Assembly (NCBI GenBank): GCA_017432445.1
Contig: JAFRJC010000137.1
Location: 124,001-188,000, forward strand
Length of the DNA: 64,000 bases
Direction: 5' to 3'
From: Eggerthellaceae bacterium
GTDB lineage: Bacteria > Actinomycetota > Coriobacteriia > Coriobacteriales > Eggerthellaceae
Made by a program: the position numbers and the translations under genes. Of the stretch, positions 1-64,000 are shown one piece after another (the stretch's first letter is position 1; each line of letters starts with the position of its first letter). The notes under the pieces are model-generated. The model ran no database searches. It was not told the origin of the DNA and saw nothing but the letters and a program-made list of their open reading frames with translations.

Positions 1-1
1 A

Positions 2-355
2 GAGGTCGAGCAGGAATGGCGTGTCATGCAGATCCCCGATACGTGGAACGAAGTTGCCGACTGGCAGCAGTTCAACGAGATGGTCGACCTGATTTACGAG
101 GCGCGCGGCTTCGACCTCGAAACTGGTTGGCCGTATCGAGAGACGTACGAGAAATATGGCCTGGATGATGTGGCTGACGAGATGGAGGCTCTGGGTCTGA
201 TCCCCGAGCGTCCTGCCGAGCGCTGGAGCGACTACGGAGAGCCCCCGTTCGTTCAGTTCGTCGAGAATCGCAAGCTCGAGCCCGATTACGAGCCCGATCC
301 CGTGAAGGCGTCCACGCCGCTGCCGGGAGCTCCTCCTGCGCTCAAGTTCTCGTAA
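2..355 (+). CDS. Aldehyde:ferredoxin oxidoreductase, C-terminal fragment (cut by window start)
   Basis: The frame is open from base 2, so the 5' part lies outside the window. The visible part (about 117 residues) has the signature of the AOR C-terminal domain: an aromatic/acidic helix followed by a 'G-x-D-x-E-T-G-W-P-x-R-E-T' stretch and a 'Y-G-L-D-D-V-A-D-E' helix, which in the family closes the last domain around the tungstopterin site. Family members oxidise aldehydes to acids with ferredoxin. After the usual end there is a proline-rich tail of about 50 residues, longer than in many homologues. A strong terminator follows at 384. The assignment to the AOR superfamily is fairly safe; substrate and metal cannot be told from this end. 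Confidence 0.65.
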   Translation, partial: EVEQEWRVMQIPDTWNEVADWQQFNEMVDLIYEARGFDLETGWPYRETYEKYGLDDVADEMEALGLIPERPAERWSDYGEPPFVQFVENRKLEPDYEPDPVKASTPLPGAPPALKFS

Positions 356-383
356 ACGTTTAAGGCGTTTTTCAAATTGAGCA

Positions 384-417
384 TGTGGGGCCGCGGAATC
401 CGTGGCCCCACAGTTTT
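384..417 (+). terminator. Rho-independent terminator after the AOR fragment
   Basis: A 13-bp stem (384-396 with 400-412, one G-U pair) closes a 3-base loop and is followed by GTTTTAT. It ends the upstream operon before the regulator at 595. Confidence 0.85.
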
Positions 418-594
418 ATATGCGGAATCATGCAGCAGGGCCCACCCCGTCCTCGCATGCATGATTCTTACAATGATGAATCTCAAATCATAGAAAGAGT
501 TAATGAGTGAACCCTGTTTCTTAAGGTAGAGCAAAAAATCTGCTATTGTAAGAAATGACAATGCGATGGGTCATAGCTAACGAGGGGGTCGGTT

Positions 595-2349
595 ATGGTT
601 CAAGAGAGCGGTTACTCGGGCACTGATTCTCGGGGAATCCTTTCCTTTTCGGGACCGTACCAACTGCAGGGGAAAAAGACTGCTCTGGTGACCGCCAACA
701 TCGTACTCGCATTTGTCGAGCGTTTTGACATCCTGCAAGCTCCAACAAAAGTGTCGAAGCGGTTCTGCTGGTTCAAAACGATCGTGACAGACGAAGACGT
801 CCAGTCGCTTGCGGATGATGGCGTCGACAACTGCATCCTCTACATCTGCACCGAAGACCGCGCAAAGGAGGTTTTGGAGCTATCGACTTCCGCGTTCCTT
901 CTCGTTGTTTCTCGTTCGGGAGAAGTGCCTGATTGGGCCACCCAGAATAGGAACCGAATCGCGCTCATCGCGAGTAACGATCGGCTCATCTACATATCGG
1001 CGCTCATGCAAAACCTGTTCACGAGCATGTTGGTATGGGAGGGCGCCCTCGATCGCATCGTCTCGGCGCATGGTACTTTGACCGAATTGCTGGAAGAAGG
1101 GGCTCGTGCGCTCGGGTGCTTCATGGCAGTAACGGATGCCGGATTCAACAATATCGCCCACACATCTTCTGTCGAGCCACCCACCAATGCATTTGCCCAC
1201 TTAATCGAGACAGGCTGCTATACGCCTGACATGATTGCCCACATCGAGCGGGATGTGCTACCGAATTACCGAAATTCCCGCACGCCCATTTTCGATGCCC
1301 GTCGCCATGATGGCGAACCAGATCTCATCCATTTCCCCATCTATTTCAGCGGGGAGTATTTCTTTCATCTGACTATGGCATGCCGACCGGATCTGGATTC
1401 ACGTGCGGCGTGTGACCTTTTGGCCGTGTTCGCGGATCGATTCAGCGCTTTATGCGCGACGTTCTGGGAAGACATCATCATGGTGAAATCCCCTTGGCAT
1501 CGAGTCCTCACCAACCTCATCGACGGCGTACCCATGAACGACAGCTATCTCTCGACGCAGCTGTCGCTGACCGCCATTCCCCAGTCGCATCAGCTCTGCC
1601 TGCTTTGTTTTGATTTGAGCGCCGATGATACGCCGACGATCCGCTCGCATATAACCGAAGCTGCAGCTGCGCTGAATGGAGGCGCTTGCTATCCGTTTGC
1701 CTACAACGGACGGCTCCTCGTCCTGTGCTATGCCATGTCCGAAATAGGCATGTCGTTCTCGCTCAAGGAATTTGCGCACGACATCGAGAACCACATTCCG
1801 CTCACGGGCAAGCTGCGCATCGGCATATCCAAGACCTTCACGAACATCGAATATATCCAGACGGCATTCAACCAGGCGCTACTTGCCATCAATTTCTCGG
1901 ACTGCATCGATGCAGAGTGCATTTTGTTGGGCAAGAAGCGCGAGCATTATTGCTACTCGTTCGATTCGATACTGCCGTATTACCTAATCGTGGCTTCGAC
2001 GCATGATAACGAGCTCGTCTCGGAAAGCATAAATCCCGGGATTTTGGAAGTGTTGGCAGAAGAAGACCGCGCCTCGGGCACCGAGATAATCCGCCTTCTG
2101 TGGACGTACCTCTGCCTAGAGCGCAACGCCACTGCAGCGAGCAAACAGCTGCACATGCACCGAAACACGGTGCTCTACCATATCGAGAAGATAGAGCGTC
2201 GCTTCTCCATCGAGCTCGACGACCTGATCATGCGGACGTGCTTGCTCACCGAGTTCCGTGTCTACTTCTTGACCGATGGTTTTGCGCATGGCATCGATTA
2301 CGAGCGTTATGCCGTCATTCGGCGGCATCAGGAGCGGCCGCTGCTGTAA
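595..2349 (+). CDS. PucR/CdaR-type transcriptional regulator
   Basis: A 584-residue cytosolic regulator. The C-terminal 60-70 residues carry the PucR-type helix-turn-helix (E-R-N-A-T-A-A-S-K-x-L-H-M-H-R-N-T-V-L-Y-H), the best evidence for the call. The middle (about 300-430) matches the GGDEF-like/CdaR region in order and length; the N-terminal 250 residues are probably a sensory region that I cannot assign. The start at 595 is supported by GAGGGGG seven bases upstream. It is convergent with the transhydroxylase-like operon (2457-5931), and single-gene PucR regulators often control a neighbouring catabolic enzyme, so control of that operon by an aromatic effector is plausible but inferred. 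The upstream gap (418-594) is AT-richer than its surroundings and probably holds the promoter; no clear operator is visible. Confidence 0.85.
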   Translation: MVQESGYSGTDSRGILSFSGPYQLQGKKTALVTANIVLAFVERFDILQAPTKVSKRFCWFKTIVTDEDVQSLADDGVDNCILYICTEDRAKEVLELSTSAFLLVVSRSGEVPDWATQNRNRIALIASNDRLIYISALMQNLFTSMLVWEGALDRIVSAHGTLTELLEEGARALGCFMAVTDAGFNNIAHTSSVEPPTNAFAHLIETGCYTPDMIAHIERDVLPNYRNSRTPIFDARRHDGEPDLIHFPIYFSGEYFFHLTMACRPDLDSRAACDLLAVFADRFSALCATFWEDIIMVKSPWHRVLTNLIDGVPMNDSYLSTQLSLTAIPQSHQLCLLCFDLSADDTPTIRSHITEAAAALNGGACYPFAYNGRLLVLCYAMSEIGMSFSLKEFAHDIENHIPLTGKLRIGISKTFTNIEYIQTAFNQALLAINFSDCIDAECILLGKKREHYCYSFDSILPYYLIVASTHDNELVSESINPGILEVLAEEDRASGTEIIRLLWTYLCLERNATAASKQLHMHRNTVLYHIEKIERRFSIELDDLIMRTCLLTEFRVYFLTDGFAHGIDYERYAVIRRHQERPLL

Positions 2350-2395
2350 GACGCAGGCTCGCGGAGCAATCTCCAGCGTCTCTAGGATAAAACCA

Positions 2396-2427
2396 ACATG
2401 CCCGGGAAACCAGCGTCCCGGGCATGT
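2396..2427 (-). terminator. Hairpin between convergent genes, terminator for the transhydroxylase operon
   Basis: A perfect 12-bp stem (2396-2407 with 2416-2427) closes an 8-base loop. Read leftward it is followed by TGGTTTTATCC, so it serves best as the terminator of the minus-strand operon; read rightward the tail is poor in T. Confidence 0.7.
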
Positions 2428-2456
2428 CAAAGCTGTTCAGAAGCTATCTGGTTTCG

Positions 2457-3266
2457 CTATGCCTTTCTAAGCGGGAAATCGCCCAGGTTCAGGCTCTTGT
2501 CCAGCTTCACGTCGATTGGCGAAACCGGGGCATAGCCCTCCGCTTCGATCGTCACGGTATAGCGACCGGGAACGAGTTGCCTGAACCAGAAATCGCCCCA
2601 ATCGTTGGTAGCCGTTTCCGCTTGCGCTCCGTCGTCGCTTGCGAGCGTCACCTTCACGCCTTCGAGGACCTCATCGGCTTCCTCATCCCAAATTTCGCCA
2701 CCGATAAACAAGCCCGGTGCATTGAGGTAGAACACGCGCGCTCCCGTTTCGCCGGCGCCGTCAAGCTGCGTGGCCTGTGCGATAAGATCCGCAAACTCCT
2801 CCTCTTCGCCGAATTTTAGAGCTTCCGTCACGCACATGTCGACGCAGTGCGGAATCTCGCCGCCGTCGACCAGGTGCGCGCATCCGTCACACTTCTGCGG
2901 TACTTCCAGCTCGGCATTCCAGTACACCGTGCCAAACGGGCATAAATCTACCAGATCCTTCATGCCCTTTGCCTTGATTGGGTCTATGCATACGAGTCCG
3001 TCGCCACGCTTCTCAACGACTTCCGGATATGCTTCCACCAACGGACACGAATCGCACTGCTGGCACATGATGGGCTTGTATTCAACGCTGACTTTAGGCA
3101 CCTGCCCATGCGTGGTCTGCTCGACCCTCATCCAGAAATGCCCAGTATCGGGTTGCGGCAGCTGGTAGGGCAGCCATTCGTTGCCGACGTGCTCGTCTTT
3201 GCATGCGATCTGGCAACCATGGCATCCGTTGCACCGCGCCTGGTCGATAATGAAAACCTTTCCCAT
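2457..3266 (-). CDS. Iron-sulfur subunit of a transhydroxylase/catechol dehydroxylase-type molybdoenzyme
   Basis: A 269-residue electron-transfer subunit of the DmsB/PsrB family. Cysteine clusters are visible near the N-terminus (C-N-G-C-H-G-C-x3-C), around residues 90-100 (C-Q-Q-C-x2-C), and at C-D-G-C and C-V-D-M-C, enough for about three 4Fe-4S clusters. The last 80 residues form a transthyretin/Cna-B-like beta domain, a hallmark of the small subunit of Pelobacter pyrogallol-phloroglucinol transhydroxylase, which is close to this length. An upstream GTG at 3281 is in frame, but AAGGAGA lies inside that extension and sits 5-6 bases before the ATG at 3266, so the ATG is chosen. It is second in the operon, 43 bp after the large subunit. 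No Tat signal is present, so the complex is probably cytoplasmic. Confidence 0.85.
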   Translation of the reverse strand: MGKVFIIDQARCNGCHGCQIACKDEHVGNEWLPYQLPQPDTGHFWMRVEQTTHGQVPKVSVEYKPIMCQQCDSCPLVEAYPEVVEKRGDGLVCIDPIKAKGMKDLVDLCPFGTVYWNAELEVPQKCDGCAHLVDGGEIPHCVDMCVTEALKFGEEEEFADLIAQATQLDGAGETGARVFYLNAPGLFIGGEIWDEEADEVLEGVKVTLASDDGAQAETATNDWGDFWFRQLVPGRYTVTIEAEGYAPVSPIDVKLDKSLNLGDFPLRKA

Positions 3267-3282
3267 TAGTCTCTCCTTCACG

Positions 3283-3315
3283 AATAACCGAAAAGACAGT
3301 CCCTTTTAGTTATTC
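3283..3315 (-). other. Intercistronic hairpin between large and small subunit genes
   Basis: An imperfect inverted repeat (AATAAC..AAAAG / CTTTT.GTTATT) lies in the 43-bp gap and overlaps the end of the large-subunit gene. Its loop contains GACAGTCCC, a motif echoed in other intercistronic hairpins of this window. It may set the expression ratio of the two subunits. Confidence 0.4.
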
Positions 3316-5931
3316 CTCGATGATCCAGTTCGTGATGTCCGGACCCTGCGCGGGATCGAACGTGCGGCCGAATGCCTCGGGGTATTGCTTTGCGAGCTCG
3401 AAGACATCGACCTTCTCGATGTTGACCAGGTAACCGCTTGTAACCTCACCAGCGCAGTTGGCCGATGTGGTCTCCTTGGGCGCGATCAGGTTATTGGCGC
3501 CTGCGCGGTCGGACTCGCCCGGCACGATGGTGTCGATGCGCGCCCCATGGTCTTGGCTGATGACTTCGGGCATGATGCGCTCGGTCACCCATACGCCGCC
3601 AAGTACCCAACCGCGATCGTTGTAGATGCGCACGACGTCGCCATTGGCAAGCCCCAGTCGCTCGGCATCTTTGGGGTTGACCCACACGGTCTCATAAGCG
3701 TAGCCATCCGGGCCCTTCACCTTGCACGGCTCGATCTCGCGGAACCAGTCGTTATCGTCGAAGTTCGCATGCACACGGAAGCGCGGATGGTTGCTGACCA
3801 GCAGGAACGGATACTCCTTGGCCTTCTCCGATTCGCGGTACTCGTGGAAGCGCTCGGTGTCGGCGATGTAATGCGGATAGGGACGGCGCTCCATGTCGTC
3901 GGGGAAGTGCTCTCCCAGACGCGTCGAGTAGAACTCCAGTTTGCCCGTGGGTGTTTCGAGCGGATGGTTTTCGGGATCGATGTAGAAGTCGTACAGACCC
4001 GCATGGTCTTCTTGCCAATCCTCGGCATGGGGCACGGAGATGTAGCCCTTCTCCATGAACTCCTCCCAGCTGCGGAACTGTTCGGCCTTGCTGCCCTTGT
4101 AGGTGATCTCGATGCTCTTGGACACGTAGCGTCCGCGCGTGTAGCGCTCGAAGATGTTGGCGTAGCGCTCCTCGTCACCGTAAAGCTCCTCAAGCCGCTT
4201 CGCAACTTCCTGCACGCAGAACCAGTCGCTCTTGGACTCGCCGAACGGCTCGACGCATTGCTCGGCATGCACCATCGTGTTCCACATGCCGCTCGAGGAG
4301 TCGTAGCCGATGTCCTCTACCTCGAAACGGGTGGACACGGGCAGCACGATGTCAGCGAACTTGCAGTCGTTCTCGAACCACGGATGCTGCACCAGCACGA
4401 ACTCCAGGTTGGGGGAGGTGAGCGCCTTCAGGTACTCGTTGCCGCAATTCCAGCAGGTGGACCAGCAGGGCGTGTCGGACCAGATCATGTGAAGCGTCGG
4501 GTCGCCGGGATACGGGAACTGGAACGGGAGCGTCTGGTCGTCAGCCGGCTCCATGCAAACGACGTGCCCATACCACTTCACCGGGTCGTCCACTGTGGCG
4601 AGGATGCCCTCGGGGATGAGGGTCTTGGGGATGAAGCGCGCCTTCTGCGAATCGAGCATGCTGGCGTTGTAGCCTGCGAAGCCGCTGATCCACTCCTTGT
4701 CACGCGGCATCGGGTTGAAGTCGGGGCACTCGTAGATGTTCCATTCGATGAACTTCATGTAGTTGCGTCCCGGTTTGCCCAGGCCCTGCATGCCCAAAAG
4801 GCACACTTCCATGCGGCCGGGCTCGTGGCTATACGCCGAGCGGATGTAGCTGCCTCCATTGCAGTGGCCGGTCGAGGTGGGAACCTTCGCCCATTTGCGT
4901 GCGAGCGCCTTGATCTGGCGCGCTGGCACGCCGCAGCGCTCCTCGGCCCATTTCGGTGTCTTGGGAACGCCTTCATCACCGCCCATGACCTCGTACACGA
5001 GCCAATCGAAGCCCTCGACATGCGATTCGACGTATTCCTTGTCGTAGAGATCCTCGGTGATCCACACGTACGCGATGGCCATCTGGAGTGCCAGGTCGGT
5101 GTTGGGGAAAATCGGAATCCACTTATCGGCATGCACGGCGGCCGAGTAGTTCAGGTCGGGTGCGATGGCGATGGACTCGATGCCGATGTCGGTGAACCAG
5201 TAAGAGAGCAGTGATGGAATCTGCCCGACCCAGCCCCAGGTCGTCGTCTCGTTATCGCAGCCCCAATACAGCATCATCTTGCAGTTCATGGTCAGGTCAT
5301 AGAACAGGTTCTGCGTCCTGCCCTGGCCAAGCGGCTCTTGGCCCCATACGTGCTTGGCGCCCCAATACCAGCCTTCCCACGAGTCGGGCTGACGCGCTTG
5401 CATCACAAGGCCGCCCAGCTCGTCCATGAGGCCCGTCATGCAACCGTGGCACGGGTGCACGATCTTCGTCTCGCCATGGCCGTCCTGCTGCACGAGAACG
5501 CTGCCCGGTCCGTATACCTCGAACTGGCGGTGGATTTCCTCGGCGATGATCTGCGCTGCTTCGTCCCAGCTGATGCGGCGGTACTTGTCCTTGCCGCGCA
5601 GCTCCGGGTGGCGTTCGCCCTTGGGGTCGAAGTGTTCGCGGATCAGCGGGTACGGAATGCGGTTCTTGGAAAACGCATGGCGCTTGTATGCGAACGAGAA
5701 CGGCGGGATGGGCGACTTCGCCGGTTCTACGAACACATGCCCGTCCTTCTCCAGACGGTAGCGGTTCAGGTCCTTTTCAAGATCGTATGTCTCACCGTAG
5801 TCGAAGCGGCGCACGCGCAGGATCTTGCCGTCCTTGACGTCAACCGTAGCCACGTTGCTGCCGACGCCGAAACCATCCCAGTCAATGTTGTCATAGGTGG
5901 TCTTGTCGGCTCCAAAACCAAGTTTTGGCAT
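3310..5931 (-). CDS. Molybdopterin catalytic subunit, pyrogallol transhydroxylase / catechol dehydroxylase type
   Basis: An 873-residue DMSO-reductase-superfamily enzyme without a Tat signal and without the usual N-terminal 4Fe-4S cysteine set, as in Pelobacter acidigallici transhydroxylase (almost the same length). That family moves or removes ring hydroxyls on pyrogallol, phloroglucinol and catechols using bis-MGD molybdenum. The expected Asp-Ser pair, Ser as Mo ligand, is seen as D183-S184 in a 'Q-P-D-S-W-E-G-W' context, with histidines at 152, 159 and 162 upstream; these equivalences are from memory of the structure. The C-terminal MGD-binding domain begins around residue 720 ('L-L-V-S-N-H-P-R-F-R-V-H'). 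GGGAGG precedes the ATG. Cytoplasmic transhydroxylase versus catechol dehydroxylase (the Eggerthella/Gordonibacter paralogues) cannot be decided by sequence alone. Confidence 0.85.
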   Translation of the reverse strand: MPKLGFGADKTTYDNIDWDGFGVGSNVATVDVKDGKILRVRRFDYGETYDLEKDLNRYRLEKDGHVFVEPAKSPIPPFSFAYKRHAFSKNRIPYPLIREHFDPKGERHPELRGKDKYRRISWDEAAQIIAEEIHRQFEVYGPGSVLVQQDGHGETKIVHPCHGCMTGLMDELGGLVMQARQPDSWEGWYWGAKHVWGQEPLGQGRTQNLFYDLTMNCKMMLYWGCDNETTTWGWVGQIPSLLSYWFTDIGIESIAIAPDLNYSAAVHADKWIPIFPNTDLALQMAIAYVWITEDLYDKEYVESHVEGFDWLVYEVMGGDEGVPKTPKWAEERCGVPARQIKALARKWAKVPTSTGHCNGGSYIRSAYSHEPGRMEVCLLGMQGLGKPGRNYMKFIEWNIYECPDFNPMPRDKEWISGFAGYNASMLDSQKARFIPKTLIPEGILATVDDPVKWYGHVVCMEPADDQTLPFQFPYPGDPTLHMIWSDTPCWSTCWNCGNEYLKALTSPNLEFVLVQHPWFENDCKFADIVLPVSTRFEVEDIGYDSSSGMWNTMVHAEQCVEPFGESKSDWFCVQEVAKRLEELYGDEERYANIFERYTRGRYVSKSIEITYKGSKAEQFRSWEEFMEKGYISVPHAEDWQEDHAGLYDFYIDPENHPLETPTGKLEFYSTRLGEHFPDDMERRPYPHYIADTERFHEYRESEKAKEYPFLLVSNHPRFRVHANFDDNDWFREIEPCKVKGPDGYAYETVWVNPKDAERLGLANGDVVRIYNDRGWVLGGVWVTERIMPEVISQDHGARIDTIVPGESDRAGANNLIAPKETTSANCAGEVTSGYLVNIEKVDVFELAKQYPEAFGRTFDPAQGPDITNWIIEE

Positions 5932-6105
5932 GGGAACCTCCCTCTCCAGTTGTTTCCATACTGGAGAGACGATACAGGTTCTGCGTAGGCGAATGTCATG
6001 TGAAAGCCACCGAAAACGTCAGCGTTCGTTTGGAGACTCTTTCACGAGCAATTTGAAGGAAGCACCAAACGATTCGCTTTCCGCCCCGTTTAGCGCACTT
6101 CGTTA

Positions 6106-7275
6106 TCAGAAGCGCAACAACAGCTCGCGCTCGATGACCTGGCCATCTTTCAGGTATACGCGTGGAACGCGTTTGCTGACTGCGCAGACGAGCTCGTAGG
6201 GGATGGTTCCTCCAGCTGCTGCCATTTCCTCGACGGGATTGAGCTTTCCGAAGATCTCGACTTCGCTGCCAACGCCAACCGAGTGCTTGTCGGTCAGGTC
6301 GATCATGCTCATGTCCATGCAGATGCGTCCGCACTGCCGTGCGGGGCCTTCGCTTGTCATGACCTGCGCCTTGTTCGACAGCGAACGCAGGAAGCCGTCT
6401 GCATAGCCATAGGGAAGAACGCCCATGCGCGTCTTTCGATCGGTCGTGAAAGTGCCGCCGTAACTGATTTTTGTGCCAGCGGGGTAGTGCTTGATGGTCT
6501 GCACGGCGGTTTTCAGCGACATCACCGGCTGAAGGCCCAGATCACGTGCATAATCACCGTAGCCATAGAGCAGAAGACCCGGACGAACCATGTCAAGATG
6601 GGTTTCGGGGAAACGGGCCGTGGCTCCGGTATTGGCGCAGTGGCGGATGCGGAATTTCTTCCCCGAGCGTTCCTCGACAGATGAAATAACATCGCAGAAC
6701 AGCTTGAACTGATGGCGCGTGTAGGCGAGCGCTTCCTCGCCGTCCTCGTCAGCCATTGCAAAATGCGTGAAGATGCCTTCCACGTCGAGCCCTGGCATCT
6801 GGCAATCCTCGACGATATTGGCGACGCCGCCGTCAAAGAAGCCGTCATCGCACAGATAGCCCAGACGCGACATGCCCGTGTCCACCTTGATGTGAACTTT
6901 CAGGGTTTTACCGAGCTTCATCGCCTCGTTGGAGTAGTTGATCGCCTTCGCTTCGCAGGTGATCGTTTGGGTAATGTCGTAATCGATGAGCTTTTCCACC
7001 TGGTCACGTGGCGTGTGGCCCAGGATCAGAACGGGCATGGTGATGCCGCCCACGCGCAACTCCATGGCCTCGTCAATGCTGCTCACGGCCAGGTAGTCGG
7101 CTCCCGCTTCCTCCAGGCAGCGACCGACTTGCACCGAGCCGTGCCCGTAGGCGTCGGCCTTGACGATGCCCATGAATTTCACGCCCTCGCCGATATGCGC
7201 TTTCAATGCCCGGTAATTATAGGCAAGCGCATCCAGGTCGATGTTCGCCCAGGTTCTCCTCAAGGTTGAAGACAC
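6106..7275 (-). CDS. alr: Alanine racemase
   Basis: Interconverts L- and D-alanine for peptidoglycan, a PLP enzyme of about 389 residues, normal for the family. The PLP lysine lies in V-K-A-D-A-Y-G-H-G near the N-terminus, and the second catalytic base, tyrosine, in I-S-Y-G-G-T-F. The fold-III barrel is followed by the beta domain with R-M-G-V-L-P-Y-G-Y-A-D-G. The frame runs upstream to an ATG at 7317, but GTG 7275 (V-S-S-T-L-R-R) with GGGGG a few bases before it gives the normal family N-terminus. It lies upstream of, and on the same strand as, the transhydroxylase operon; the 175-bp gap suggests separate transcription. Housekeeping gene, no unusual features. Confidence 0.93.
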   Translation of the reverse strand: MSSTLRRTWANIDLDALAYNYRALKAHIGEGVKFMGIVKADAYGHGSVQVGRCLEEAGADYLAVSSIDEAMELRVGGITMPVLILGHTPRDQVEKLIDYDITQTITCEAKAINYSNEAMKLGKTLKVHIKVDTGMSRLGYLCDDGFFDGGVANIVEDCQMPGLDVEGIFTHFAMADEDGEEALAYTRHQFKLFCDVISSVEERSGKKFRIRHCANTGATARFPETHLDMVRPGLLLYGYGDYARDLGLQPVMSLKTAVQTIKHYPAGTKISYGGTFTTDRKTRMGVLPYGYADGFLRSLSNKAQVMTSEGPARQCGRICMDMSMIDLTDKHSVGVGSEVEIFGKLNPVEEMAAAGGTIPYELVCAVSKRVPRVYLKDGQVIERELLLRF

Positions 7276-7393
7276 GTTGCAACCCCCACTCTCGTCGTCG
7301 TGCCTATGATACTGCAATGCCTGGTGTAGCGCCGTCGTTAAACGGTGTTGTGGACAATGAAGTAAACCAATGGCTTGCTACCAAAAAGTCGAC

Positions 7394-7550
7394 CTGCTTC
7401 AGGTAATTTCCGCTCTAACGCGGGCAAACCGTTCACCGCTTTGGGGCCGGCAGCTGCGGAACTCGCCGCTTCGCGGCTCAGACAGTCCTCGCTCCCGCCG
7501 GTCCCTACGCGGCGAACAGCCCGCGGAGTCGTGGAAATCACCTAAAGCAG
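7394..7550. repeat. Dispersed palindromic intergenic repeat, copy A
   Basis: The 424-bp gap between alr and the lipoprotein gene contains no credible gene but holds a foldable element. Its ends are imperfect inverted repeats (7394 onward reads CTGCTTCAGGTAATTTCC; the far end read on the other strand gives CTGCTTTAGGTGATTTCC), and pairing continues inward for about 45 bases. The centre (about 7448-7500) carries CGGCAGCTGCGGAACTCG, a small hairpin CCGCTTCGCGG, then CAGTCCTCGCTCCCGCCG. The same core, with different arms, recurs at 43896-44092. This is the pattern of a non-autonomous REPIN/MITE-like element or a structured RNA. Confidence 0.75.
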
Positions 7551-7698
7551 GCCGATAACCGGACCAAATTCCATTGCAAATGAACTGTAACTTCAGTATT
7601 TCAAAATCGACACGAGCGAGGGGGTTGTCCATTGATGCCCAGGCTCATCATGTTTAGCCTGTTCTCATGACGGTAAACGACATAGGGACGGAGTGGAT

Positions 7699-8739
7699 AT
7701 GAAGACGATGGGCAGGCGTGCGTTTCTGGGAGTTGCGGGAGCAGCCGGATTGGTGTTTCTCGGGGGTTGCGCAAGTGGTGGATCGGCATCGAGTGCGGCG
7801 AGCTCTGAGGCTGCCGCGTCTTCGGCAGGCGAGAGCTCGGCTGTGGCCAGCAGCGCTGCGTCGGCGGATGTGACGCTGACGGTCGGCACGCTGGCAACCG
7901 AAGACATTCTCCCGCTCTGGGTTGCGGAAGCCGAGAAGCTGTACGACTCGCATGGCGTGAACGTCGATGTCGTGGTCTTCCAATCGGCAACTGAGCTCAT
8001 ATCGGGCGTGTCGGCGGGTGAAGTCGACCTTGCTATGACCGACATCATGGTCACGGCGAGCATATTCGCCAGCGGAACGGACGTGCAGATGCAGTGGGTC
8101 ACGCTGGGAACGTCGGCCGATCAAGGTCGATTCGGCATCATGGCTGGTCCAGACAGCACAATCGATTCGCTTGAGCAGCTTGCGGGCGTGCCCATCGGCG
8201 TGGGCAGCAACACCATCTTGGAGTACGTCATGGACAAGCTCCTGGAAGGAGCCGGCGTGACCGGCGATCAGGTTGTAGTCGAGGAGCTGCAGAAGCTGCC
8301 CGTACGCTTCCAAGCTATGGTTTCGGGCGATGTGGCGGCAGCGGCTTTGCCTGGTACGCTGCTCACGCTCGGCGAGGCCAGCGGTTGCAAGCTCATCGCC
8401 GACGACACGCAAGGCGAAAACCTCTCGCAGTCGGTCATGATCGTGCGCTCCGAGCTTCTTGCCGACGAGGCTTCGGTGCAGGCTGTCGAGAATCTCGAAG
8501 ACGTGTGGGACGAGGCCGTTGCGCTTGTGAACGCCAACCCCGAGACATACCGCGAGGTGCTCGTGAAGAACGCAAACCTTCCCGAAGAAATTGCCGACAC
8601 CTATCCCATCAGCTCGTATCCCACCGTGCAGCTTCCCACGTCGCAGATGGTCGACCCGGTCCTTGCGTGGATGGAGCAGAAGGGTTACTTGACAAAGGAA
8701 CTCTCCTACGACGAAGCAACGGGAACGTTTTCGAAGTAG
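7699..8739 (+). CDS. Orphan ABC-transporter substrate-binding lipoprotein (NMT1/TauA/SsuA-like)
   Basis: A periplasm-facing lipoprotein of about 346 residues. The N-terminus is M-K-T-M-G-R-R-A-F-L-G followed by a hydrophobic stretch and the lipobox L-G-G-C, then a Ser/Ala/Glu linker of about 40 residues typical of this genome's lipoproteins. The mature domain (T-V-G-T-L..., E-V-D-L-A-M-T-D) matches the NrtA/TauA/SsuA/ThiY class of type II binding proteins that bind small organic or sulfonate-like ligands. The ATG at 7699 is favoured over GTG 7693 because GGACGGAG precedes it; the twin-arginine pair is near the start either way. No permease or ATPase gene is adjacent, so the partner transporter must be elsewhere, or it acts in sensing. 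Ligand unknown. Confidence 0.8.
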   Translation: MKTMGRRAFLGVAGAAGLVFLGGCASGGSASSAASSEAAASSAGESSAVASSAASADVTLTVGTLATEDILPLWVAEAEKLYDSHGVNVDVVVFQSATELISGVSAGEVDLAMTDIMVTASIFASGTDVQMQWVTLGTSADQGRFGIMAGPDSTIDSLEQLAGVPIGVGSNTILEYVMDKLLEGAGVTGDQVVVEELQKLPVRFQAMVSGDVAAAALPGTLLTLGEASGCKLIADDTQGENLSQSVMIVRSELLADEASVQAVENLEDVWDEAVALVNANPETYREVLVKNANLPEEIADTYPISSYPTVQLPTSQMVDPVLAWMEQKGYLTKELSYDEATGTFSK

Positions 8740-8741
8740 CC

Positions 8742-8775
8742 AAATGAGGCAAAAGGGCTGCCCTTTGCCTCATTC
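8742..8775. terminator. Bidirectional terminator between convergent genes
   Basis: An inverted repeat AATGAGGCAAA.GGGC / GCCCTTTGCCTCATT, with one unpaired A, lies between the lipoprotein stop (8739) and the TetR stop (8770). The stem closely resembles the one at 27569-27605. Confidence 0.75.
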
Positions 8776-9354
8776 TGCCCGCGTCCGGACGTCTTTGATG
8801 GAGCAGTCGTAGATCAAGTGGGCAAGCTGCGGGGCGGATGTGGTGCCAGGATTGGCGAGCCAGCGCGAAATCATGAAGAGCGTGCCTGCCAAGGCGTATT
8901 CCAAGAGCAGGTCGATTTCCGATTCCGAACGGTCGGTAACTTCGCCGACGACGTATTCGCGCCAAAGCGGCTTGAGGTTGTCCTTGAGCCGATATACGAA
9001 TGACGGATCCCCGTCTTCACCCAGCAAAACCGTGATATAGGACTTGTTGCGCTCGTAGTACAGCACCACGTCTTTGCAGGCGGCGATACAGCTGAGCTTG
9101 CTTGAGTCGCGTTGCAGCCGCTTCATGCATGACTCGACGCACGTGGTCATACCGCTCAGGAGCTCCGCCTCGATATTGGCAATCAGGTCGTAGAGATCGT
9201 GGAAATGCAGGTAAAAGGTGCCGCGGTTGTAGCCTGCAAGCTCGCAAACCTCGCCGACCGTGATCTTCTCGATGGGCTTGGCTGCGTATAGTCGCCAGAA
9301 GGCCTCTTTTATATCGGCCTTGGTCTGCTCGGTTTTCTCGGGGCGTTTCCTCAT
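8770..9354 (-). CDS. TetR-family transcriptional regulator
   Basis: A 194-residue one-component repressor. The N-terminal TetR DNA-binding domain is clear: T-K-A-D-I-K-E-A-F-W-R-L, I-E-K-I-T-V-G-E-V-C-E, then A-G-Y-N-R-G-T-F-Y-L-H-F-H-D, with the T-F-Y-x-H-F recognition helix. The C-terminal ligand domain is of the short DhaS/Firmicutes type and its ligand cannot be read. The frame continues upstream to 9474, but M41 of that longer frame (ATG 9354, M-R-K-R-P-E-K-T) gives the normal family N-terminus. It is divergent from the membrane protein gene at 9425; such pairs usually mean the regulator controls the divergent gene and itself. The direct repeat GGTATCC.GGTATCC lies just at its start. Confidence 0.88.
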   Translation of the reverse strand: MRKRPEKTEQTKADIKEAFWRLYAAKPIEKITVGEVCELAGYNRGTFYLHFHDLYDLIANIEAELLSGMTTCVESCMKRLQRDSSKLSCIAACKDVVLYYERNKSYITVLLGEDGDPSFVYRLKDNLKPLWREYVVGEVTDRSESEIDLLLEYALAGTLFMISRWLANPGTTSAPQLAHLIYDCSIKDVRTRAE

Positions 9355-9378
9355 GGATACCAGGATACCATGCGTTTC

Positions 9379-9407
9379 TTGACATACCTGCCCAATGATT
9401 GTACCGT
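9379..9407 (+). promoter_or_regulatory. Candidate promoter in the divergent TetR/membrane protein gap
   Basis: TTGACA at 9379-9384 is followed after 17 bases by TACCGT at 9402-9407. The -35 is canonical and the -10 weak. If real, transcription starts near 9414, which excludes an ATG at 9395 and favours 9425 or 9431 as the start of the downstream gene. Confidence 0.35.
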
Positions 9408-9424
9408 CCGTTTGTTTGAATGGC

Positions 9425-9904
9425 ATGAAGATGAGAAGGGCATTTCGAATGCCGGTATCGGGTTCCGGAAGCAAAGCGGGTCAATCAACCAAGCGCATAT
9501 GGATTGCGCGCGTGCTCGTTGCGCTCGTGTTCGCGATCAACGTGCAATGTGCGCTGCAGTTCATCTTATGGCCGGGGGCTTACACTGCCGCCTATCAGGT
9601 GGAAGGCGCGTCAGCAGAGGTCATTGTGCGTACGGTGGGCATCTGCTTCCTCATGTGGAACGCAACGTATCCGCCCGTCATCGTGCGGCCAGACCGTTAC
9701 CGCGTGCTGTTCGGCGTCGTTCTCGTGCAGCAGGCAATCGGGCTCGTCGGCGAGAGCCTGCTTCTGGCTGGCCTCCAGCCTGGTTTGGAGGTGCTTGCGT
9801 CATCTATCGCGCGCTTCGTCGCCTTCGACGCCGCTGGTCTCGTTTTGCTGGCGATCGCGTTTCTGCTTTCACGTGCCAGGAAAGCTCCAGGAACAAATAG
9901 TTAA
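9425..9904 (+). CDS. Small integral membrane protein, unknown function
   Basis: About 159 residues with four predicted membrane helices (roughly residues 27-46, 61-80, 95-118 and 125-148) and a short basic tail. I do not recognise a family; it has no catalytic motif, cofactor-binding histidine pair or transporter signature that I can see. The start is uncertain (9395, 9425 or 9431; none has a good Shine-Dalgarno). It is divergent from the TetR gene, so it may be that repressor's target. Coding is supported by codon use and the clear membrane topology. Confidence 0.65.
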   Translation: MKMRRAFRMPVSGSGSKAGQSTKRIWIARVLVALVFAINVQCALQFILWPGAYTAAYQVEGASAEVIVRTVGICFLMWNATYPPVIVRPDRYRVLFGVVLVQQAIGLVGESLLLAGLQPGLEVLASSIARFVAFDAAGLVLLAIAFLLSRARKAPGTNS

Positions 9905-9987
9905 TTGCTGAATGGGCGGGGCCTGCTGGGGTGGTTATCCAGAGGGCGAAGCGTCCGGAACCCTATGTGAAAGCCATTTTATTATCG

Positions 9988-11925
9988 CTATTCGTATTTT
10001 CTGCGGATGCGTCCAGGTTGGTCGACGCGGTAGCCGCCAAGCTCTTCCATGCGGGTTCGGAAGGCTTCGCTTGCCAACACCTCGAGCAATGCCTGCACCA
10101 TGGGCGTGTCCCAAGCGTAGTCTGGTATGAGCAGGTCGTACTGCTCTTCGCAGACGGGGACGAACCCAAGACCGTACATCTTGGCGGCGGAGTAGATGCC
10201 CATGCCCGCGTCGGCCGAGCCCGCATCGACGAGTGCGGCTACTGCCGTGTGCGTGAATTCCTCATGGTCGTAGCCATAGATCGCGTTAGCGTCTATGCCG
10301 TCGCGCTTGCAGACGTAATCGCTCAGGATGCGCGTGCCCGAGCCCTTTTGCCGGTTCACGAAACGCCGTCCCTCAATTGCCAAATCGGCCAGAGACGCTA
10401 TGCCGAGCGGGTTTCCCGGGGCCACCATAAGGCCCTGCTGGCGGTACACGCACTCCACTTGGCGAACGCCTCCGTTGGGGAAATGCTTTTCCAGGTACGG
10501 TTCGTTGTACGTGCCGCTCGCCTCGTCGAGCAAGTGGATACCGCCGCAGTGGTTCTCGCCGCGCTTGGCGGCGACGATGGCCCCCATCGAGCCCACATGG
10601 GTCGATGCGACGGAAAGAGATGGGTCGTTCTGATGGATGATCTGGGCAATCTCGTCGATGAGGGGGTCGTGGCTGCCGATGACGACAAGCGACCGCTCGA
10701 TATCTGCCAGAGGTCTCAGCAGGTGCACCTCGATGGTTTCCCCCGCCTCGTAGCCTTCCACGTTCTGGGGAACCGACATGATGCCGTCGGCCTTCACGAA
10801 CGACGTGACCACGCCAGCTCCACGAGAAAGCGGCGTGGCGACCATCTTGTCGCGAACTTTCCCCAGGCGCACACGTACGAATTCCTCGTATTTGAGCGAC
10901 GACATGCACGGGCGGGTGAGCGTGGCGCTTGCGCTTGCGTCGTCGGATGACCGACATCCGAATACCTGCTCGATGATGGGCTTCACTATCTGCTCGACCA
11001 CGATGATGCCGCTTACGGGATATCCAGGCACTCCGACGATGGCAGTTCCTTCGGCGTAGCCAAGGATGGCAGGCTTGCCGGGCTTGATGGCGATGCCGTG
11101 ATAGAGGACCTCGCCCACCTCGGCGATTGCGCGCGACGAGTAGTCGTCCCGTCCTGCGGACGAGCCCGCGTTGAGCAGCACAATGTCACATTCGGATACG
11201 GCTTTCGCAACCGCATCGCGCACGAGGTCAGGCTTGTCGGGAACGATGGGGTAGGCAACGGGCTCTGCGCCCCATTGGCGTACCATGCCCGAAAAAATCG
11301 TCGAGTTGAATTCCATGACATCGCCCGGCTTGGGATTGGCGCTCGGCGCCACGACCTCGTCGCCAGTGGGGATGATGCCGACGCGCGGGCGCGCAATGAC
11401 CGAGACTTCCTGCACGCCTGCTGCAAGCATGGCGCCCATGGCCGCGGGCTCGATGCGCACGTTGGAGGTGAGCAGCATTTCCCCAGCGCAGATGTCTTCG
11501 CCAATTTGCCGCACATTGCCCCACGGCGCGATGGCAGCATGCAGCACGACCGGGCAAGTGCCCAAGTCAGCAAGCGAATATCCCTCGGGGAACACGACGT
11601 CTTCGATCATCACGACGCCATCGCACCCTTCGGGCAAAGGGTCGCCGGTATCGACGACGATATAAGCCTCTGCCGGTATCGTAACCGGCGTCGTGGCCGT
11701 CGCCCCGAAGGTCACCTGCGCCGCCAGTGCGATACCATCCATGGCGCATGCGTGATAATGAGGTGCGGAAATTGCTGCATACAACGGCTCTGCCGTCACG
11801 CGCCCAAGGGCCTCGCCCACCGGGATGGTCTCCGAGCGCGGTTGCATGCCTCGCTCTTGCAAAACAGCGAGGAATCCCTTGATGGCCTCGCTTAGGGTTA
11901 CGTTTGTGAGGTATTCGAACGACAC
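9988..11925 (-). CDS. MoeA-type molybdopterin molybdotransferase fused to a binding-protein-like domain
   Basis: A 645-residue two-part protein. Residues 1 to about 400 are MoeA: inserts Mo (or W) into adenylylated molybdopterin; the central MPT-binding domain shows G-I-I-P-T-G-D-E-V and N-A-G-S-S-A-G-R-D-D, and P-G-K-P-A-I-L-G-Y near 290. Residues about 415-645 are a periplasmic-binding-protein-like domain (PBP-like family, with G-S-H-D-P-L-I-D-E, L-M-V-A-P-G-N-P, Q-K-G-S-G-T-R) also found alone or fused to ModE/MoeA and thought to sense the oxyanion or the cofactor. The frame continues upstream to 12063, but GTG 11925 with AAGGAG seven bases before it removes the overlap with the upstream gene. 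It follows moeA by 61 bp in a leftward operon. Confidence 0.9.
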   Translation of the reverse strand: MSFEYLTNVTLSEAIKGFLAVLQERGMQPRSETIPVGEALGRVTAEPLYAAISAPHYHACAMDGIALAAQVTFGATATTPVTIPAEAYIVVDTGDPLPEGCDGVVMIEDVVFPEGYSLADLGTCPVVLHAAIAPWGNVRQIGEDICAGEMLLTSNVRIEPAAMGAMLAAGVQEVSVIARPRVGIIPTGDEVVAPSANPKPGDVMEFNSTIFSGMVRQWGAEPVAYPIVPDKPDLVRDAVAKAVSECDIVLLNAGSSAGRDDYSSRAIAEVGEVLYHGIAIKPGKPAILGYAEGTAIVGVPGYPVSGIIVVEQIVKPIIEQVFGCRSSDDASASATLTRPCMSSLKYEEFVRVRLGKVRDKMVATPLSRGAGVVTSFVKADGIMSVPQNVEGYEAGETIEVHLLRPLADIERSLVVIGSHDPLIDEIAQIIHQNDPSLSVASTHVGSMGAIVAAKRGENHCGGIHLLDEASGTYNEPYLEKHFPNGGVRQVECVYRQQGLMVAPGNPLGIASLADLAIEGRRFVNRQKGSGTRILSDYVCKRDGIDANAIYGYDHEEFTHTAVAALVDAGSADAGMGIYSAAKMYGLGFVPVCEEQYDLLIPDYAWDTPMVQALLEVLASEAFRTRMEELGGYRVDQPGRIRRKYE

Positions 11926-11986
11926 AACGATACTCCTTTCAGGCTTAACCATAGAGAGATAGTTGCTCCCTATGACACACTGCGTT

Positions 11987-13192
11987 TTAGCGGAACAGGC
12001 GTACTTCGACTTCAGCGCCGACGGGCAAGCCTTCGCAGTTACGCGGCACGACGAAGAACCCATCCGCCCCGCTCAACTGTGAGATCAATCCCGATTTGCC
12101 GCGAACGGGCGTCGCGATGGCACCGCTGTCACCCTGTTCGACTCGAGCAGCTACGAACTCGCTGCGCCCGTGGTTGGAGGGCACGCCGGCAGAAAGACTT
12201 GCACGTACGAACGTCTGCTGCTCGCGGGGGGCGAGCAGAGGGGCTACCAGCTCTAGGAACATGAAGTATGCCGCAACGGGGTGTCCTGGCAGTCCGAAAA
12301 CGGGTCTGGTACCCACGTTGGCGCACATCGTCGGTTTCCCGGGTTTAACGGCCACGCCATGGAAGAGCATGTCGCCGAGCGCCGAAAGCACGAGCGCCGT
12401 ATTGTCTTTCTGCCCAGCCGACGATCCGCCAGAAACAAGCACCATATCGCAGATTCCAAGTGCCTGTTCGACCGAAGCGAAGAGCTTTTCAAAATCGTCG
12501 GGCACGATGGGGAATGTAAGGACAAGAGCGCCGCATGCTTCTGCGGCAGCAGCAAGCACAGGCGTGTTCACGTCGCGCATCTGGGATGCGACGGGAGTTG
12601 CCTTGACGGGGACGATCTCATCGCCAGTCGAGATGATGCCGACAACCGGTCGTTGCCGTACTTCGCAAGTGGCAAATCCCAAGCTTGCAAGCGTCCCGAT
12701 GTGATGGGGGAGCAAGGTGGTTCCCGCTTCGATGAGGATCTCTCCAGGTTTTACATCGTCGTTCTTGAATACGATGTTTTCACCTGGTGCGACAGGACGC
12801 GCGATCCCGATAGTGCCGTCGCCATACTCTTCGCAATACTCAAGCATGACGACCGCATCGGCTCCTGTTGGAACTTGGCCGCCCGTCGGGATGCGCACGC
12901 AAGTCGTTGGAGCACATTCGCATGAAGGGGTGCCGCCCATATCGATTTCACCTGCCAACTCGAGTATGGCGGGAAGCGCGTCCGAGCAGCCAAACGTATC
13001 TGAAGCGATGACGGCGAACCCATCGACCGTTGAACGATCGAAAGCCGGCACGCCCTCTGTTGCGATGACGTCTCGGGCAATTTGACGCCCTGCCGCATCG
13101 TGCAACCTCACGGTTTCGATTTCGTCCCTGATGAACGGAAAGCGTTTCTCCACTAGAGTCCGGGCTTCTTCGAGCCCTACGACTTCCAGCAT
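11987..13192 (-). CDS. moeA: Molybdopterin molybdotransferase MoeA
   Basis: A 401-residue MoeA of standard length. The N-terminal domain begins L-E-E-A-R-T-L-V; the central MogA-like domain has G-I-I-S-T-G-D-E-I and S-G-G-S-S-A-G-Q-K-D-N; the linker shows V-K-P-G-K-P-T and G-L-P-G-H-P-V-A-A-Y-F, all family signatures. It ligates molybdate or tungstate to adenylyl-molybdopterin in the cytoplasm. AAGGAG lies five bases before the ATG. Together with the fused MoeA downstream there are two insertases in tandem, consistent with separate molybdenum and tungsten pathways (inference), given tupABC just upstream. Confidence 0.93.
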   Translation of the reverse strand: MLEVVGLEEARTLVEKRFPFIRDEIETVRLHDAAGRQIARDVIATEGVPAFDRSTVDGFAVIASDTFGCSDALPAILELAGEIDMGGTPSCECAPTTCVRIPTGGQVPTGADAVVMLEYCEEYGDGTIGIARPVAPGENIVFKNDDVKPGEILIEAGTTLLPHHIGTLASLGFATCEVRQRPVVGIISTGDEIVPVKATPVASQMRDVNTPVLAAAAEACGALVLTFPIVPDDFEKLFASVEQALGICDMVLVSGGSSAGQKDNTALVLSALGDMLFHGVAVKPGKPTMCANVGTRPVFGLPGHPVAAYFMFLELVAPLLAPREQQTFVRASLSAGVPSNHGRSEFVAARVEQGDSGAIATPVRGKSGLISQLSGADGFFVVPRNCEGLPVGAEVEVRLFR

Positions 13193-13205
13193 CTTGGCTC
13201 CTTTC

Positions 13206-13736
13206 CTAACGCCACCACACGATGCCGGCGATTATGATGCAGCCGATTGCGATGGCAAGGGTGCATACGATGATGCGAAAGGGTTTTATTAGGCCTTTGT
13301 CCAGGCTCAAGTCGGTAATGAGGGACTTGGCCCCAACCCAAATATGTACTGTCAGCGCTGCAACGAGCGTGAGCGCGATAAGCGTCGATGTTACAGATGC
13401 CTGCACTGCATCGGGTCCGAATGTGCGAATACAGACGACATGCGCGGCGATTATCGCGAGAAGGATGCCGCCCGTAACCCATTTCAAGGCGAGGTGGCGC
13501 TTCTTGCGCTGGCTCGGGGGGAACTCGGCGTCGGTGAGCTGCTCGCGACTCGTGATAATGCTCGCCACGATATGTATGCCAACGATACCGATTCCCGTCC
13601 ACATGACCAGCGCAGGAGGGCTGGCCAAAGGCACGAGCGCTTCCAAGCCGCCCAGCAGGCTATGAGCGACGAAGAACACGACGACAAGCGCCGAAATGAT
13701 GCCGTTGACAAGCCGTGCCTTCGAGCCGTTTCGCAC
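13206..13736 (-). CDS. Four-helix membrane protein, possible b-type cytochrome
   Basis: A 176-residue protein with four hydrophobic helices (about 9-33, 40-62, 84-103, 115-135, and a possible fifth at 150-173). Histidines sit in or near the helices (F-V-A-H-S-L-L-G-G, G-I-H-I-V-A-S-I, A-A-H-V-V, T-V-H-I-W-V-G-A-K-S-L), a pattern like the heme-b-binding SdhC/FrdC or quinol-interacting membrane anchors. I recall no precise family. It lies 14 bp upstream of moeA on the same strand and probably forms one operon with it. The GTG start has AAGAAGGG before it. Confidence 0.6.
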   Translation of the reverse strand: MRNGSKARLVNGIISALVVVFFVAHSLLGGLEALVPLASPPALVMWTGIGIVGIHIVASIITSREQLTDAEFPPSQRKKRHLALKWVTGGILLAIIAAHVVCIRTFGPDAVQASVTSTLIALTLVAALTVHIWVGAKSLITDLSLDKGLIKPFRIIVCTLAIAIGCIIIAGIVWWR

Positions 13737-13889
13737 TGCGCCCTTCTTTCGGTTGCTGTCCCCCTGGTCGAATCATTATTGTACAACTGCAAGATGCAGG
13801 TAAGGAGCGAATCCCCTTCTCAAGCCCCATCGCGCTGGTGCGGTCATGGCTTTCGATGGTTTAGCTAACGATTCTCGGTTAGACAGCGC

Positions 13890-14603
13890 CTAGACAGCCC
13901 AATACGATAAGAATTCGCGTCCCGCCTCGCTGGTCGGGGTTGAGAGCACCTCGGAGGTGTCGCCGAGTTCGACGACATGCCCGTCGCTGAGCATGACGGC
14001 TTTGTCGGAGATGCGGTGCGCCTGCGAAGGAGCATGGGTCGCTATCAGCATCAAGCAGCCCGTTCTCTCTCGGTAAGATTTAAGCGCACCTTCGACGAGC
14101 ATCGTTCCCGCGATGTCCATCGATGCTGTCGGCTCGTCGAGCATGACCACATCCAAATCCTGCACGAGAAGCCGTGCCAACGCCACGCGCTGCGCTTCGC
14201 CGCCCGAAAGGCCCGAACCTCGGGCATCGGCCATATCGGCCATTCCCACTGCATCGAGCGCTCGGTTCACGCGCTCGTTCACCTCGTTTTTCCCCAAGCC
14301 AGACGAGCTTAAGGCCATCGCCACGTTCTTGAAGACCGAGAAGCCGAAAACGTAGCTTTTCTGGGGCATGTACCCGACTGCCAGATCCTCACGCGTTGCA
14401 TCGCCTAATACGTCTACGTGCCCGGTAGTCGCTGCTTCCACGCCTGAAAGCAATCTGATCAGGGTCGACTTTCCGCTCCCGTTCGGTCCAACGAGCGCGT
14501 ACGACAAGCCCGATTCGAGCACGAGCGATTCGATGTCCAACACGGTGCGCTCGCCGAACGTCTTCTTCAAACCCTTGATTTCAATCGCGAATTTCCCGTT
14601 CAT
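13890..14603 (-). CDS. tupC: Tungstate ABC transporter ATP-binding protein
   Basis: A 237-residue ABC ATPase that powers the TupAB importer. Walker A is G-P-N-G-S-G-K-S-T, signature L-S-G-G-E-A-Q-R-V-A-L-A, Walker B V-V-M-L-D-E-P-T, and the switch histidine T-H is in L-I-A-T-H-A-P-S. It overlaps the tupB stop by ATGA and has GGGAGG upstream, so the two are translationally coupled. Assignment to tungstate rests on TupA and gene order. Confidence 0.9.
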   Translation of the reverse strand: MNGKFAIEIKGLKKTFGERTVLDIESLVLESGLSYALVGPNGSGKSTLIRLLSGVEAATTGHVDVLGDATREDLAVGYMPQKSYVFGFSVFKNVAMALSSSGLGKNEVNERVNRALDAVGMADMADARGSGLSGGEAQRVALARLLVQDLDVVMLDEPTASMDIAGTMLVEGALKSYRERTGCLMLIATHAPSQAHRISDKAVMLSDGHVVELGDTSEVLSTPTSEAGREFLSYWAV

Positions 14604-15340
14604 CGACCGCCTCCCAGCTTACCGCCGCGCGATGCGCTCCAAGCACCCTGCGCTTCGGGGGCTGACGTGCGCTCTTGCAACGAAAGCGCGATGGAGTTGA
14701 TGATGAAAGAGATCACGAGTAGCACGATGCCGAGAGCGACGGCGTATTCGAAATGCCCCATGTTCGTTTCGAGCATGATTGCGGTGGTCATGACGCGCGT
14801 TTTGTACTGCACGTTTCCGCCGACGAGCATGACGGCGCCGACTTCGCCGATAGAACGGCCGAACGCCACGAACATGATGGAGAGCAGTTGTGAACGACAT
14901 TCGTAGAGCAGGCAAGCGAGCTCTCGACGGCGCGTAAGTCCCATGCCATGCGCCGTCTCGTGCACGAGCGGCGCCACGCCCGAGATGGCCGTAGCCGAGA
15001 GGCCGCATACGATGGGGGTGATGAGCACGACTTGGGCCGTCACCATGGCGGGAAGCGTATAGAGCAGCTTCAACGTGCCGAGCGGTCCCGAACGGGACAG
15101 GATGAAGAACACAATGAGGCCGGCCAGCACTGGCGGCAAGCCCATGAGCGTGTTTAGTATGCGCATGACGAGGCGTTTTCCGCGAAAGCGGTACAGCCCT
15201 ACGCACACGCCGAGCGGCACTCCTATCGCAGTAGAAATGGCCGTCGAGAAGGCGGACATCTTGAGGGTCAAAAGAACGATCTGCGACAGTTCGCTGCCCG
15301 GCGTGAACAGGAGGCTGAATGCCTGGATGAGTTCTTCCAT
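14600..15340 (-). CDS. tupB: Tungstate ABC transporter permease
   Basis: A 246-residue permease of the binding-protein-dependent type with about five to six transmembrane helices. The cytoplasmic EAA-like loop is seen around E-T-A-H-G-M-G-L-T-R-R-R-E-L, and the helix with F-G-R-S-I-G-E-V-G-A-V-M-L-V-G-G-N is typical of TupB/CysTW-type permeases. The gene follows tupA after an 80-bp gap with a strong hairpin and overlaps tupC. There is no good ribosome binding site, so translation may depend on the mRNA structure upstream. Confidence 0.9.
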   Translation of the reverse strand: MEELIQAFSLLFTPGSELSQIVLLTLKMSAFSTAISTAIGVPLGVCVGLYRFRGKRLVMRILNTLMGLPPVLAGLIVFFILSRSGPLGTLKLLYTLPAMVTAQVVLITPIVCGLSATAISGVAPLVHETAHGMGLTRRRELACLLYECRSQLLSIMFVAFGRSIGEVGAVMLVGGNVQYKTRVMTTAIMLETNMGHFEYAVALGIVLLVISFIINSIALSLQERTSAPEAQGAWSASRGGKLGGGR

Positions 15341-15346
15341 GGAGGC

Positions 15347-15410
15347 AGGACATGCCGGGCGCCGTCATGAAAGGAGACGGTCCCCTTTCATGACGAAATG
15401 CCCGGTTGTT
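15347..15410 (-). other. Large intercistronic hairpin between tupA and tupB
   Basis: A perfect 12-bp stem (15363-15374 with 15384-15395) has GACGGTC in the loop region, and an outer CCGGGC/GCCCGG pairing extends it. Read leftward no T-run follows, so it fits an mRNA stabilising or attenuating element that lowers permease relative to binding protein rather than a full terminator. Confidence 0.6.
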
Positions 15411-15420
15411 GTTTTAGGAG

Positions 15421-16398
15421 CTATTTCTCGATCAGGTAGAACAGCGGCTCGCCGTACTCTTCCTCGCCGTACTTGGCGATCAGTTCGGAAGCCTTGTCGC
15501 CGGTCATCCACGCGATGAAGGCGTTTGCGCCGTCGATGTTGGTGTCAGGCCATTTGTCGGGGCTGATGGCGATCATCGTGTAGGTGTTCTTCATGTCATC
15601 GGACTCGCCGAGCAGGATCTTCAGCGATTCCTTGGCGTCGTTGGAGAGGAACGTGCCCTTGTCGGAGAGCGTGTAGCCCTGACGCTCGGCGGTCTGGGTC
15701 AGCGTTGCGCCCATGCCCTGGCCAGCGTTAACGTACCATTCCTGGCCGTTGGGGTCGATGCCGGCAGCTTCCCAGATCTGGAGTTCCTTCTTGTTGGTGC
15801 CGGAGTCGTCGCCGCGCGAGACGAACGTTTGGCCGGCATCGGCGATAGCCTTGAAGGCATCAGCTGCGGTTGCGCAGTTGGCAACGCCTGCCGGGTCGCC
15901 CTCGGGGCCGACGATCACGAAGTAGTTGTACATGAACGGAACGCGCTCGACGCCGAAGCCCTCGTTGACGAATTCTTCTTCGCTGGCCTTGGCATGGACG
16001 AGCAGCGCGTCCGCATCGCCTGTCCTACCCTTTTCGATGGCAGCACCGGTACCAGCGGAGGTGACCTCCATCTGGTAGCCCGTGTCTTCCTCGAAGAAGG
16101 GCTGCAGGTACGGCAGCAGGCCGGAATCGTTCACCGACGTGGTGGTGGAGATGCGCAGTACGGCGTTTTGCGGTGCAGCGGCCTCGGAGGAAGCGGCTTC
16201 GGAGGAAGCGGCCTCGGAGGAAGCGGCCTCGGAGGAAGCAGCCTCGGAGGAGGCTGCCTCGGACGAAGCTGCCTCAGACGATGCGGCCTCGGATGATGCT
16301 GCAGAGCTTCCCGATCCGCTGGAGCAGGCGACTAGGAACAGTGCGAACATAGCCGCGAGCACGGTAACGAGCAGAATTTTGACGGGTGTCTTTCTCAT
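15421..16398 (-). CDS. tupA: Tungstate-binding lipoprotein
   Basis: A 325-residue lipoprotein. A signal peptide ends in the lipobox L-V-A-C, followed by a linker made of repeated S-S-E-A-A units (about residues 32-75) and then the TupA domain, which starts with the T-T-T-S-V-N-D-S-G-L-L motif that contacts the oxyanion in the family. Further TupA features are S-A-G-T-G-A-A-I-E-K-G and D-A-L-L-V-H-A. Family members bind tungstate with very high affinity and discriminate against molybdate. GGGAAGGGG precedes the ATG. The leader just upstream (16401-16476) is shared with the FecB-like binding protein at 32761. A tungsten supply fits the aldehyde oxidoreductases and perhaps the formate dehydrogenase of this window. 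Confidence 0.92.
   Translation of the reverse strand: MRKTPVKILLVTVLAAMFALFLVACSSGSGSSAASSEAASSEAASSEAASSEAASSEAASSEAASSEAASSEAAAPQNAVLRISTTTSVNDSGLLPYLQPFFEEDTGYQMEVTSAGTGAAIEKGRTGDADALLVHAKASEEEFVNEGFGVERVPFMYNYFVIVGPEGDPAGVANCATAADAFKAIADAGQTFVSRGDDSGTNKKELQIWEAAGIDPNGQEWYVNAGQGMGATLTQTAERQGYTLSDKGTFLSNDAKESLKILLGESDDMKNTYTMIAISPDKWPDTNIDGANAFIAWMTGDKASELIAKYGEEEYGEPLFYLIEK
16183..16303. repeat. 15-bp tandem repeats inside tupA coding the S-S-E-A-A linker
   Basis: About eight in-frame copies of a 15-bp unit (on the plus strand GCCTCGGAGGAAGCG and variants) encode the Ser/Glu/Ala linker between the lipid anchor and the binding domain. The copies nearest the domain are almost identical and those near the lipobox more diverged, so the array probably still changes in length by slippage. 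Confidence 0.85.
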
Positions 16399-16400
16399 GA

Positions 16401-16476
16401 CGTTCCCCTTCCCTCTCTAATTCCCAAGCGAAACTCGAAACGGTGTGACCCTTTGCACCGATTCGTCACGATTCAG
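16401..16476 (-). promoter_or_regulatory. Conserved leader upstream of tupA, copy 1 of 2
   Basis: On the minus strand the region directly before tupA reads CTGAATCGTGACGAA, then a hairpin CGGTG (16456-16460) / CACCG (16441-16445) with loop CAAAGGGTCA, then GTTTCGAG and TAGAGAG before a purine-rich ribosome binding site. The same block precedes the FecB-like gene (33913-33987), where the hairpin is CGGTA/TGCCG with loop CAGGGTCA: the stem changes preserve pairing while GGGTCA stays constant. This suggests a cis-regulatory RNA or protein-binding leader for oxyanion or metal uptake. It does not match any riboswitch consensus I can recall. Confidence 0.6.
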
Positions 16477-16636
16477 AATACTTCGTCACATTGGAAAAGG
16501 AAATGGAATTAGTTGGCGAATGGCCGCATTTGTTATCTAGTTTGCAAACAATAGGCAGAAAGGATGAACGGTAAAACGCGTTACCAGCTCATCCAAAGGC
16601 GGCTCTTCTGGATGCAGACGCTGTCCCGCAACCTTC

Positions 16637-17539
16637 CTATTCAGCCCTGAACCTCGGGTCGAGCGCGACGGCGTCGAGCCTTGCCATGACAACGTCCTCG
16701 ACTTCCATGCACAGCGGAATTGAGAGGTCCTCTTCGAACACCATGCGTTGGTATTGGCCGCATTCATCGCAATTCTGAAGACGGTGGCTCGAGTCGCCGT
16801 CCACGTGGAAATAGTGCAGGCGAGAAGCGTTTTCGGTGCCGCAGACGCCGCACCGCATGCGTTCGAACGGCCAGATTGTACCGCACATGCTGCAGTACTG
16901 CTTACGGCTGCGCCCGTCAATACCGCTTGCGATGTCGACTTGCGATGCGGTTGCAGGCGACCCGCATATCGGGCAGCAAAGCGGATGCTCTCGCTGCGGG
17001 CTTGCCGCTATCTTCTTCGAGACCTGTCCGAACAGCTTCTCGGCTGCTGGCTGGATGTGGCAGCGCAACGCGAAGGCTACGACCATCATCACGATAGACA
17101 CAGGCGCCTCGGGGCTGATGTCAAAAGAATCGAAGCCCTTCAGGCTCTCCTCGATGAATTCGGGTGGCTTGGAGCCTGCTAACGCCAAGTCGAGCTTTCC
17201 GACGAATTTGTACCAATCGATTTCCTGCAGCGCTACGCGGACGCTATCCTCGAGGCCTGCGTTTTCAGCCAGGTAATCGGCTATCTTGTTGCAAGTGCCG
17301 AAAAACGACGTTTCATCGATTTCTACCGGCGCCTTTTCGAGCAACGGCTCCAATGCGATGTAGGAGGCCTCTGCGTCTTCTATCGAAAGGCCTCTGTAGT
17401 CTTGGGCAGCGCAGAGCTCATCAGCGCGCTCCTGCTGGATGGTGAACAGCCCCTCGAAGAACGACAGGCGCGCCGCGTCGGACTCAGAGGCTTTTGCCTT
17501 GTATGCGTCGACGGCATCGTGCACGAGCTTCAAATTCAT
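16637..17539 (-). CDS. fdhE: Formate dehydrogenase accessory protein FdhE
   Basis: A 300-residue cytosolic factor needed for maturation of membrane-bound formate dehydrogenase; in E. coli it binds the catalytic subunit and a rubredoxin-type iron. The C-terminal half has the family's four CxxC motifs: C-C-P-I-C-G, C-S-M-C-G-T, C-G-V-C-G-T and C-D-E-C-G-Q-Y. The N-terminal helical half (P-P-E-F-I-E-E-S and neighbours) also fits. TAGGAG lies five bases before the ATG. It is the last gene of the leftward fdnGHI operon, separated from fdnI by a 103-bp gap with a hairpin. The gap to tupA (16399-16636) holds the tupA leader and no gene. Confidence 0.9.
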   Translation of the reverse strand: MNLKLVHDAVDAYKAKASESDAARLSFFEGLFTIQQERADELCAAQDYRGLSIEDAEASYIALEPLLEKAPVEIDETSFFGTCNKIADYLAENAGLEDSVRVALQEIDWYKFVGKLDLALAGSKPPEFIEESLKGFDSFDISPEAPVSIVMMVVAFALRCHIQPAAEKLFGQVSKKIAASPQREHPLCCPICGSPATASQVDIASGIDGRSRKQYCSMCGTIWPFERMRCGVCGTENASRLHYFHVDGDSSHRLQNCDECGQYQRMVFEEDLSIPLCMEVEDVVMARLDAVALDPRFRAE

Positions 17540-17585
17540 ATTGGCTCCTATCTAGCTTGGTGGACAACGTGCCTATCGTGCTCAA

Positions 17586-17620
17586 AAGGAAGGGCCCTGC
17601 GGGCAGCAGGACCCTTCCTT
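17586..17620 (-). other. Hairpin between fdnI and fdhE
   Basis: A 15-bp stem with one mismatch (17586-17600 with 17606-17620) and a 5-base loop. Read leftward the stem ends in CCTT followed by TTGAGC, giving only a short T-run; it is a partial terminator or processing site that would lower fdhE expression relative to the structural genes. Confidence 0.55.
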
Positions 17621-17642
17621 CCCAGGCGTTGCCGAAAAGAGT

Positions 17643-18476
17643 TTACTCTTTCGGATCAGCTTGGGCTTCGTCGACGGCGTTGCGAACGGCTTCATCCGCC
17701 TTAGCTGCAACCGCGGCTACTCCCGTGGTCGTAGCGGCGACGCCTAGGGAAGCCTTCGACGAGATGCGTTTGCGATCTTCGTCGGGAACGGTCCTCACGA
17801 CGATCTTTGCGCCTTCCTCGAGTTCTTCGCGGGCCCAGAAGCCCCAGTGGTAAAGGGCGTTGGCCTCGGAAACCTGACCGTTGCCGAACATGAGCTTGAC
17901 CGTCCCGCCGCGGTACGGCTGGAACACGCCGCCGCCGAGGAACGCATGGGCGACGACGAATATGACCATCAGAAGGAAGAACAGGTCATGGATGAAGCGC
18001 ATAACCGCAAGCGTTTCAGCTGAAGCGTGGGCGACCGAGCCGCCAAGCCACAGGGCTAGGCCCGAGATGGCCATCATCAGACCACTGATGACGAGCATGC
18101 CATCGGCAATGCGCTGACCGGATTTGACTTCGTCCTGGTCGGGCATGTGCACTTTCTTCGGCATGAGCATATAGGGGACGAATTTCTTCATGAACTCGAC
18201 GTCTTCCGGCGTCCATTTCTTGAAGTACTTCTTGAAAAACTCCGCAACGCCTTTGGGCGAACCGATGATTCCGATTATCGGCATGCAGATGAAGACCACG
18301 CCGACTACGCGGTGGGTGATCTTCATGAAGCGCGTCAAGTCGGGGTTGGCTGCGGCTATTGCCGGGACGAACACGAACAAGCCCGAGATCATGAGCCACA
18401 CGCAGCTGACCGCAACGGTGCAGTGCACGATACGGGTGAGCAGCGAGTGCCTTTGAATGAAACGTACTTCAGCCAT
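17643..18476 (-). CDS. fdnI: Formate dehydrogenase cytochrome b subunit
   Basis: A 277-residue membrane subunit that anchors the enzyme and passes electrons from the iron-sulfur subunit to the quinone pool. The N-terminus R-F-I-Q-R-H-S-L-L-T-R-I-V-H-C-T has the first heme histidines, and further histidines are in helices at T-H-R-V-V-G and in H-D-L-F-F-L-L-M-V-I-F-V-V-A-H-A-F. Four membrane helices are visible, as in FdnI (217 residues in E. coli); the extra length is a C-terminal Ala/Asp/Glu-rich cytoplasmic tail of about 45 residues. The start codon overlaps the fdnH stop by one base (TAATG). Confidence 0.9.
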   Translation of the reverse strand: MAEVRFIQRHSLLTRIVHCTVAVSCVWLMISGLFVFVPAIAAANPDLTRFMKITHRVVGVVFICMPIIGIIGSPKGVAEFFKKYFKKWTPEDVEFMKKFVPYMLMPKKVHMPDQDEVKSGQRIADGMLVISGLMMAISGLALWLGGSVAHASAETLAVMRFIHDLFFLLMVIFVVAHAFLGGGVFQPYRGGTVKLMFGNGQVSEANALYHWGFWAREELEEGAKIVVRTVPDEDRKRISSKASLGVAATTTGVAAVAAKADEAVRNAVDEAQADPKE

Positions 18477-19429
18477 TATCGCTCACCTGCCTCTTTGTCG
18501 ATGTGCTTGACGATATCGCCGGTATCGACGTCGATGACGTCATGGTTGACCTCATCGTAGCGAAGCTCGTCGCGCCTGTAGCCGATGCCCGAGAGCAGGC
18601 AGGCGCCGAGGCCTGCGACAAGTGCTATGAACCCGATGCCGAGTACTGGTTTCATGATTTCTGAAGCCGAGGTCATCCAGCTGATGGACGGGTTGGCAGG
18701 CAGCTCATAGCCATCCAGGCCGTACTTGAGCACGTATATGACATGAGTGCCGCCCATCTCGTTGATGCCGTAGACGCTGGCGTTCTCGTAGCCCTTGGCC
18801 TTGAGGGCGGCAGCGCGTTCCTCGGCGATCTTCACCATCTCGGTCCTGTCGCCGAATTGCAAGGCTCCGGGCTGGCACGTCGTGACGCAAGCTGGGTTCA
18901 TACCGTGGCTGACGCGATCCGGGCAGCCGGTGCACTTGTTGATGCGGATGGCTGTGCCGGACAAGTCGTCCTTGCCGATATGGCGTGGCACGTCGAACGG
19001 GCAGGCGCCCAGGCAGTAGGAGCATCCGATGCACTTGGATGCGTCGTAGGTGACCAAGCCGTCCTCGTTGTGGAACAGGGCGCCGGTCGGGCACACGTTA
19101 ACGCATCCTGCGTCGGTGCAGTGCATGCAAGCGCGACGCCCGATCGCCCAGTCGACAGGGCGGTACGGGCTTGTCGAATCCAATTCCCTAAACGTTATGG
19201 TTAAGCGTGTATTCGGCCCTAAATCGTACGGACACTGTAGCGAAGCGTTCCACTCCTGGGAGTTGAGCTCCATCGGGGAGGGAAGCATGTTCCAGCATTT
19301 GCAGGCAACCATGCAGCCCTTGCAGCCGGAACAGCGGGACGAGTCGAACAAGATGGCCTTTTCGCTCGCTGCGTATGCATTGCGTTCGGCCAGGTGGGTG
19401 CGGTTTAACTCGTATTGTACCGTTGCCAT
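18476..19429 (-). CDS. fdnH: Formate dehydrogenase iron-sulfur subunit
   Basis: A 317-residue FdnH-type subunit with four 4Fe-4S cluster motifs: C-S-G-C-K-G-C-M-V-A-C-K-C-W, C-T-D-A-G-C-V-N-V-C-P, C-I-G-C-S-Y-C-L-G-A-C-P and C-T-G-C-P-D-R-x7-C-V-T-T-C. A single C-terminal membrane helix (about residues 255-280, P-V-L-G-I-G-F-I-A-L-V-A-G) anchors it on the membrane, as in FDH-N beta. AGGAAGGGGGAAGG precedes the ATG. It lies 15 bp after the catalytic subunit gene. Confidence 0.93.
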   Translation of the reverse strand: MATVQYELNRTHLAERNAYAASEKAILFDSSRCSGCKGCMVACKCWNMLPSPMELNSQEWNASLQCPYDLGPNTRLTITFRELDSTSPYRPVDWAIGRRACMHCTDAGCVNVCPTGALFHNEDGLVTYDASKCIGCSYCLGACPFDVPRHIGKDDLSGTAIRINKCTGCPDRVSHGMNPACVTTCQPGALQFGDRTEMVKIAEERAAALKAKGYENASVYGINEMGGTHVIYVLKYGLDGYELPANPSISWMTSASEIMKPVLGIGFIALVAGLGACLLSGIGYRRDELRYDEVNHDVIDVDTGDIVKHIDKEAGER

Positions 19430-19444
19430 TGCCTTCCCCCTTCC

Positions 19445-22400
19445 TTATGCTTTCCTGACGTCCACGAGGAACGCCTTGTATTCCGGAATGAAACTGTTCG
19501 GGTCTCCGACGTTGGGCGTGAGCTCGTTGGTGACCTCTCCTGTGCTGTAGCGATTCGTCCAGTCCCAGTGATGGATCATGCCCACCAGGTGTACCGTCTG
19601 GCCTTGGACGGTCAGCGGCTGGATGCGCTTGGTCACGAGTGCGTTCATGCGCACTTCCGAGCGGTTGTTGAAGACGACGACCTCATCGCCGTTCGCGATG
19701 CCTTTTTCGGCCGCTAGCGCCTCTCCGATTTCGATGAACTGACGCGGCTGGATCTCGTCGAGCACGGGGCACATGCGCGTTTGGGCGCCTGTTTGCCAAT
19801 GCTCGGTGATCGAGTAGGTCGTGGCGACAATCGGGTACTGCGAGCGATCGCCCTTCTTGACCGACTCGTTTTCGGCAAACTTGATCATCGGCGAATTGAG
19901 CGCGCCGTTGAGCAGGTTTTTCTCAACCGGGGTCTCAAACGGTTCGTAGTGCTCCGGAAGCGGGGCGTCCTTCATGCCGGTAGTAACGAAATTCGCGTGC
20001 AGCTCGTCCTTCATGAAGAAGGCCGGGCACTTCTCGGGCGGATTATGCGTGACGGTGCCGTCTTCTGCTGTGGTCGAGAAGCCGAAGTCGGGTACGTCGT
20101 TGCGAATCCACTCCTTCTTCGAATCGTCCCATGCCACCAGTACGCGGTCAGGGTTCCATGGCTTGCCCTTCGCGTCTGCAGAGGCGCGATTGTAGATGAC
20201 GCGGCGGTTCGCCGGCCAGCTGAATGCCCAGCTGGGATACAGGCGGATATTGCCCGGGTCCTTATCGGGTACAGGGACCATCTCCTTGCCGTTGACGCCG
20301 TCTTCCGAATCGATCTTTGTGTGACGGCGTGCGACGGGTTGGATGGCGGGATCGTACGGGTCGGCGTTGTTGTTGTAGAAGCCGCCGTAGATCCAGATGG
20401 CATTCGCCGTCTTTCCGTCGGCGGTGAGCTTCGTGAAGTTGGGAAGCAGTTTGGGGGCTTTGGCGCCGAGGTCGGTGCTGTCGTCGATTTCGTAGCCGTT
20501 GAGCGCCCATGCGACAGGTCTCGGATCAATCTTGCCGTCGACGTAGTAATCCCACTTGACGTTCAGGATGGCTTCGGGACATGCGCCGCCTTCTGCCTGG
20601 TAGAGCTTGCTGATCTCGCGCCATAGCATGTCGCAGATTTCGTAGTCGGGCTTGGCTTCGTCAATCGGCTCAACGGCCTTTTGACGCCACTGCAGCCAGC
20701 GGCCCGAGTTGGCGATAGTGCCGGATTTCTCGTAGATGAGCGCCGCCGGCATGAGGTATACCTCGGTGTTGATCTGGGATGGATCCATGTCGGGAGCATT
20801 CCAGAACGATGCGGTGGCGGTGACGACCCAATCGGCCACGACGAGCCAGTCGAGCTTCGCCATGGCGTTGCGGTTGAACTTGGCGTTCGGGTCGGAGACA
20901 ACCGGGTTTTGACCCCAGGCAAAGTAGCCCTTCATAATGCCCTGATCCATGAGCTCGAAGGTGCCGATGGTCGTGTAGATGGCGCCGTTCTTTGGGATCT
21001 TCGGCAGCCAGTCGTAGCCGTAGTCGTTGTCGACGGTCGCGTTCTTGCCGTACCATTCCTTGAGGCCGGCAATCAGGAATTTGGGCTTGTTAACGTAGTA
21101 GCCCTGCGCGTTGGGTTGCGTTTCGAGCCACTTTCGCAGCGTGGGCGTGTCGGTAACGCTCGGCCATTTCAGGTAACCGGGGAAGTCGAACACGAGCATG
21201 GCCATATCCGTCGCGCCTTGGACGTTCGGCTCGCCGCGCAGCGCGTTCACGCCACCGCCCGCTATGCCCGCGTTGCCCAGCAGCAGCTGGACGAGCGTCA
21301 TGATGCGCGTGTTCTGGGAGCCGTAGTGATGCTGCGTCTGGCCGAGCGCATACATGATCGTACCGGATTTCTCGGGTGCGCCCGTCGAGGCATAGGTTTT
21401 GTAGACCAGTTCCAGCGTCGCGGCGTCCATGCCGCAGATGTCGCATACCGTCTCGATCGTGTAGCGGGAGTAGTGCTCTTTCATGATCGCCCAGACAGAA
21501 TGCTTGTAATCGGGGTTGGACGTGTCGTCGATGCTCGCGATGCGCTTGATCGTCTTTACGGCCTTGGGGGTGTATTTGGGGACGCCCGCCTCGCTCATCC
21601 ACGCCTGTGCGCCATCGGTTTCAGACTCGACCTGGTATCCCCAGGCGCTGGTGTCGTACTTGTGGTCGGCTTCGCTCCAGCCGCTGAAGAAGCCGGTTTC
21701 GGGATCGAAGTTGTAGGAATCCTTGATGAGGTACGTGGCGTTCGTGTACTCGTTCACGTACTCGGTCTGCTCGAGGCGGTTTTCGATGATGTAGTTGATA
21801 AGACCGCCGTAGAATGCGATATCGGTGCCCGAGCGGATGGGGCAGTAGATGTCGGCCTGCGAGGCTGTGCGCGTGTAACGCGGGTCGACGACGATCCAGG
21901 TTGCGCCCGCGTCGAGCGCGCGTTGGACCCATTTGGAACTGACAGGATGGTTTTCGAGGTTATTGGAACCGCACGACAGCAAGACGTCGGCGTTAGAAAG
22001 GTCGCAGTAATGGCCCGTCATCGAACCGCGACCGAATGAAGGCGCCAGACCGGCAACCGTGGAGCTGTGTCAAACACGGGCCTGATTGTCGATGGCCACG
22101 ATGCCCAGCGAGCGCATGACCTTGAGGATCAGGTACTCCTCCTCGGAGTTTTGCTGGCTGCCACCCATGCTGCCGATGGCTGGAGTGTAGTTGCACGTCA
22201 CGCCATCTTCCTTGTCGATGAACGTGGCGTCGCGTGTGTCCTTCACGTGTCGGGCGATTTCTTGAATCATCTGGTCCCAGGAGATCTCCTCCCATTCAGA
22301 TGCACCTGGACGACGGACCAAAGGCTTGGTCACGCGCTCGGGATTGTGGATGATCTCTCCGGTTTTGTCATCCACGATGTTGCGCAGCTGGAACATGGCT

Positions 22401-22672
22401 GCGCCTTTCGGGCATAAGCAGCCCTCGTTGATGGGGTGATCGGGGTCGCCCTCCAGGTTTATGAGCTCGCCGTCGCGAACCGAGCAGATCACGCCACATC
22501 CTCCTGAGCAGTAGCAGCAGATGTTCGTGTACTCTTCGGTGTTGACAAGCTTCCAGTCGTCGGCGTCGCCATCTATTGCGAACGCTGCCGAACGAGTTGA
22601 GAGCTCATACGCCATGGACCCCGCAAAGGCCAAAGCGGTCGCTTTGAAAAAGCCCCTACGTGTTAGCTCCAT
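19445..22672 (-). CDS. fdnG: Selenocysteine-containing formate dehydrogenase catalytic subunit (in-frame TGA = Sec201)
   Basis: A 1075-residue periplasmic molybdo- or tungsto-bis-MGD enzyme that oxidises formate to CO2. A Tat signal (M-E-L-T-R-R-G-F-F-K) is followed by a 4Fe-4S site (C-C-Y-C-S-G-G-C-G-V, G-C-L-C-P-K-G). The frame continues through a TGA at 22070-22072 between N-Q-A-R-V and H-S-S-T-V-A-G-L-A-P, exactly where FDH-N has selenocysteine, the metal ligand. A bacterial SECIS hairpin follows (see 22041-22058). Reading TGA as a stop would give a 200-residue fragment and an orphan 858-residue remainder. The C-terminal MGD domain has Q-T-G-A-Q-T-R-M. Start: ATG 22672 with AAGGAG ten bases upstream. 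First gene of fdnGHI-fdhE. Selenocysteine machinery must be encoded elsewhere. Confidence 0.95.
22041..22058 (-). promoter_or_regulatory. SECIS element for selenocysteine insertion in fdnG
   Basis: On the minus strand, 11 bases after the TGA, GGTTGCC (22052-22058) pairs with GGCGCC (22041-22046) leaving one bulged U and the pentaloop GGTCT (22047-22051). A bulged U and a GGUCU loop are the SelB-recognition features of the E. coli fdhF SECIS, with which the whole stretch is very similar. Confidence 0.9.
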
Positions 22673-22855
22673 GAGCAAAACACTCCTTTCCTCTCGCCCT
22701 CTCCATGAAGCACATGGCCTTTCTAAAGGCATGCGTCACCTAGGGCAGAAGCGTCCTAGGCCCGTCGAACTTATCATGGAAAGACAAAGGAGCAAACAGA
22801 CAGATTTGCCTGATTGGAGCAGGACGATACAAGGCTAGAGCGAGCCGGACGCCAC

Positions 22856-23488
22856 CTACTCCCAATTGCTCAAGACGCCCATAGCCCAGTCTCTATCGAC
22901 AACGGGAGGTTGGACGTCCGTGAACGAATCCGCGATTCCCCCGTACACGTCGGATGGGACGACCGTCTCGGCGGTGCCGTCGTGCGTCACGAATTCGATG
23001 ACGATGCCCCCATCCTCGGTGCGGGCGCCGTAGAGGGCGCGCGCTTCCTTCTCGATTTCGCCAATTCCGACGAAGCGGTTGAAGAGAGCTTGCTTCGAGA
23101 CTTCGACAGCGCGATCGTCGAGGCCGTCGCGAAAGATGGCGGCTTTTTCGCGCAGCTCATCTTGCGTCGCGACAAGGCGGATGGCATACCCATCGGGCTT
23201 CCGGGCATCGAGGGCAGCCAGTGCTTCTTCTGCTTTCGAGGGATTTGCGACGTAGAGGATCATCGTCTTGTGGATTGCGTCATCGAACAGGCAGTCATGG
23301 TTGAGCGTGACAACGTTTCCGCATGCCGGGCATTCGTGCTTGAACAGGAAGCCATCGATGAGCCACTGCGCTACATCTGGGTTGTCGACGTTGTTCACGC
23401 TCGTCCATACTTCCGCTTCGTCGAGCTCATGGCATTTCGGGCACGCCACGGAGACCCTCATCGATTCAGTCAATTCAACCCCTGCCAA
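22856..23488 (-). CDS. CpXC-domain protein, unknown function
   Basis: About 210 residues. The N-terminus shows V-A-C-P-K-C-H-E and, about 40 residues later, H-E-C-P-A-C-G-N-V-V, the paired cysteine motifs of the CpXC family, probably a zinc site. The rest is an alpha/beta region with no catalytic motif known to me. Start is unsure: TTG 23488 has GAGG eight bases upstream, whereas ATG 23461 has no Shine-Dalgarno but begins close to the conserved part. It lies alone between fdnG and the Fic gene on the same strand. Confidence 0.7.
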   Translation of the reverse strand: MAGVELTESMRVSVACPKCHELDEAEVWTSVNNVDNPDVAQWLIDGFLFKHECPACGNVVTLNHDCLFDDAIHKTMILYVANPSKAEEALAALDARKPDGYAIRLVATQDELREKAAIFRDGLDDRAVEVSKQALFNRFVGIGEIEKEARALYGARTEDGGIVIEFVTHDGTAETVVPSDVYGGIADSFTDVQPPVVDRDWAMGVLSNWE

Positions 23489-23684
23489 CCGGAAATCCTC
23501 GGATCGTGTGGGCTTGAATGATATGGCTCGCGGGAAGGGGAGTCAATTCCCCTCTTGCCGCGGCGTCCTGGGAGGCGTTGCTAACGGACCGGTTACCCGA
23601 ATCGCTTTCGAACGGGTCGAAGAACGCGTCTCCGTCCTGTTCGGATTTCTCGGAAATCGGGGTTTTCGCTGTTCATGCACTTGG

Positions 23685-24722
23685 TTAATGCACGTAAGCG
23701 GTCGAGCGACCGGCTCCGACCTTGCGCGCTTCGCCGGCTTTCACCATTTTGCCGAGAGCGTTTTCAACGGTAGCTTCGCTGATTTCGGGGAAGGCGTCGA
23801 GTATTTGCCGTTTCGTGACAGGCGTCTGAGAATTCAGGATATATGCCCTTACACGCTCCGATTTGCCGCCTGGTTCGCGTAGGGCGGCCTCGATGGTTTC
23901 AAAAAGGCGCTGGTAAGTGCTATGGATGTGTTCGAGCCAATACAGTGCGTACGGCTTGTAGTCGTTGCGGCCACGGTCCCAGCCCTCAACGCAGGCGTTC
24001 AGCGCATTGTAGTAGTCCATGGCGTCACCCTCGATAATGCGATCGAGGCTCATGTAGCGGGACACGCCGAACCCCGCTTTCTTCAGCATGAGGTCGGCAA
24101 ACAGGCGCGCGATGCGGCCGTTGCCCTCGTCAAACGGGCGAATGCACAGGAAATCGACCGTAAAGACAGATGCGAGAACGAGCGGGCTCGCATGGCTTGC
24201 CGTAAACGCTTCTGCCAGGCTGTCGCACGCGCCTCCGAGCACGAGAGGCGTTTCGAATGCGGTTATGGGGCTGACCGGCATCGCCTGCATGTGGCCGTCC
24301 ACTTGCACGTATATGTAGTCCTTTTTCCGATAGCGGCTCTTTCGCCCTAGGTCGCGGTATCCGTACATCGTCTCGTACAGCTTGAGTATCGTTGCGGTTG
24401 ATAAATCGATGTCCGCGATTTCACCGTCAATAAGGTCGAGCGCCCTTGCGTACCCCGCAATCTGTTCCTCGGTTTCGCCGAGGGCCTCACCGCCCGCCAT
24501 CAGATCGGCAACGCGTGCCTTGTCGATGTAAAGGCCCTCTATGCGTGCGGACGCGTCGGCGCTGTCTGTTCGCGCGGATGCCCTAAACGATTCGAGCAGT
24601 TCCGGGTGCATCTGCTCGTAGACGTCGAGCTTCCCCTTGTCCTCAAAGACCTTCATATTGGCGTCGCCTACCGCGCCGCCGAAAAGCCCCTTCGGCAAAT
24701 GACCGTAATCGAATGTACGCAT
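23685..24722 (-). CDS. Fic-family protein with Arg in place of the catalytic His
   Basis: A 345-residue Fic/DOC protein. The core motif reads C-I-R-P-F-D-E-G-N-G-R-I-A-R, whereas classical AMP-transferases have H-P-F-x-D/E-G-N-G-R; the codon at that place is CGC (Arg), visible at about 24137. The N-terminal helix contains S-A-R-I-E-G, fitting the self-inhibitory motif [S/T]-x-x-x-E-[G/N] of class II Fic enzymes. The C-terminal 60 residues form a winged-helix-like region (T-P-V-T-K-R-Q-I-L-D-A-F, A-T-V-E-N-A-L-G-K-M-V). Related Fic proteins with I-R-P-F exist, so this is probably a subfamily trait, not decay. Activity may be altered or lost; target unknown. The promoter region holds a perfect inverted repeat (24789-24821). 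Confidence 0.85.
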   Translation of the reverse strand: MRTFDYGHLPKGLFGGAVGDANMKVFEDKGKLDVYEQMHPELLESFRASARTDSADASARIEGLYIDKARVADLMAGGEALGETEEQIAGYARALDLIDGEIADIDLSTATILKLYETMYGYRDLGRKSRYRKKDYIYVQVDGHMQAMPVSPITAFETPLVLGGACDSLAEAFTASHASPLVLASVFTVDFLCIRPFDEGNGRIARLFADLMLKKAGFGVSRYMSLDRIIEGDAMDYYNALNACVEGWDRGRNDYKPYALYWLEHIHSTYQRLFETIEAALREPGGKSERVRAYILNSQTPVTKRQILDAFPEISEATVENALGKMVKAGEARKVGAGRSTAYVH

Positions 24723-24788
24723 ACCGAACTACCTTTCCCTCAGGAGATGAAAAAGAGAACGTGCATCTCTTAAAGCAGCTCCCGTCCC

Positions 24789-24821
24789 ATTAGGCAGAAA
24801 TCGTTTTGCCTTCTGCCTAAT
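24789..24821. promoter_or_regulatory. Perfect 11-bp inverted repeat upstream of the Fic gene
   Basis: ATTAGGCAGAA (24789-24799) and TTCTGCCTAAT (24811-24821) are exact inverted copies with an 11-base spacer. Just beyond, AGACAGAAATCGGCAG repeats part of the left arm in direct orientation. The position, 67 bp before the Fic start, suits an operator, possibly for autoregulation through the Fic protein's own winged-helix-like C-terminus. Confidence 0.55.
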
Positions 24822-24947
24822 TATAGACAGAAATCGGCAGCAAAGGGCAAGTTTGCCTAGGTTAATTCGCATCTGCACTGCTTTCTTCGCAACGACCATG
24901 CTTGAATGGAAACAGGAGAGATAATCGAGGAGAAAAGGGGGTGTTCT

Positions 24948-25424
24948 ATGGCTAAACAGCTAGTCGTAGACCCGAAGAAGTGCGTTGCATGTCGCACGTG
25001 CGAACTCGTGTGCTCGTTCAAGCACAACGAGGAGTTCAATCCGCGCCTGAGCAACGTCTCTGTCTTCCATTATGAGGAAGCCGCCATCACCGTGCCCATC
25101 ATGTGCATGCAGTGCGATGAAGCCAGCTGTGCAGCAATCTGCCCGACCGGCGCACTCAAGCGCAACGCCGAGGGCGTCATCACGCACGATGCCAACAAGT
25201 GCATCGTCTGCAAGATGTGCGTGAACGCTTGCCCGCTTGGCAACGTTTCGTACTCGGTCGCAAAGAAGAAGATCTTCAAGTGCGACCTGTGCGATGGCGA
25301 GACGTGGTGCGCCGTGCATTGCCCGACGGGTGCAATCAGCGTCGTCGACCCCGATGAGGTCCCCGACAAGAAGCAGCTCGCCGCCGACAAGCTCAAGGCA
25401 GCTGTCGAGGAGGTGTGTGCATAA
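24948..25424 (+). CDS. Polyferredoxin subunit of tungsten aldehyde oxidoreductase
   Basis: A 158-residue HycB/AorB-like iron-sulfur protein with four 4Fe-4S motifs: [37 protein letters not shown] and [15 protein letters not shown]. In AOR complexes of this layout it takes electrons from the tungsten subunit. The frame extends to 24906 but AAGGGGG sits just before ATG 24948, giving the conserved N-terminus. The stop overlaps the next gene's ATG (TAATG). Confidence 0.9.
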
Positions 25425-27235
25425 TGACACGTGGAAACGGATGGATCGGTACTATCCTTCGCGTCAACCTGACCGAGGGCACCATCAAGAAAGAGCCGCT
25501 GAACATGCAGGATGCGCAAGACTACGTCGGCGCCCGCGGCCTTGGTACCAAGTATTACTGCAACGAGGTCGACCCGAAGGTTGATCCGCTCTCTCCTGAG
25601 AACAAGCTCATCTTCATGACCGGCCCGCTCACCGGCACCGCCGCTTGCTCGTCCGGCCGCTACGAGGTCGTCTCGAAGTCTCCGCTCACCGGCATCATCG
25701 GTGCTGCAAACTCCGGCGGCCACTTCGGTCCCGAGCTGAAGTATGCCGGCTATGACGGCATCATCTTCGAGGGCAAGGCCGAGAAACCGGTCTACCTGAA
25801 CATCGATGACGAAAAAGTCGAGCTGCTCGACGCAACCGAGCTGTGGGGCCAGGGCGTTCATCCCGTGACCGAGGCCCTCGAAGCCAAGCACGGCAAGGTT
25901 CACGTCGCCACCATCGGCACGCCGGGCGAACGCGGCATGCTGTACGCTACCGTCATGAACGACAAGAACCGTGCCGCCGGTCGTGGTGGCATGGGTGCCG
26001 TCATGGGTTCCAAGAACCTGAAGGCCGTCGTCGTGCGCGGCACGGGCGGCGTCAAGGTTGCACGTCCCGAAGGCTTCATGAGAGAAGCCACGAAGGCCCG
26101 CACCATGCTGCGCGAGCATCCCGTCACCGGTGCAGGCCTGGCCGCGCTGGGTACCGAGGTTCTCGTCAACATCGTCAACGAGGTCGGCGGCCTGCCGCTG
26201 CGCAACGGCCGTGATGGTTCCTACTGGGATAAGGCTGACGACACCTCCGGCGAGCGCCTGGTTGAAACGCATCTGATCAAGAACCAGGGCTGCTTCGGCT
26301 GCACTATCGCCTGCGGTCGCGTAACCAAGATCGAAGGTCGCGGCGAGCTCGACGGCTTCGGCGAGGGTCCCGAGTACGAGGCCGGTTGGTCCTACGGCGC
26401 TGCGTGCGGCGTGAATGACATCGGCGCCATCGTCAAGGCCAACTTCATCTGCAACGAGCAGGGCATGGACCCGATTACCCTGGGCAGCACCGTCGCCTGC
26501 GCGATGGAGCTCTTCGAGATGGGCGCCATCCCCGAGTCCGACATCGGCTTCCCGCTGCGCTTCGGCGATGCGATGGCCATGGTGAAGTTGACGCAGATGT
26601 GCGCCGACGGCGAGGGCTTCGGCAACATTATCGGTCTGGGCTCCTACCGCCTGGCCGAGAAGTATGGCCACCCCGAGCTTTCGATGTCCGTCAAGAAGCA
26701 GGAAATGCCCGCTTACGACGGCCGTGCCATCCAAGGCATCGGCCTGGAGTACGCCACCTCCAACCGCGGCGGCTGCCACGTGCGCGGCTACATGATCTCC
26801 CCCGAGGTCCTGGGCATCCCCATCAAGATGGATCCGCTCGTAACCGAGGGCAAGGGCGCTCTGCTCAAGACCTTCCAGGACCTCACGGCCCTGTGCGACT
26901 CCACAGGCATCTGCCTGTTCACCACCTTCGGCATTGGCCTGCCCGAAATCGCCGGCCAGTACCGTGAGGCTGTGGGCTCCGACGAGACCGACGAGGAAAT
27001 CCTGCTCAAGGGCGAGCGCATCTGGAACCTCGAGAAGCGCTTCAACATCGAAGCCGGCGTCGAGAAGGACACCCTGCCTCCGCGTCTGCTGCGTGAAGCG
27101 CTGCCCTCTGGCCCCGCCAAGGGCAAGGTCAGCGAGCTCCAGACGATGCTTGCCGACTACTACGAGGCCCGCAACTGGACTTCCGACGGTATTCCGACGC
27201 AGGAGAAGCTCGACGAACTGAGCTTGACGTACTAG
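25424..27235 (+). CDS. Tungsten-dependent aldehyde oxidoreductase, catalytic subunit
   Basis: A 603-residue AOR-family enzyme that oxidises aldehydes to carboxylic acids at a tungsto-bis-pyranopterin. The 4Fe-4S ligands are visible as C290, C293, C297 (G-C-F-G-C-T-I-A-C) and C497 (S-T-G-I-C), the same spacing as the Pyrococcus furiosus enzyme (288/291/295/494 there). The N-terminal domain has G-A-R-G-L-G-T-K-Y and [14 protein letters not shown]; the pterin loop [15 protein letters not shown] is perfect. GAGGAGG overlaps the previous gene's end, so translation is coupled. Downstream come a MoaD-like gene and NuoE/F/G-like genes, so electrons probably go to NAD(P) and ferredoxin together rather than to ferredoxin only. 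Confidence 0.95.
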
Positions 27236-27250
27236 AAAACTGGACAAACT

Positions 27251-27280
27251 TGACAGGGGGCTCGTCCCCCTGTCAGGCTT
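27251..27280 (+). other. Hairpin after the catalytic subunit gene
   Basis: A 10-bp stem (27251-27260 with 27266-27275) with loop CTCGT is followed by GGCTTTTGT. As genes continue 20 bp later on the same strand, it is probably a partial terminator that raises catalytic-subunit mRNA over the downstream genes. Confidence 0.6.
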
Positions 27281-27296
27281 TTGTCGGAGGTCAAGT

Positions 27297-27569
27297 ATGC
27301 TCGTCAAGTTTTTTGCGACATATCGCCAGATTGCCGGATGCAAGTCCTGTGACGTGGAAGCGCCGCAGGACGTTCTCGCGCTTATGGGCGTGTTATCCGA
27401 ACGCTGGCCGGAATTTCGAAACCTCATTTTGAACAGGGATGGCACCGACAAAGGTGACGACGTCATCATCATGGTCAACGGCCGCCATATCGAGCATCTC
27501 GACGGTGTGGCTACCCAGCTGACCGAGGAGGATTACGTCGCAATCACCCCGTTGGTTGCCGGTGGGTAA
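27297..27569 (+). CDS. MoaD/ThiS-like sulfur carrier
   Basis: A 90-residue beta-grasp protein ending in A-G-G, the C-terminal di-glycine that is adenylated and thiocarboxylated in MoaD. The V-I-I-M-V-N-G-R-H-I stretch and the L-T-E-E-D-Y-V-A-I-T-P-L-V segment match MoaD. It probably gives sulfur to molybdopterin for the adjacent tungstoenzyme; a MoaD-like gene is a regular companion of AOR genes. GGAGG lies six bases before the ATG. The E1-like protein at 34104 could be its activator. Confidence 0.88.
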   Translation: MLVKFFATYRQIAGCKSCDVEAPQDVLALMGVLSERWPEFRNLILNRDGTDKGDDVIIMVNGRHIEHLDGVATQLTEEDYVAITPLVAGG

Positions 27570-27605
27570 AAATGAGACAAAGGGGCCGCCCCTTTGTCTC
27601 ATTTT
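27569..27605. terminator. Perfect hairpin within the aldehyde oxidoreductase operon
   Basis: A 17-bp perfect stem (27569-27585 with 27589-27605) closes the loop CCG, with A-run before and T-run in the 3' arm. It overlaps the moaD-like stop and ends 16 bases before the next gene, so it must be leaky or act as an attenuator. The stem resembles the one at 8742-8775. Confidence 0.65.
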
Positions 27606-27620
27606 GGAAACGAGGTGCTT

Positions 27621-28106
27621 ATGACCGAAATCGATCAAGCTTCGAAGATTGGCGAGATCATCGAGGCGTATCCTGCCGACCAGCGGTTCGCGCTGGCCGC
27701 TTTGCAGGACATGCAACATGCATTCAACTTCATTCCAGAAGAGGGTTTGGCGGCGCTGGCGGAATACCTGGGTTGTCCACAGGCTCAGCTGTATTCCATG
27801 GCGACGTTCTACAAGGCGCTCTCGCTCACGCCGAAGGGCGAGCACATCATCAAGATCTGCAACGGCACCGCCTGCCATCTACGTGGTGCGATGAACCTGG
27901 CAACCGAGCTTAAGCGCGACCTGGGCATCGAGCCCGGCCAGACCACCGAAGACGGTGCGTTCTCGGTCGAGCTCGTGAACTGCCTCGGTTCATGCGCCCT
28001 TGCGCCCGTCATGGTCGTCGACGGCAACTACCACAACAAGCTGCGGGTCGAGCAGATTCCCGGCATCATCGAAAGCTATGCCGAGGGGGTGACCGACCAT
28101 GATTAA
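27621..28106 (+). CDS. NuoE-like (24 kDa) 2Fe-2S subunit
   Basis: A 161-residue thioredoxin-fold [2Fe-2S] protein of the NuoE/HndA family. Ligands fit C-N-G-T-A-C (about residue 80) and C-L-G-S-C-A-L-A-P further on. The helical N-terminus with A-L-A-A-L-Q-D-M-Q-H-A-F-N-F-I-P matches NuoE. These subunits serve NADH-linked hydrogenases, formate dehydrogenases and electron-bifurcating complexes. GAGGTG before ATG 27621 decides the start over 27594. It overlaps the next gene by 8 bp. Confidence 0.9.
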   Translation: MTEIDQASKIGEIIEAYPADQRFALAALQDMQHAFNFIPEEGLAALAEYLGCPQAQLYSMATFYKALSLTPKGEHIIKICNGTACHLRGAMNLATELKRDLGIEPGQTTEDGAFSVELVNCLGSCALAPVMVVDGNYHNKLRVEQIPGIIESYAEGVTDHD

Positions 28107-29901
28107 CGGAACCGAGAGGATTCTCGTCTGCTGCGGCACCGGCTGCATCGCAAACGGCGCTCTGGGCGTGGCGGATGCCATTCAGAAGGAACTCGACGCT
28201 CGCGGGCTTGCCGATGACGTCAAGCTCGACGTCAGCGTCGTGCGCACGGGCTGCTCGGGTGAATGCGAGCAAGGTCCCATCGTGCGCTTCATGCCGCGTG
28301 ACCTTATGTACTATCGCGTTAAGGCAAACGACGCAGCGGCAATCGTCGACTCGCTTGAAGGCGAGCCGGTGCAAAAGCTGCTGTTCAAAAAAGACGGGCA
28401 GACCTACGAGCACATGGACGACAACCCGTTCTATGCGCTCCAGCATAAGGTCGTGCTCAAGGACGTTGGCGTCATCGACCCGCTCGATATTAACGAGTAC
28501 ATCGCCCGTGGCGGTTACGAGGGCCTGAAGAAGGCGCTCACGATGACTCCCGACGAGATTATCACCGAAGTCGAGAAGAGCGGCCTGCGAGGCAAGGGCG
28601 GCGCAGGCTTCCCCACCGGGCGCAAGTGGCGCACGGCTGCAGGTTATGATGTCTTCCCCAAGTACATCGTCTGCAACGGCGACGAGGGCGACCCCGGCGC
28701 GTTCATGGATGGCTCCACGATGGAGGGCAGCCCCCACGCCGTCATCGAAGGCATGATCATCGGCGCGCTGGCCATCGGCGCTGAAGAGGGCGTGCTCTAC
28801 ATCCGCGACGAGTACGCGCTTGCCCGCGATCACATTCAGCGTGCGATCGACGCTGCGTACGAAGCCGGCATCCTGGGCGATTCCATCATGGGATCCGACC
28901 ACAAGCTCGACCTTTCGATCGTCCGCGGCGGCGGCGCGTTCGTCTGCGGTGAATCCACCGCGCTCATGGCTTCGATTGAGGGCCGTGTGGGCGAGCCTCG
29001 TGCGAAGTACATCCGCAGCGTGCAACGCGGTCTGTTCGACCATCCCACGGTTTTGAACAACGTCGAATCGCTCGCGTCGATCCCAACGATCCTGCGCGAC
29101 GGCGGCGAGGCGTATGCCCAGGTGGGCACCGAGCGCTCCAAGGGCACGAAGGTGTTCGCCATGGTCGGCAAGGTCAAGCACACGGGTCTCGTGGAAGTAC
29201 CGATGGGTACCACCTTGCGCACGCTTATCTACGATATCGGCGGCGGCATCATCGATGACCGTCCGTTCAAGGCCATCCAGACCGGCGGCCCGTCCGGCGG
29301 CTGCATACCCGAAGAGCTGCTCGACCTGCCTGTCGACTTCGACACGCTCGTCGAGTATGGCGCCATGATGGGTTCGGGCGGCATGATCGTCATGGACGAC
29401 CGCTCGTGCATGGTCGAAGTTGCCCGCTACTATGTTGACTTCCTCTGCGAGGAGAGTTGTGGCAAGTGCACGCCATGCCGCGAGGGCTTGCGCCAGATGC
29501 GCGCGATCCTGACCGACATCTGCGAGGGCCGTGGCAAGCACGGCGACATCGAGCTTTTGGAGCGTATCGGGCGCACGATGCAGGATGCGTCGCTGTGCGC
29601 GCTCGGCCGCACGGCGCCGAATCCCGTCATGACCACGATAAAGTTCTTCCGCGACGAGTACGAAGCGCACATCGAGCGCAAGGAATGTCCGGCTGGCGTG
29701 TGCGCCAAGCTCACGCAATTTGCCATCGACCCGGAGGCGTGCACGGGCTGCACCATGTGCTCGCGGGCGTGCCCGGCGGGCGCTATCTCTGGCGGTCGCA
29801 AGGAAACGCACGTCATCGATCCGCATCTGTGCATCGCCTGCGGCAGCTGCCGTGAGGCGTGCCGCTTCAATGCGGTGCTGACCGAAAGGAGGCCCGCATG
29901 A
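28099..29901 (+). CDS. NuoF-like NAD(P)H/FMN subunit with 2Fe-2S and extra 4Fe-4S domains
   Basis: A 600-residue protein of the HndC/HydB type. Order of domains: thioredoxin-like 2Fe-2S (1-110, C-C-G-T-G-C and C-S-G-E-C-E), NADH/FMN-binding Nuo51 domain (about 125-330, G-R-G-G-A-G-F-P-T-like 'R-G-K-G-G-A-G-F-P-T-G' and N-G-D-E-G-D-P-G-A-F-M-D), SLBB (about 345-420), 4Fe-4S domain (C-E-E-S-C-G-K-C-T-P-C-R-E-G), and two ferredoxin clusters at the end (C-T-G-C-T-M-C-S-R-A-C-P and C-I-A-C-G-S-C-R-E-A-C). This architecture occurs in bifurcating hydrogenases and formate dehydrogenases, where FMN splits electrons between ferredoxin and NAD. Its stop overlaps the next start (ATGA). Confidence 0.93.
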   Translation: MINGTERILVCCGTGCIANGALGVADAIQKELDARGLADDVKLDVSVVRTGCSGECEQGPIVRFMPRDLMYYRVKANDAAAIVDSLEGEPVQKLLFKKDGQTYEHMDDNPFYALQHKVVLKDVGVIDPLDINEYIARGGYEGLKKALTMTPDEIITEVEKSGLRGKGGAGFPTGRKWRTAAGYDVFPKYIVCNGDEGDPGAFMDGSTMEGSPHAVIEGMIIGALAIGAEEGVLYIRDEYALARDHIQRAIDAAYEAGILGDSIMGSDHKLDLSIVRGGGAFVCGESTALMASIEGRVGEPRAKYIRSVQRGLFDHPTVLNNVESLASIPTILRDGGEAYAQVGTERSKGTKVFAMVGKVKHTGLVEVPMGTTLRTLIYDIGGGIIDDRPFKAIQTGGPSGGCIPEELLDLPVDFDTLVEYGAMMGSGGMIVMDDRSCMVEVARYYVDFLCEESCGKCTPCREGLRQMRAILTDICEGRGKHGDIELLERIGRTMQDASLCALGRTAPNPVMTTIKFFRDEYEAHIERKECPAGVCAKLTQFAIDPEACTGCTMCSRACPAGAISGGRKETHVIDPHLCIACGSCREACRFNAVLTERRPA

Positions 29902-30653
29902 ACGAGATGCTGACCATCACCATCGACGGCGTTGAGTGCACGTGCCAGAAAGGCGAGTATCTCTACGACGTCGCGACGCGCAATGGCATCTGGATTCCCG
30001 TCCTGTGCCGGTCGGATGCATTCGACGACCATCGAGCCTGCTGCCGTATCTGCATAGTTGAGGTAGAGGAACGCGGGCGCCGCAAAGTCGTCACCGCCTG
30101 CGTCTACCCAATCGAGCAGGAATGCACCGTCTACACCAAATCCGAGAAGATCTTGGAAGAGCGTGCGGTCATCATGGCGCTTCTCGCACACCGCGCTCCT
30201 GATTCCGAGCGAATGGCCGAGATGAACAAGTTCATGGGCCGCTCTGGCTTCGATCGTCTCATTTCGGTCGATGGCGAGAAGTGCATTCTGTGCGGCCTAT
30301 GCGTTCAGGCGTGCAACAGCCTGGGGACGGGTGCCATCTCGACTGTGCTTCGCGGCACTGACAAAAAGGTCGACACACCCTACGGAAATCCGTCGGCTTT
30401 CTGTGTTGGTTGTTTGAGCTGCGCGAACGTCTGCCCCACTGATGCCATCGAATACACGCAGACCGATACGACCCGCACTATCTGGAACCGCGAATTCGAC
30501 CTCGCGTTCTGCGAGGAATGCGGTTCGCTCATGGGCACGACCGAGTCGGTGCGCCATGCCGCCGGAGAAGACAGCGAGGTGCCGAGCGTTTGCGATGCCT
30601 GCCGCAAGAAGAAGCTTGCTGATGAAATGATGCAGACCTACCGTTACGTATAA
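29898..30653 (+). CDS. NuoG/HydA N-terminal-like iron-sulfur subunit
   Basis: A 251-residue electron-transfer protein without a catalytic domain. The N-terminal 2Fe-2S ferredoxin fold has C-R-S-D-A-F-D-D-H-R-A-C-C-R-I-C; two 4Fe-4S motifs follow (C-I-L-C-G-L-C-V-Q-A-C and C-V-G-C-L-S-C-A-N-V-C-P); the C-terminus adds a probable zinc or iron site, C-E-E-C-G and C-D-A-C. Comparable short NuoG-like subunits link NuoEF modules to a tungsten or hydrogenase partner. It is the last gene of the operon that starts at 24948. ATG 29898 overlaps the preceding stop; the longer frame from 29859 is inside the upstream gene. Confidence 0.9.
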   Translation: MNEMLTITIDGVECTCQKGEYLYDVATRNGIWIPVLCRSDAFDDHRACCRICIVEVEERGRRKVVTACVYPIEQECTVYTKSEKILEERAVIMALLAHRAPDSERMAEMNKFMGRSGFDRLISVDGEKCILCGLCVQACNSLGTGAISTVLRGTDKKVDTPYGNPSAFCVGCLSCANVCPTDAIEYTQTDTTRTIWNREFDLAFCEECGSLMGTTESVRHAAGEDSEVPSVCDACRKKKLADEMMQTYRYV

Positions 30654-30730
30654 ATGCGTATTTCGGGTTTTGCCTGTAAACGCATTGTGCGCCCCGCGTA
30701 AGTCGGGTTGACCCCTCGCAGCGGTGGAAA

Positions 30731-30775
30731 GATGAGCCGGGACGCTTCCCAATTCCCACAGCGTCCCGGCTCATC
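30731..30775. terminator. Terminator after the aldehyde oxidoreductase operon
   Basis: A perfect 16-bp stem (30731-30746 with 30760-30775) and a 13-base loop, followed rightward by AACACTTTAAC. Strong stem, weak T-tract. It probably serves both convergent operons, the ABC importer coming from the right. The rest of the gap (30654-30882) shows no gene. Confidence 0.7.
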
Positions 30776-30882
30776 AACACTTTAACACAGTAACGCCATC
30801 GCTAATATGAGCAAAAAAATCATCAATGATGGTTCGGGGGATCATTAGCGCTCATTTGCATAAGCTGGCGCAGCTTGAATTG

Positions 30883-31665
30883 CTATTCGCCCACGCCAAC
30901 GGCAATGCAGACATCGCGTTTGGCAGCGCCTGAATGCTCGATGGCTATCTCGATGCCGTACAGTTCATGGAGGGTCTCCGCGGTCACGATGTCTCGCGCG
31001 TTGCCGAACCGGTAATCTCCACCGCGCTGCATCGCAACGACCTTTCCGTCGAGCATGAGCACATGATCGGGATTGTGCGTCGTCATCAGCAAGCCGAAGC
31101 CTTCGCGCGCGAGGTCCTTGACCAAATCGAGTACCCTGATCTGGTTCCCGAAATCCAGATGAGACGTCGGCTCGTCAAGCAAGATGAACGCGGGTTTCTG
31201 CGTCAGGACGCGGGCTATGCTCACCTGTTGGCGCTCGCCGCCGCTAATGCGGGCATACGATTGGTCGGCCAATCGCTCGATTCCCATGCGTTCGAGCGAT
31301 TCCCACGCTCTGGCATACTCGGCTTCGCCTGGCCGTTTGAACCATTTCATGTGAGGAGCGCAACCGGTGACCACGTAATCGAGCACGGTGTAGTCGAAGG
31401 CGGCAGTGATCTCCTGCGGAACATAGCCAAGCAGCTGGGCAACCTGGGCGCCGGCAAGCTGCTCGATGCTCTCGCCATCGACCGAAACAGATCCTGACGT
31501 TGCCTTGTGCAAGCCGATCACACAGTTGAGCAACGTCGTCTTCCCGCATCCGTTCGGCCCGAGCAAGCACACCACGCTGCCCGCCTCGACCTCGAAGGAG
31601 ATGTCGGTGAAGATCTGCGCTGATGGCGCGTAAGAAAACCCGAGATGGTCGATTACGAGGCTCAT
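30883..31665 (-). CDS. ABC importer ATP-binding protein, FecE/BtuD type
   Basis: A 260-residue ATPase: Walker A G-P-N-G-C-G-K-T-T, signature I-S-G-G-E-R-Q-Q-V-S-I-A, Walker B F-I-L-L-D-E-P-T, switch T-T-H-N-P-D-H. The G-Y-V-P-Q-E block after Walker A is typical of the FecE/BtuD/MolC subclass. ATG 31665 overlaps the permease stop by ATGA; the longer frame to 31701 lies within the permease gene. It powers import by the permease and binding protein encoded just upstream. Ligand class discussed at the binding protein. Confidence 0.93.
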   Translation of the reverse strand: MSLVIDHLGFSYAPSAQIFTDISFEVEAGSVVCLLGPNGCGKTTLLNCVIGLHKATSGSVSVDGESIEQLAGAQVAQLLGYVPQEITAAFDYTVLDYVVTGCAPHMKWFKRPGEAEYARAWESLERMGIERLADQSYARISGGERQQVSIARVLTQKPAFILLDEPTSHLDFGNQIRVLDLVKDLAREGFGLLMTTHNPDHVLMLDGKVVAMQRGGDYRFGNARDIVTAETLHELYGIEIAIEHSGAAKRDVCIAVGVGE

Positions 31666-32705
31666 AGGAGATTCGCCGCCCTCTGACGATAGAGCAACCA
31701 AGCATAGAACGGCGCGCCTATCAGGCCTGTCAAGATTGACAGCGGAATATCCGACGTCGTGAGCGTTCGCGACAGCGTGTCAATGACGAGCATGAACGTC
31801 CCGCCCAGCAAAAGTGAAACAGGGAGTTGCCTGCGATGGTCGCTTCCGACGAGCAACCGCGACAGGTGGGGAATGACAAGCCCCACCCAACCGACCGTGC
31901 CGCTGATGCATACCGTCGATGCGGTCAGGCAGCTCGCGCACATGATGACGACCCCGCGCACGAGCTTCACGTTCATGCCGAGCGTCTTCGCCTCGACCTC
32001 GCCGAACGATAGGATGTTCAAACGCCACGACAGTGCCAGCAATACGATGGCGCACGTGATCGCGATGGGCGATACGGCCACGACGTCGATGCCGTCAACT
32101 GTCGTGAGGCTTCCCATCTGCCAAAACACGATAGCGGAAAGCTCGGTTTCCTCGTCCGCCACGAATTTCATGATGCCGAGCACTGACGACATGAAACCGC
32201 TCGTGATGATGCCGGCGAGCACGAGCATCAAGTTGGTGTTGTTGCGGATGAGCTTGGGAATCGTCACGGATATCGTGACGGCTATCAAGCCGAAGACGAA
32301 TGCGAGCATCTGCTGTTGCACCATGCCAAGCCCGAGAAGGACCGCTGCCGCCGCGCCGACGCAGGCGCCGCTCGAAACGCCCAACAGGTCGGGCGAGACG
32401 AGCGGGTTCTTGAACACGCCCTGGTAAACGGCGCCGGAAAGCGAAAGTGCCGCACCTACCAAAACCGCTGCCAGGACACGTGGAATGCGAATGTTGAACA
32501 AGACCATGTCCATCGCGGGGTCTGTTGGCGTTTTGCCGGAAATCGTTTCGGTTATCGAGCGGATCACATCGCGCGGGTCGTAGCTGTAATGACCGATCGA
32601 CAGGGCAACGAGGGCGAAAACGCACAACAGCACGCACAGCACGATGAATACCGTGCGGTACCTCTTCTTCCTTTTCGCGATGCCTTCTAGTTGAGCCGTA
32701 TGCAT
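31662..32705 (-). CDS. ABC importer permease, FecCD/BtuC type
   Basis: A 347-residue permease of the FecCD family with about ten helices. Family marks: R-I-P-R-V-L-A-A-V-L-V-G-A-A-L-S-L-S-G near residue 75, Q-G-V-F-K-N-P-L-V-S-P-D-L-L-G-V-S-S-G-A, and V-G-W-V-G-L-V-I-P-H-L-S-R-L near 265. The family imports siderophores, heme, cobalamin and, in MolB of Haemophilus, molybdate. It follows the binding protein after a hairpin gap of 55 bp. Confidence 0.93.
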   Translation of the reverse strand: MHTAQLEGIAKRKKRYRTVFIVLCVLLCVFALVALSIGHYSYDPRDVIRSITETISGKTPTDPAMDMVLFNIRIPRVLAAVLVGAALSLSGAVYQGVFKNPLVSPDLLGVSSGACVGAAAAVLLGLGMVQQQMLAFVFGLIAVTISVTIPKLIRNNTNLMLVLAGIITSGFMSSVLGIMKFVADEETELSAIVFWQMGSLTTVDGIDVVAVSPIAITCAIVLLALSWRLNILSFGEVEAKTLGMNVKLVRGVVIMCASCLTASTVCISGTVGWVGLVIPHLSRLLVGSDHRRQLPVSLLLGGTFMLVIDTLSRTLTTSDIPLSILTGLIGAPFYAWLLYRQRAANLL

Positions 32706-32724
32706 GGTGCGCTATGCAAAAGAT

Positions 32725-32750
32725 GCGCCCGCCACTTGAGCGGCGGGCGC
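32725..32750 (-). terminator. Attenuating hairpin between binding protein and permease genes
   Basis: A 9-bp GC stem (32725-32733 with 32742-32750); read leftward it is followed by ATCTTTTGC. It probably lets only part of the transcripts continue into permease and ATPase, giving excess binding protein. Confidence 0.65.
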
Positions 32751-32760
32751 TTCACGAAAG

Positions 32761-33912
32761 CTAGATGCCGAGCTCCTCGGCAGTGAAGGTCTTGCCATAG
32801 ACGAGCGTGTAGAACTCATCGGCGGCCTTCATCAGGTCTTCTTTCGAATACTGGTCAGGATGCAGGCTGTTCGCCGCCCAGCAAACGCCCAGGCAGGTGG
32901 AAGCCGTCGGATAGTCCCACGGCTCAAGCTTCGACGGGAACATGTACACAGCGCCGTTCTTCACGGCCGAGACCTCGGCGAGTTTGGGGTCATTCAAAAC
33001 ATCGTCGACGGAATAGGATGCGTAGTTCGGAATCCAGATCACATCGGGATTGAAGCCGGCGATGGTCTCGGCATCCACAGAAGCGAACTCGCCTGGCTTG
33101 TAATCGCCCTGGACGGCGTTCGTCGCACCAACTGCGTCGATGATATAGGTCTGGATCATCGAGCTGGAAGCGACCTCATACAGGTCGTCGCCCATGAACA
33201 ACACGGACGGCTTCTCAGCAGCACCCTCGCAGGCAGCAGAGGCCTCGGAGACGAGCTTGTCGAACTCTGCGTTGATCTCGGCTGCGCGATCACTCTTGCC
33301 GAACAGGGTGCCGATGCGCGTGAGCGATTCCTTGATGGTGTCGAAGCTTTCCTCGTTGGGCAGCGCCACGAACGTGTCAAGACCGACCTTCGCGTACTCT
33401 TCAGCCATGGATGCCTGGCGCTCGGGAACAAGGGCCATGTCCGCGCCAAGCGTCGCAACTGTCTCGAAATTGACTTCTTTGCCCTTGCCAATGGAGGTTA
33501 GGCCATCCCAACCCTCGATAACCTTGGAATACAGGCCGTCGGCCTTCTCCTTGTTGCCGAAACCGGCGAGATGCTGTCCGCCACCGCCGATGACGACAAC
33601 GGCGTTCAGCGTCGGGTTATGCGTGCCGATGACCTTGTTGACAGGCGCCTCGAGCGTGAACACCTTGCCGGTCACGTCAACGACTTCGAATCCCCCTGCC
33701 GCTGCAGACGCACTTGCCGAGTCAGAGGCCGCCGAGGCGGACTCGCTCGCTGCAGAAGCGGATTCACTCGACGCCGAGACCGATTCGCTCGATGCCGAGT
33801 CAGACGTGCTCGATGCGCTCCCCGAGCCGCTCGAGCAAGCCACCATGAACAGCGCGAGCATGGCGGCTAACACGAAGCCCACCAACACTTTGAACTTAAC
33901 GGATTGTTTCAT
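32761..33912 (-). CDS. FecB/BtuF-type substrate-binding lipoprotein (iron-chelate, cobalamin or oxyanion)
   Basis: A 383-residue lipoprotein. The signal peptide ends in M-V-A-C, followed by a 45-residue Ser/Ala/Glu/Asp linker and a type III (helical hinge) binding domain: V-I-G-T-H-N-P-T-L near 105, V-E/ N-F-E-T-V-A-T-L-G-A-D-M-A-L-V, and F-N-P-D-V-I-W-I-P-N-Y-A. The first 40 residues and the 5' leader resemble tupA closely, although the binding domain is unrelated. That link raises the possibility that the ligand is molybdate or tungstate, as in MolA, but sequence alone also allows siderophore or corrinoid. Start ATG 33912 with AAGGAAGGGAACG before it. Confidence 0.88.
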   Translation of the reverse strand: MKQSVKFKVLVGFVLAAMLALFMVACSSGSGSASSTSDSASSESVSASSESASAASESASAASDSASASAAAGGFEVVDVTGKVFTLEAPVNKVIGTHNPTLNAVVVIGGGGQHLAGFGNKEKADGLYSKVIEGWDGLTSIGKGKEVNFETVATLGADMALVPERQASMAEEYAKVGLDTFVALPNEESFDTIKESLTRIGTLFGKSDRAAEINAEFDKLVSEASAACEGAAEKPSVLFMGDDLYEVASSSMIQTYIIDAVGATNAVQGDYKPGEFASVDAETIAGFNPDVIWIPNYASYSVDDVLNDPKLAEVSAVKNGAVYMFPSKLEPWDYPTASTCLGVCWAANSLHPDQYSKEDLMKAADEFYTLVYGKTFTAEELGI

Positions 33913-33987
33913 CGTTCCCTTCCTTCTCTCTAGCCCAACACGAAGAGTTGAAACGGCATGACCCTGTACCGCTTCGTCACGATTCAG
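33913..33987 (-). promoter_or_regulatory. Conserved leader upstream of the FecB-like gene, copy 2 of 2
   Basis: On the minus strand it reads CTGAATCGTGACGAA, hairpin CGGTA (33967-33971) / TGCCG (33954-33958) with loop CAGGGTCA, then GTTTCAACTC, TTGGGCTAGAGAG and the ribosome binding site. Aligned to the tupA leader (16401-16476) about 80% of positions agree, with compensatory change in the hairpin and a 2-base shorter loop. The remainder of the gap to 34104 is AT-rich and likely contains two divergent promoters. Confidence 0.6.
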
Positions 33988-34103
33988 CTTAATCCATACC
34001 TCAGCTTAATTAAACACTTTTTACTCGTATATGTTGCATACGAAGCATTTGCCGAAACTTGCTGTCGTACAATCGACGCAGCAGAACGGTTTTGGAGGCA
34101 GCT

Positions 34104-34793
34104 ATGAAATACTCCCATCGGTACGACCGCAATATGACGGCGTTATCCCAGGAAGAATGCGAGAAGCTGGCCCAGGCGCGTGTCGCCGTCGTCGGATGCG
34201 GGGGCTTGGGAGGTCTGGTTATCGAGGCGCTCGCGCGCATAGGCGTGGGATACCTGCGCGTCATCGACGGTGATGTGTTTGAAGAGAGCAACCTCAACCG
34301 CCAGCTGCTCTGCACCGAAGCCGCAATAGGACGCGAAAAAGCTGTTGTCGCAGCCGAGCGCGTAAGCGCTGTCAACGGCGAGGTTTCGGCAGAGCCCGTC
34401 GTCGCCTTCTTGGCCGAAGATAACGCAGTCGAATTGCTTGCCGGCATGGATTGCGTAGTCGACTGCCTGGATAATCTGGAAGCCCGCTTCTGGTTGGCTC
34501 ATGCTTGCCAAAACCTGGGTATTCCCGTCGTGTATGGGGCTATTGCAGGATGGTTTGGGCAGATTTGCACGGTCTATCCCGGCGATGTTTCGTTCGTGAG
34601 CATCTACGGCGAGCCCTTCGGCGAAAGCCAGCACCAAAAGCTCGGCAACTTGCCTTTCACGGCGTATTCGATTTCTGCCATCCAGGCTGCCGAAGCGGTG
34701 AAGGTGGTTCTCGGGCGTTCGGGTCAGATACGAAACCGCCTGTTGATGGTGGATTTGCTGGACGGCTCGGTCGACGACGTGGAGCTTAGGTAG
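34104..34793 (+). CDS. E1-like adenylyltransferase (ThiF/MoeB/HesA family)
   Basis: A 229-residue ThiF-fold protein that adenylates the C-terminal glycine of a beta-grasp sulfur carrier. The nucleotide loop V-V-G-C-G-G-L-G-G-L-V-I-E-A-L-A-R is clear, followed by D-G-D-V-F-E-E-S-N-L-N-R-Q-L-L, the ATP-contacting D-x-D...N-x-x-R-Q signature, and D-C-V-V-D-C-L-D-N. The paired CxxC zinc motifs of MoeB/ThiF are absent and it is shorter, like HesA-type members. GGAGG precedes ATG 34104. It is translated with the small gene 6 bp downstream; a MoaD-like protein at 27297 is another possible partner. Confidence 0.9.
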   Translation: MKYSHRYDRNMTALSQEECEKLAQARVAVVGCGGLGGLVIEALARIGVGYLRVIDGDVFEESNLNRQLLCTEAAIGREKAVVAAERVSAVNGEVSAEPVVAFLAEDNAVELLAGMDCVVDCLDNLEARFWLAHACQNLGIPVVYGAIAGWFGQICTVYPGDVSFVSIYGEPFGESQHQKLGNLPFTAYSISAIQAAEAVKVVLGRSGQIRNRLLMVDLLDGSVDDVELR

Positions 34794-34799
34794 CCGATC

Positions 34800-35081
34800 A
34801 TGCTCGCTTCCGATGCGGGACATCTCGACCTCGATTGCGGCATCTCGCATGCGCGTATCGCAGATTGGCTCAACAATGAGCTCGCTCTCGTTCAATCCGA
34901 TGAGGGTTGGGTGTTTTCTTCCGGAAGCCACACTTGCCTTGTGAAGGTATCTCCCCTCGAAAGCCGCGTGTTTGGAGCCATCGCGCTTGAACGCTCCCGC
35001 CTTATGGTCAGCGGAGATGCCGAGGCGCTTGCTGAATTCGAAAAGCTGTTCACCTTACGCTTCATCTCGGCTGGGGGATAG
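34800..35081 (+). CDS. Small protein ending in Gly-Gly, partner of the E1-like protein
   Basis: A 93-residue protein of unknown function, 6 bp after the E1-like gene and therefore probably co-translated. It has a conserved-looking C-terminal half (S-H-T-C-L-V-K-V-S-P-L, A-I-A-L-E-R-S-R-L-M-V-S-G-D, L-F-T-L-R-F-I-S-A-G-G) that ends exactly in A-G-G, the tail used by MoaD/ThiS sulfur carriers. I cannot see the beta-grasp pattern with confidence, so a carrier role is an inference from the tail and context. Confidence 0.65.
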   Translation: MLASDAGHLDLDCGISHARIADWLNNELALVQSDEGWVFSSGSHTCLVKVSPLESRVFGAIALERSRLMVSGDAEALAEFEKLFTLRFISAGG

Positions 35082-35085
35082 ATGG

Positions 35086-35121
35086 TGAGACATGCGTGAT
35101 AGGACTTGACCCTCTGTCTCA
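35086..35121 (+). terminator. Weak hairpin after the E1-like pair
   Basis: TGAGACA (35086-35092) pairs with TGTCTCA (35115-35121); the loop region reads like an eroded form of the GGGGAC/GTCCCC stems seen elsewhere. Terminator role is tentative. Confidence 0.35.
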
Positions 35122-35159
35122 TCTTGACGTGAACGTGCAAATGTACGAACATACGTACT

Positions 35160-37322
35160 ATGAATACTCAGGAGCACATTAGCGCGCTTGATGGTCTGAA
35201 TCCCGCGCAAACCGAGGCGGTTACGACGACCGAGGGTTACGTGCGCGTCATCGCAGGGGCGGGGTCTGGAAAGACCCGGGCGCTTTCACGCCGTTTCGCA
35301 TACTTGGTAAACGATTTGGGCATCATGCCGGGCAACATCCTGTGCGTCACGTTCACCAACAAGGCGGCCAACGAGATGCGCCAGCGCATCCGCCAGCTTA
35401 CGGGCGATGCGTCCACTGGCTATATCAACACGTTCCACGGGTTTTGCGTTTCGGTCCTGCAGGAAGACGCTTCGGCGATCTCGCTTCCCAAGAGCTTCTT
35501 GGTGCTCGACAACTCGGATATCGACGCCATGTTGCAGATCATCTACGAAGAGCGCGGCATCACGTTGCGCGACTACACGTTCGGCCGTGCGCGCGACATG
35601 TTCGAGATCCGCAAGACGTTTACGCATAAGAACTACTATTTCGACCTCGTGGACCTGTCGATCGATGCCCTGAAGCTCAAATACGATTTGGCCGAATCCG
35701 TGGACGACATACTGTTCTACGGGTACCTATACCAGCAGCGGAAGTGCTTCGGACTGGATTACAACGACCTGATCATCCTCACGCTCGAGGTGTTCCGCCG
35801 CCGAGAGGACATCCGCGAGAAATGGCAGAAGAGGCTGGAATACGTCATGGTCGACGAATTCCAAGACATCGACGGTTTGCAGTACGAGCTTATGGAGGCG
35901 TTGGTCGGCTATCACGGCAACCTATTCGTCGTGGGTGATCCGGACCAGACCATCTACACGTGGCGCGGCGCCAACGTCAAGTACCTGCTAGAGTTCGACC
36001 AGCGTTTCCCCGGTACCCGTACGGTCGTGATGGACGAGAACTACCGTTCCACGCCGCAGATCACCATGGTCGCCAACTCGCTCATCAACGCCAACAAGCA
36101 GCGCATCAAGAAAAGCCTCGTCTCGCGCCAACCTAACGGAGAGCGTCCCACGTGCTATCACGCAACCAGTTCCGCCGCCGAGGCCTCTTGGATTGCCGAT
36201 CGAGTCGAGCGCCTCGTCGGCGAAGGCGTGCCCCTTCGCGACATCTGCGTGCTCTACCGTGCGCACTACGCTTCTCGCCCCGTCGAGGAAGCATTGGTAA
36301 AAGCGCAGATTCCCTACACGATTTACAGCGGCGTGCAGTTCTTCGACCGAAAAGAAGTCAAAGATGCGCTTTCGTACCTGCGCATGGTCATCTTCCGCGA
36401 TGATCTGTCGTTCGAGCGTATCGCCAACGTCCCCAAACGCAACTTAGGGCAGCGCCGCATGAAATTCCTCCGCACGTTCGCCGAAGGCAACGACGTGACG
36501 CTTTACCAGGCGCTCTGCCAAAATCTCGACAACGCCATCTTCAAAGGAACGAAGGCGCAGCAGTTCGTGGATTTAATCGAGCGATATGCGGTGCAGGCAG
36601 AGGCGCGCCCCGCATCGGAACTGCTTGCCGACCTGCTGGACAAGAGCGGTTACGAGCAGATGCTGCGCACCGAAGGCAGCCAAGAACGCCTCGACAACTT
36701 GGCCGAGCTGCGCCAAGCCGTTTACGAGTTCGAGACCACCTGCGGCGAGGAAGCAACCCCGGACAATTTCCTGGCTCACGTCTCGCAGATGACGAACCTG
36801 GACAAGGGCCTCTCGGCGAACAAGGTCAAGCTCATGACCATCCATGCTGCCAAGGGCTTGGAGTTTCCCTACGTGTTTTTCTGCAGCATGAACGAGGGCG
36901 TCATACCCTCGCGCAAGACGAAGACGACGGCCGCCATGGAGGAGGAGCGACGCTTGGCGTTTGTCGCGCTGACTCGTGCCCAGAAGGGGTTGTTCCTGAC
37001 TTGCGCAGACGGCGCGAGCCATGACGGGATGCCACGGTATCCCAGCCGTTTCATACTCGATATCGACCCAGATTACCTGATGTTCGAAACGCCGCTGGAA
37101 GATTCGCTCGTCAAAGACGCGTGTGCTTATGTGCGCCTGAAAGATCGCCTGCTCGATCAGGGGGAGGGCGCCTCGCTGCTGCCTGTGGGCGCACGTGTTG
37201 AACACCCCGTGTTCGGTGCGGGAACCGTGATGGGTGTCGATGCCGACCACGCATCGTACGAGATTCAGTTCGACGGCATGAAGACGACCCGCACCATGGC
37301 CGCCCGTGCGTTTGCAAAATAG
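35160..37322 (+). CDS. UvrD/PcrA-type ATP-dependent DNA helicase
   Basis: A 720-residue superfamily 1A helicase acting in DNA repair and replication-fork maintenance. Motifs: Q-motif L-N-P-A-Q-T-E-A-V; Walker A G-A-G-S-G-K-T; Ia T-F-T-N-K-A-A-N-E-M; Walker B V-D-E-F-Q-D-I; III G-D-P-D-Q-T-I-Y-T-W-R-G-A; V T-I-H-A-A-K-G-L-E-F; VI V-A-L-T-R-A-Q-K. The end (G-A-R-V-E-H-P-V-F-G-A-G-T-V) is the PcrA/UvrD C-terminal Tudor-like domain that binds RNA polymerase. The ATG has no Shine-Dalgarno; no better start is visible. Confidence 0.93.
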   Translation: MNTQEHISALDGLNPAQTEAVTTTEGYVRVIAGAGSGKTRALSRRFAYLVNDLGIMPGNILCVTFTNKAANEMRQRIRQLTGDASTGYINTFHGFCVSVLQEDASAISLPKSFLVLDNSDIDAMLQIIYEERGITLRDYTFGRARDMFEIRKTFTHKNYYFDLVDLSIDALKLKYDLAESVDDILFYGYLYQQRKCFGLDYNDLIILTLEVFRRREDIREKWQKRLEYVMVDEFQDIDGLQYELMEALVGYHGNLFVVGDPDQTIYTWRGANVKYLLEFDQRFPGTRTVVMDENYRSTPQITMVANSLINANKQRIKKSLVSRQPNGERPTCYHATSSAAEASWIADRVERLVGEGVPLRDICVLYRAHYASRPVEEALVKAQIPYTIYSGVQFFDRKEVKDALSYLRMVIFRDDLSFERIANVPKRNLGQRRMKFLRTFAEGNDVTLYQALCQNLDNAIFKGTKAQQFVDLIERYAVQAEARPASELLADLLDKSGYEQMLRTEGSQERLDNLAELRQAVYEFETTCGEEATPDNFLAHVSQMTNLDKGLSANKVKLMTIHAAKGLEFPYVFFCSMNEGVIPSRKTKTTAAMEEERRLAFVALTRAQKGLFLTCADGASHDGMPRYPSRFILDIDPDYLMFETPLEDSLVKDACAYVRLKDRLLDQGEGASLLPVGARVEHPVFGAGTVMGVDADHASYEIQFDGMKTTRTMAARAFAK

Positions 37323-37435
37323 GCCAGCGAGCGCTTGTTCGACTCATTTTTGGAAAAGCCGCCTGAGTTGCAGTCAAATCGCGGACAATAAACCCAAGAT
37401 AGATTTTTGGCTCATCAGCTATCGAAAGGGCGGCG

Positions 37436-39802
37436 ATGAAGAGAAGCGACTTCTGCTCAGGATGGGAATACGCGCGTGATGGCGGGTCGTTCGAAGCGGT
37501 CGTCGTGCCGCACGATGCCATGCTCGGAGGCAAACGTGGGCCAGATGCTCCAGGCGCAAGCGCCAGCGGGTACTACTACGGCACGTCGTTTCGCTACCGC
37601 AAGTCATTTCAGTTGACGGCTGAGCAAGCATCCGGGCCGCTGTTCTTGGAATTCGAAGGCGTGTACCGCAATCCAGTAGTAGAAGTGAACGGAGCGAGGG
37701 TGGATGCGCCGCCTTATGGGTTCGTGCCGTTTATCGTGGACCTTGCGGGAGTTGTGCATCAGGGTGCAAACGTCATCGAAATCGCAGGCGGCAACGCCAA
37801 TCAACCCGATTGCCGCTGGTATACAGGAGCGGGCATCCACCGCCAGGTGTGGCTGTGGGAACCGGATACCTTCGATGGTCCCGTGATTCTGCCCGAAGGT
37901 ATCCGCGTAACCACCGTTTCCGTAAACCCTGCCGTGGTGCGCGTGGATGTCGATTGCACGCAGGGGGAGCCTCGCGTGAAAGTGGTCGATGCTGAGGGGA
38001 GCATCGTGGTGCAGGGCGCGGGAGCTCGCTTTGAAGCGGAAATCCCCCATGCTCGCCTGTGGAGCGCCGAAACCCCGTGTCTTTACCGTTGCCACGTCGA
38101 GCTGTTCGATGGGGGTAGCGTTTGCGACAGGGCAGAAGTTTCGTTTGGAATTCGCCAGATTACTTGGAGTCCTAGCGGCCTGTTCGTGAACGGAAAGGAA
38201 ACGCTCTTGCGTGGCGGTTGCATCCACGCTGATAACGGCGTCCTTGGCGCCGCGTCGTTTCCCGCTGGCGAGCGCAGGCGTATCCGACTCATGAAGGAGG
38301 CTGGCTTCAATTCCGTCCGCATGGCGCACAATCCTGCATCGGGCGCGCTTCTGGATGCGTGCGACGAGGTGGGCATGTATGTGATCGACGAGACCTGGGA
38401 TGTGTGGTACACGCCCAAGAGCGCCCATGACTATGCCGCCGAGTTTCTCGACTGGTGCGATTACGATTTGAGTCGTCTGGTAGCACACGATTACAACCAT
38501 CCCAGCGTCATCTCATACTCCATCGGAAACGAAATCGCCGATCCTATAGTGCCGCAAGGTGTAACGCTTGAGCGTTCGCTGGTCGACTTGCTGCATGCGC
38601 TCGATTCCACGCGGCCGGTCACCTGCGGTTTCAACCTGACGATGATGGTGATGGAGCGTGCGGGTCAGGGCTGGTATGACCAGGACGGCAGCGCTGCGGA
38701 AGCTGCGCGCGAGGCGAGCGCACCGCATGGCAGCATGCTGTTCAACCTGACGGCGCAGGCAACCGGTACGGGCATGACCATGCTCTCATGCATGCCCGGC
38801 GCCGATAAGCTGGTGTCTCCTGCGCTCGATGCGCTTGACATCGCTGGCTACAACTATGGTTCGGCACGTTATCGAATCGATGCCCGTGTTCATCCGAAGC
38901 GCATCATGCTGGGCACCGAGACGTTCCCCCATGAGCTTGTGCGCAACTGGGCGATGGTGGAGCGAATCCCGGCTCTTATCGGTGATTTCATGTGGGCGGG
39001 ATGGGATTATCTAGGTGAAGCCGGTGCTGGCGCCTGGGCTTACACTGCCGAGGAGGCAGGGTTTACCAAGCCGTGGCCATGGCTGCTCGCCGGTTCGGGC
39101 GCGCTCGACATATTGGGTCAGCCTGGCGCTCCGGCTGCGCTTGCCGGTGCGGTCTGGAAAACAGCCGATGCTCCTTCGATTCAAGTCAGGCCTGTCAACA
39201 GGATGAACGGCAAGACCTACCGAGCCACCTGGCGCGGTAGCGATGCTATTCCCAGCTGGTCATGGGCGGGTTGCGAAGGAGCTACTGCGCAGGTCGAGGT
39301 ATACGACGGCCAGGCTCGCTCTATCCGCCTTGACCTCAACGGCGAGGTGGTTGGCGAGCGGCTCGTGCGCTCCTGCGTTGCCAAATTTTCGCTCGCTTAC
39401 TGGCCGGGAACGCTTACCGCGGTCGCGCTCGATGGACAAGGACGCGAAATCTCCCGCAGTTCTTTGCGCTCCGCTACGGGACCGTTCCGTCTCGACGCGC
39501 ATTCCGAGGCGAGCTGCGTTCGTGCAGGTTCCATCGCCTACGTGCCCGTTTGCATTGTCGGCTCGAACGGCGTCGTGGATTCGAACGCTGACGAACGAGT
39601 GGATGTCGCCGTGGAAGGCGGTATCTTGCTCGGTTTCGGGAGCGCGCAGCCCGCACCTACCGAAAACTACCTTGCCGGTTCCTACACGACGTATCGAGGC
39701 CGCGCTCTCGCAGTCGTATACCGTGCAGATTCCGGCATCGCTACGCTCACTGCGGCAGGTGAGACCTATCCTGCTGTATCCTGTGATATCCAGTTTGTCT
39801 AA
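37436..39802 (+). CDS. Glycoside hydrolase family 2 (beta-galactosidase-like)
   Basis: A 788-residue GH2 enzyme without signal peptide. It has the N-terminal sugar-binding beta domain (S-F-R-Y-R-K-S-F, then G-G-N-A-N-Q-P-D-C-R-W-Y-T-G-A-G-I), the immunoglobulin-like domain (about 170-270), the TIM barrel with acid/base E366 in S-I-G-N-E-I and nucleophile E495 in L-G-T-E-T, and C-terminal beta domains. The W-Y-T-G-A-G-I-H-R-Q-V-W-L motif is typical of the shorter beta-galactosidases of gut bacteria. Whether it cleaves galactosides or another glycoside is not clear. It stands alone, with 113 bp upstream and no transporter. Confidence 0.88.
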   Translation: MKRSDFCSGWEYARDGGSFEAVVVPHDAMLGGKRGPDAPGASASGYYYGTSFRYRKSFQLTAEQASGPLFLEFEGVYRNPVVEVNGARVDAPPYGFVPFIVDLAGVVHQGANVIEIAGGNANQPDCRWYTGAGIHRQVWLWEPDTFDGPVILPEGIRVTTVSVNPAVVRVDVDCTQGEPRVKVVDAEGSIVVQGAGARFEAEIPHARLWSAETPCLYRCHVELFDGGSVCDRAEVSFGIRQITWSPSGLFVNGKETLLRGGCIHADNGVLGAASFPAGERRRIRLMKEAGFNSVRMAHNPASGALLDACDEVGMYVIDETWDVWYTPKSAHDYAAEFLDWCDYDLSRLVAHDYNHPSVISYSIGNEIADPIVPQGVTLERSLVDLLHALDSTRPVTCGFNLTMMVMERAGQGWYDQDGSAAEAAREASAPHGSMLFNLTAQATGTGMTMLSCMPGADKLVSPALDALDIAGYNYGSARYRIDARVHPKRIMLGTETFPHELVRNWAMVERIPALIGDFMWAGWDYLGEAGAGAWAYTAEEAGFTKPWPWLLAGSGALDILGQPGAPAALAGAVWKTADAPSIQVRPVNRMNGKTYRATWRGSDAIPSWSWAGCEGATAQVEVYDGQARSIRLDLNGEVVGERLVRSCVAKFSLAYWPGTLTAVALDGQGREISRSSLRSATGPFRLDAHSEASCVRAGSIAYVPVCIVGSNGVVDSNADERVDVAVEGGILLGFGSAQPAPTENYLAGSYTTYRGRALAVVYRADSGIATLTAAGETYPAVSCDIQFV

Positions 39803-39847
39803 CGTGCTTCCCGATTAGCTCGACGTAGATTTGGAGGAAGGCTTCGC

Positions 39848-40639
39848 ATGGCGCAACGGCTCGACAAGGAACTGGTCGCACGAGGGCTCTTCGCATCGCG
39901 CGCCAAAGCACAGGAAGCCATCGATGCAGGCGTCGTTGTAGTAAACGGGGCAGCCGCAGAGAAGGCAAGCCTAAAGGTGTCGGCCGATGATGATCTCGCA
40001 ATTGCGGGAGAGACGCTCGCGTACGTGTCGCGTGCGGGGCTAAAGCTCGAGCATGCCATCGAGGTGTTCGATATCGACCTCTCCGGTCGCAAGCTGCTCG
40101 ACATCGGGTCGTCTACCGGCGGGTTCACCGACTGTGCGTTACAGAAGGGGGCTGTCGGCTCTTTTGCCGTCGACGTCGGTCGTGACCAGCTTGCGCCCAA
40201 GCTTCGCGGCGACAGCCGCGTGGTCGTGATGGAGGGGAGAGATTTCCGCGAGCTCGACCCGGGCGTCGTCGAGGACGCCGATATCGCCTCGATCGACGTG
40301 TCGTTCATTTCTGCCACGAAGCTCGTGGACAATTTAGCGCGGATGTCCAACGTCATCGATGTCGTTTGCTTGATAAAACCCCAGTTTGAATGCGGGAAAG
40401 AAGTTGCGCATCGCTTCCGTGGCGTTCCCTTGGACCGGCAGGTGCACGCTCAGGCGATATCGTCCGTGATCACCGCCTTCGCCGAAGGGGGTTTCGCCTG
40501 CCAAGGCGTGTGTGCTTCGCCCATCCGGGGGTTAAGCGGAAACGTGGAATACCTTGCGCATTTCAAGCGCGTGGCAGATTCGCAGGCGTTCGACATTCAG
40601 GATGTCGTCGAACGTACCTTCGAAACATTTGAAATCTAA
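39848..40639 (+). CDS. tlyA: TlyA-family rRNA 2'-O-methyltransferase
   Basis: A 263-residue enzyme with an N-terminal S4 RNA-binding domain (residues about 3-65, R-L-D-K-E-L-V-A-R-G-L-F-A-S-R-A-K) and an FtsJ-like methyltransferase domain (K-L-L-D-I-G-S-S-T-G-G-F-T-D-C as SAM motif). TlyA methylates 16S and/or 23S rRNA; older annotations call it hemolysin. GGAGGAAGG precedes the ATG. Possibly co-transcribed with tyrA 94 bp downstream. Confidence 0.92.
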   Translation: MAQRLDKELVARGLFASRAKAQEAIDAGVVVVNGAAAEKASLKVSADDDLAIAGETLAYVSRAGLKLEHAIEVFDIDLSGRKLLDIGSSTGGFTDCALQKGAVGSFAVDVGRDQLAPKLRGDSRVVVMEGRDFRELDPGVVEDADIASIDVSFISATKLVDNLARMSNVIDVVCLIKPQFECGKEVAHRFRGVPLDRQVHAQAISSVITAFAEGGFACQGVCASPIRGLSGNVEYLAHFKRVADSQAFDIQDVVERTFETFEI

Positions 40640-40733
40640 GTATGTACTGGCTAAAGGCTGGCTGTTACGGGAAAATGCCGTCCTATGATTGTGTGTGACG
40701 AAAGGCGAGTTTCGGGCGAGGAGGAAACTGGCA

Positions 40734-41588
40734 ATGGAATGGATTAACCGCGACCGCGTGCTCATCGTGGGTTTGGGCCTTATCGGAGGCAGCTATGCGC
40801 GCGCCCTGAAACGGCTCGGCTACTATGTGATGGCAATCGACACCGATCCCCAGGCCATCGCGTATGCGCTTGAGAACGGTATTGTGGATGAGGGCGCGAC
40901 AGAGGTTGACTCCGCGATGGTCGGCAGCGCCGACACGGCGATCTTCGCGCTGTATCCGCGCGTACTCAAGGAGTGGATAGCCCAATATCAGGATCTGTTC
41001 AAGCCTGGCATCTTTATCACGGACGTCACCGGCGTGAAGGGCTGTGTCGTCTATGACGTCCAGGACATGCTGCGCCCCGATATTGAGTTTATCGCGGCGC
41101 ATCCCATGGCGGGCAAGGAAACGAGCGGGGTCCAGTATAGCGATGCTCGGATCTTCCATGATGCGAACTACGTCGTGGTTCCAACATCGCGCAATACTCC
41201 TGAGGCCATCGAATGGTGCAAGAACCTGGGGCAAGTGCTTGGGTTCGCGCGGATTTCGGTTTTAAGTCCCGAGGAACACGACGAGATGATCGGCTTCCTA
41301 AGCCAGCTCATGCACGCAATTGCCGTCGTGCTCATGGCTTGTAGCGACAATGAGCATCTGGCCAACTACACAGGCGACTCGTTTCGGGACCTTACGCGCA
41401 TTGCGCGCATCAACGATGCCATGTGGAGCGAGCTGTTCCTGCTGAACAAGGACGCGCTCCTGCACAGCATGGATGTATTCGAAAGCGAGTTCGACCGATT
41501 CCGGCAACTCGTCGAAGATGGGGACAAAGAGGGAATCCGCCGGGCCATGCAGCTCTCGACCGAGCGTCGTGCCTGGTTTGACAAGTAA
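40734..41588 (+). CDS. tyrA: Prephenate dehydrogenase
   Basis: A 284-residue NAD(P)-dependent TyrA making 4-hydroxyphenylpyruvate for tyrosine. The Rossmann motif is V-G-L-G-L-I-G-G-S-Y-A at the N-terminus; H-P-M-A-G-K-E-T-S-G-V-Q is the prephenate-binding signature, with the catalytic His in it. Helical dimer domain follows. No ACT domain. GAGGAGG before ATG 40734 is preferred to the in-frame ATG at 40689. It heads an aromatic amino acid group with DAHP synthase and pheA. Confidence 0.93.
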   Translation: MEWINRDRVLIVGLGLIGGSYARALKRLGYYVMAIDTDPQAIAYALENGIVDEGATEVDSAMVGSADTAIFALYPRVLKEWIAQYQDLFKPGIFITDVTGVKGCVVYDVQDMLRPDIEFIAAHPMAGKETSGVQYSDARIFHDANYVVVPTSRNTPEAIEWCKNLGQVLGFARISVLSPEEHDEMIGFLSQLMHAIAVVLMACSDNEHLANYTGDSFRDLTRIARINDAMWSELFLLNKDALLHSMDVFESEFDRFRQLVEDGDKEGIRRAMQLSTERRAWFDK

Positions 41589-41638
41589 TTCGCAGAAGGA
41601 ATAGACCCCTCAGCTGTTTTTTTGGAATGGAGAGCGTC

Positions 41639-42667
41639 ATGAGAATGGAATTCACACGCAAGCTGCCGATACCGATGGAATGCAAGGAGATGTATCCTCT
41701 GAGTGCCCAGCTTGCGCAAATCGTTGACGAGCGCGCCGTGGAGCTCAAGCGCATCTTCACGGGCGAGTCGGACAAGATGGTTTTAATCATCGGCCCCTGC
41801 TCGGCCGATCGGGAAGACGCCGTCATGGATTACCTCATGCGTTTGCGTGATTTGGCCGACAAGGTATCAGACAAGATCTTCATCGTGCCCCGCATTTATA
41901 CCAACAAGCCGCGCACGACCGGCGCGGGGTACAAGGGTATGTTGCACCAGCCCGATCCCGAAGCGAAGCCCGACCTGTTCAAGGGCATCGTCGCCATTCG
42001 CCAGCTGCACATGCGTGCGTTGGCGGAGACGGGATTTTCGGCGGCTGACGAGATGCTCTACCCCGAGAACTACAAGTATCTCGATGACGTGCTCGCCTAT
42101 TCAGCTATAGGCGCGCGTTCCGTCGAAAACCAGCAACACCGTCTGACCGCGAGCGCCGTCGACGGACCCGTGGGCATGAAGAACCCCACGAGTGGAAACC
42201 TCACGGTCATGATGAACGCCATCTCAGCTGCTCAACAGGCCCATTCGTTCATCTACCGCGGCTGGGAGGGACATTCGGTCGGCAATCCCCTTGCGCATGC
42301 CATCTTGCGCGGTTACCAGGGCAAGGGCGGCGAGATGCATCCCAACTACCACTACGAGGATCTCGTCCTGACGGCGCGGCTCTACGATGAGGCCGACTTG
42401 ATCAATCCAGCAGTCATCGTTGACGCCAATCACTGTAATTCCCGCAAAGACCCCTTCCAACAGCCCTTCATCGTGAAGGATGTATTGGCGAGCTGCGAGC
42501 GCAATGAAGAGGTGAAGCGCCTGGTGAAGGGCTTTATGATTGAGAGCTATCTGGAAGATGGCAACCAGCCCGTGGGCGGAGGCGTGTACGGTAAGTCCAT
42601 CACCGACGCCTGCCTTGGTTGGGAGAAGTCGGAGCGATTGGTATTGGAGATCGCAGACTTGCTGTAG
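41639..42667 (+). CDS. 3-Deoxy-7-phosphoheptulonate synthase (class I, AroF/G/H type)
   Basis: A 342-residue enzyme for the first shikimate-pathway step, condensing PEP and erythrose 4-phosphate. Signatures: I-I-G-P-C-S-A-D, P-R-T-T-G-A-G-Y-K-G, G-V-G-A-R-S-x-like 'I-G-A-R-S-V-E-N-Q', D-A-N-H-C-N-S metal and substrate loop, and G-N-Q-P-V-G near the end. GGAG eight bases before ATG 41639 favours it over ATG 41627. Feedback sensitivity (Phe, Tyr or Trp type) is not evident. Confidence 0.93.
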   Translation: MRMEFTRKLPIPMECKEMYPLSAQLAQIVDERAVELKRIFTGESDKMVLIIGPCSADREDAVMDYLMRLRDLADKVSDKIFIVPRIYTNKPRTTGAGYKGMLHQPDPEAKPDLFKGIVAIRQLHMRALAETGFSAADEMLYPENYKYLDDVLAYSAIGARSVENQQHRLTASAVDGPVGMKNPTSGNLTVMMNAISAAQQAHSFIYRGWEGHSVGNPLAHAILRGYQGKGGEMHPNYHYEDLVLTARLYDEADLINPAVIVDANHCNSRKDPFQQPFIVKDVLASCERNEEVKRLVKGFMIESYLEDGNQPVGGGVYGKSITDACLGWEKSERLVLEIADLL

Positions 42668-42783
42668 CAACAGCAAGTCGAGAATCGGACGGATGAGTCG
42701 CAGGAACGTTTTCTAGCTCATCCGATGATGGTGGGTTATCCATAGGGCTGCCTTCATATGGTTATCGCATGAAAGGAAGATGC

Positions 42784-43881
42784 ATGATGGGAGAGCAGAG
42801 GACAAGCGATCTGGACGAGGCGCGTGCTGCTATCGACTACGTGGATCGAAAGATGGCCGTGCTCTTTGCGCAGCGCATGGAAGCTGTTGCCGATGTTGCG
42901 GCGTACAAGGCCGAACGCGGCTTGCCGATTCAAGACCGGGTGAGAGAGTCCCAGGTGCTCGAGCGCAACGCAGCGAGGGTCGAAGCGGAAATACGTCCCC
43001 ACTACCTGCGCTTCATGGAGGCCTTGATGGCCGAATCGCGCCGCTATCAGCGCAAGCTCGTGAGGGGCGCGCATGTCGCCTACAGCGGTGTCGAGGGTGC
43101 GTTCGCCTGGGTGGCTGCCTCGCGGGCGTTTCCCGATGCCGAGCTCGTGGCCTTTCCCGATTTCGGGAAGGCTCACGATGCTGTTGTGCGGGGAGAATGC
43201 GATTACGCAGTGCTCCCCCTGGAGAACTCCGAAGCCGGCGAGGTCGGTCAGGTCATGGACTTGCTGTTCAACGGGCCCTTGTATGTGAATCGCACCTTCT
43301 CTCTGCCCGTTGTTCAAAACCTCCTCGGCATTCCCGGAGCTGACTTGGCGGGAATTCGCACGGTAACGAGCCATCCGCAGGCTCTTGCCCAATGTGCTGG
43401 CTATGTTGCCGAGAAGGGATGGGAGGTCCGCAATGCGCCGAACACGGCGATGGCGGCTAAGGCACTGCTCGAATCTGGCGATCCTTCCATCGCGGCAATC
43501 GCCAGCGCTGAGGCAGCTGCTCTCTACGGTTTGGAGGTCCTCGACCACGACATAAATTCGAGTGTTGACAACACGACGCGCTTCATGGCGCTTTCGCGCA
43601 TCGCGTCTGAGGGCCCCACCGAGCGCTTCGTGCTCATGTTCACCGTGAAGAACGAGGCAGGCGCCCTGGCAAAGGCCATCAACGTTATGGGCGATCGAGG
43701 CTTCAACATGAGCGCCTTGCGCAGCCGTCCTATGAAGAGCCTGGCATGGCGCTACTATTTCTACATCGAGGCCGAAGGAGACGTGTCTTCGCCAGACGGC
43801 CAGGCAATGTTGCGCGAGCTAAGCGAGCAATGCGACCGCCTGAAAGTTGTCGGCCGGCTTGCCCAAAACGCCGCTTCTTAA
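42784..43881 (+). CDS. pheA: Bifunctional chorismate mutase / prephenate dehydratase
   Basis: About 365 residues: AroQ-type chorismate mutase (1-90, D-E-A-R-A-A-I-D-Y-V-D-R-K), prephenate dehydratase (about 95-270, V-A-Y-S-G-V-E-G-A-F-A, T-S-H-P-Q-A-L-A-Q-C, D-N-T-T-R-F-M), and an ACT domain (about 280-360, N-E-A-G-A-L-A-K-A-I, L-R-S-R-P), where phenylalanine binds and inhibits. AAAGGAAG precedes ATG 42784; ATG 42787 is also possible. It makes phenylpyruvate from chorismate. Repeat copy B lies just downstream. Confidence 0.93.
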   Translation: MMGEQRTSDLDEARAAIDYVDRKMAVLFAQRMEAVADVAAYKAERGLPIQDRVRESQVLERNAARVEAEIRPHYLRFMEALMAESRRYQRKLVRGAHVAYSGVEGAFAWVAASRAFPDAELVAFPDFGKAHDAVVRGECDYAVLPLENSEAGEVGQVMDLLFNGPLYVNRTFSLPVVQNLLGIPGADLAGIRTVTSHPQALAQCAGYVAEKGWEVRNAPNTAMAAKALLESGDPSIAAIASAEAAALYGLEVLDHDINSSVDNTTRFMALSRIASEGPTERFVLMFTVKNEAGALAKAINVMGDRGFNMSALRSRPMKSLAWRYYFYIEAEGDVSSPDGQAMLRELSEQCDRLKVVGRLAQNAAS

Positions 43882-43895
43882 AGCGGGCGGTTAAG

Positions 43896-44092
43896 CGATT
43901 GCCGCACTTGGAGCCGCCAGAGGGCATGCTCCGCGGCACGCGCGAGCTAACAGCTCGTCGCTTAGGCGCGGCAGCTGTGGAACTCGGGCGCTACGCGCCC
44001 TCAAACAGTCCTCGCTCCCGCCGCGCCCGCACTCCTCGCAGCCCGCGAGAGCCGCGGAGCATGCCCTCTGGCGGCCCCAAGTGCGGCAATCG
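43896..44092. repeat. Dispersed palindromic intergenic repeat, copy B
   Basis: The 316-bp pheA-glyA gap contains a long hairpin: 43897-43936 and 44052-44092 are inverted copies with about one mismatch in 40. Inside, from 43969, comes the core also seen in copy A (7448-7500): CGGCAGCTGTGGAACTCG, a small hairpin GGGCGCTACGCGCCC, and CAGTCCTCGCTCCCGCCG. The small stems differ between copies yet both remain perfectly paired. It has no coding potential. Confidence 0.8.
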
Positions 44093-44113
44093 GTAATTGA
44101 AGTGGAATGCCTG

Positions 44114-44148
44114 CCCGTTTCGCCCCCGAGGACGAAACGGGTCAGTTT
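44114..44148 (+). terminator. Hairpin upstream of glyA
   Basis: CCCGTTTCG (44114-44122) pairs with CGAAACGGG (44133-44141), followed by TCAGTTTTG. It may terminate pheA transcription or act in the glyA leader. No riboswitch consensus is recognisable. Confidence 0.6.
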
Positions 44149-44197
44149 TGTGAGACAATGGGCGGGCACGTATGCACGCCAACTGCAAGGAGCAGCT

Positions 44198-45439
44198 ATG
44201 AACTACGATTTCATTCGCGAGTCCGACCCCGATATTTACTACATCATGGAGGACGAGCTTGAGCGCCAGCGCGACCACGTGGAGCTCATCGCATCCGAGA
44301 ACTTTACGAGCGAGGCTGTCATGGAGGCCATGGGCAGCCATCTGACGAACAAATATGCCGAAGGCTATCCAGGCGCTCGTTTCTACGGCGGTTGCGAGAA
44401 CGTCGACCACATCGAGAAGATCGCCATTCGTCGCGCGAAGACGCTGTACAAGGCCGAATACGCCAACGTTCAGCCGCATGCCGGTTCGCAGGCCAACGTT
44501 GCCGTGTATGCGGCGTTGCTGCAGCCGGGTGACACCATCTTGGGAATGAGCCTGGATGCCGGCGGCCATCTGACGCACGGTGCCCGCGCCTCCATCACCG
44601 GCCGTTACTGGAACTCGGTCACCTACGGCGTCAGCCCCGAGACCGAGATGATCGACTACGAGGACGTCCTGAAGAAGGCAAAGGAATGCCAGCCCCAGAT
44701 CATCGTCGCAGGCGCCAGCGCCTATCCGCGTTTCATCGACTGGGCGAAGTTCCGCGAGATTGCCGATGAGGTGGGTGCCTACTTCATGGTCGACATCGCG
44801 CACATCGGCGGTTTGGTGGCTGCTGGCGTGCATCCTTCGCCCGTTCCCTATGCCGACGTCGTGACGTCAACAACTCACAAAACGCTGCGCGGTCCGCGTG
44901 GTGCCATCATCCTGTGCAAGGAGGAGCTGGGCAAGCGCATCGACCACGCCGTGTTCCCTGGAACCCAGGGTGGCCCGCTCATGCACGTCATCGCTGCCAA
45001 GGCCATCTGCTTGCGCGAAGCCATGCTTCCTGGGTTCAAGGAGTATCAGCGCCAGATCGTCACGAATGCATCGGTGCTGGCGAAAACCCTCATGGACGGC
45101 GGCGTGCGCTTGACCACGGGCGGCACCGACAACCATCTGATGCTGGCCGACGTTGCCTCGAAGAACCGTACGGGTCTCGAGGTCCAGCTGCTGCTCGACA
45201 GCGCCAATATCACGGCGAACAAGAACGCCATCCCCTTCGACCCGCTGCCCCGCGGCGAAACGAGCGGCGTACGTTTCGGCACTCCCGCCATCACGTCACG
45301 CGGTATGAAGGAAGAGGAGACCGAGCAGATCGGCAAATGGATTCTGGAGATCATCGAGCAGGGCGACGCAGTCACCCCGCGTATCAAGAAAGAGGTCGCA
45401 GAGCTCTGCGCCGCGCATCCGCTGTATCCGCACCTCTAA
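44198..45439 (+). CDS. glyA: Serine hydroxymethyltransferase
   Basis: A 413-residue PLP enzyme linking serine, glycine and one-carbon folate metabolism. Signatures: [12 protein letters not shown] at the N-terminus, [25 protein letters not shown], and the PLP lysine in [17 protein letters not shown] six bases upstream of ATG 44198 fixes the start. Standard length. Transcribed alone and closed by a strong terminator. Confidence 0.96.
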
Positions 45440-45473
45440 ACAAAAGCGGTTTCTCCATCAGCATGATCTGAGG

Positions 45474-45528
45474 GAAGGCCCCTTGCGAACGGCCATTTCA
45501 AAGCCGCTTCGCAGGGGCCTTCTGCTTT
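45474..45528 (+). terminator. Strong terminator after glyA
   Basis: A long stem (GAAGGCCCCTTGCGAA... at 45474 pairing with ...GCAGGGGCCTTC ending at 45522), with ACGGC/GCCG extension inside, is followed by TGCTTTT. Confidence 0.85.
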
Positions 45529-45646
45529 TGGCGGGGAGAACCCCGACGCTAATCCTCGAAGGTTTTACGCGCTCTGTGCGAGAGTCGCATGCGATATAAT
45601 GAGGTAATTCGCCAGATGGGCGAAACAACCGGGAAGGGAGAAAGCG

Positions 45647-46270
45647 ATGAGCAAAACCTTTAGGCGTGTTACCACCATTCTTGTCACCTTGGCGATGTCA
45701 GTGGGCCTTTGCATCGGTTTGGCAGCCTGCTCAGGTGGCGGTGCTACGAGCGAGGAAGACCAGATCCGCGCCGAGCTCGACAAGACGCTGGGGACGTTGA
45801 AGAATCCCACCGAAGAGTCGCTCAAAGCGCTTCTGGGTGATGACATGAGCAGCCTTGATTCCCTTGCGGAACAATACGGCATCGATCCCATCGAGATGCT
45901 GCAGCATTTCTTCGCCAAGTTCAATTACACCATCGGCGATATCACCGTTGACGGCGACAACGCCAATGCACAGGTTACGGTCGAAAACGTCGACTTCCAG
46001 AAAGTTTTGAACGGCTCGATGACCGATCTCCAGAAAGATCCGGACTTCGCCGCGAAATTGGCATCAGAGTATGCATCCGGTGGCGAAAAAGCTGCTTATA
46101 AGCTCATCTTCGAAAAGATGTACGAAGCCATCGATGCTGCTGAAGACACGGTTACGAACACCGTCGACTTCAAGCTGACCAAGACCGATGGTCAGTGGAA
46201 CATCAATGAGGAGGACCTCGGCAACCTGATTTCCAGCCTGTATGGCGGCCTGGATCTCTCATCGCTGTAA
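45647..46270 (+). CDS. Lipoprotein, unknown function
   Basis: A 207-residue lipoprotein: signal peptide with lipobox L-A-A-C, then a helical region (D-Q-I-R-A-E-L-D-K-T-L) and a beta-rich region (V-D-G-D-N-A-N-A-Q-V-T-V, V-D-F-K-L-T-K-T-D-G-Q-W-N-I), similar in layout to DUF5105/DUF4878-type lipoproteins of anaerobes. No enzymatic motif. AAGGGAG precedes the ATG; TATAAT at 45595-45600 could be the -10 box. Monocistronic: its own terminator follows at 46301. Confidence 0.8.
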   Translation: MSKTFRRVTTILVTLAMSVGLCIGLAACSGGGATSEEDQIRAELDKTLGTLKNPTEESLKALLGDDMSSLDSLAEQYGIDPIEMLQHFFAKFNYTIGDITVDGDNANAQVTVENVDFQKVLNGSMTDLQKDPDFAAKLASEYASGGEKAAYKLIFEKMYEAIDAAEDTVTNTVDFKLTKTDGQWNINEEDLGNLISSLYGGLDLSSL

Positions 46271-46300
46271 ATCTGTCGAGCAACGATACTCTGCAATGTC

Positions 46301-46334
46301 GAAGCGCCCGCAATCGTTTGCGGGCGCTTCTTCT
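46301..46334 (+). terminator. Terminator after the lipoprotein gene
   Basis: A 12-bp perfect GC-rich stem (46301-46312 with 46319-46330) with a 6-base loop is followed by TTCT. Confidence 0.8.
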
Positions 46335-46429
46335 ATCAAGGCGATTTAGAAGGGGCTATGTATCGCAAGTTGTTGGGCGGATGCGCGCTCGACGCGCCTG
46401 GTGTCCGTGTCTAACTTCGCGTGCTGTCA

Positions 46430-46495
46430 TATAATTACGGAAACAGCGAATAGGGGGCATGCGGGATTGCGAGAGCATGGGCCCCAAACAGTTTT
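46430..46495 (+). promoter_or_regulatory. Possible promoter and structured leader of the cation transporter gene
   Basis: TATAAT at 46430-46435 may be a -10 box. Downstream GGGG.CATGC (46453-46462) pairs with GCATG..CCCC (46475-46485), a hairpin with a 2-base bulge, flanked by AAACAG on both sides. It does not fit the manganese (yybP-ykoY) or NiCo riboswitch consensus as I remember them. Confidence 0.35.
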
Positions 46496-46508
46496 CGGGA
46501 AGGATCGT

Positions 46509-47576
46509 ATGGACAAACGCAACAAGGAACCGTACGACGAGGAGCCCATAGCACTTGATGCGCCTGATGGTCAGGCTGCACGTACGGGAGAAGTCGAGGG
46601 GCCAAGTGAGAGCTTCGGCGCCATCATCGCCGCCATTCTGGCCAACATAGGCATTGGCGTCATCAAGTTCATAGCGGCTGCCATATCGGGAAGCTCGGCC
46701 ATGGTGTCAGAGGGAATCCATTCCATCGTCGACAGTGGCAACGGGCTGCTGCTTCTGTTCGGCATGAAGCGCGCTGCACGTGAGCCCGACCTGGAGCATC
46801 CGTTCGGCTATAGCCACGAACTGTACTTCTGGACGCTGGTTGTAGCGGTCATGATATTCGCGCTCGGCGGCGGTTTCTCTATCTATGAGGGGCTTCATAA
46901 TTTCGCTGCTATCGGGCCTGATACCACGATGGGCAATCCGCTCATGAGCTACATTGTCATCGGCGCCTCCGTTGTCCTCGAGGGCTTCTCGCTGTCGGTT
47001 GCGCTGCGCAATTTCAACAAAGCCCGCGGTAGCACCAGCCCGATGAAGTTCATTCGCGAGGCCAAAGATCCCAGTCTGTTCACCGTCGTGCTCGAGGATT
47101 CGGCAGCAGAACTCGGTTTGCTCGTGGCTTTTTGCGGAGTGTTCTTCGGGCACATGTTCAACAACCCGTACATCGATGCCGCCGCTTCGGTCGTCATCGG
47201 CCTCCTGCTCTGCGTCGTTGCCACCATCTTGCTGCGTGAGACGAAGGGCCTGCTCATCGGCGAAGGCATGCATGCGCACGAATTGCGCGAAATCGAGCGT
47301 ATAGTCGAAGCCGATCCTCTGGTCATTGAATGCGGGCGCATCTTGACGCTGTACCTTGGGCCGGACGATCTGCTGATCACGCTCGACGCCACCTTTGCAG
47401 AAGGTTCGACGGGCGATGAGATTGACGAGGCCACCGACCGTATAGAACGGGGAATCGTCAGCGTGTATCCTCAGGCCAAGCGCATATTCATAGAGAACGA
47501 GAACCTGCGCGTCACACGCGCCGGAGCCGAGAACATGTCCAAAATCGCTTCAGCGGCAGATTCCGGCAGTTCGTAA
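46509..47576 (+). CDS. Cation diffusion facilitator transporter
   Basis: A 355-residue CDF-family membrane protein exporting divalent metal (Zn, Mn, Fe, Co class). Six helices; helix II motif E-G-I-H-S-I-V-D-S-G-N-G with the H-x-x-x-D metal site, helix V in E-D-S-A-A-E-L-G-L-L. C-terminal cytoplasmic domain (about 255-330) has the ferredoxin-like CDF fold. The acidic N-terminal tail is about 35 residues long. Start: GAAGGA before ATG 46509; the longer frame from 46401 crosses the probable promoter. Metal specificity unclear. Followed after 15 bp by a radical SAM gene. Confidence 0.9.
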   Translation: MDKRNKEPYDEEPIALDAPDGQAARTGEVEGPSESFGAIIAAILANIGIGVIKFIAAAISGSSAMVSEGIHSIVDSGNGLLLLFGMKRAAREPDLEHPFGYSHELYFWTLVVAVMIFALGGGFSIYEGLHNFAAIGPDTTMGNPLMSYIVIGASVVLEGFSLSVALRNFNKARGSTSPMKFIREAKDPSLFTVVLEDSAAELGLLVAFCGVFFGHMFNNPYIDAAASVVIGLLLCVVATILLRETKGLLIGEGMHAHELREIERIVEADPLVIECGRILTLYLGPDDLLITLDATFAEGSTGDEIDEATDRIERGIVSVYPQAKRIFIENENLRVTRAGAENMSKIASAADSGSS

Positions 47577-47591
47577 TTCTAAGGAGGCGAC

Positions 47592-48479
47592 ATGCACATA
47601 ACGAGGCCACAGCATCGACCGCCGCGCGATATGAACTGTCCCATGCTGCAAATCGCAAACGGGTGCACGCACGGTAAGTGCCGCTTCTGCGACATCTACA
47701 CCGGCGTTCCATTCGAGGCATCGCCGATGGAAGAGGTCATCGAGGACATCGAGGAGATCGCCCGCAAGGCCACCGCTTTGACGCGTCGCATCTACCTGAC
47801 GGGTGGAAATCCCTTCGCCTTATCCAACGAAGCGCTAATCCGCGTGTTCGACGAGGTCGAGAAGCGTATTCCCACCGTCAACAGCTATGGTGGCTTTTGT
47901 CGCATAACCGACATAGCGCGCAAAACCGATGCCGAATTGGCCGAACTGGCCGCACGTGGAGTGAACGATTTGGCAATCGGCGCGGAAAGCGGGCATGACG
48001 AGACGCTCGCCTTCATGCAGAAAGGCCAGACCGCCGCCGATTTGGTGGAGCAGGGAAAACGTCTGCGAGAGGCCGGAATAGACTTCACCTTCTTCTACTT
48101 GGCGGGTCTTGCTGGCGCTGGGAAGGGCGAGGCCAACGCCATCGCCTCTGCCAAAGCGTTTAGCGAAGCGCGCCCCAACACCATACTCATCGTGACGCTT
48201 ACGCCCACGAAGACCTGGCCTCTTGCCGAGGATATCGCCGCAGGGCGCTGGGCGCCGGAGACCGAGGTTGAGGCGGCACAGGAGATTCGCACGTTCATAG
48301 CGCATCTCGACTGCGATGCACAGATCATCTGCTCGCATGATTCCGACATCATCCGCTTCGATGGCAAGCTGCCCGGCGACAAGGACAAGATGCTCGCGCT
48401 CATGGACCACATGATTCCCAAGGTCGATGAGAAGGCAGCGCGTTTGATACGCGAAATGATACACAGGGCAACGTTTTGA
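47592..48479 (+). CDS. Radical SAM protein
   Basis: A 295-residue radical SAM enzyme. The cluster motif reads N-G-C-T-H-G-K-C-R-F-C-D-I-Y, CX4CX2C, with one residue more than the classical CX3CX2C; the same form occurs in the 'SGCSHNKCxFCxMY' group of anaerobe radical SAM proteins. SAM-binding G-G-N-P motif (L-T-G-G-N-P-F-A-L) follows, then a TIM-barrel region (G-A-E-S-G-H-D-E-T). No auxiliary cluster cysteines are evident. Substrate unknown. AAGGAGG precedes the ATG; probably co-transcribed with the cation transporter. Confidence 0.88.
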   Translation: MHITRPQHRPPRDMNCPMLQIANGCTHGKCRFCDIYTGVPFEASPMEEVIEDIEEIARKATALTRRIYLTGGNPFALSNEALIRVFDEVEKRIPTVNSYGGFCRITDIARKTDAELAELAARGVNDLAIGAESGHDETLAFMQKGQTAADLVEQGKRLREAGIDFTFFYLAGLAGAGKGEANAIASAKAFSEARPNTILIVTLTPTKTWPLAEDIAAGRWAPETEVEAAQEIRTFIAHLDCDAQIICSHDSDIIRFDGKLPGDKDKMLALMDHMIPKVDEKAARLIREMIHRATF

Positions 48480-48539
48480 TTCTGAAATGGGCCAGACCCT
48501 AAACTTAATCCAAGGAAGAGAGAAGCAAGGTACCGCCAC

Positions 48540-50831
48540 ATGAAAATGCTCCACGACACCCGATCAACCGAATATCGCAACCCGTTCGGAGCCGTTGCGC
48601 CGAACACCTCAATTCGCCTGGCCATCGACCTCGTAGATGTCCCAGAGATTGCCGCGGTCACGCTGCGCGTGTGGGCGGACTGCAAGGAGACGCTTGTTCT
48701 CATGCACAGAGCAGAAACCGAAGACGGGCGCGTGCGCTATGAGACGACTTACGCACCTGAAAACGAGGGCACTGTCTGGTACCACTTCATCATCGCGTTC
48801 CAAGACGGAAGCGTCGTGCGCTACGGTGCCCAAGATGGGGTTACCGGTGGTGAGGGATGCGTGCGCGATTGGGAACCGCCGAGTTTCCAGCTGACCGTCC
48901 ATAAGCCCACGGCTTACCCGCTTGCCTGGTATGAGCCCGTCGGCGCTTATTTGAGCGGTCGCAAAGGCGCTTTCGATGCCGTGGAGACGGTCAAGACGCT
49001 TCACGAGCAGTATCCGGCATCGCTGTATACCGACGCCTTCCCCTGGTGCCTCGGTGATCCTGATTGCACATTCACCACCTGCGAAGACGTAGGGCCCGAG
49101 GCAACGTTGCCTCCAGATGGGAGCGAGCTTCGCTGCTTCACCATTGGAGAGGACGTATGCGGATTCTGGTGCCGCAGCGTCGAGGGGGCGACGCTCTGCG
49201 CTGTGTTCAACACCTCCTTCAACGAGCCGCGCAGCGTCTATGTCCCGCTTGTTGGCGAAGAGGTCACCGAGCTTGTCGGCGGATACGGGCTTGAGATTGT
49301 CAGCGCCGAAGATTTGGATATATCCGGCAATGCAGATGAGGCTGCTGTGACGGACGAAATCGCCGATACCGACCGTGCTGCCTTGTGCCCCAAATTGGAA
49401 TACCCTGTTTCCGAACGTTACGTGCACGTGCATTTGTGGCAAGTGGGCTGGGTTCTCCTCCACTTCCACGACCATCAGCGTCTCCAAAAAGACATGGAGC
49501 CGGGGTTGGGCGTGCTGGCGCATTTGACCAGCTTGCCCGCCGACGAGGCCCAGGAAGCAACCAGTGCTCTAGGCATTCCTGCCTTCGAATTCGTCGATTG
49601 GCTAGCTGATGCGGGCGTGCGCTACTGGCAGGTGCTCCCAGTTAATCCCACCGACGAGCATGGTAGCCCTTATGCGGGCATCAGCGCTTTTGCGGGCAAC
49701 GATCTACTGCTCGGGTCCGAAGGCGTCATTGATGATGCGCGTTTGGAGAAAGAGGGGCTCGCCGAAGAATATCAGCGATTCTGCGAGCGCGAGGCCGATT
49801 GGCTCGACCCGTATGCCTGTTTCATGGCCATACGGCAAAAACAAGGCGATGGCGTCGTGTGGCAGGATTGGCCGAAGCGTTTTCGCCGGTTCGACCGCAA
49901 GCTTGTCGAAGGTGATGCCAAGCTCGCGAAGGCAGCCGAAGTCTGCAAGCGCGCCCAGTTTGCCTTCGACCGCCAATGGCGTGCCCTGAAATCGTACGCT
50001 AACGAGCGCGGCGTGCTCATCATAGGCGATATGCCCATCTACGTAAGCGGTGACAGTGCCGATGTATGGGCCAATCCGCAGCTCTTCAAGCTGGGGTCTG
50101 ACGGTAAGCCAGAGGCGGTTGCCGGTTGCCCGCCCGACGCTTTTGCCGAAGAGGGCCAGATTTGGGGAAATCCCGTCTACGATTGGGATGAGTTGCGGTC
50201 GAGCGGTTATGCCTGGTGGATGCGTCGGCTCGAGAGGGCTTTCCAGTTCTACGACATCTTGCGTCTCGACCATTTCATCGGCTTTTCGCGTTATTTCAAA
50301 ATACCTGCCGGAGAGAAGGCGTCTGCTGGCTCCTATTATTCTGGACCGGGGTTCGAGCTGTTCCAGCAGGCTTTTAAACGTTTCGGCGCCCTCCCGATAG
50401 TTGCCGAAGACCTGGGGACGATCACCCCTGGCGTACGCTGCCTGGTGAGCGCGTGCGGCTTTCCCGGCATGGACATCGTCCAGTTCGTCGACGGGAACGA
50501 TCCTTTGCCCTCGTATGTGCCGAGACCTGAAAGGGTCGCCTATACGGGCACTCATGACAATCAGACGCTTGTGGGCTACTGCGAGGTGCGCTATCCCGAG
50601 CTCGATGCTGTGGAGGCAGCGCAGGACATCGCACGCAACGTTGCCACATGTTCGGCGCCTGTAGCGATCGTGGCCCTGCAAGACTTGATGGGGCTTGGAA
50701 ACGAGGCTCGCATGAACGTGCCTGGCGTTGCCGAAGGCAACTGGACATGGCAAGCTTGCAGCGAAGACCTGAAGTCTGCAACGGCTTTTGCTAGGGAGCT
50801 CGTCGAGCTCAAAAACGCAACGGAAGCGTGA
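48540..50831 (+). CDS. malQ: 4-alpha-glucanotransferase with N-terminal starch-enzyme remnants
   Basis: A 763-residue cytosolic enzyme. Residues about 310-760 are GH77 amylomaltase (disproportionates maltodextrins): nucleophile D577 in L-R-L-D-H-F-I-G-F, acid/base E623 in V-A-E-D-L-G-T, third acid D673 in G-T-H-D-N-Q-T. The first 120 residues resemble the beta-sandwich that precedes maltogenic amylases/neopullulanases (V-T-L-R-V-W-A-D, W-Y-H-F-I-I-A-F), and 170-260 resembles the amylase C-terminal beta domain (F-N-T-S-F-N-E-P-R-S-V), but the GH13 barrel between them is missing. So it may derive from a GH13-GH77 fusion that lost its amylase barrel. It fits the glycogen cluster at 58624. Confidence 0.9.
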   Translation: MKMLHDTRSTEYRNPFGAVAPNTSIRLAIDLVDVPEIAAVTLRVWADCKETLVLMHRAETEDGRVRYETTYAPENEGTVWYHFIIAFQDGSVVRYGAQDGVTGGEGCVRDWEPPSFQLTVHKPTAYPLAWYEPVGAYLSGRKGAFDAVETVKTLHEQYPASLYTDAFPWCLGDPDCTFTTCEDVGPEATLPPDGSELRCFTIGEDVCGFWCRSVEGATLCAVFNTSFNEPRSVYVPLVGEEVTELVGGYGLEIVSAEDLDISGNADEAAVTDEIADTDRAALCPKLEYPVSERYVHVHLWQVGWVLLHFHDHQRLQKDMEPGLGVLAHLTSLPADEAQEATSALGIPAFEFVDWLADAGVRYWQVLPVNPTDEHGSPYAGISAFAGNDLLLGSEGVIDDARLEKEGLAEEYQRFCEREADWLDPYACFMAIRQKQGDGVVWQDWPKRFRRFDRKLVEGDAKLAKAAEVCKRAQFAFDRQWRALKSYANERGVLIIGDMPIYVSGDSADVWANPQLFKLGSDGKPEAVAGCPPDAFAEEGQIWGNPVYDWDELRSSGYAWWMRRLERAFQFYDILRLDHFIGFSRYFKIPAGEKASAGSYYSGPGFELFQQAFKRFGALPIVAEDLGTITPGVRCLVSACGFPGMDIVQFVDGNDPLPSYVPRPERVAYTGTHDNQTLVGYCEVRYPELDAVEAAQDIARNVATCSAPVAIVALQDLMGLGNEARMNVPGVAEGNWTWQACSEDLKSATAFARELVELKNATEA

Positions 50832-50924
50832 CGGTGCGACAACCGAATCGTTGCGTCTGAGCGTGGAATTGGGCATCGCGAGTACCATTAGGCACGACTG
50901 CAGTAAACGGCAAGGAGGGTCATC

Positions 50925-52049
50925 ATGCCCCAGAGCGCATCCGAATCCGAAGGCATCTACGAGGTGCCGCTGCTCGCCGAGCACAACGAGTCCGAAGCAA
51001 GCGACTTGGATGAGCCTGACAAGGAAATCGAGCAATCCGCCGCAGTGCAAATTGCGGAAAAGCGACGTTCGAACGCGACTACGATAGCCATTGCCGCCTG
51101 CGCGGCAGCGCTCGTGGCTCTCACGATGCTGGGCGGGGTGCTCAACGTAGGCGACCACCTGGCGGCCGCTCATCCGGCGCTCGGTTGGATTTTCTACGGA
51201 CTCATCGTCGCGCTTGTCGTCGTGGGCGTCGTCGTTCCCATCGTCAAAGTGGCGAAACGACCCATATTCTCGCTCTACCAGCTACGCGACGAGCATGGCC
51301 ATGCCAAGCGTCGGCGTTGCCGCATGCTGGCAGATAACCTGATCGCCAACACCGACCTCACCGATGAAGAGGTTGCGCGTCTCGAAGGTTTCCTCCAGCA
51401 AGGCGACGAAGCCGACGATTTGCTCATCTCCTTCTTCGAGGAGCACTTCATTCCGCGTATCGACAGCGAGACGAAGCGCGCCGCATCCACGGCGTTCTTC
51501 ATCTCGGCGGTTTCTCGCTCGCCGCTCATCAGCACGGTGACCATGCTCTCCATTTGCCTTGACCTGGTTCGCAGCATCGTGGAGACCTGCGGTTACAGGC
51601 CCACGAACCTGGGTCTTGCGCGCTTGTATTCTCGCGTCATGATCAGCGCGCTCATCATCGGCGGCATCGAGGATTCCGATCTCAGCGATTTGCTCGGTCA
51701 GCTCATGGGCGGCGGTGCGGGCGCCCGCGCCGGGGGAATTGTCATAGGCGCCACCGCAGAGGGGCTCGTGAGCGCTTTCCTGGTTTTCCGCGTAGGCGTG
51801 CTCACCAAGAAATGGCTGACCGCAGCAGACGGCCCTGTCAGTATGGCCGCCATTCGCCGTACGTCTTATCGCGAGGCGCTTTCGCTTATGCGCACGAGCG
51901 AATTCATGCAGACCGTAACCGACACCGTCAAGCAGACGACCAGTGCTGTAGCTTCCGGCGTCGCGCAATCAACTGCCAATGCAGCTCGTTCGACCGTTGA
52001 CGCTGCCAAGTCCGCTTTCTTCCACCTTATCCATCGCGACGAGTACTAA
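50925..52049 (+). CDS. DUF697/YcjF-like membrane protein
   Basis: A 374-residue protein with an acidic N-terminus (1-45), two hydrophobic helices (about 50-68 and 83-105), a soluble helical part (about 115-180), then a hydrophobic helical region (R-S-P-L-I-S-T-V-T-M-L-S-I-C-L-D-L-V-R, M-I-S-A-L-I-I-G-G-I) that resembles DUF697 in GTPase-associated proteins and YcjF. The G-G-G-A-G-A-R-A-G-G-I-V-I-G-A-T-A-E-G stretch is glycine-rich. The end has an amphipathic helix with T/A/Q repeats. Function unknown. AAGGAGG precedes the ATG. Confidence 0.75.
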   Translation: MPQSASESEGIYEVPLLAEHNESEASDLDEPDKEIEQSAAVQIAEKRRSNATTIAIAACAAALVALTMLGGVLNVGDHLAAAHPALGWIFYGLIVALVVVGVVVPIVKVAKRPIFSLYQLRDEHGHAKRRRCRMLADNLIANTDLTDEEVARLEGFLQQGDEADDLLISFFEEHFIPRIDSETKRAASTAFFISAVSRSPLISTVTMLSICLDLVRSIVETCGYRPTNLGLARLYSRVMISALIIGGIEDSDLSDLLGQLMGGGAGARAGGIVIGATAEGLVSAFLVFRVGVLTKKWLTAADGPVSMAAIRRTSYREALSLMRTSEFMQTVTDTVKQTTSAVASGVAQSTANAARSTVDAAKSAFFHLIHRDEY

Positions 52050-52200
52050 CTGCTACTGGCAGAGCGTTTCCTGAGACCAGCTGCTTTTCTTTGGGGAAAG
52101 TGGCTGGCGGATTTGTATCCAGGTATCCCGCTCCGTTGTCGTTATTCCCAACCGAGGATTTACGAGGCGCTGATTCCTGATTTGTCGGGAGCTTGTTTCA

Positions 52201-52866
52201 TCAGTTGCAGTTCTTCAAGATGAAATGGCTCCGTCTCGTCTCTATGAGGCCGGCCTTCTGCATGCGACTGAGTTCGGCGGAAAGGGCGCTGCGGTCCACG
52301 CCAAGGTAATCGGCGAGTTGCTGGCGATCGTAGGGAATGGTGAATTCGGGCAATCCAGCCCGTTCCGATTCGTAAGACAGATAAGCGAGCACTTTGCCGC
52401 GAATGGTGCGCGGTGCAGCGTGGAAGATTCGCCGTGAGAGCTCGAGGTTGCGCTGCGCGAAGATGGCCGTCATGTTCATGGAAGTGCGGCTATGGTTGGG
52501 ACAGGTGCGCGAGCAGGTATTGAGAACCTTCTTCAGGTTGAGGAACATCACTGTGCTCTTTTCGGCGGCGATGACGTTGACCATCAGAGATTCTCCGGGT
52601 AAGGCAGCATGCGCTTCTCCGAATAGTTGGCCTGGGCCGTCGGTGGCGATGACGTTGACGTTGCCCCAAGCATCGACGTTCTCCATACGTACGCGGCCCT
52701 CCAGAACCAAGCCGATCGATTGAATAGTGTCACCCATCCTGAAAATGTAGGATCCTGCTTTGTAATGCTTGACGCGTGCGTCAAGGCAGCCCAGCATCGC
52801 GTTGATCTCTTCGGGAGTAGAGCCTTTGAACAAAGGCGTTGTAGAAAGAAACACAGCGTAGTCCAT
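52201..52866 (-). CDS. Crp/Fnr-family transcriptional regulator
   Basis: A 221-residue regulator: N-terminal cyclic-nucleotide-binding-type beta roll (G-S-Y-I-F-R-M-G-D-T-I-Q-S-I-G-L-V-L-E-G), dimer helix, and C-terminal winged helix (D-R-Q-Q-L-A-D-Y-L-G-V-D-R-S-A-L-S-A-E-L). It lacks the N-terminal cysteine cluster of Fnr, but has C-S-R-T-C in the hinge region, a feature common in anaerobes' Crp-like proteins. It is divergent from the Nap-like operon and probably its regulator. AGGGGC before the ATG. Confidence 0.9.
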   Translation of the reverse strand: MDYAVFLSTTPLFKGSTPEEINAMLGCLDARVKHYKAGSYIFRMGDTIQSIGLVLEGRVRMENVDAWGNVNVIATDGPGQLFGEAHAALPGESLMVNVIAAEKSTVMFLNLKKVLNTCSRTCPNHSRTSMNMTAIFAQRNLELSRRIFHAAPRTIRGKVLAYLSYESERAGLPEFTIPYDRQQLADYLGVDRSALSAELSRMQKAGLIETRRSHFILKNCN

Positions 52867-52969
52867 AACGTGCCCCTGTTGTTAAACCATTGTTTTCTTA
52901 TGCATTGTGAACAGGCATTTTTCGTCAGCCTATCAATTCCGTTGGGAATAACCGTCCATTCGCCGAAAC

Positions 52970-52985
52970 TGTTGTAATGGCAACA
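52970..52985. promoter_or_regulatory. Candidate Crp/Fnr operator before the Nap-like operon
   Basis: TGTTG-TAATGG-CAACA is a perfect 5-6-5 palindrome, the half-site and spacer geometry of Crp/Fnr sites, with CTG/CAG near its flanks. It lies in the 184-bp divergent gap, 66 bp before the cytochrome start codon and 104 bp from the regulator start. Confidence 0.5.
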
Positions 52986-53050
52986 TACAGCGCTTTGCCT
53001 TTAAGATAGCATATTGACTTGGGTTTTAAGAGGGGAAAAGGAGGTATGGG

Positions 53051-53776
53051 ATGAGCGATGAAAAGAACGTCGTCCAGGAACTCCCTGAGGAAACCGCCCA
53101 ATCTGTCGAGAAGGAGCCGGCTCCCAAGAAGAAGAGCAACAAAGCGGTGATTATCGGAGCCATCGTGGCCATCGTCGCCCTTGTTGGTTTCGGCTTCTAC
53201 CAGTGGCATGAAACGCCCGAGTTCTGCGTGTCAATCTGCCATACGCCGATGGACAAAGCATACCTGGATACGTTGTATGCCAACCCGTATGAACCGGCCA
53301 CCGACAAGTGGGGCAACGAGGTGGCAAAAGCCGATGCCATGCTGGCCAGCAAGCACGGAGCCATGGGCAAGCGCTGCATGGCCTGCCACGAACCGGCGAT
53401 AGAAGAGCAGGTCACCGAGGGCATCGAGTGGATTCAGGGCAACTACTACAACCCGCTGAGTGAGCGCGACCTCGCTCGCCTGGTGTTCTACCGCGGCGCG
53501 GGAGAGACCGAGTTCTGCCTGAACGCAGCCTGCCACGATATCACGAAGACCGGACTCACCGACGAGACTGCAAACTTCGCGCGTAATCCGCATTCGTGGC
53601 ATCACAACGAGTACACCTGCAGCGATTGCCACAAGGCGCATCGCGCCTCCGTCATGATCTGCTCGCAGTGCCACGAGGATGCCGAGGTGCCCGTGGGCTG
53701 GCTCACCTGGGAGGAATCCAAGAACCTGGAGACCCAGTACATGAACTGGAACGACGAGCAGTTCCTCGAGTCCTAA
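53051..53776 (+). CDS. Membrane-anchored pentaheme cytochrome c (NapC/NrfH-like quinol dehydrogenase)
   Basis: A 241-residue c-type cytochrome with a basic segment and one N-terminal membrane helix (about 29-48), then five heme-binding sites: C59-V-S-I-C-H (CX3CH), C109-M-A-C-H, C156-L-N-A-A-C-H (CX4CH), C190-S-D-C-H and C204-S-Q-C-H. The first site, C-H-T-P-M with a near Met, resembles heme 1 of NrfH. It most likely takes electrons from menaquinol and passes them to the reductase encoded three genes on; no NapB is encoded, so it may do that directly. AAGGAGG precedes the ATG. First gene of the operon. Confidence 0.88.
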   Translation: MSDEKNVVQELPEETAQSVEKEPAPKKKSNKAVIIGAIVAIVALVGFGFYQWHETPEFCVSICHTPMDKAYLDTLYANPYEPATDKWGNEVAKADAMLASKHGAMGKRCMACHEPAIEEQVTEGIEWIQGNYYNPLSERDLARLVFYRGAGETEFCLNAACHDITKTGLTDETANFARNPHSWHHNEYTCSDCHKAHRASVMICSQCHEDAEVPVGWLTWEESKNLETQYMNWNDEQFLES

Positions 53777-53801
53777 GTATTCGAGCAGTCTGGTTGGCAT
53801 C

Positions 53802-54416
53802 ATGAGTGCGGGAAAAGTCATAGCAGGCATTGCAGCCGCTGTGCTAGCAGCCGAAGGAGCATGGTCGGTAGCCGGCAACGCGCAATCAAAGCTCTTGCGT
53901 CCTCCGGGAATCCAGAGCGAGGCCGATTTCATGGCGCGCTGCATCAAGTGCGGGAAGTGCATCGAGGCGTGCCCTTATGCGTCGCTGCATGCAGCTGGTC
54001 CTTCTGCGGGCGCTGCTGCGGGAACGCCGTGCATCGACGCGCGCGAGCAGGCGTGCAGGCTGTGCCTGGACTTCCCCTGCGTGGCAGCCTGTCCAACAGG
54101 CGCGTTGCGCGACGTCGAGAAGCGGACAGACCCGAATGCCGGGTACGCGCGCATCGACGAAGAGGTCTGCATCGCCTATCAGGGATATCGCTGCGAGGTG
54201 TGCTACCGCATTTGCCCGCTGATCGACCAGGCTATAACGATTGATTTCCAGGCTATGGAAGAGGATGACATCCATACGAAGTTCATCCCCACCATAGATC
54301 CGCACGTCTGCACGGGTTGCGGCCTTTGCGTTGAGCGCTGCGCCGTGGACGAACCATACGTGCCGATACGCATCATCACGCTCGCCGAATCGGAGCGCAG
54401 CGGGGCACGGCAATAA
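53802..54416 (+). CDS. napG: NapG-like ferredoxin-type protein
   Basis: A 204-residue protein with an N-terminal signal-like hydrophobic segment (A-G-K-V-I-A-G-I-A-A-A-V) and R-P-P-G as in NapG, then four 4Fe-4S motifs: C-I-K-C-G-K-C-I-E-A-C-P, C-R-L-C-L-D-F-P-C-V-A-A-C-P, C-E-V-C-Y-R-I-C-P and C-T-G-C-G-L-C-V-E-R-C. In Nap systems NapG with NapH is a menaquinol oxidase branch feeding the reductase. There is no good Shine-Dalgarno; the start at 53802 is the only one upstream of R-P-P-G. Confidence 0.88.
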   Translation: MSAGKVIAGIAAAVLAAEGAWSVAGNAQSKLLRPPGIQSEADFMARCIKCGKCIEACPYASLHAAGPSAGAAAGTPCIDAREQACRLCLDFPCVAACPTGALRDVEKRTDPNAGYARIDEEVCIAYQGYRCEVCYRICPLIDQAITIDFQAMEEDDIHTKFIPTIDPHVCTGCGLCVERCAVDEPYVPIRIITLAESERSGARQ

Positions 54417-54529
54417 GTTATTGGGAAAGTCTCAATAACGCACGAGAGAAATGACAGCGGATGCGCTCGCATGAGCAAGTCCGTTTCGAGGGGATACACG
54501 ACAAGGGAAAGGTAAACGGAGCTATGAGC

Positions 54530-57112
54530 ATGAGCATTTCGAGGCGAAACTTCGTCAAGACGACGGCCATCGCCATGGCGACCGCCGCCGCTGCCGGGTC
54601 CGTTGCCGGCATGACGGGTTGCGCGCCCAAGCAGAACGAGCCGATTAACGGCGATTCCATCACCAAGACGCTGGCTGTGTGCCGTTTCTGCGGCTGCGGC
54701 TGCGGCGTTATCGTCGAATCGCTGCGCGGCAAGGTGATCAGCGTCTACGGCGATCCCGAGAACGATTCGAACCGTGGTTTGAACTGCGTGAAGGGCTACT
54801 ACCTCAGCAAGATCCTATACGGCGAGGACCGCCTTACCAAGCCGCTCATCCGCGAGGACAATACGTTGAAGGGCACCGACGAGGGTTTCCGCGAGGCCAC
54901 ATGGACCGAGGCGTTGGATCTGGTTGCCAGCAAGCTGCGCGAGACGTGGAAGGCCGACAAGAGCCGCCTGGCCTATTGGGGATCGGGCCAGCAGCCCATC
55001 ACCGAAGGCTACATCACGTCCAAGTTCTGGAAAGCCGGCCTGCTTTCCAACAACATCGACCCCAACGCGCGTCTGTGCATGGCCAGCGCCGTCGTGGGCT
55101 TCATGAACGTGTTCCAAACCGACGAGCCGGCTGGGTGCTACGCCGACATCGACCACGCTGATGTCTTCATCACCTGGGGTGCCAACATGGCCGAGGCGCA
55201 TCCCATGCTGTACTCGCGTGTCATGACCCGCAAGATCAAGGATGCCAACGTCAAGCACTACGATGTCTCCACGCTCGGCACGCGTACGGGTGCTACGGCC
55301 GACAAGGTCATCATCTTCGGCAACAACGGCGATCTGGCCATCACGAACTGCATCGCCAACTACCTGATCAAGAACGGCAAGTACAACGAGGGCTTCGTCC
55401 GCGACCACATGCAGTTCAAGCAGGGCACCGAGGATCTTGGCAACGCCTACGAGGACGGCTACGACAAGTCCGAAATTGGCCAGAAGGTCGACGACGTCGA
55501 GCCGATTACCTTCGAAGAATACGCCAAGCGGCTCGAGCCCTACACATGGGAATACGCTTCCAAGATTTCCGGCGCGTCCGTCGAGGACATCAAGGAGCTC
55601 TACGAGCTGTTCGCGAACCCCGACATCAAGATCCTGTCGTTCTGGACGATGGGCGTCAACCAGCACAACCGCGGCACGTGGGTCAACCACAACCTCCACA
55701 ACCTCCATCTGCTCTCCGGCCACTACTGCAAGCCGGGCGACACGGGCTTCAGCCTTACCGGCCAGCCCTCGGCATGCGGCACGGCGCGCGAGGTGGGCAC
55801 GTTCAGCCACCGCCTGCCAGCCGACCTGGTCGTCAAGAACCCGCAGCACCGTCGCTACACCGAGGCCGTATGGAACCTGCCCGAAGGCTATCTCGACCCG
55901 ATCGAGACCCCGGGCTTCCACACCACCAAGATCTTCCGCGAGCTTTCCAATGGCAACATCGACTTCCTCTGGTCGGCCAATAACAACTGGGCTCAGTCGA
56001 TGACTAACCTTACGCGCTTCCTTGGCCGTGGCGCCGAGGACAAGAAGGGCATCTTCGATGCGTTCATCGTAGTCAGCGAAGTTTATCCCACCATGTCCAC
56101 GAAGTACGCCAACGTCGTCCTGCCCGCCGCCATGTGGATCGAGCGCGAAGGCCAGTTCGGCAACGGCGAGCGCCGCACGGCCGTGTTCGAGAAGGCGGTG
56201 GACCCGCCGGGAGACGCCATGTGGGATATGTGGCAGATCTTCGAGATTGCCAAGCGCGTGCTGCAGGACGAAAAGATCGGCGGCGAGGATGCGTTCGATC
56301 TGCTGTTCGGCGAGTGGTACGACAAGGATGCCGGCGAGTTCAAGCACGAGTCGCAGCGCGAGACCTGCAAGAGCATCTGGGAGGAATACCGCACCTTTAG
56401 CAATCCCGACATGAACAAGCGCGCGGCGGCCATCAACTCCGACGCCGATGGCAAGTTCGGCGCGAAGCTGAAGATGGAAGCCAAGCAGCTGGCTCCGTAT
56501 GAGGAGTACATCTACCAGCATGGCATGACCTGGCCGGTTCGCGAGATCGACGGCGTGTGGTATCCCACGAAGTGGCGCTTTGCCTACGGTGACCAAAAGG
56601 AAGGCTACGATCAGATCGGCATCGAGAAGTACGGCGAGAAGGATCTCGAGAAACAGGCATGCTTCTACAAGAGCCCCGATCACAAGGCCTCTGTCGTCTT
56701 CCGTCCGTGGGAGCCGCCCGCGGAACTGCCCGATGACGATTACCCCTTCATATTCTGCACGGGACGTTTCCTGGAGCACTGGCATACCGGCAGCATGACC
56801 CGTCGCGTCCCGGCGCTGTTGAATGCTTTGCCCGAGGCGCTGCTCGACATGCACCCAACCGACATGGAGAAGCTGGGCCTCAAAGATGGCGACCACGTGA
56901 AGGTCGTTAGCCGTTGGGGCGAGGTCGAGATCGCCGTGTCCACCGCTGGTCGCACTCAGCCGCCTGAAGGCTACCTGTTCGCCCCGTTCTTCGATGAGAA
57001 CGTGCTCGTCAACTTGGCCCAGCAGGAGATGTACTGTCCGCTGTCCAAGGAGCCGGACTTCAAGAAGACCTGCGTGCGCATCGAGAAGGTTCAAGCGCAA
57101 AGCGAGGCATAA
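54530..57112 (+). CDS. napA: Nap-type periplasmic molybdoreductase (nitrate reductase-like) catalytic subunit
   Basis: An 860-residue bis-MGD enzyme with a Tat signal (S-R-R-N-F-V-K-T-T), then a 4Fe-4S set (C-R-F-C-G-C-G-C-G-V and later G-L-N-C-V-K-G). The metal ligand region N-A-R-L-C183-M-A-S-A-V-V-G-F matches the NapA cysteine. The C-terminal MGD domain has T-G-R-F-L-E-H-W-H-T-G-S-M-T-R-R. Operon partners (NapD, NapG, NapH types) support a nitrate reductase-like role, but a different N- or Se/S-oxide substrate is possible. GGAG spaced eight bases favours ATG 54530 over ATG 54524. A hydrophobic Ala-rich stretch ends at G-C-A-P, which could also be a lipobox; Tat-lipoprotein export is possible. 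Confidence 0.9.
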   Translation: MSISRRNFVKTTAIAMATAAAAGSVAGMTGCAPKQNEPINGDSITKTLAVCRFCGCGCGVIVESLRGKVISVYGDPENDSNRGLNCVKGYYLSKILYGEDRLTKPLIREDNTLKGTDEGFREATWTEALDLVASKLRETWKADKSRLAYWGSGQQPITEGYITSKFWKAGLLSNNIDPNARLCMASAVVGFMNVFQTDEPAGCYADIDHADVFITWGANMAEAHPMLYSRVMTRKIKDANVKHYDVSTLGTRTGATADKVIIFGNNGDLAITNCIANYLIKNGKYNEGFVRDHMQFKQGTEDLGNAYEDGYDKSEIGQKVDDVEPITFEEYAKRLEPYTWEYASKISGASVEDIKELYELFANPDIKILSFWTMGVNQHNRGTWVNHNLHNLHLLSGHYCKPGDTGFSLTGQPSACGTAREVGTFSHRLPADLVVKNPQHRRYTEAVWNLPEGYLDPIETPGFHTTKIFRELSNGNIDFLWSANNNWAQSMTNLTRFLGRGAEDKKGIFDAFIVVSEVYPTMSTKYANVVLPAAMWIEREGQFGNGERRTAVFEKAVDPPGDAMWDMWQIFEIAKRVLQDEKIGGEDAFDLLFGEWYDKDAGEFKHESQRETCKSIWEEYRTFSNPDMNKRAAAINSDADGKFGAKLKMEAKQLAPYEEYIYQHGMTWPVREIDGVWYPTKWRFAYGDQKEGYDQIGIEKYGEKDLEKQACFYKSPDHKASVVFRPWEPPAELPDDDYPFIFCTGRFLEHWHTGSMTRRVPALLNALPEALLDMHPTDMEKLGLKDGDHVKVVSRWGEVEIAVSTAGRTQPPEGYLFAPFFDENVLVNLAQQEMYCPLSKEPDFKKTCVRIEKVQAQSEA

Positions 57113-57124
57113 GATTGGGGATGT

Positions 57125-57202
57125 GGTCAGAGGGGGACTTCTTCTGACCGCAAATTGAACGAAGGATTTGTAGCGGGGCAGGGGAGCGTCCCCTGCCCCG
57201 TT
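57125..57202 (+). other. Two hairpins between napA and napD
   Basis: GGTCAGA (57125-57131) pairs with TCTGACC (57143-57149), and a stronger 11-bp stem follows (57173-57183 with 57189-57199, then TTTG). As napD begins 30 bp on, the second is a partial terminator likely to lower napD/napH expression. Confidence 0.6.
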
Positions 57203-57228
57203 TGCGAGAGCAGAAGGAAAGGTTATTC

Positions 57229-57483
57229 GTGGTCATCTCGAGTTTGGTTGTGGAAACCATGTTGGATTACACCCAGCAGGTGGCAGACGAACTCGCCAGC
57301 AGGCAGGGCATCGAGGTGCACGGTATCGACGGATATAAGATAATCATCACGATCGAGGCGCCGACGGTTGACGAATCGCATGCTATTGCGAACGCTATCG
57401 TACCCGTCGTCGGTGTCATTGGCGTCGATTTGATATACCTTAATTTCGAAGACGATCCAACGATTTATCCCAATGGCGTATAG
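57229..57483 (+). CDS. napD: NapD-like chaperone
   Basis: An 84-residue small protein with the NapD ferredoxin-like fold: V-I-S-S-L-V-V-E-T at the start, then H-G-I-D-G-Y-K-I-I-I-T-I-E-A. NapD binds the Tat signal of NapA to hold it back until the cofactor is inserted. GTG 57229 with AAGG six bases upstream is chosen; an ATG at 57202 would add nine unmatched residues. Compare 87 residues in E. coli NapD. Confidence 0.8.
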   Translation: MVISSLVVETMLDYTQQVADELASRQGIEVHGIDGYKIIITIEAPTVDESHAIANAIVPVVGVIGVDLIYLNFEDDPTIYPNGV

Positions 57484-57540
57484 GATAGGATGAGTCGTTT
57501 ACCCGAAGCAATCGACTCATTATCAGTGTGAGGATGCGCG

Positions 57541-58434
57541 ATGAGCGACGAAGCAAAGAAAGACCAGAAAGCGCAGGCAGGGAAAGGGTTTCCGTTCACC
57601 GTCGTGCGCCGCATCGTGCAGGTGCTCGTGCTTTTGCTGTTCCTGGTGCCGGTGCTCGTAGCAGGATGGGGTTTGTTCGGCGGAATGGTAGGTGGCGACG
57701 ACGCCATCGCAACTCCCGCGGAAAGCTTCCCCTTCTATGGCACGCTCTCTTCGAGCACGCTGTTCGGCATCACCCTGCTCGACCCCTTCGCCGTCCTGCA
57801 GACCATTGCCGCTTCCAAAGCGTTCGATCCGGCATGGCTTTTGGGCCTGCTTCCCTTGCTGGTCCTGTATGGCCTCATCCGAGGACGCGTTTTCTGCGGG
57901 TGGGTTTGCCCGGTCAACCTCTTGCTCGAGCTCGTGGACTGGTTGCGTTCCAAACTTAACATCAAGGTGGAAGAGCACGTGTTGCCGCGCCACGTGAAAG
58001 CATGGGTGGCACTAGGCGTGCTCGTGCTGTCGGCGCTGCTCAGCTTCCCCGTCTTCGAGGCGCTCTCGCCAATCGGATTCATCAACAAGGGGCTTGTGTT
58101 CGGCAGCCTTGCTGGTGGATTGACGCTTTTGGCAATTCTTTTAGTCGAGTTGTTCTGGGGGCATCGCGTATGGTGCCGCGCCATCTGCCCGCTTGGCGGC
58201 TTCTACGAAGTCGTGGGCAAGGTAGGTTTGGTCAACGTGAAAATTGACCACGACGTCTGCATCGGTTGCAACAAGTGCAAGCATGCTTGCCTGTGCGATC
58301 CCGAAATCCTGGACGCTCCGGTGGCTGGCGAAGACGTTATCGTGCGCGCAGGGGACTGCATGCTGTGCGGCAAGTGCATCGAAACCTGTCCTGTGCATGC
58401 GCTGTCCATCACGGCTGGTAGGCCACGCGCTTAG
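57541..58434 (+). CDS. napH: NapH-like membrane ferredoxin protein
   Basis: A 297-residue membrane protein with about four helices, cytoplasmic motifs C-G-W-V-C-P and C-R-A-I-C-P (NapH-type CX3CP), and two 4Fe-4S motifs at the C-terminus (C-I-G-C-N-K-C-K-H-A-C and C-M-L-C-G-K-C-I-E-T-C-P). It passes quinol electrons to NapG. GAGG precedes the ATG. Last gene of the operon, followed by a terminator-like hairpin. Confidence 0.9.
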   Translation: MSDEAKKDQKAQAGKGFPFTVVRRIVQVLVLLLFLVPVLVAGWGLFGGMVGGDDAIATPAESFPFYGTLSSSTLFGITLLDPFAVLQTIAASKAFDPAWLLGLLPLLVLYGLIRGRVFCGWVCPVNLLLELVDWLRSKLNIKVEEHVLPRHVKAWVALGVLVLSALLSFPVFEALSPIGFINKGLVFGSLAGGLTLLAILLVELFWGHRVWCRAICPLGGFYEVVGKVGLVNVKIDHDVCIGCNKCKHACLCDPEILDAPVAGEDVIVRAGDCMLCGKCIETCPVHALSITAGRPRA

Positions 58435-58487
58435 CGAGGAGGCAAACTGCTGTTGGTATTAGCCAGCGCCCTTTTATGGCATCAACA

Positions 58488-58518
58488 ATGAACGGCAGCA
58501 GCTTTGCTTGCCGTTCAT
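58488..58518 (+). terminator. Hairpin after napH
   Basis: A perfect 10-bp stem (58488-58497 with 58509-58518) and an 11-base loop, without a clear T-tract. Confidence 0.55.
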
Positions 58519-58623
58519 CGTACAAGGCCTAATCGTGGCGTTTTTGGCGTTTGTTTGGCGCTATACTGCCCGTAGGGAAAAGCCAGGGAATGGCTTGAGG
58601 ATATAAGCGACAGGGGGGACGCC

Positions 58624-60657
58624 GTGACGCATCTTATTAATCTCCCAGAAGCCGATTTATACCTGTTCGGACAAGGAAAGGCGCAGCGAGCCTATCTCGT
58701 GTTCGGGTGCCATAAGCTTCCCGAGACCGACGAGAACGGCCAGGCGCTGTACCGCTTCGCCGTTTGGGCAGAGCATGCCCGCTCGGTCAGCGTCGTGGGA
58801 GATTTCAACAACTGGGACGAAACCGCCAATCCCATGACCGAGGTTAGTCCCGGCATCTACGCCTGCGTTATCGCGGGGCTTGAGGATGGCTCGACGTACA
58901 AGTACTGCGTTGTCGGAGCGTACGGAGAGGCACAGCTGAAAGCGGATCCGTTTGCATTCCATTCCGAAAACGGCCTCGCAACCGCTTCGAAGGTTTGGGA
59001 TATCGATGGCTTCGAATGGGGCGATGCGGATTGGCTCGAGAAGCGAGCGAATGCCGACGTCCTGCATGAGCCGATGTCGATTTACGAGCTTCATATAGGC
59101 TCGTGGCGCGTCGGCGAGAACGAGGTATATCCGAACTACCGCACCGTTGCCGACCAACTCGTCGAATACTGCACCGAGATGGGTTACACGCACGTGGAGC
59201 TCATGCCGGTAACCGAGTATCCCTTCCCGGCATCTTGGGGTTATCAGGCAACGGGCTATTTCTCTCCCACATCTCGCTACGGCACGCCGCAAGACTTCAT
59301 GTACTTGGTCGATGTACTGCATCGGGCGGGAATCGGCGTCATCTTGGACTGGGTGCCTGCGCACTTCCCCAAAGACGCGTTCGCCTTGGCCCGTTTCGAT
59401 GGCACGCCGCAGTACGAATATGCCGACCCGCGTTTGGGCGAGCACGCCGAATGGGGCACGCTCGTCTTTGACTATTCCAAACCCCAGGTCGTGAGCTTCC
59501 TCGTATCCTCTGCGATGTTCTTCTTCGACAAGTACCACGCCGACGGCATACGCGTCGACGCCGTCACGTCGATGCTCTATCTGGACTATGCTCGTTCAGA
59601 GTGGGTACCCAACAAGGATGGCGGCAACATAAACCTGGAAGCCGTCGAGTTTCTGCGCACGCTTAACGAGGCCGTGCTCTCGGTGAATCCCGGCGCCATC
59701 ACCATTGCAGAGGAGTCGACTGCGTTCCCGCTGGTCACCTGTCCTCCTTACAACGGGGGTCTGGGTTTCACCTTCAAATGGGATATGGGCTTCATGCACG
59801 ACATGCTGGACTACTGCGCGCTCGATCCGCTGTGGAGGCGCGGCAGCCACGACAAGCTGACGTTTGGCATGATGTACGCGTTCTCAGAAAACTACATCTT
59901 GGCATTCAGCCACGACGAGGTTGTACATGGCAAGAAGTCCATGGTCGACAAGATGTCTGGAAACTATGAGCAGAAATTTGCCAATCTGCGTACCCTCATG
60001 GGCTTCCAATTCGCCCGTCCCGGGAAGAAGCTCACGTTCATGGGATCGGAGTTCGGCCAGGTCATCGAGTGGGATTTCCAGAAACAGCTCGATTGGTTCC
60101 TCCTGGATTACCCCATCCACGACAGCATGCGCGCTTATTGCGCCGAGCTCAACGCGTTCTATCGTTCCTATCCGGCGCTCTGGAAGGTCGATGATGGCTG
60201 GGCAGGTTTTGGCTGGGCCAATGTCGACAACCGTGACGAAAGCGCTATTGCGTTCATACGGTATGCGAACGACGGGGCCGAAGGAGAATACGGCTCTCCC
60301 GCCGTGCTCGCGTGCTTCAACTTCACTCCCAAGGTGATAGATGGCTTCACAGTTGGCTTGCCTACGGGAGGAACGCTCATCCAAAAGCTGAACAGCGACG
60401 ACGCACGGTTCAACGGCACAGCTACCGAGTCCCCCGACACGATTGACGTTATCGTCAAACCATTCGAAGGACAGCCGTGTAGCGCCAAGCTCGTGCTCCC
60501 GCCGCTTGCTGCTGTGTATTACGAGTATAGGATGGCGCCGATTCCCAAAGCAGAGCCCGACGAAAAGAAAGGCAAATCTCAGACAGGGAAAGGCCGTGCG
60601 AGCGGCAAATCCGGCAAGTCAAAGTCGACCAAGTCGAAGGCAAAAGGCAAGAAATAG
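58624..60657 (+). CDS. glgB: Glycogen branching enzyme with a lysine-rich tail
   Basis: A 677-residue GH13 enzyme forming alpha-1,6 branches. CBM48 domain (about 35-130, with V-V-G-D-F-N-N-W), then the barrel with nucleophile D312 (R-V-D-A-V), acid/base Glu in I-A-E-E-S-T (363/364) and D431 in F-S-H-D-E-V-V-H-G-K. The last 35 residues are basic and low complexity (K-G-K-S-Q-T-G-K, repeated K-S-K), not part of the usual enzyme. GTG start at 58624 with GGGGGGAC before it; TATACT at 58562-58567 may be the -10 box. First gene of glgB-C-D-A. Confidence 0.93.
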   Translation: MTHLINLPEADLYLFGQGKAQRAYLVFGCHKLPETDENGQALYRFAVWAEHARSVSVVGDFNNWDETANPMTEVSPGIYACVIAGLEDGSTYKYCVVGAYGEAQLKADPFAFHSENGLATASKVWDIDGFEWGDADWLEKRANADVLHEPMSIYELHIGSWRVGENEVYPNYRTVADQLVEYCTEMGYTHVELMPVTEYPFPASWGYQATGYFSPTSRYGTPQDFMYLVDVLHRAGIGVILDWVPAHFPKDAFALARFDGTPQYEYADPRLGEHAEWGTLVFDYSKPQVVSFLVSSAMFFFDKYHADGIRVDAVTSMLYLDYARSEWVPNKDGGNINLEAVEFLRTLNEAVLSVNPGAITIAEESTAFPLVTCPPYNGGLGFTFKWDMGFMHDMLDYCALDPLWRRGSHDKLTFGMMYAFSENYILAFSHDEVVHGKKSMVDKMSGNYEQKFANLRTLMGFQFARPGKKLTFMGSEFGQVIEWDFQKQLDWFLLDYPIHDSMRAYCAELNAFYRSYPALWKVDDGWAGFGWANVDNRDESAIAFIRYANDGAEGEYGSPAVLACFNFTPKVIDGFTVGLPTGGTLIQKLNSDDARFNGTATESPDTIDVIVKPFEGQPCSAKLVLPPLAAVYYEYRMAPIPKAEPDEKKGKSQTGKGRASGKSGKSKSTKSKAKGKK

Positions 60658-60739
60658 GTATCCATGCAGGCTGAACGGGCCTGCCGAAAGACAAGACGGC
60701 CCGCGCATCCGAAAGGCGCGGCACGAGTGAGGAGGGCGC

Positions 60740-61927
60740 ATGAGCGAACGGAAAACAAGCGTGGCCATGATTCTGGCAGGTGGCCAGGGAAGCCGCCTAG
60801 GCGTGCTCACACGATGGCGCGCCAAGCCGGCGGTGCCCTATGGCGGTAAGTACCGCATCATCGACTTCCCGCTTTCGAATTGCACAAACTCGGGTATCGA
60901 TGTCGTAGGCGTGCTGACGCAGTACGAGCCTTTTGCGCTGAACAGCTACATCAGCAACGGCGCTCCTTGGGATCTGAGCACGAACAACGGCGGTGCATAC
61001 GTGCTGTCGCCCTATACGCATGTGGGCGACGAGGGCCATTGGTACCTGGGCACGGCAGACGCCATCTACCAGAACATCCGCTTCATCGATGGCTTCGACC
61101 CTGAGTACGTGGTGGTGCTGTCGGGCGACCACATCTACAAGATGGATTACAGCGAGATGATCAGGTTCCACCAAACCAACGAGGCTGACGCCACCATCGC
61201 GGTCATGCCGGTGCCCATGGAGGAAGCCCACCGCTTCGGCATTCTGGCTACCGACGAGCAGTGCCGCGTGACCGACTTCGTCGAGAAGCCTGCAAACCCG
61301 CCCAGCAATCTCGCATCGATGGGCATTTACGTGTTCAGCTGGCAGAAGGCTAGGCAGTACCTGATCGATGATGCAGCTGACGAGGGGAGCAGCCACGATT
61401 TCGGCAAGGATGTCATCCCGGCCATGCTCAACGGCGACGAGCGCCTGTTCGCCTACAGCTTCGAAGGGTACTGGCGCGATGTCGGCACGATTGACAGCCT
61501 GTGGGAAGCGAACATGGACCTGCTCGAAGAGGATTCGGGATTGGACATGTCGGACGGCTGGAAGATCTTCTCTCGCAATCCCAACCTGCCTGCAGCGCGT
61601 ATCGGCTCGGGTGCGACGTTGGAGAACTGCATGATCGCCGAAGGCTGCGACGTCGAGGGGACGGTTCGCCATAGCGTGCTGTTCCAGGGCGTACAGGTGG
61701 CTTCCGATGCCACGATTGTCGACAGCATCATCATGGCCGGTGCGAGTATCGGCGCGGGAGCTGTGGTCGAGCGCGCCGTGATAGCCGAGGATGCATGCGT
61801 GGAGGCAGGTGCGCATGTCGGTCAGGCGGGCGGCGAACTCGTCGTCCTGGGCTCCGACTGCCGCATCTGCTCGGGTGCAAGCGTTGCTCCTGGGCAGTCG
61901 GTTGAGCCGAACGCAGCGGTAGAGTAG
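60740..61927 (+). CDS. glgC: Glucose-1-phosphate adenylyltransferase
   Basis: A 395-residue ADP-glucose pyrophosphorylase: A-G-G-Q-G-S-R-L-G at the N-terminus, [38 protein letters not shown] and F-V-E-K-P. A C-terminal left-handed beta helix is visible. GAGGAGGG before the ATG. It probably pairs with GlgD, as in Firmicutes, to form the regulated enzyme. Confidence 0.95.
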
Positions 61928-61949
61928 GACGAGGACGAAAGGCACGATA

Positions 61950-63077
61950 ATGAACGATACCTTTGCAATTGTTTACGCGCGCCACGGCAACCTGCTCTTG
62001 GGCGACCTGATCGCGCATCGTTGCGTGTCCGCCTTGCCGTTGGCAGGCCGTTTCCGCACCATCGACGTGTTGCTCTCCAACATCTCGCACAGCGGGATAC
62101 GCAACGTCGGGGTCATCATGCAGCGCAACTTCCAATCACTTGTCGAGCATATCGGCTCGGGGGATGCATGGGATTTGAACAACAAGAGTGGCGGTGTGGC
62201 TCTCCTGACGCCGTACGATCAGGGCTTGGCAACTGGCTTGTACCGCGGCTTCGGTGACGCGCTGTTCGCCAAACGCTATTACATAAATAGGCAGAAAGCC
62301 AAGTACTGCTTGGTGCTTGCTTCCGATATGGTCTACCGCCAAAACTACGAGAAAATGCTCGAGTACCACAAGCAAGCGGGCGCCGACATCACGCTCCTGT
62401 ATTCGCGTGAGCTCCGTCTGGAGCAGGGCGACCCGACGCATCTGGCCAACTTGCACATCAACGACGAGGGATGGGTCCTTGGCGCTGATTTCGAGCCCGT
62501 GGGACCTCGGGGCGGTTGCTACAACTTGGGCGCCTGCGTCATGGACAAGGATTTGCTGCTACGTTTGGTGGAAGACACCGGCGCAGAGGGCAAGTACAAT
62601 TTCGTATCCGATATCATCGGGGCTGCTCTGGAGAAACGGTACAAGGTCGCTGGATACGAGCATACCGGTTATTCGGCACGCCTCACGACGGTCAAATCGT
62701 ACTTTGACACGACGCGCGATTGCATCGACCCCCAGATTAGAAGCGAGTTGTTCGAAGAAAACGGATCTGTTTACACGCGCATCATGGATGCGCCGCCTGT
62801 GCGTTACAACATCGGCTGTCAGGTGGAGAACAGCATCTTCGGCAACGGCTGCACGGTAAGCGGCCGCGTGGCGGGAAGCGTTATCTTCCGTGGAGTAGAT
62901 ATAGAAGCTGGCGCAGATGTCGAAAACTGCATTATCATGGAAGACTCGCACATCGCAGCTGGGGCGTATCTCCGCAATGCCATTATCGACAAGGACGTCG
63001 AGGTATGCGCGGGAGCGCGCCTGGTAGGTACACCTACCCAAGTTGCTGTAGTACGGAAGGGCTCGGTCGTCGAATGA
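61950..63077 (+). CDS. glgD: GlgD subunit of ADP-glucose pyrophosphorylase
   Basis: A 375-residue GlgC paralogue that keeps the fold but has lost catalytic residues: the N-terminal loop reads A-R-H-G-N-L-L-L-G-D-L instead of A-G-G-x-G-x-R, as in GlgD proteins that act as regulatory subunits. It has F-R-T-I-D-V-L-L-S-N and the beta-helix end. GAAAGG precedes the ATG, 22 bp after glgC. Confidence 0.93.
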   Translation: MNDTFAIVYARHGNLLLGDLIAHRCVSALPLAGRFRTIDVLLSNISHSGIRNVGVIMQRNFQSLVEHIGSGDAWDLNNKSGGVALLTPYDQGLATGLYRGFGDALFAKRYYINRQKAKYCLVLASDMVYRQNYEKMLEYHKQAGADITLLYSRELRLEQGDPTHLANLHINDEGWVLGADFEPVGPRGGCYNLGACVMDKDLLLRLVEDTGAEGKYNFVSDIIGAALEKRYKVAGYEHTGYSARLTTVKSYFDTTRDCIDPQIRSELFEENGSVYTRIMDAPPVRYNIGCQVENSIFGNGCTVSGRVAGSVIFRGVDIEAGADVENCIIMEDSHIAAGAYLRNAIIDKDVEVCAGARLVGTPTQVAVVRKGSVVE

Positions 63078-63107
63078 CGCTAATCGGCCCCTCATACCGA
63101 TGATGCA

Positions 63108-63140
63108 GGATAATCACCGGCCTCGAGCCGGTGATTATCC
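63108..63140 (+). other. Hairpin between glgD and glgA
   Basis: A perfect 14-bp stem (63108-63121 with 63127-63140) with loop CTCGA, ending 21 bases before the glgA start. No T-tract; a stability or attenuation element. Confidence 0.65.
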
Positions 63141-63161
63141 GTTATTAGAAAGGAAAAACGA

Positions 63162-64000
63162 GTGGTAGCAAAGAAGACAACCAGCACTGCGAAGACAACG
63201 AAAACGGCCCAGGCCGCCGAAACTCAGGCGTCCGAGACCGTGCTCGATGCAAAGACCGAAGCGAAAGCAGTAACCGAGGAGGCTCCTGTTTCGCCCGAGC
63301 CTGCTGCGAAGAAGACTGCCCCCAAGACTGCTGCAAAGAAGGTAGCCGAGCCCGAGGTGGCCCCCGAGCCTGCTGCCGAGGTTGCTGTGCCCGTCGAGAA
63401 GGCGGAGGAGAAAACGGAAGCTGAGAAGGTGGAGGAATCGCCCAAGGCCACCGCAAAGAAGGCTGCTCCCAAGACTGCCGCAAAGAAAACTGCGACTAAG
63501 GCCACCGCTAAGAAAGCAGCGTCCAAGACCAGGGCAAAGAAGACGCCGGAGCCCGAAGTGGCACCCGAGCCCGTTGTCGAGGACGTCGCACCCGTCGAGA
63601 AGGCAGAAGAGAAACTCGAAGCTGAGCAGGTACAGGCATCGCCCAAGCCCGCTGCCGAGGTCGTTGCGGCTGATGAAAAGGCGGAGGAGAAGGCGCCTGA
63701 AGAGGTCGAAGCATCTCCCGAGGCAGTTGTTGAGGATGCCGCTCCTGTAGAGGAGCCGAAAGACGAGCCAGCACCCGCATCGCCTGAACCCGAGCCCGCA
63801 TCATCTGAAGCTGCTGAGAAGGACGCCGCTCCCGGAGCGCAGGATGTTGCCGTCGCTCCCGAGTTCGCCGATGTGCCCGGCGTGCTCATTGCGGCTGCCG
63901 AATGCGCTCCGCTCGTGAAGATCGGCGGCTTGGCAGACGTCGTGGGCGCTCTGCCGAAGTATCTCAAGAAGCTTGGCGTGGATGCGCGCATCATCATGCC
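63162..64000 (+). CDS. glgA: Glycogen synthase with a histone-H1-like N-terminal extension (cut by window end)
   Basis: The frame is open from GTG 63162 to the end of the window (279 residues). The catalytic start [20 protein letters not shown] appears only at residue 238; K-I-G-G-L is the ADP-glucose motif of GT5 starch/glycogen synthases. Before it lies a low-complexity tract rich in Lys, Ala, Pro, Glu: first lysine-rich with K-T-A-A-K-K and similar repeats (residues about 1-140), then Glu/Pro/Ala-rich. Such tracts resemble histone H1-like tails. AAAGGAAAAACGA precedes the GTG. No stop occurs, so the extension is really fused. GlgA elongates glycogen from ADP-glucose. Confidence 0.9.

Follow-up and report, generated by a model that had tools for sequence, protein, structure and literature searches.

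A narrowly distributed structured leader of molybdenum and tungsten uptake genes in the Eggerthellaceae, probably a cis-regulatory RNA

Two similar leaders before different binding-protein genes

Bacteria need tungsten and molybdenum uptake to be matched to cofactor demand. In the 64-kb window (the whole stretch of DNA analyzed here), two importer-type operons on the minus strand begin with genes for different kinds of binding protein and are preceded by leaders that look alike. The first operon comprises tupA (15421–16398; PBP_like_2, 2e-47), encoding a lipoprotein, followed by the permease gene tupB (14600–15340; BPD_transp_1) and the ATPase gene tupC (13890–14603; ABC_tran). By homology, TupA is a tungstate-binding protein: it matches the tungstate-binding protein of PDB entry 3lr1 at 1e-65 and model NF041772 at 211 bits, which is below that model's strict cut-off of 400 bits. 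The second operon consists of genes for a FecB-like (Peripla_BP_2) binding protein (32761–33912; PF01497, 5e-26), a FecCD-type permease (31662–32705; PF01032, 4e-84), and an ABC ATPase (30883–31701; PF00005, 3e-32). The FecB-like protein is a distant relative of MolA, which binds molybdate and tungstate (PMC4031551). Since PDB entries 4hn9 (5e-31) and 4ovk (5e-20) are closer to it than MolA (3psa, HI_1472; 1e-16), molybdate or tungstate is only a candidate cargo.

The tupABC genes have a selenocysteine formate dehydrogenase operon on one side and two moeA-type genes on the other, and the window encodes several molybdopterin enzymes. From this gene context, it is plausible that the leader responds to tungstate, molybdate, or the cofactor. 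Several features of the neighborhood are worth recording in their own right. The formate dehydrogenase alpha gene (19445–22732, minus strand) has one in-frame TGA (22070–22072), read as selenocysteine and overlapped by a SECIS_3 element that scores 62.3 bits against a gathering score of 63. One moeA-type protein (9988–12063, minus strand) has a C-terminal extension and a full-length match to PRK14498 (722 bits), and a second, shorter moeA-type gene lies beside it at 11987–13192. Both binding proteins carry long Ser/Ala/Glu-rich repeats after the lipobox, and N-termini like theirs recur in many other reading frames of the genus. Circularly permuted relatives of TupA were seen at four loci (L111, L112, L113, and L114; genera g42 and g7), with the C-terminal part (query residues 255–320) at the N-terminus, followed by the part corresponding to 74–256, where the protein ends.

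A preliminary description of this DNA had the coordinates and letters of both leaders right, and its alignment of about 75 nt held up, with 72% identity over 75 nt and a score of 29; in 2000 mononucleotide shuffles of the pair, the mean score was -9.6 (standard deviation 3.9) and the maximum 7. As it had stated, CTGAATCGTGACGAA is the same in both leaders, the hairpin loop keeps AGGGTCA, and the stems CGGTG/CACCG and CGGTA/TGCCG differ in one pair altered on both sides (G-C to A-U), while another pair is a U-G wobble. The elements GTTTC and TAGAGAG, which it had also singled out, are common to both copies, but TAGAGAG is not conserved across the genus. GTTTC is half of P1/P2, the helices described below.

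Promoter and helices of the leader

A predicted -10 box, TATTCT, precedes the tupA leader at 16475–16480, and its counterpart before the FecB-like gene is TAAGCT (33986–33991). The motif TAnnnT lies 9-10 nt before the first helix, P1, in 15 of 16 leaders, and the alignment columns T9, A10, and T14 of the box are invariant in the genus. Matches to a -35 box are poor across the leaders, except at one locus, L124, where TTGACA is perfect. Transcription usually starts 6-8 nt after a -10 box. Given this spacing, the predicted start would lie about 3 nt before P1, at about position 16468.

P1 has nine pairs (GAAACGGYG/CGCCGUUUC in the genus) and a 10-nt loop. In the tupA leader, it is formed by GAATCGGTG (16456–16464) and CACCGTTTC (16437–16445), which enclose the loop CAAAGGGTCA (16446–16455). 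No other part of the leader is as conserved as the last seven positions of the loop, AGGGUCA, whose mean column identity is 99%. The corresponding elements before the FecB-like gene are GAAGCGGTA (33967–33975), the loop CAGGGTCA (33959–33966), and TGCCGTTTC (33950–33958). RNAalifold predicts a second helix, P2, that begins one nucleotide after P1, with covariation: GUUUC(G)CUU pairs with AAGG(G)AAAC, within which the Shine–Dalgarno sequence is found. Its strands in the tupA leader are GTTTCGCTT (16426–16434) and AAGGGGAAC (16402–16410), the latter overlapping the Shine–Dalgarno sequence of tupA. This second helix (GUUUC...GAAAC) over the ribosome-binding site and the -10 box before the hairpin go beyond the preliminary description.

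The support for the two helices was assessed in an alignment of 13 leaders of the genus. For P1 and P2 together, 92% of the cells are paired, compared with 45-57% when the partners are slid, and 11 cells carry changes on both sides, compared with 3.1 in shuffles (0 of 500 shuffles). Most of this signal is in P2, which has nine double-change cells versus 2.9 and a covariation score of 0.306 versus 0.160 (again 0 of 500). Its outer pairs are seen as C-G, U-A, A-U, G-C, and G-U, and two species have G-C in place of U-A. P1 alone covaries weakly within the genus, with two double-change cells, because it is so conserved there. The best evidence for P1 comes from outside the genus, from the tupA of G102 (genus g42, protein 78% identical), where GAGGCGU-GAUGAGGGUCAG-ACGCUUC stands at the same place, with the stem rewritten around AGGGUCA. 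This leader scores only 16 bits with the covariance model R1 (described below), whose training set did not contain it, so the case depends on position, loop, and stem jointly.

Folding the sequences one by one gives support that falls short of compelling. With z between 0 and -2.8, individual leaders are only modestly more stable than their shuffles, and several minimum-energy folds lack P2, including that of the window's own tupA leader. We also considered other pairings. An H-type pseudoknot of GTGAC/GTCAC with P1 was rejected, as the 5' GTGAC is missing in about half of the genus. An anti-sequestor formed by the 5' strands of P1 and P2 is thermodynamically plausible and was judged too weak against P1 and P2 together. 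No competing structure that would give a clear switch was found in the leader.

Distribution of the leader

A protein search with TupA in 15 genomes of the genus found the gene, complete or nearly so, in 12, and the leader stands immediately before it in all 12. In another genome (G122), the leader precedes a partial tupA at the end of a contig, and the remaining two (G115 and G126) have neither tupA nor the leader. The leader-bearing relatives are uncultured Eggerthellaceae or Coriobacteriaceae, several of them from the rumen or from deer or sheep gut.

To search more widely, we used two covariance models. R1, built from 13 leaders with P1 only, was run on 138 genomes of the family; R2, which includes P1 and P2, was run on 397 genomes of the order and 398 of the class. 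Both training sets contain the window's copies, whose own scores are thus not evidence; this holds for the full second leader found by R2 (33912–33999, minus strand, 68 bits). G122 and G091 were left out of R1 training, and G122 is an independent match at 86 bits. In the family, R1 recovered the leaders of the genus, the window's second copy, and a single clear match beyond the genus, before a FecB-like gene in G091 (36 bits). In the order and class genomes, R2 gave no convincing match before genes other than tupA and FecB-like genes. Weak matches to R1 or R2 elsewhere (L090-L098, L196-L208, and L214) were rejected, most of them lacking the GGGTCA loop; those of the weaker matches that were inspected look like parts of coding sequence, hairpins of the terminator type, or unrelated genes. 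In Rfam 15, no family matches the window at its gathering score or the leader at a permissive score beyond chance. By these comparisons, the structured leader of these Mo/W-uptake genes is real, narrow in its distribution, and new to Rfam.

Some upstream regions outside this set deserve mention. In two sister species, weak matches (L101 in G120 and L100 in G121; E 0.02-0.16) stand before a different FecB-like gene; their promoter-like part is similar to the leader and their loop is not. The upstream regions of tupA inspected in genus g10 lack the leader. At L105 and L107-L110 of that genus, a conserved palindrome like TTTRAGAATGATTTTCAAA stands in its stead, followed in several cases by a hairpin and U-run that resemble a terminator. 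At L124 (RUG12923), a 7-bp hairpin, GACGAUG/CAUUGUC, with loop GGGGGUCG, comes directly after the TTGACA promoter upstream of tupA. This locus, drawn from 80 loci scanned and missed by R2, is possibly a diverged relative of the leader.

Possible function, rival readings, and known systems

The proposal in the preliminary description of a cis-acting RNA gained support from the covariation of P2, from the rewritten P1 stem with its loop kept in G102, from convincing covariance-model matches in the Coriobacteriia that precede only tupA or FecB-like genes, and from a -10 box whose position predicts transcription starting before P1, which would place the hairpin within the transcript. We consider it likely that the leader is an RNA that acts on translation. 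It combines a conserved, covarying structure in the 5' UTR with a possible expression platform, as expected of a riboswitch: P2 covers the Shine–Dalgarno sequence, with marginal stability in single-sequence folds. It is probably a lineage-restricted cis-regulatory RNA, either a riboswitch or a protein-sensed leader, that represses uptake when tungsten (or the cofactor) is sufficient. The best explanation as a whole, to which we give a probability of about 0.5, is a short, structured 5' UTR that serves a regulon for Mo/W uptake, with P1 as sensor and P2 as translational shut-off. The transcript would begin about 3 nt before P1, the P1 loop would be the sensing element, and P2 would hide the Shine–Dalgarno sequence and lower ribosome access. 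When tungstate or the cofactor is plentiful, a ligand (or a protein) at the P1 loop would stabilize the P1/P2 stack, and the stabilized stack would shut off translation of the importer. Whether a small Mo/W ligand binds the leader directly is more doubtful, and we put this at about one chance in three. More tentatively, the leader may represent a new, very small riboswitch class that would sense tungstate or molybdate itself, or else recognize the tungsten cofactor through a fold unlike that of RF01055, with the AGGGUCA hairpin loop as its putative binding site.

The alternative that survives best keeps the RNA and moves the sensing elsewhere. An RNA-binding protein or a small RNA could bind the AGGGUCA loop in trans, and the leader itself would be no ligand sensor. 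A hairpin with a short invariant loop does resemble a target for a protein or a kissing RNA, and a 10-nt loop would be small for a cofactor aptamer. We consider this reading possible, if rather unlikely.

It is also conceivable, at a low probability, that P1 is not an RNA element and that the inverted repeat CGAAACGGYG-N10-CGCCGTTTCG is a DNA operator for a repressor, for example of the ModE type. A location immediately downstream of the -10 box is suitable for a repressor site, TGACGAAGTA upstream of the -10 box repeats part of the P1 region, and the tupA genes of genus g10 bear a different palindrome instead. Proteins with a ModE-like HTH domain were found in 130 of the 138 family genomes, including the source genome, all below the family cut-off. 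They are mostly short frames of about 115-160 aa (G000:C66:11076-11300 and those of 129 other genomes) and are a possible DNA-binding Mo/W regulator. However, conservation peaks in the asymmetric center AGGGTCA and not in the arms. Within the genus, the symmetric half-sites expected of an operator are conserved; those of G102 have been rewritten, and its arms still pair. The changes in P1 are mostly those that G-U pairing tolerates, and P2, which lies outside the palindrome, covaries with the Shine–Dalgarno sequence.

A further possibility, raised in the preliminary description as a duplicated 5' module, is that the FecB-like gene received its leader, signal peptide, and Ser/Ala linker as a copy from a tupA, so that the likeness within this genome reflects descent and no common regulatory signal. 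In the source genome, the signal peptide and linker of the FecB-like protein are 57-59% identical to those of TupA (57% for the signal peptide), and the signal peptide is 72-74% identical to that of TupA in the sister species G116, G118, and G124. This likeness favors exchange of a 5' module, and it also means that the two genes may not be independent acquisitions. The earlier proposal is partly borne out, but G091 (genus g39) speaks against it. Over the mature part (residues 65-383), the FecB of that genome shares 80% identity with the window's, yet its signal peptide is different and its leader, though related, has diverged. That leader keeps the CGGUA/UGCCG stem and the ribosome-site helix GGUUC/GAACC, and it lacks the GGGUCA loop, which may be dispensable or changed there; these features suggest that leader and gene have some common history in both genera. 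Copying would leave the covarying pairs and the conserved loop across the genus unexplained, and it accounts for origin and not for function. As a full account, we find it improbable.

Two readings fare worse. A 5'-terminal hairpin that merely protects the mRNA from decay would fit a transcript predicted to begin about 3 nt before P1, but it would need neither a conserved loop sequence nor P2, and we consider it very unlikely. Conservation due to a small upstream ORF is refuted: one frame is open through the hairpin in several species, but start codons are not common across species, changes of 1-2 nt in loop length put the frame out of register, and stops fall inside it in other species.

The structured 5' UTR that we favor can be set beside several known systems. 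MolABC of Haemophilus influenzae, with a FecB-type binding protein and a FecCD-type permease, is a plausible analogue of the second operon (PMC4031551), but MolA (3psa) is merely the third-best PDB match of the window's FecB-like protein. Control of Mo/W import is a theme that the leader has in common with ModE-type repression. ModE and tungstate-responsive repressors regulate such import via operator DNA, and DNA binding leaves P2 and the invariant loop unaccounted for. Translational riboswitches, such as preQ1, pair a compact aptamer with a sequestered Shine–Dalgarno sequence. The leader resembles them in size, position, and ribosome-site pairing, but its sequence and structure differ, and the pseudoknot pairing GTGAC/GTCAC is not conserved.

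The closest functional counterpart may be RF01055, the proposed sensor of the molybdenum or tungsten cofactor (PMC2408646). Both precede tupA homologues or other Mo/W genes, in the case of the leader solely tupA and FecB-like genes, and RF01055 is a cis-acting RNA, as the leader probably is, but RF01055 is about 135 nt long with multiple helices (PMC2408646). The preliminary description held that the leader is not the Moco riboswitch, and the window indeed has no RF01055 match at 36 bits or among the permissive matches; there was none in the 138 family genomes either. RF01055 precedes the tupA homologues of several Clostridia (L130, L137, L142, L174, and L184). Its presence there and its absence from the family suggest that the leader fills its place, and the leader would then have the role that this Moco/tungsten-cofactor riboswitch plays upstream of clostridial tupA homologues. 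Reviews of riboswitches count the Moco and tungsten-cofactor classes among sensors whose response to these oxyanions is only indirect (PMC9971707, PMC10043782). If the proposed role is true, the leader would be a compact target on which to test RNA recognition of a metal oxyanion, and a separate small RNA in the place of RF01055 would mean that RNA control of tungsten and molybdenum arose more than once.
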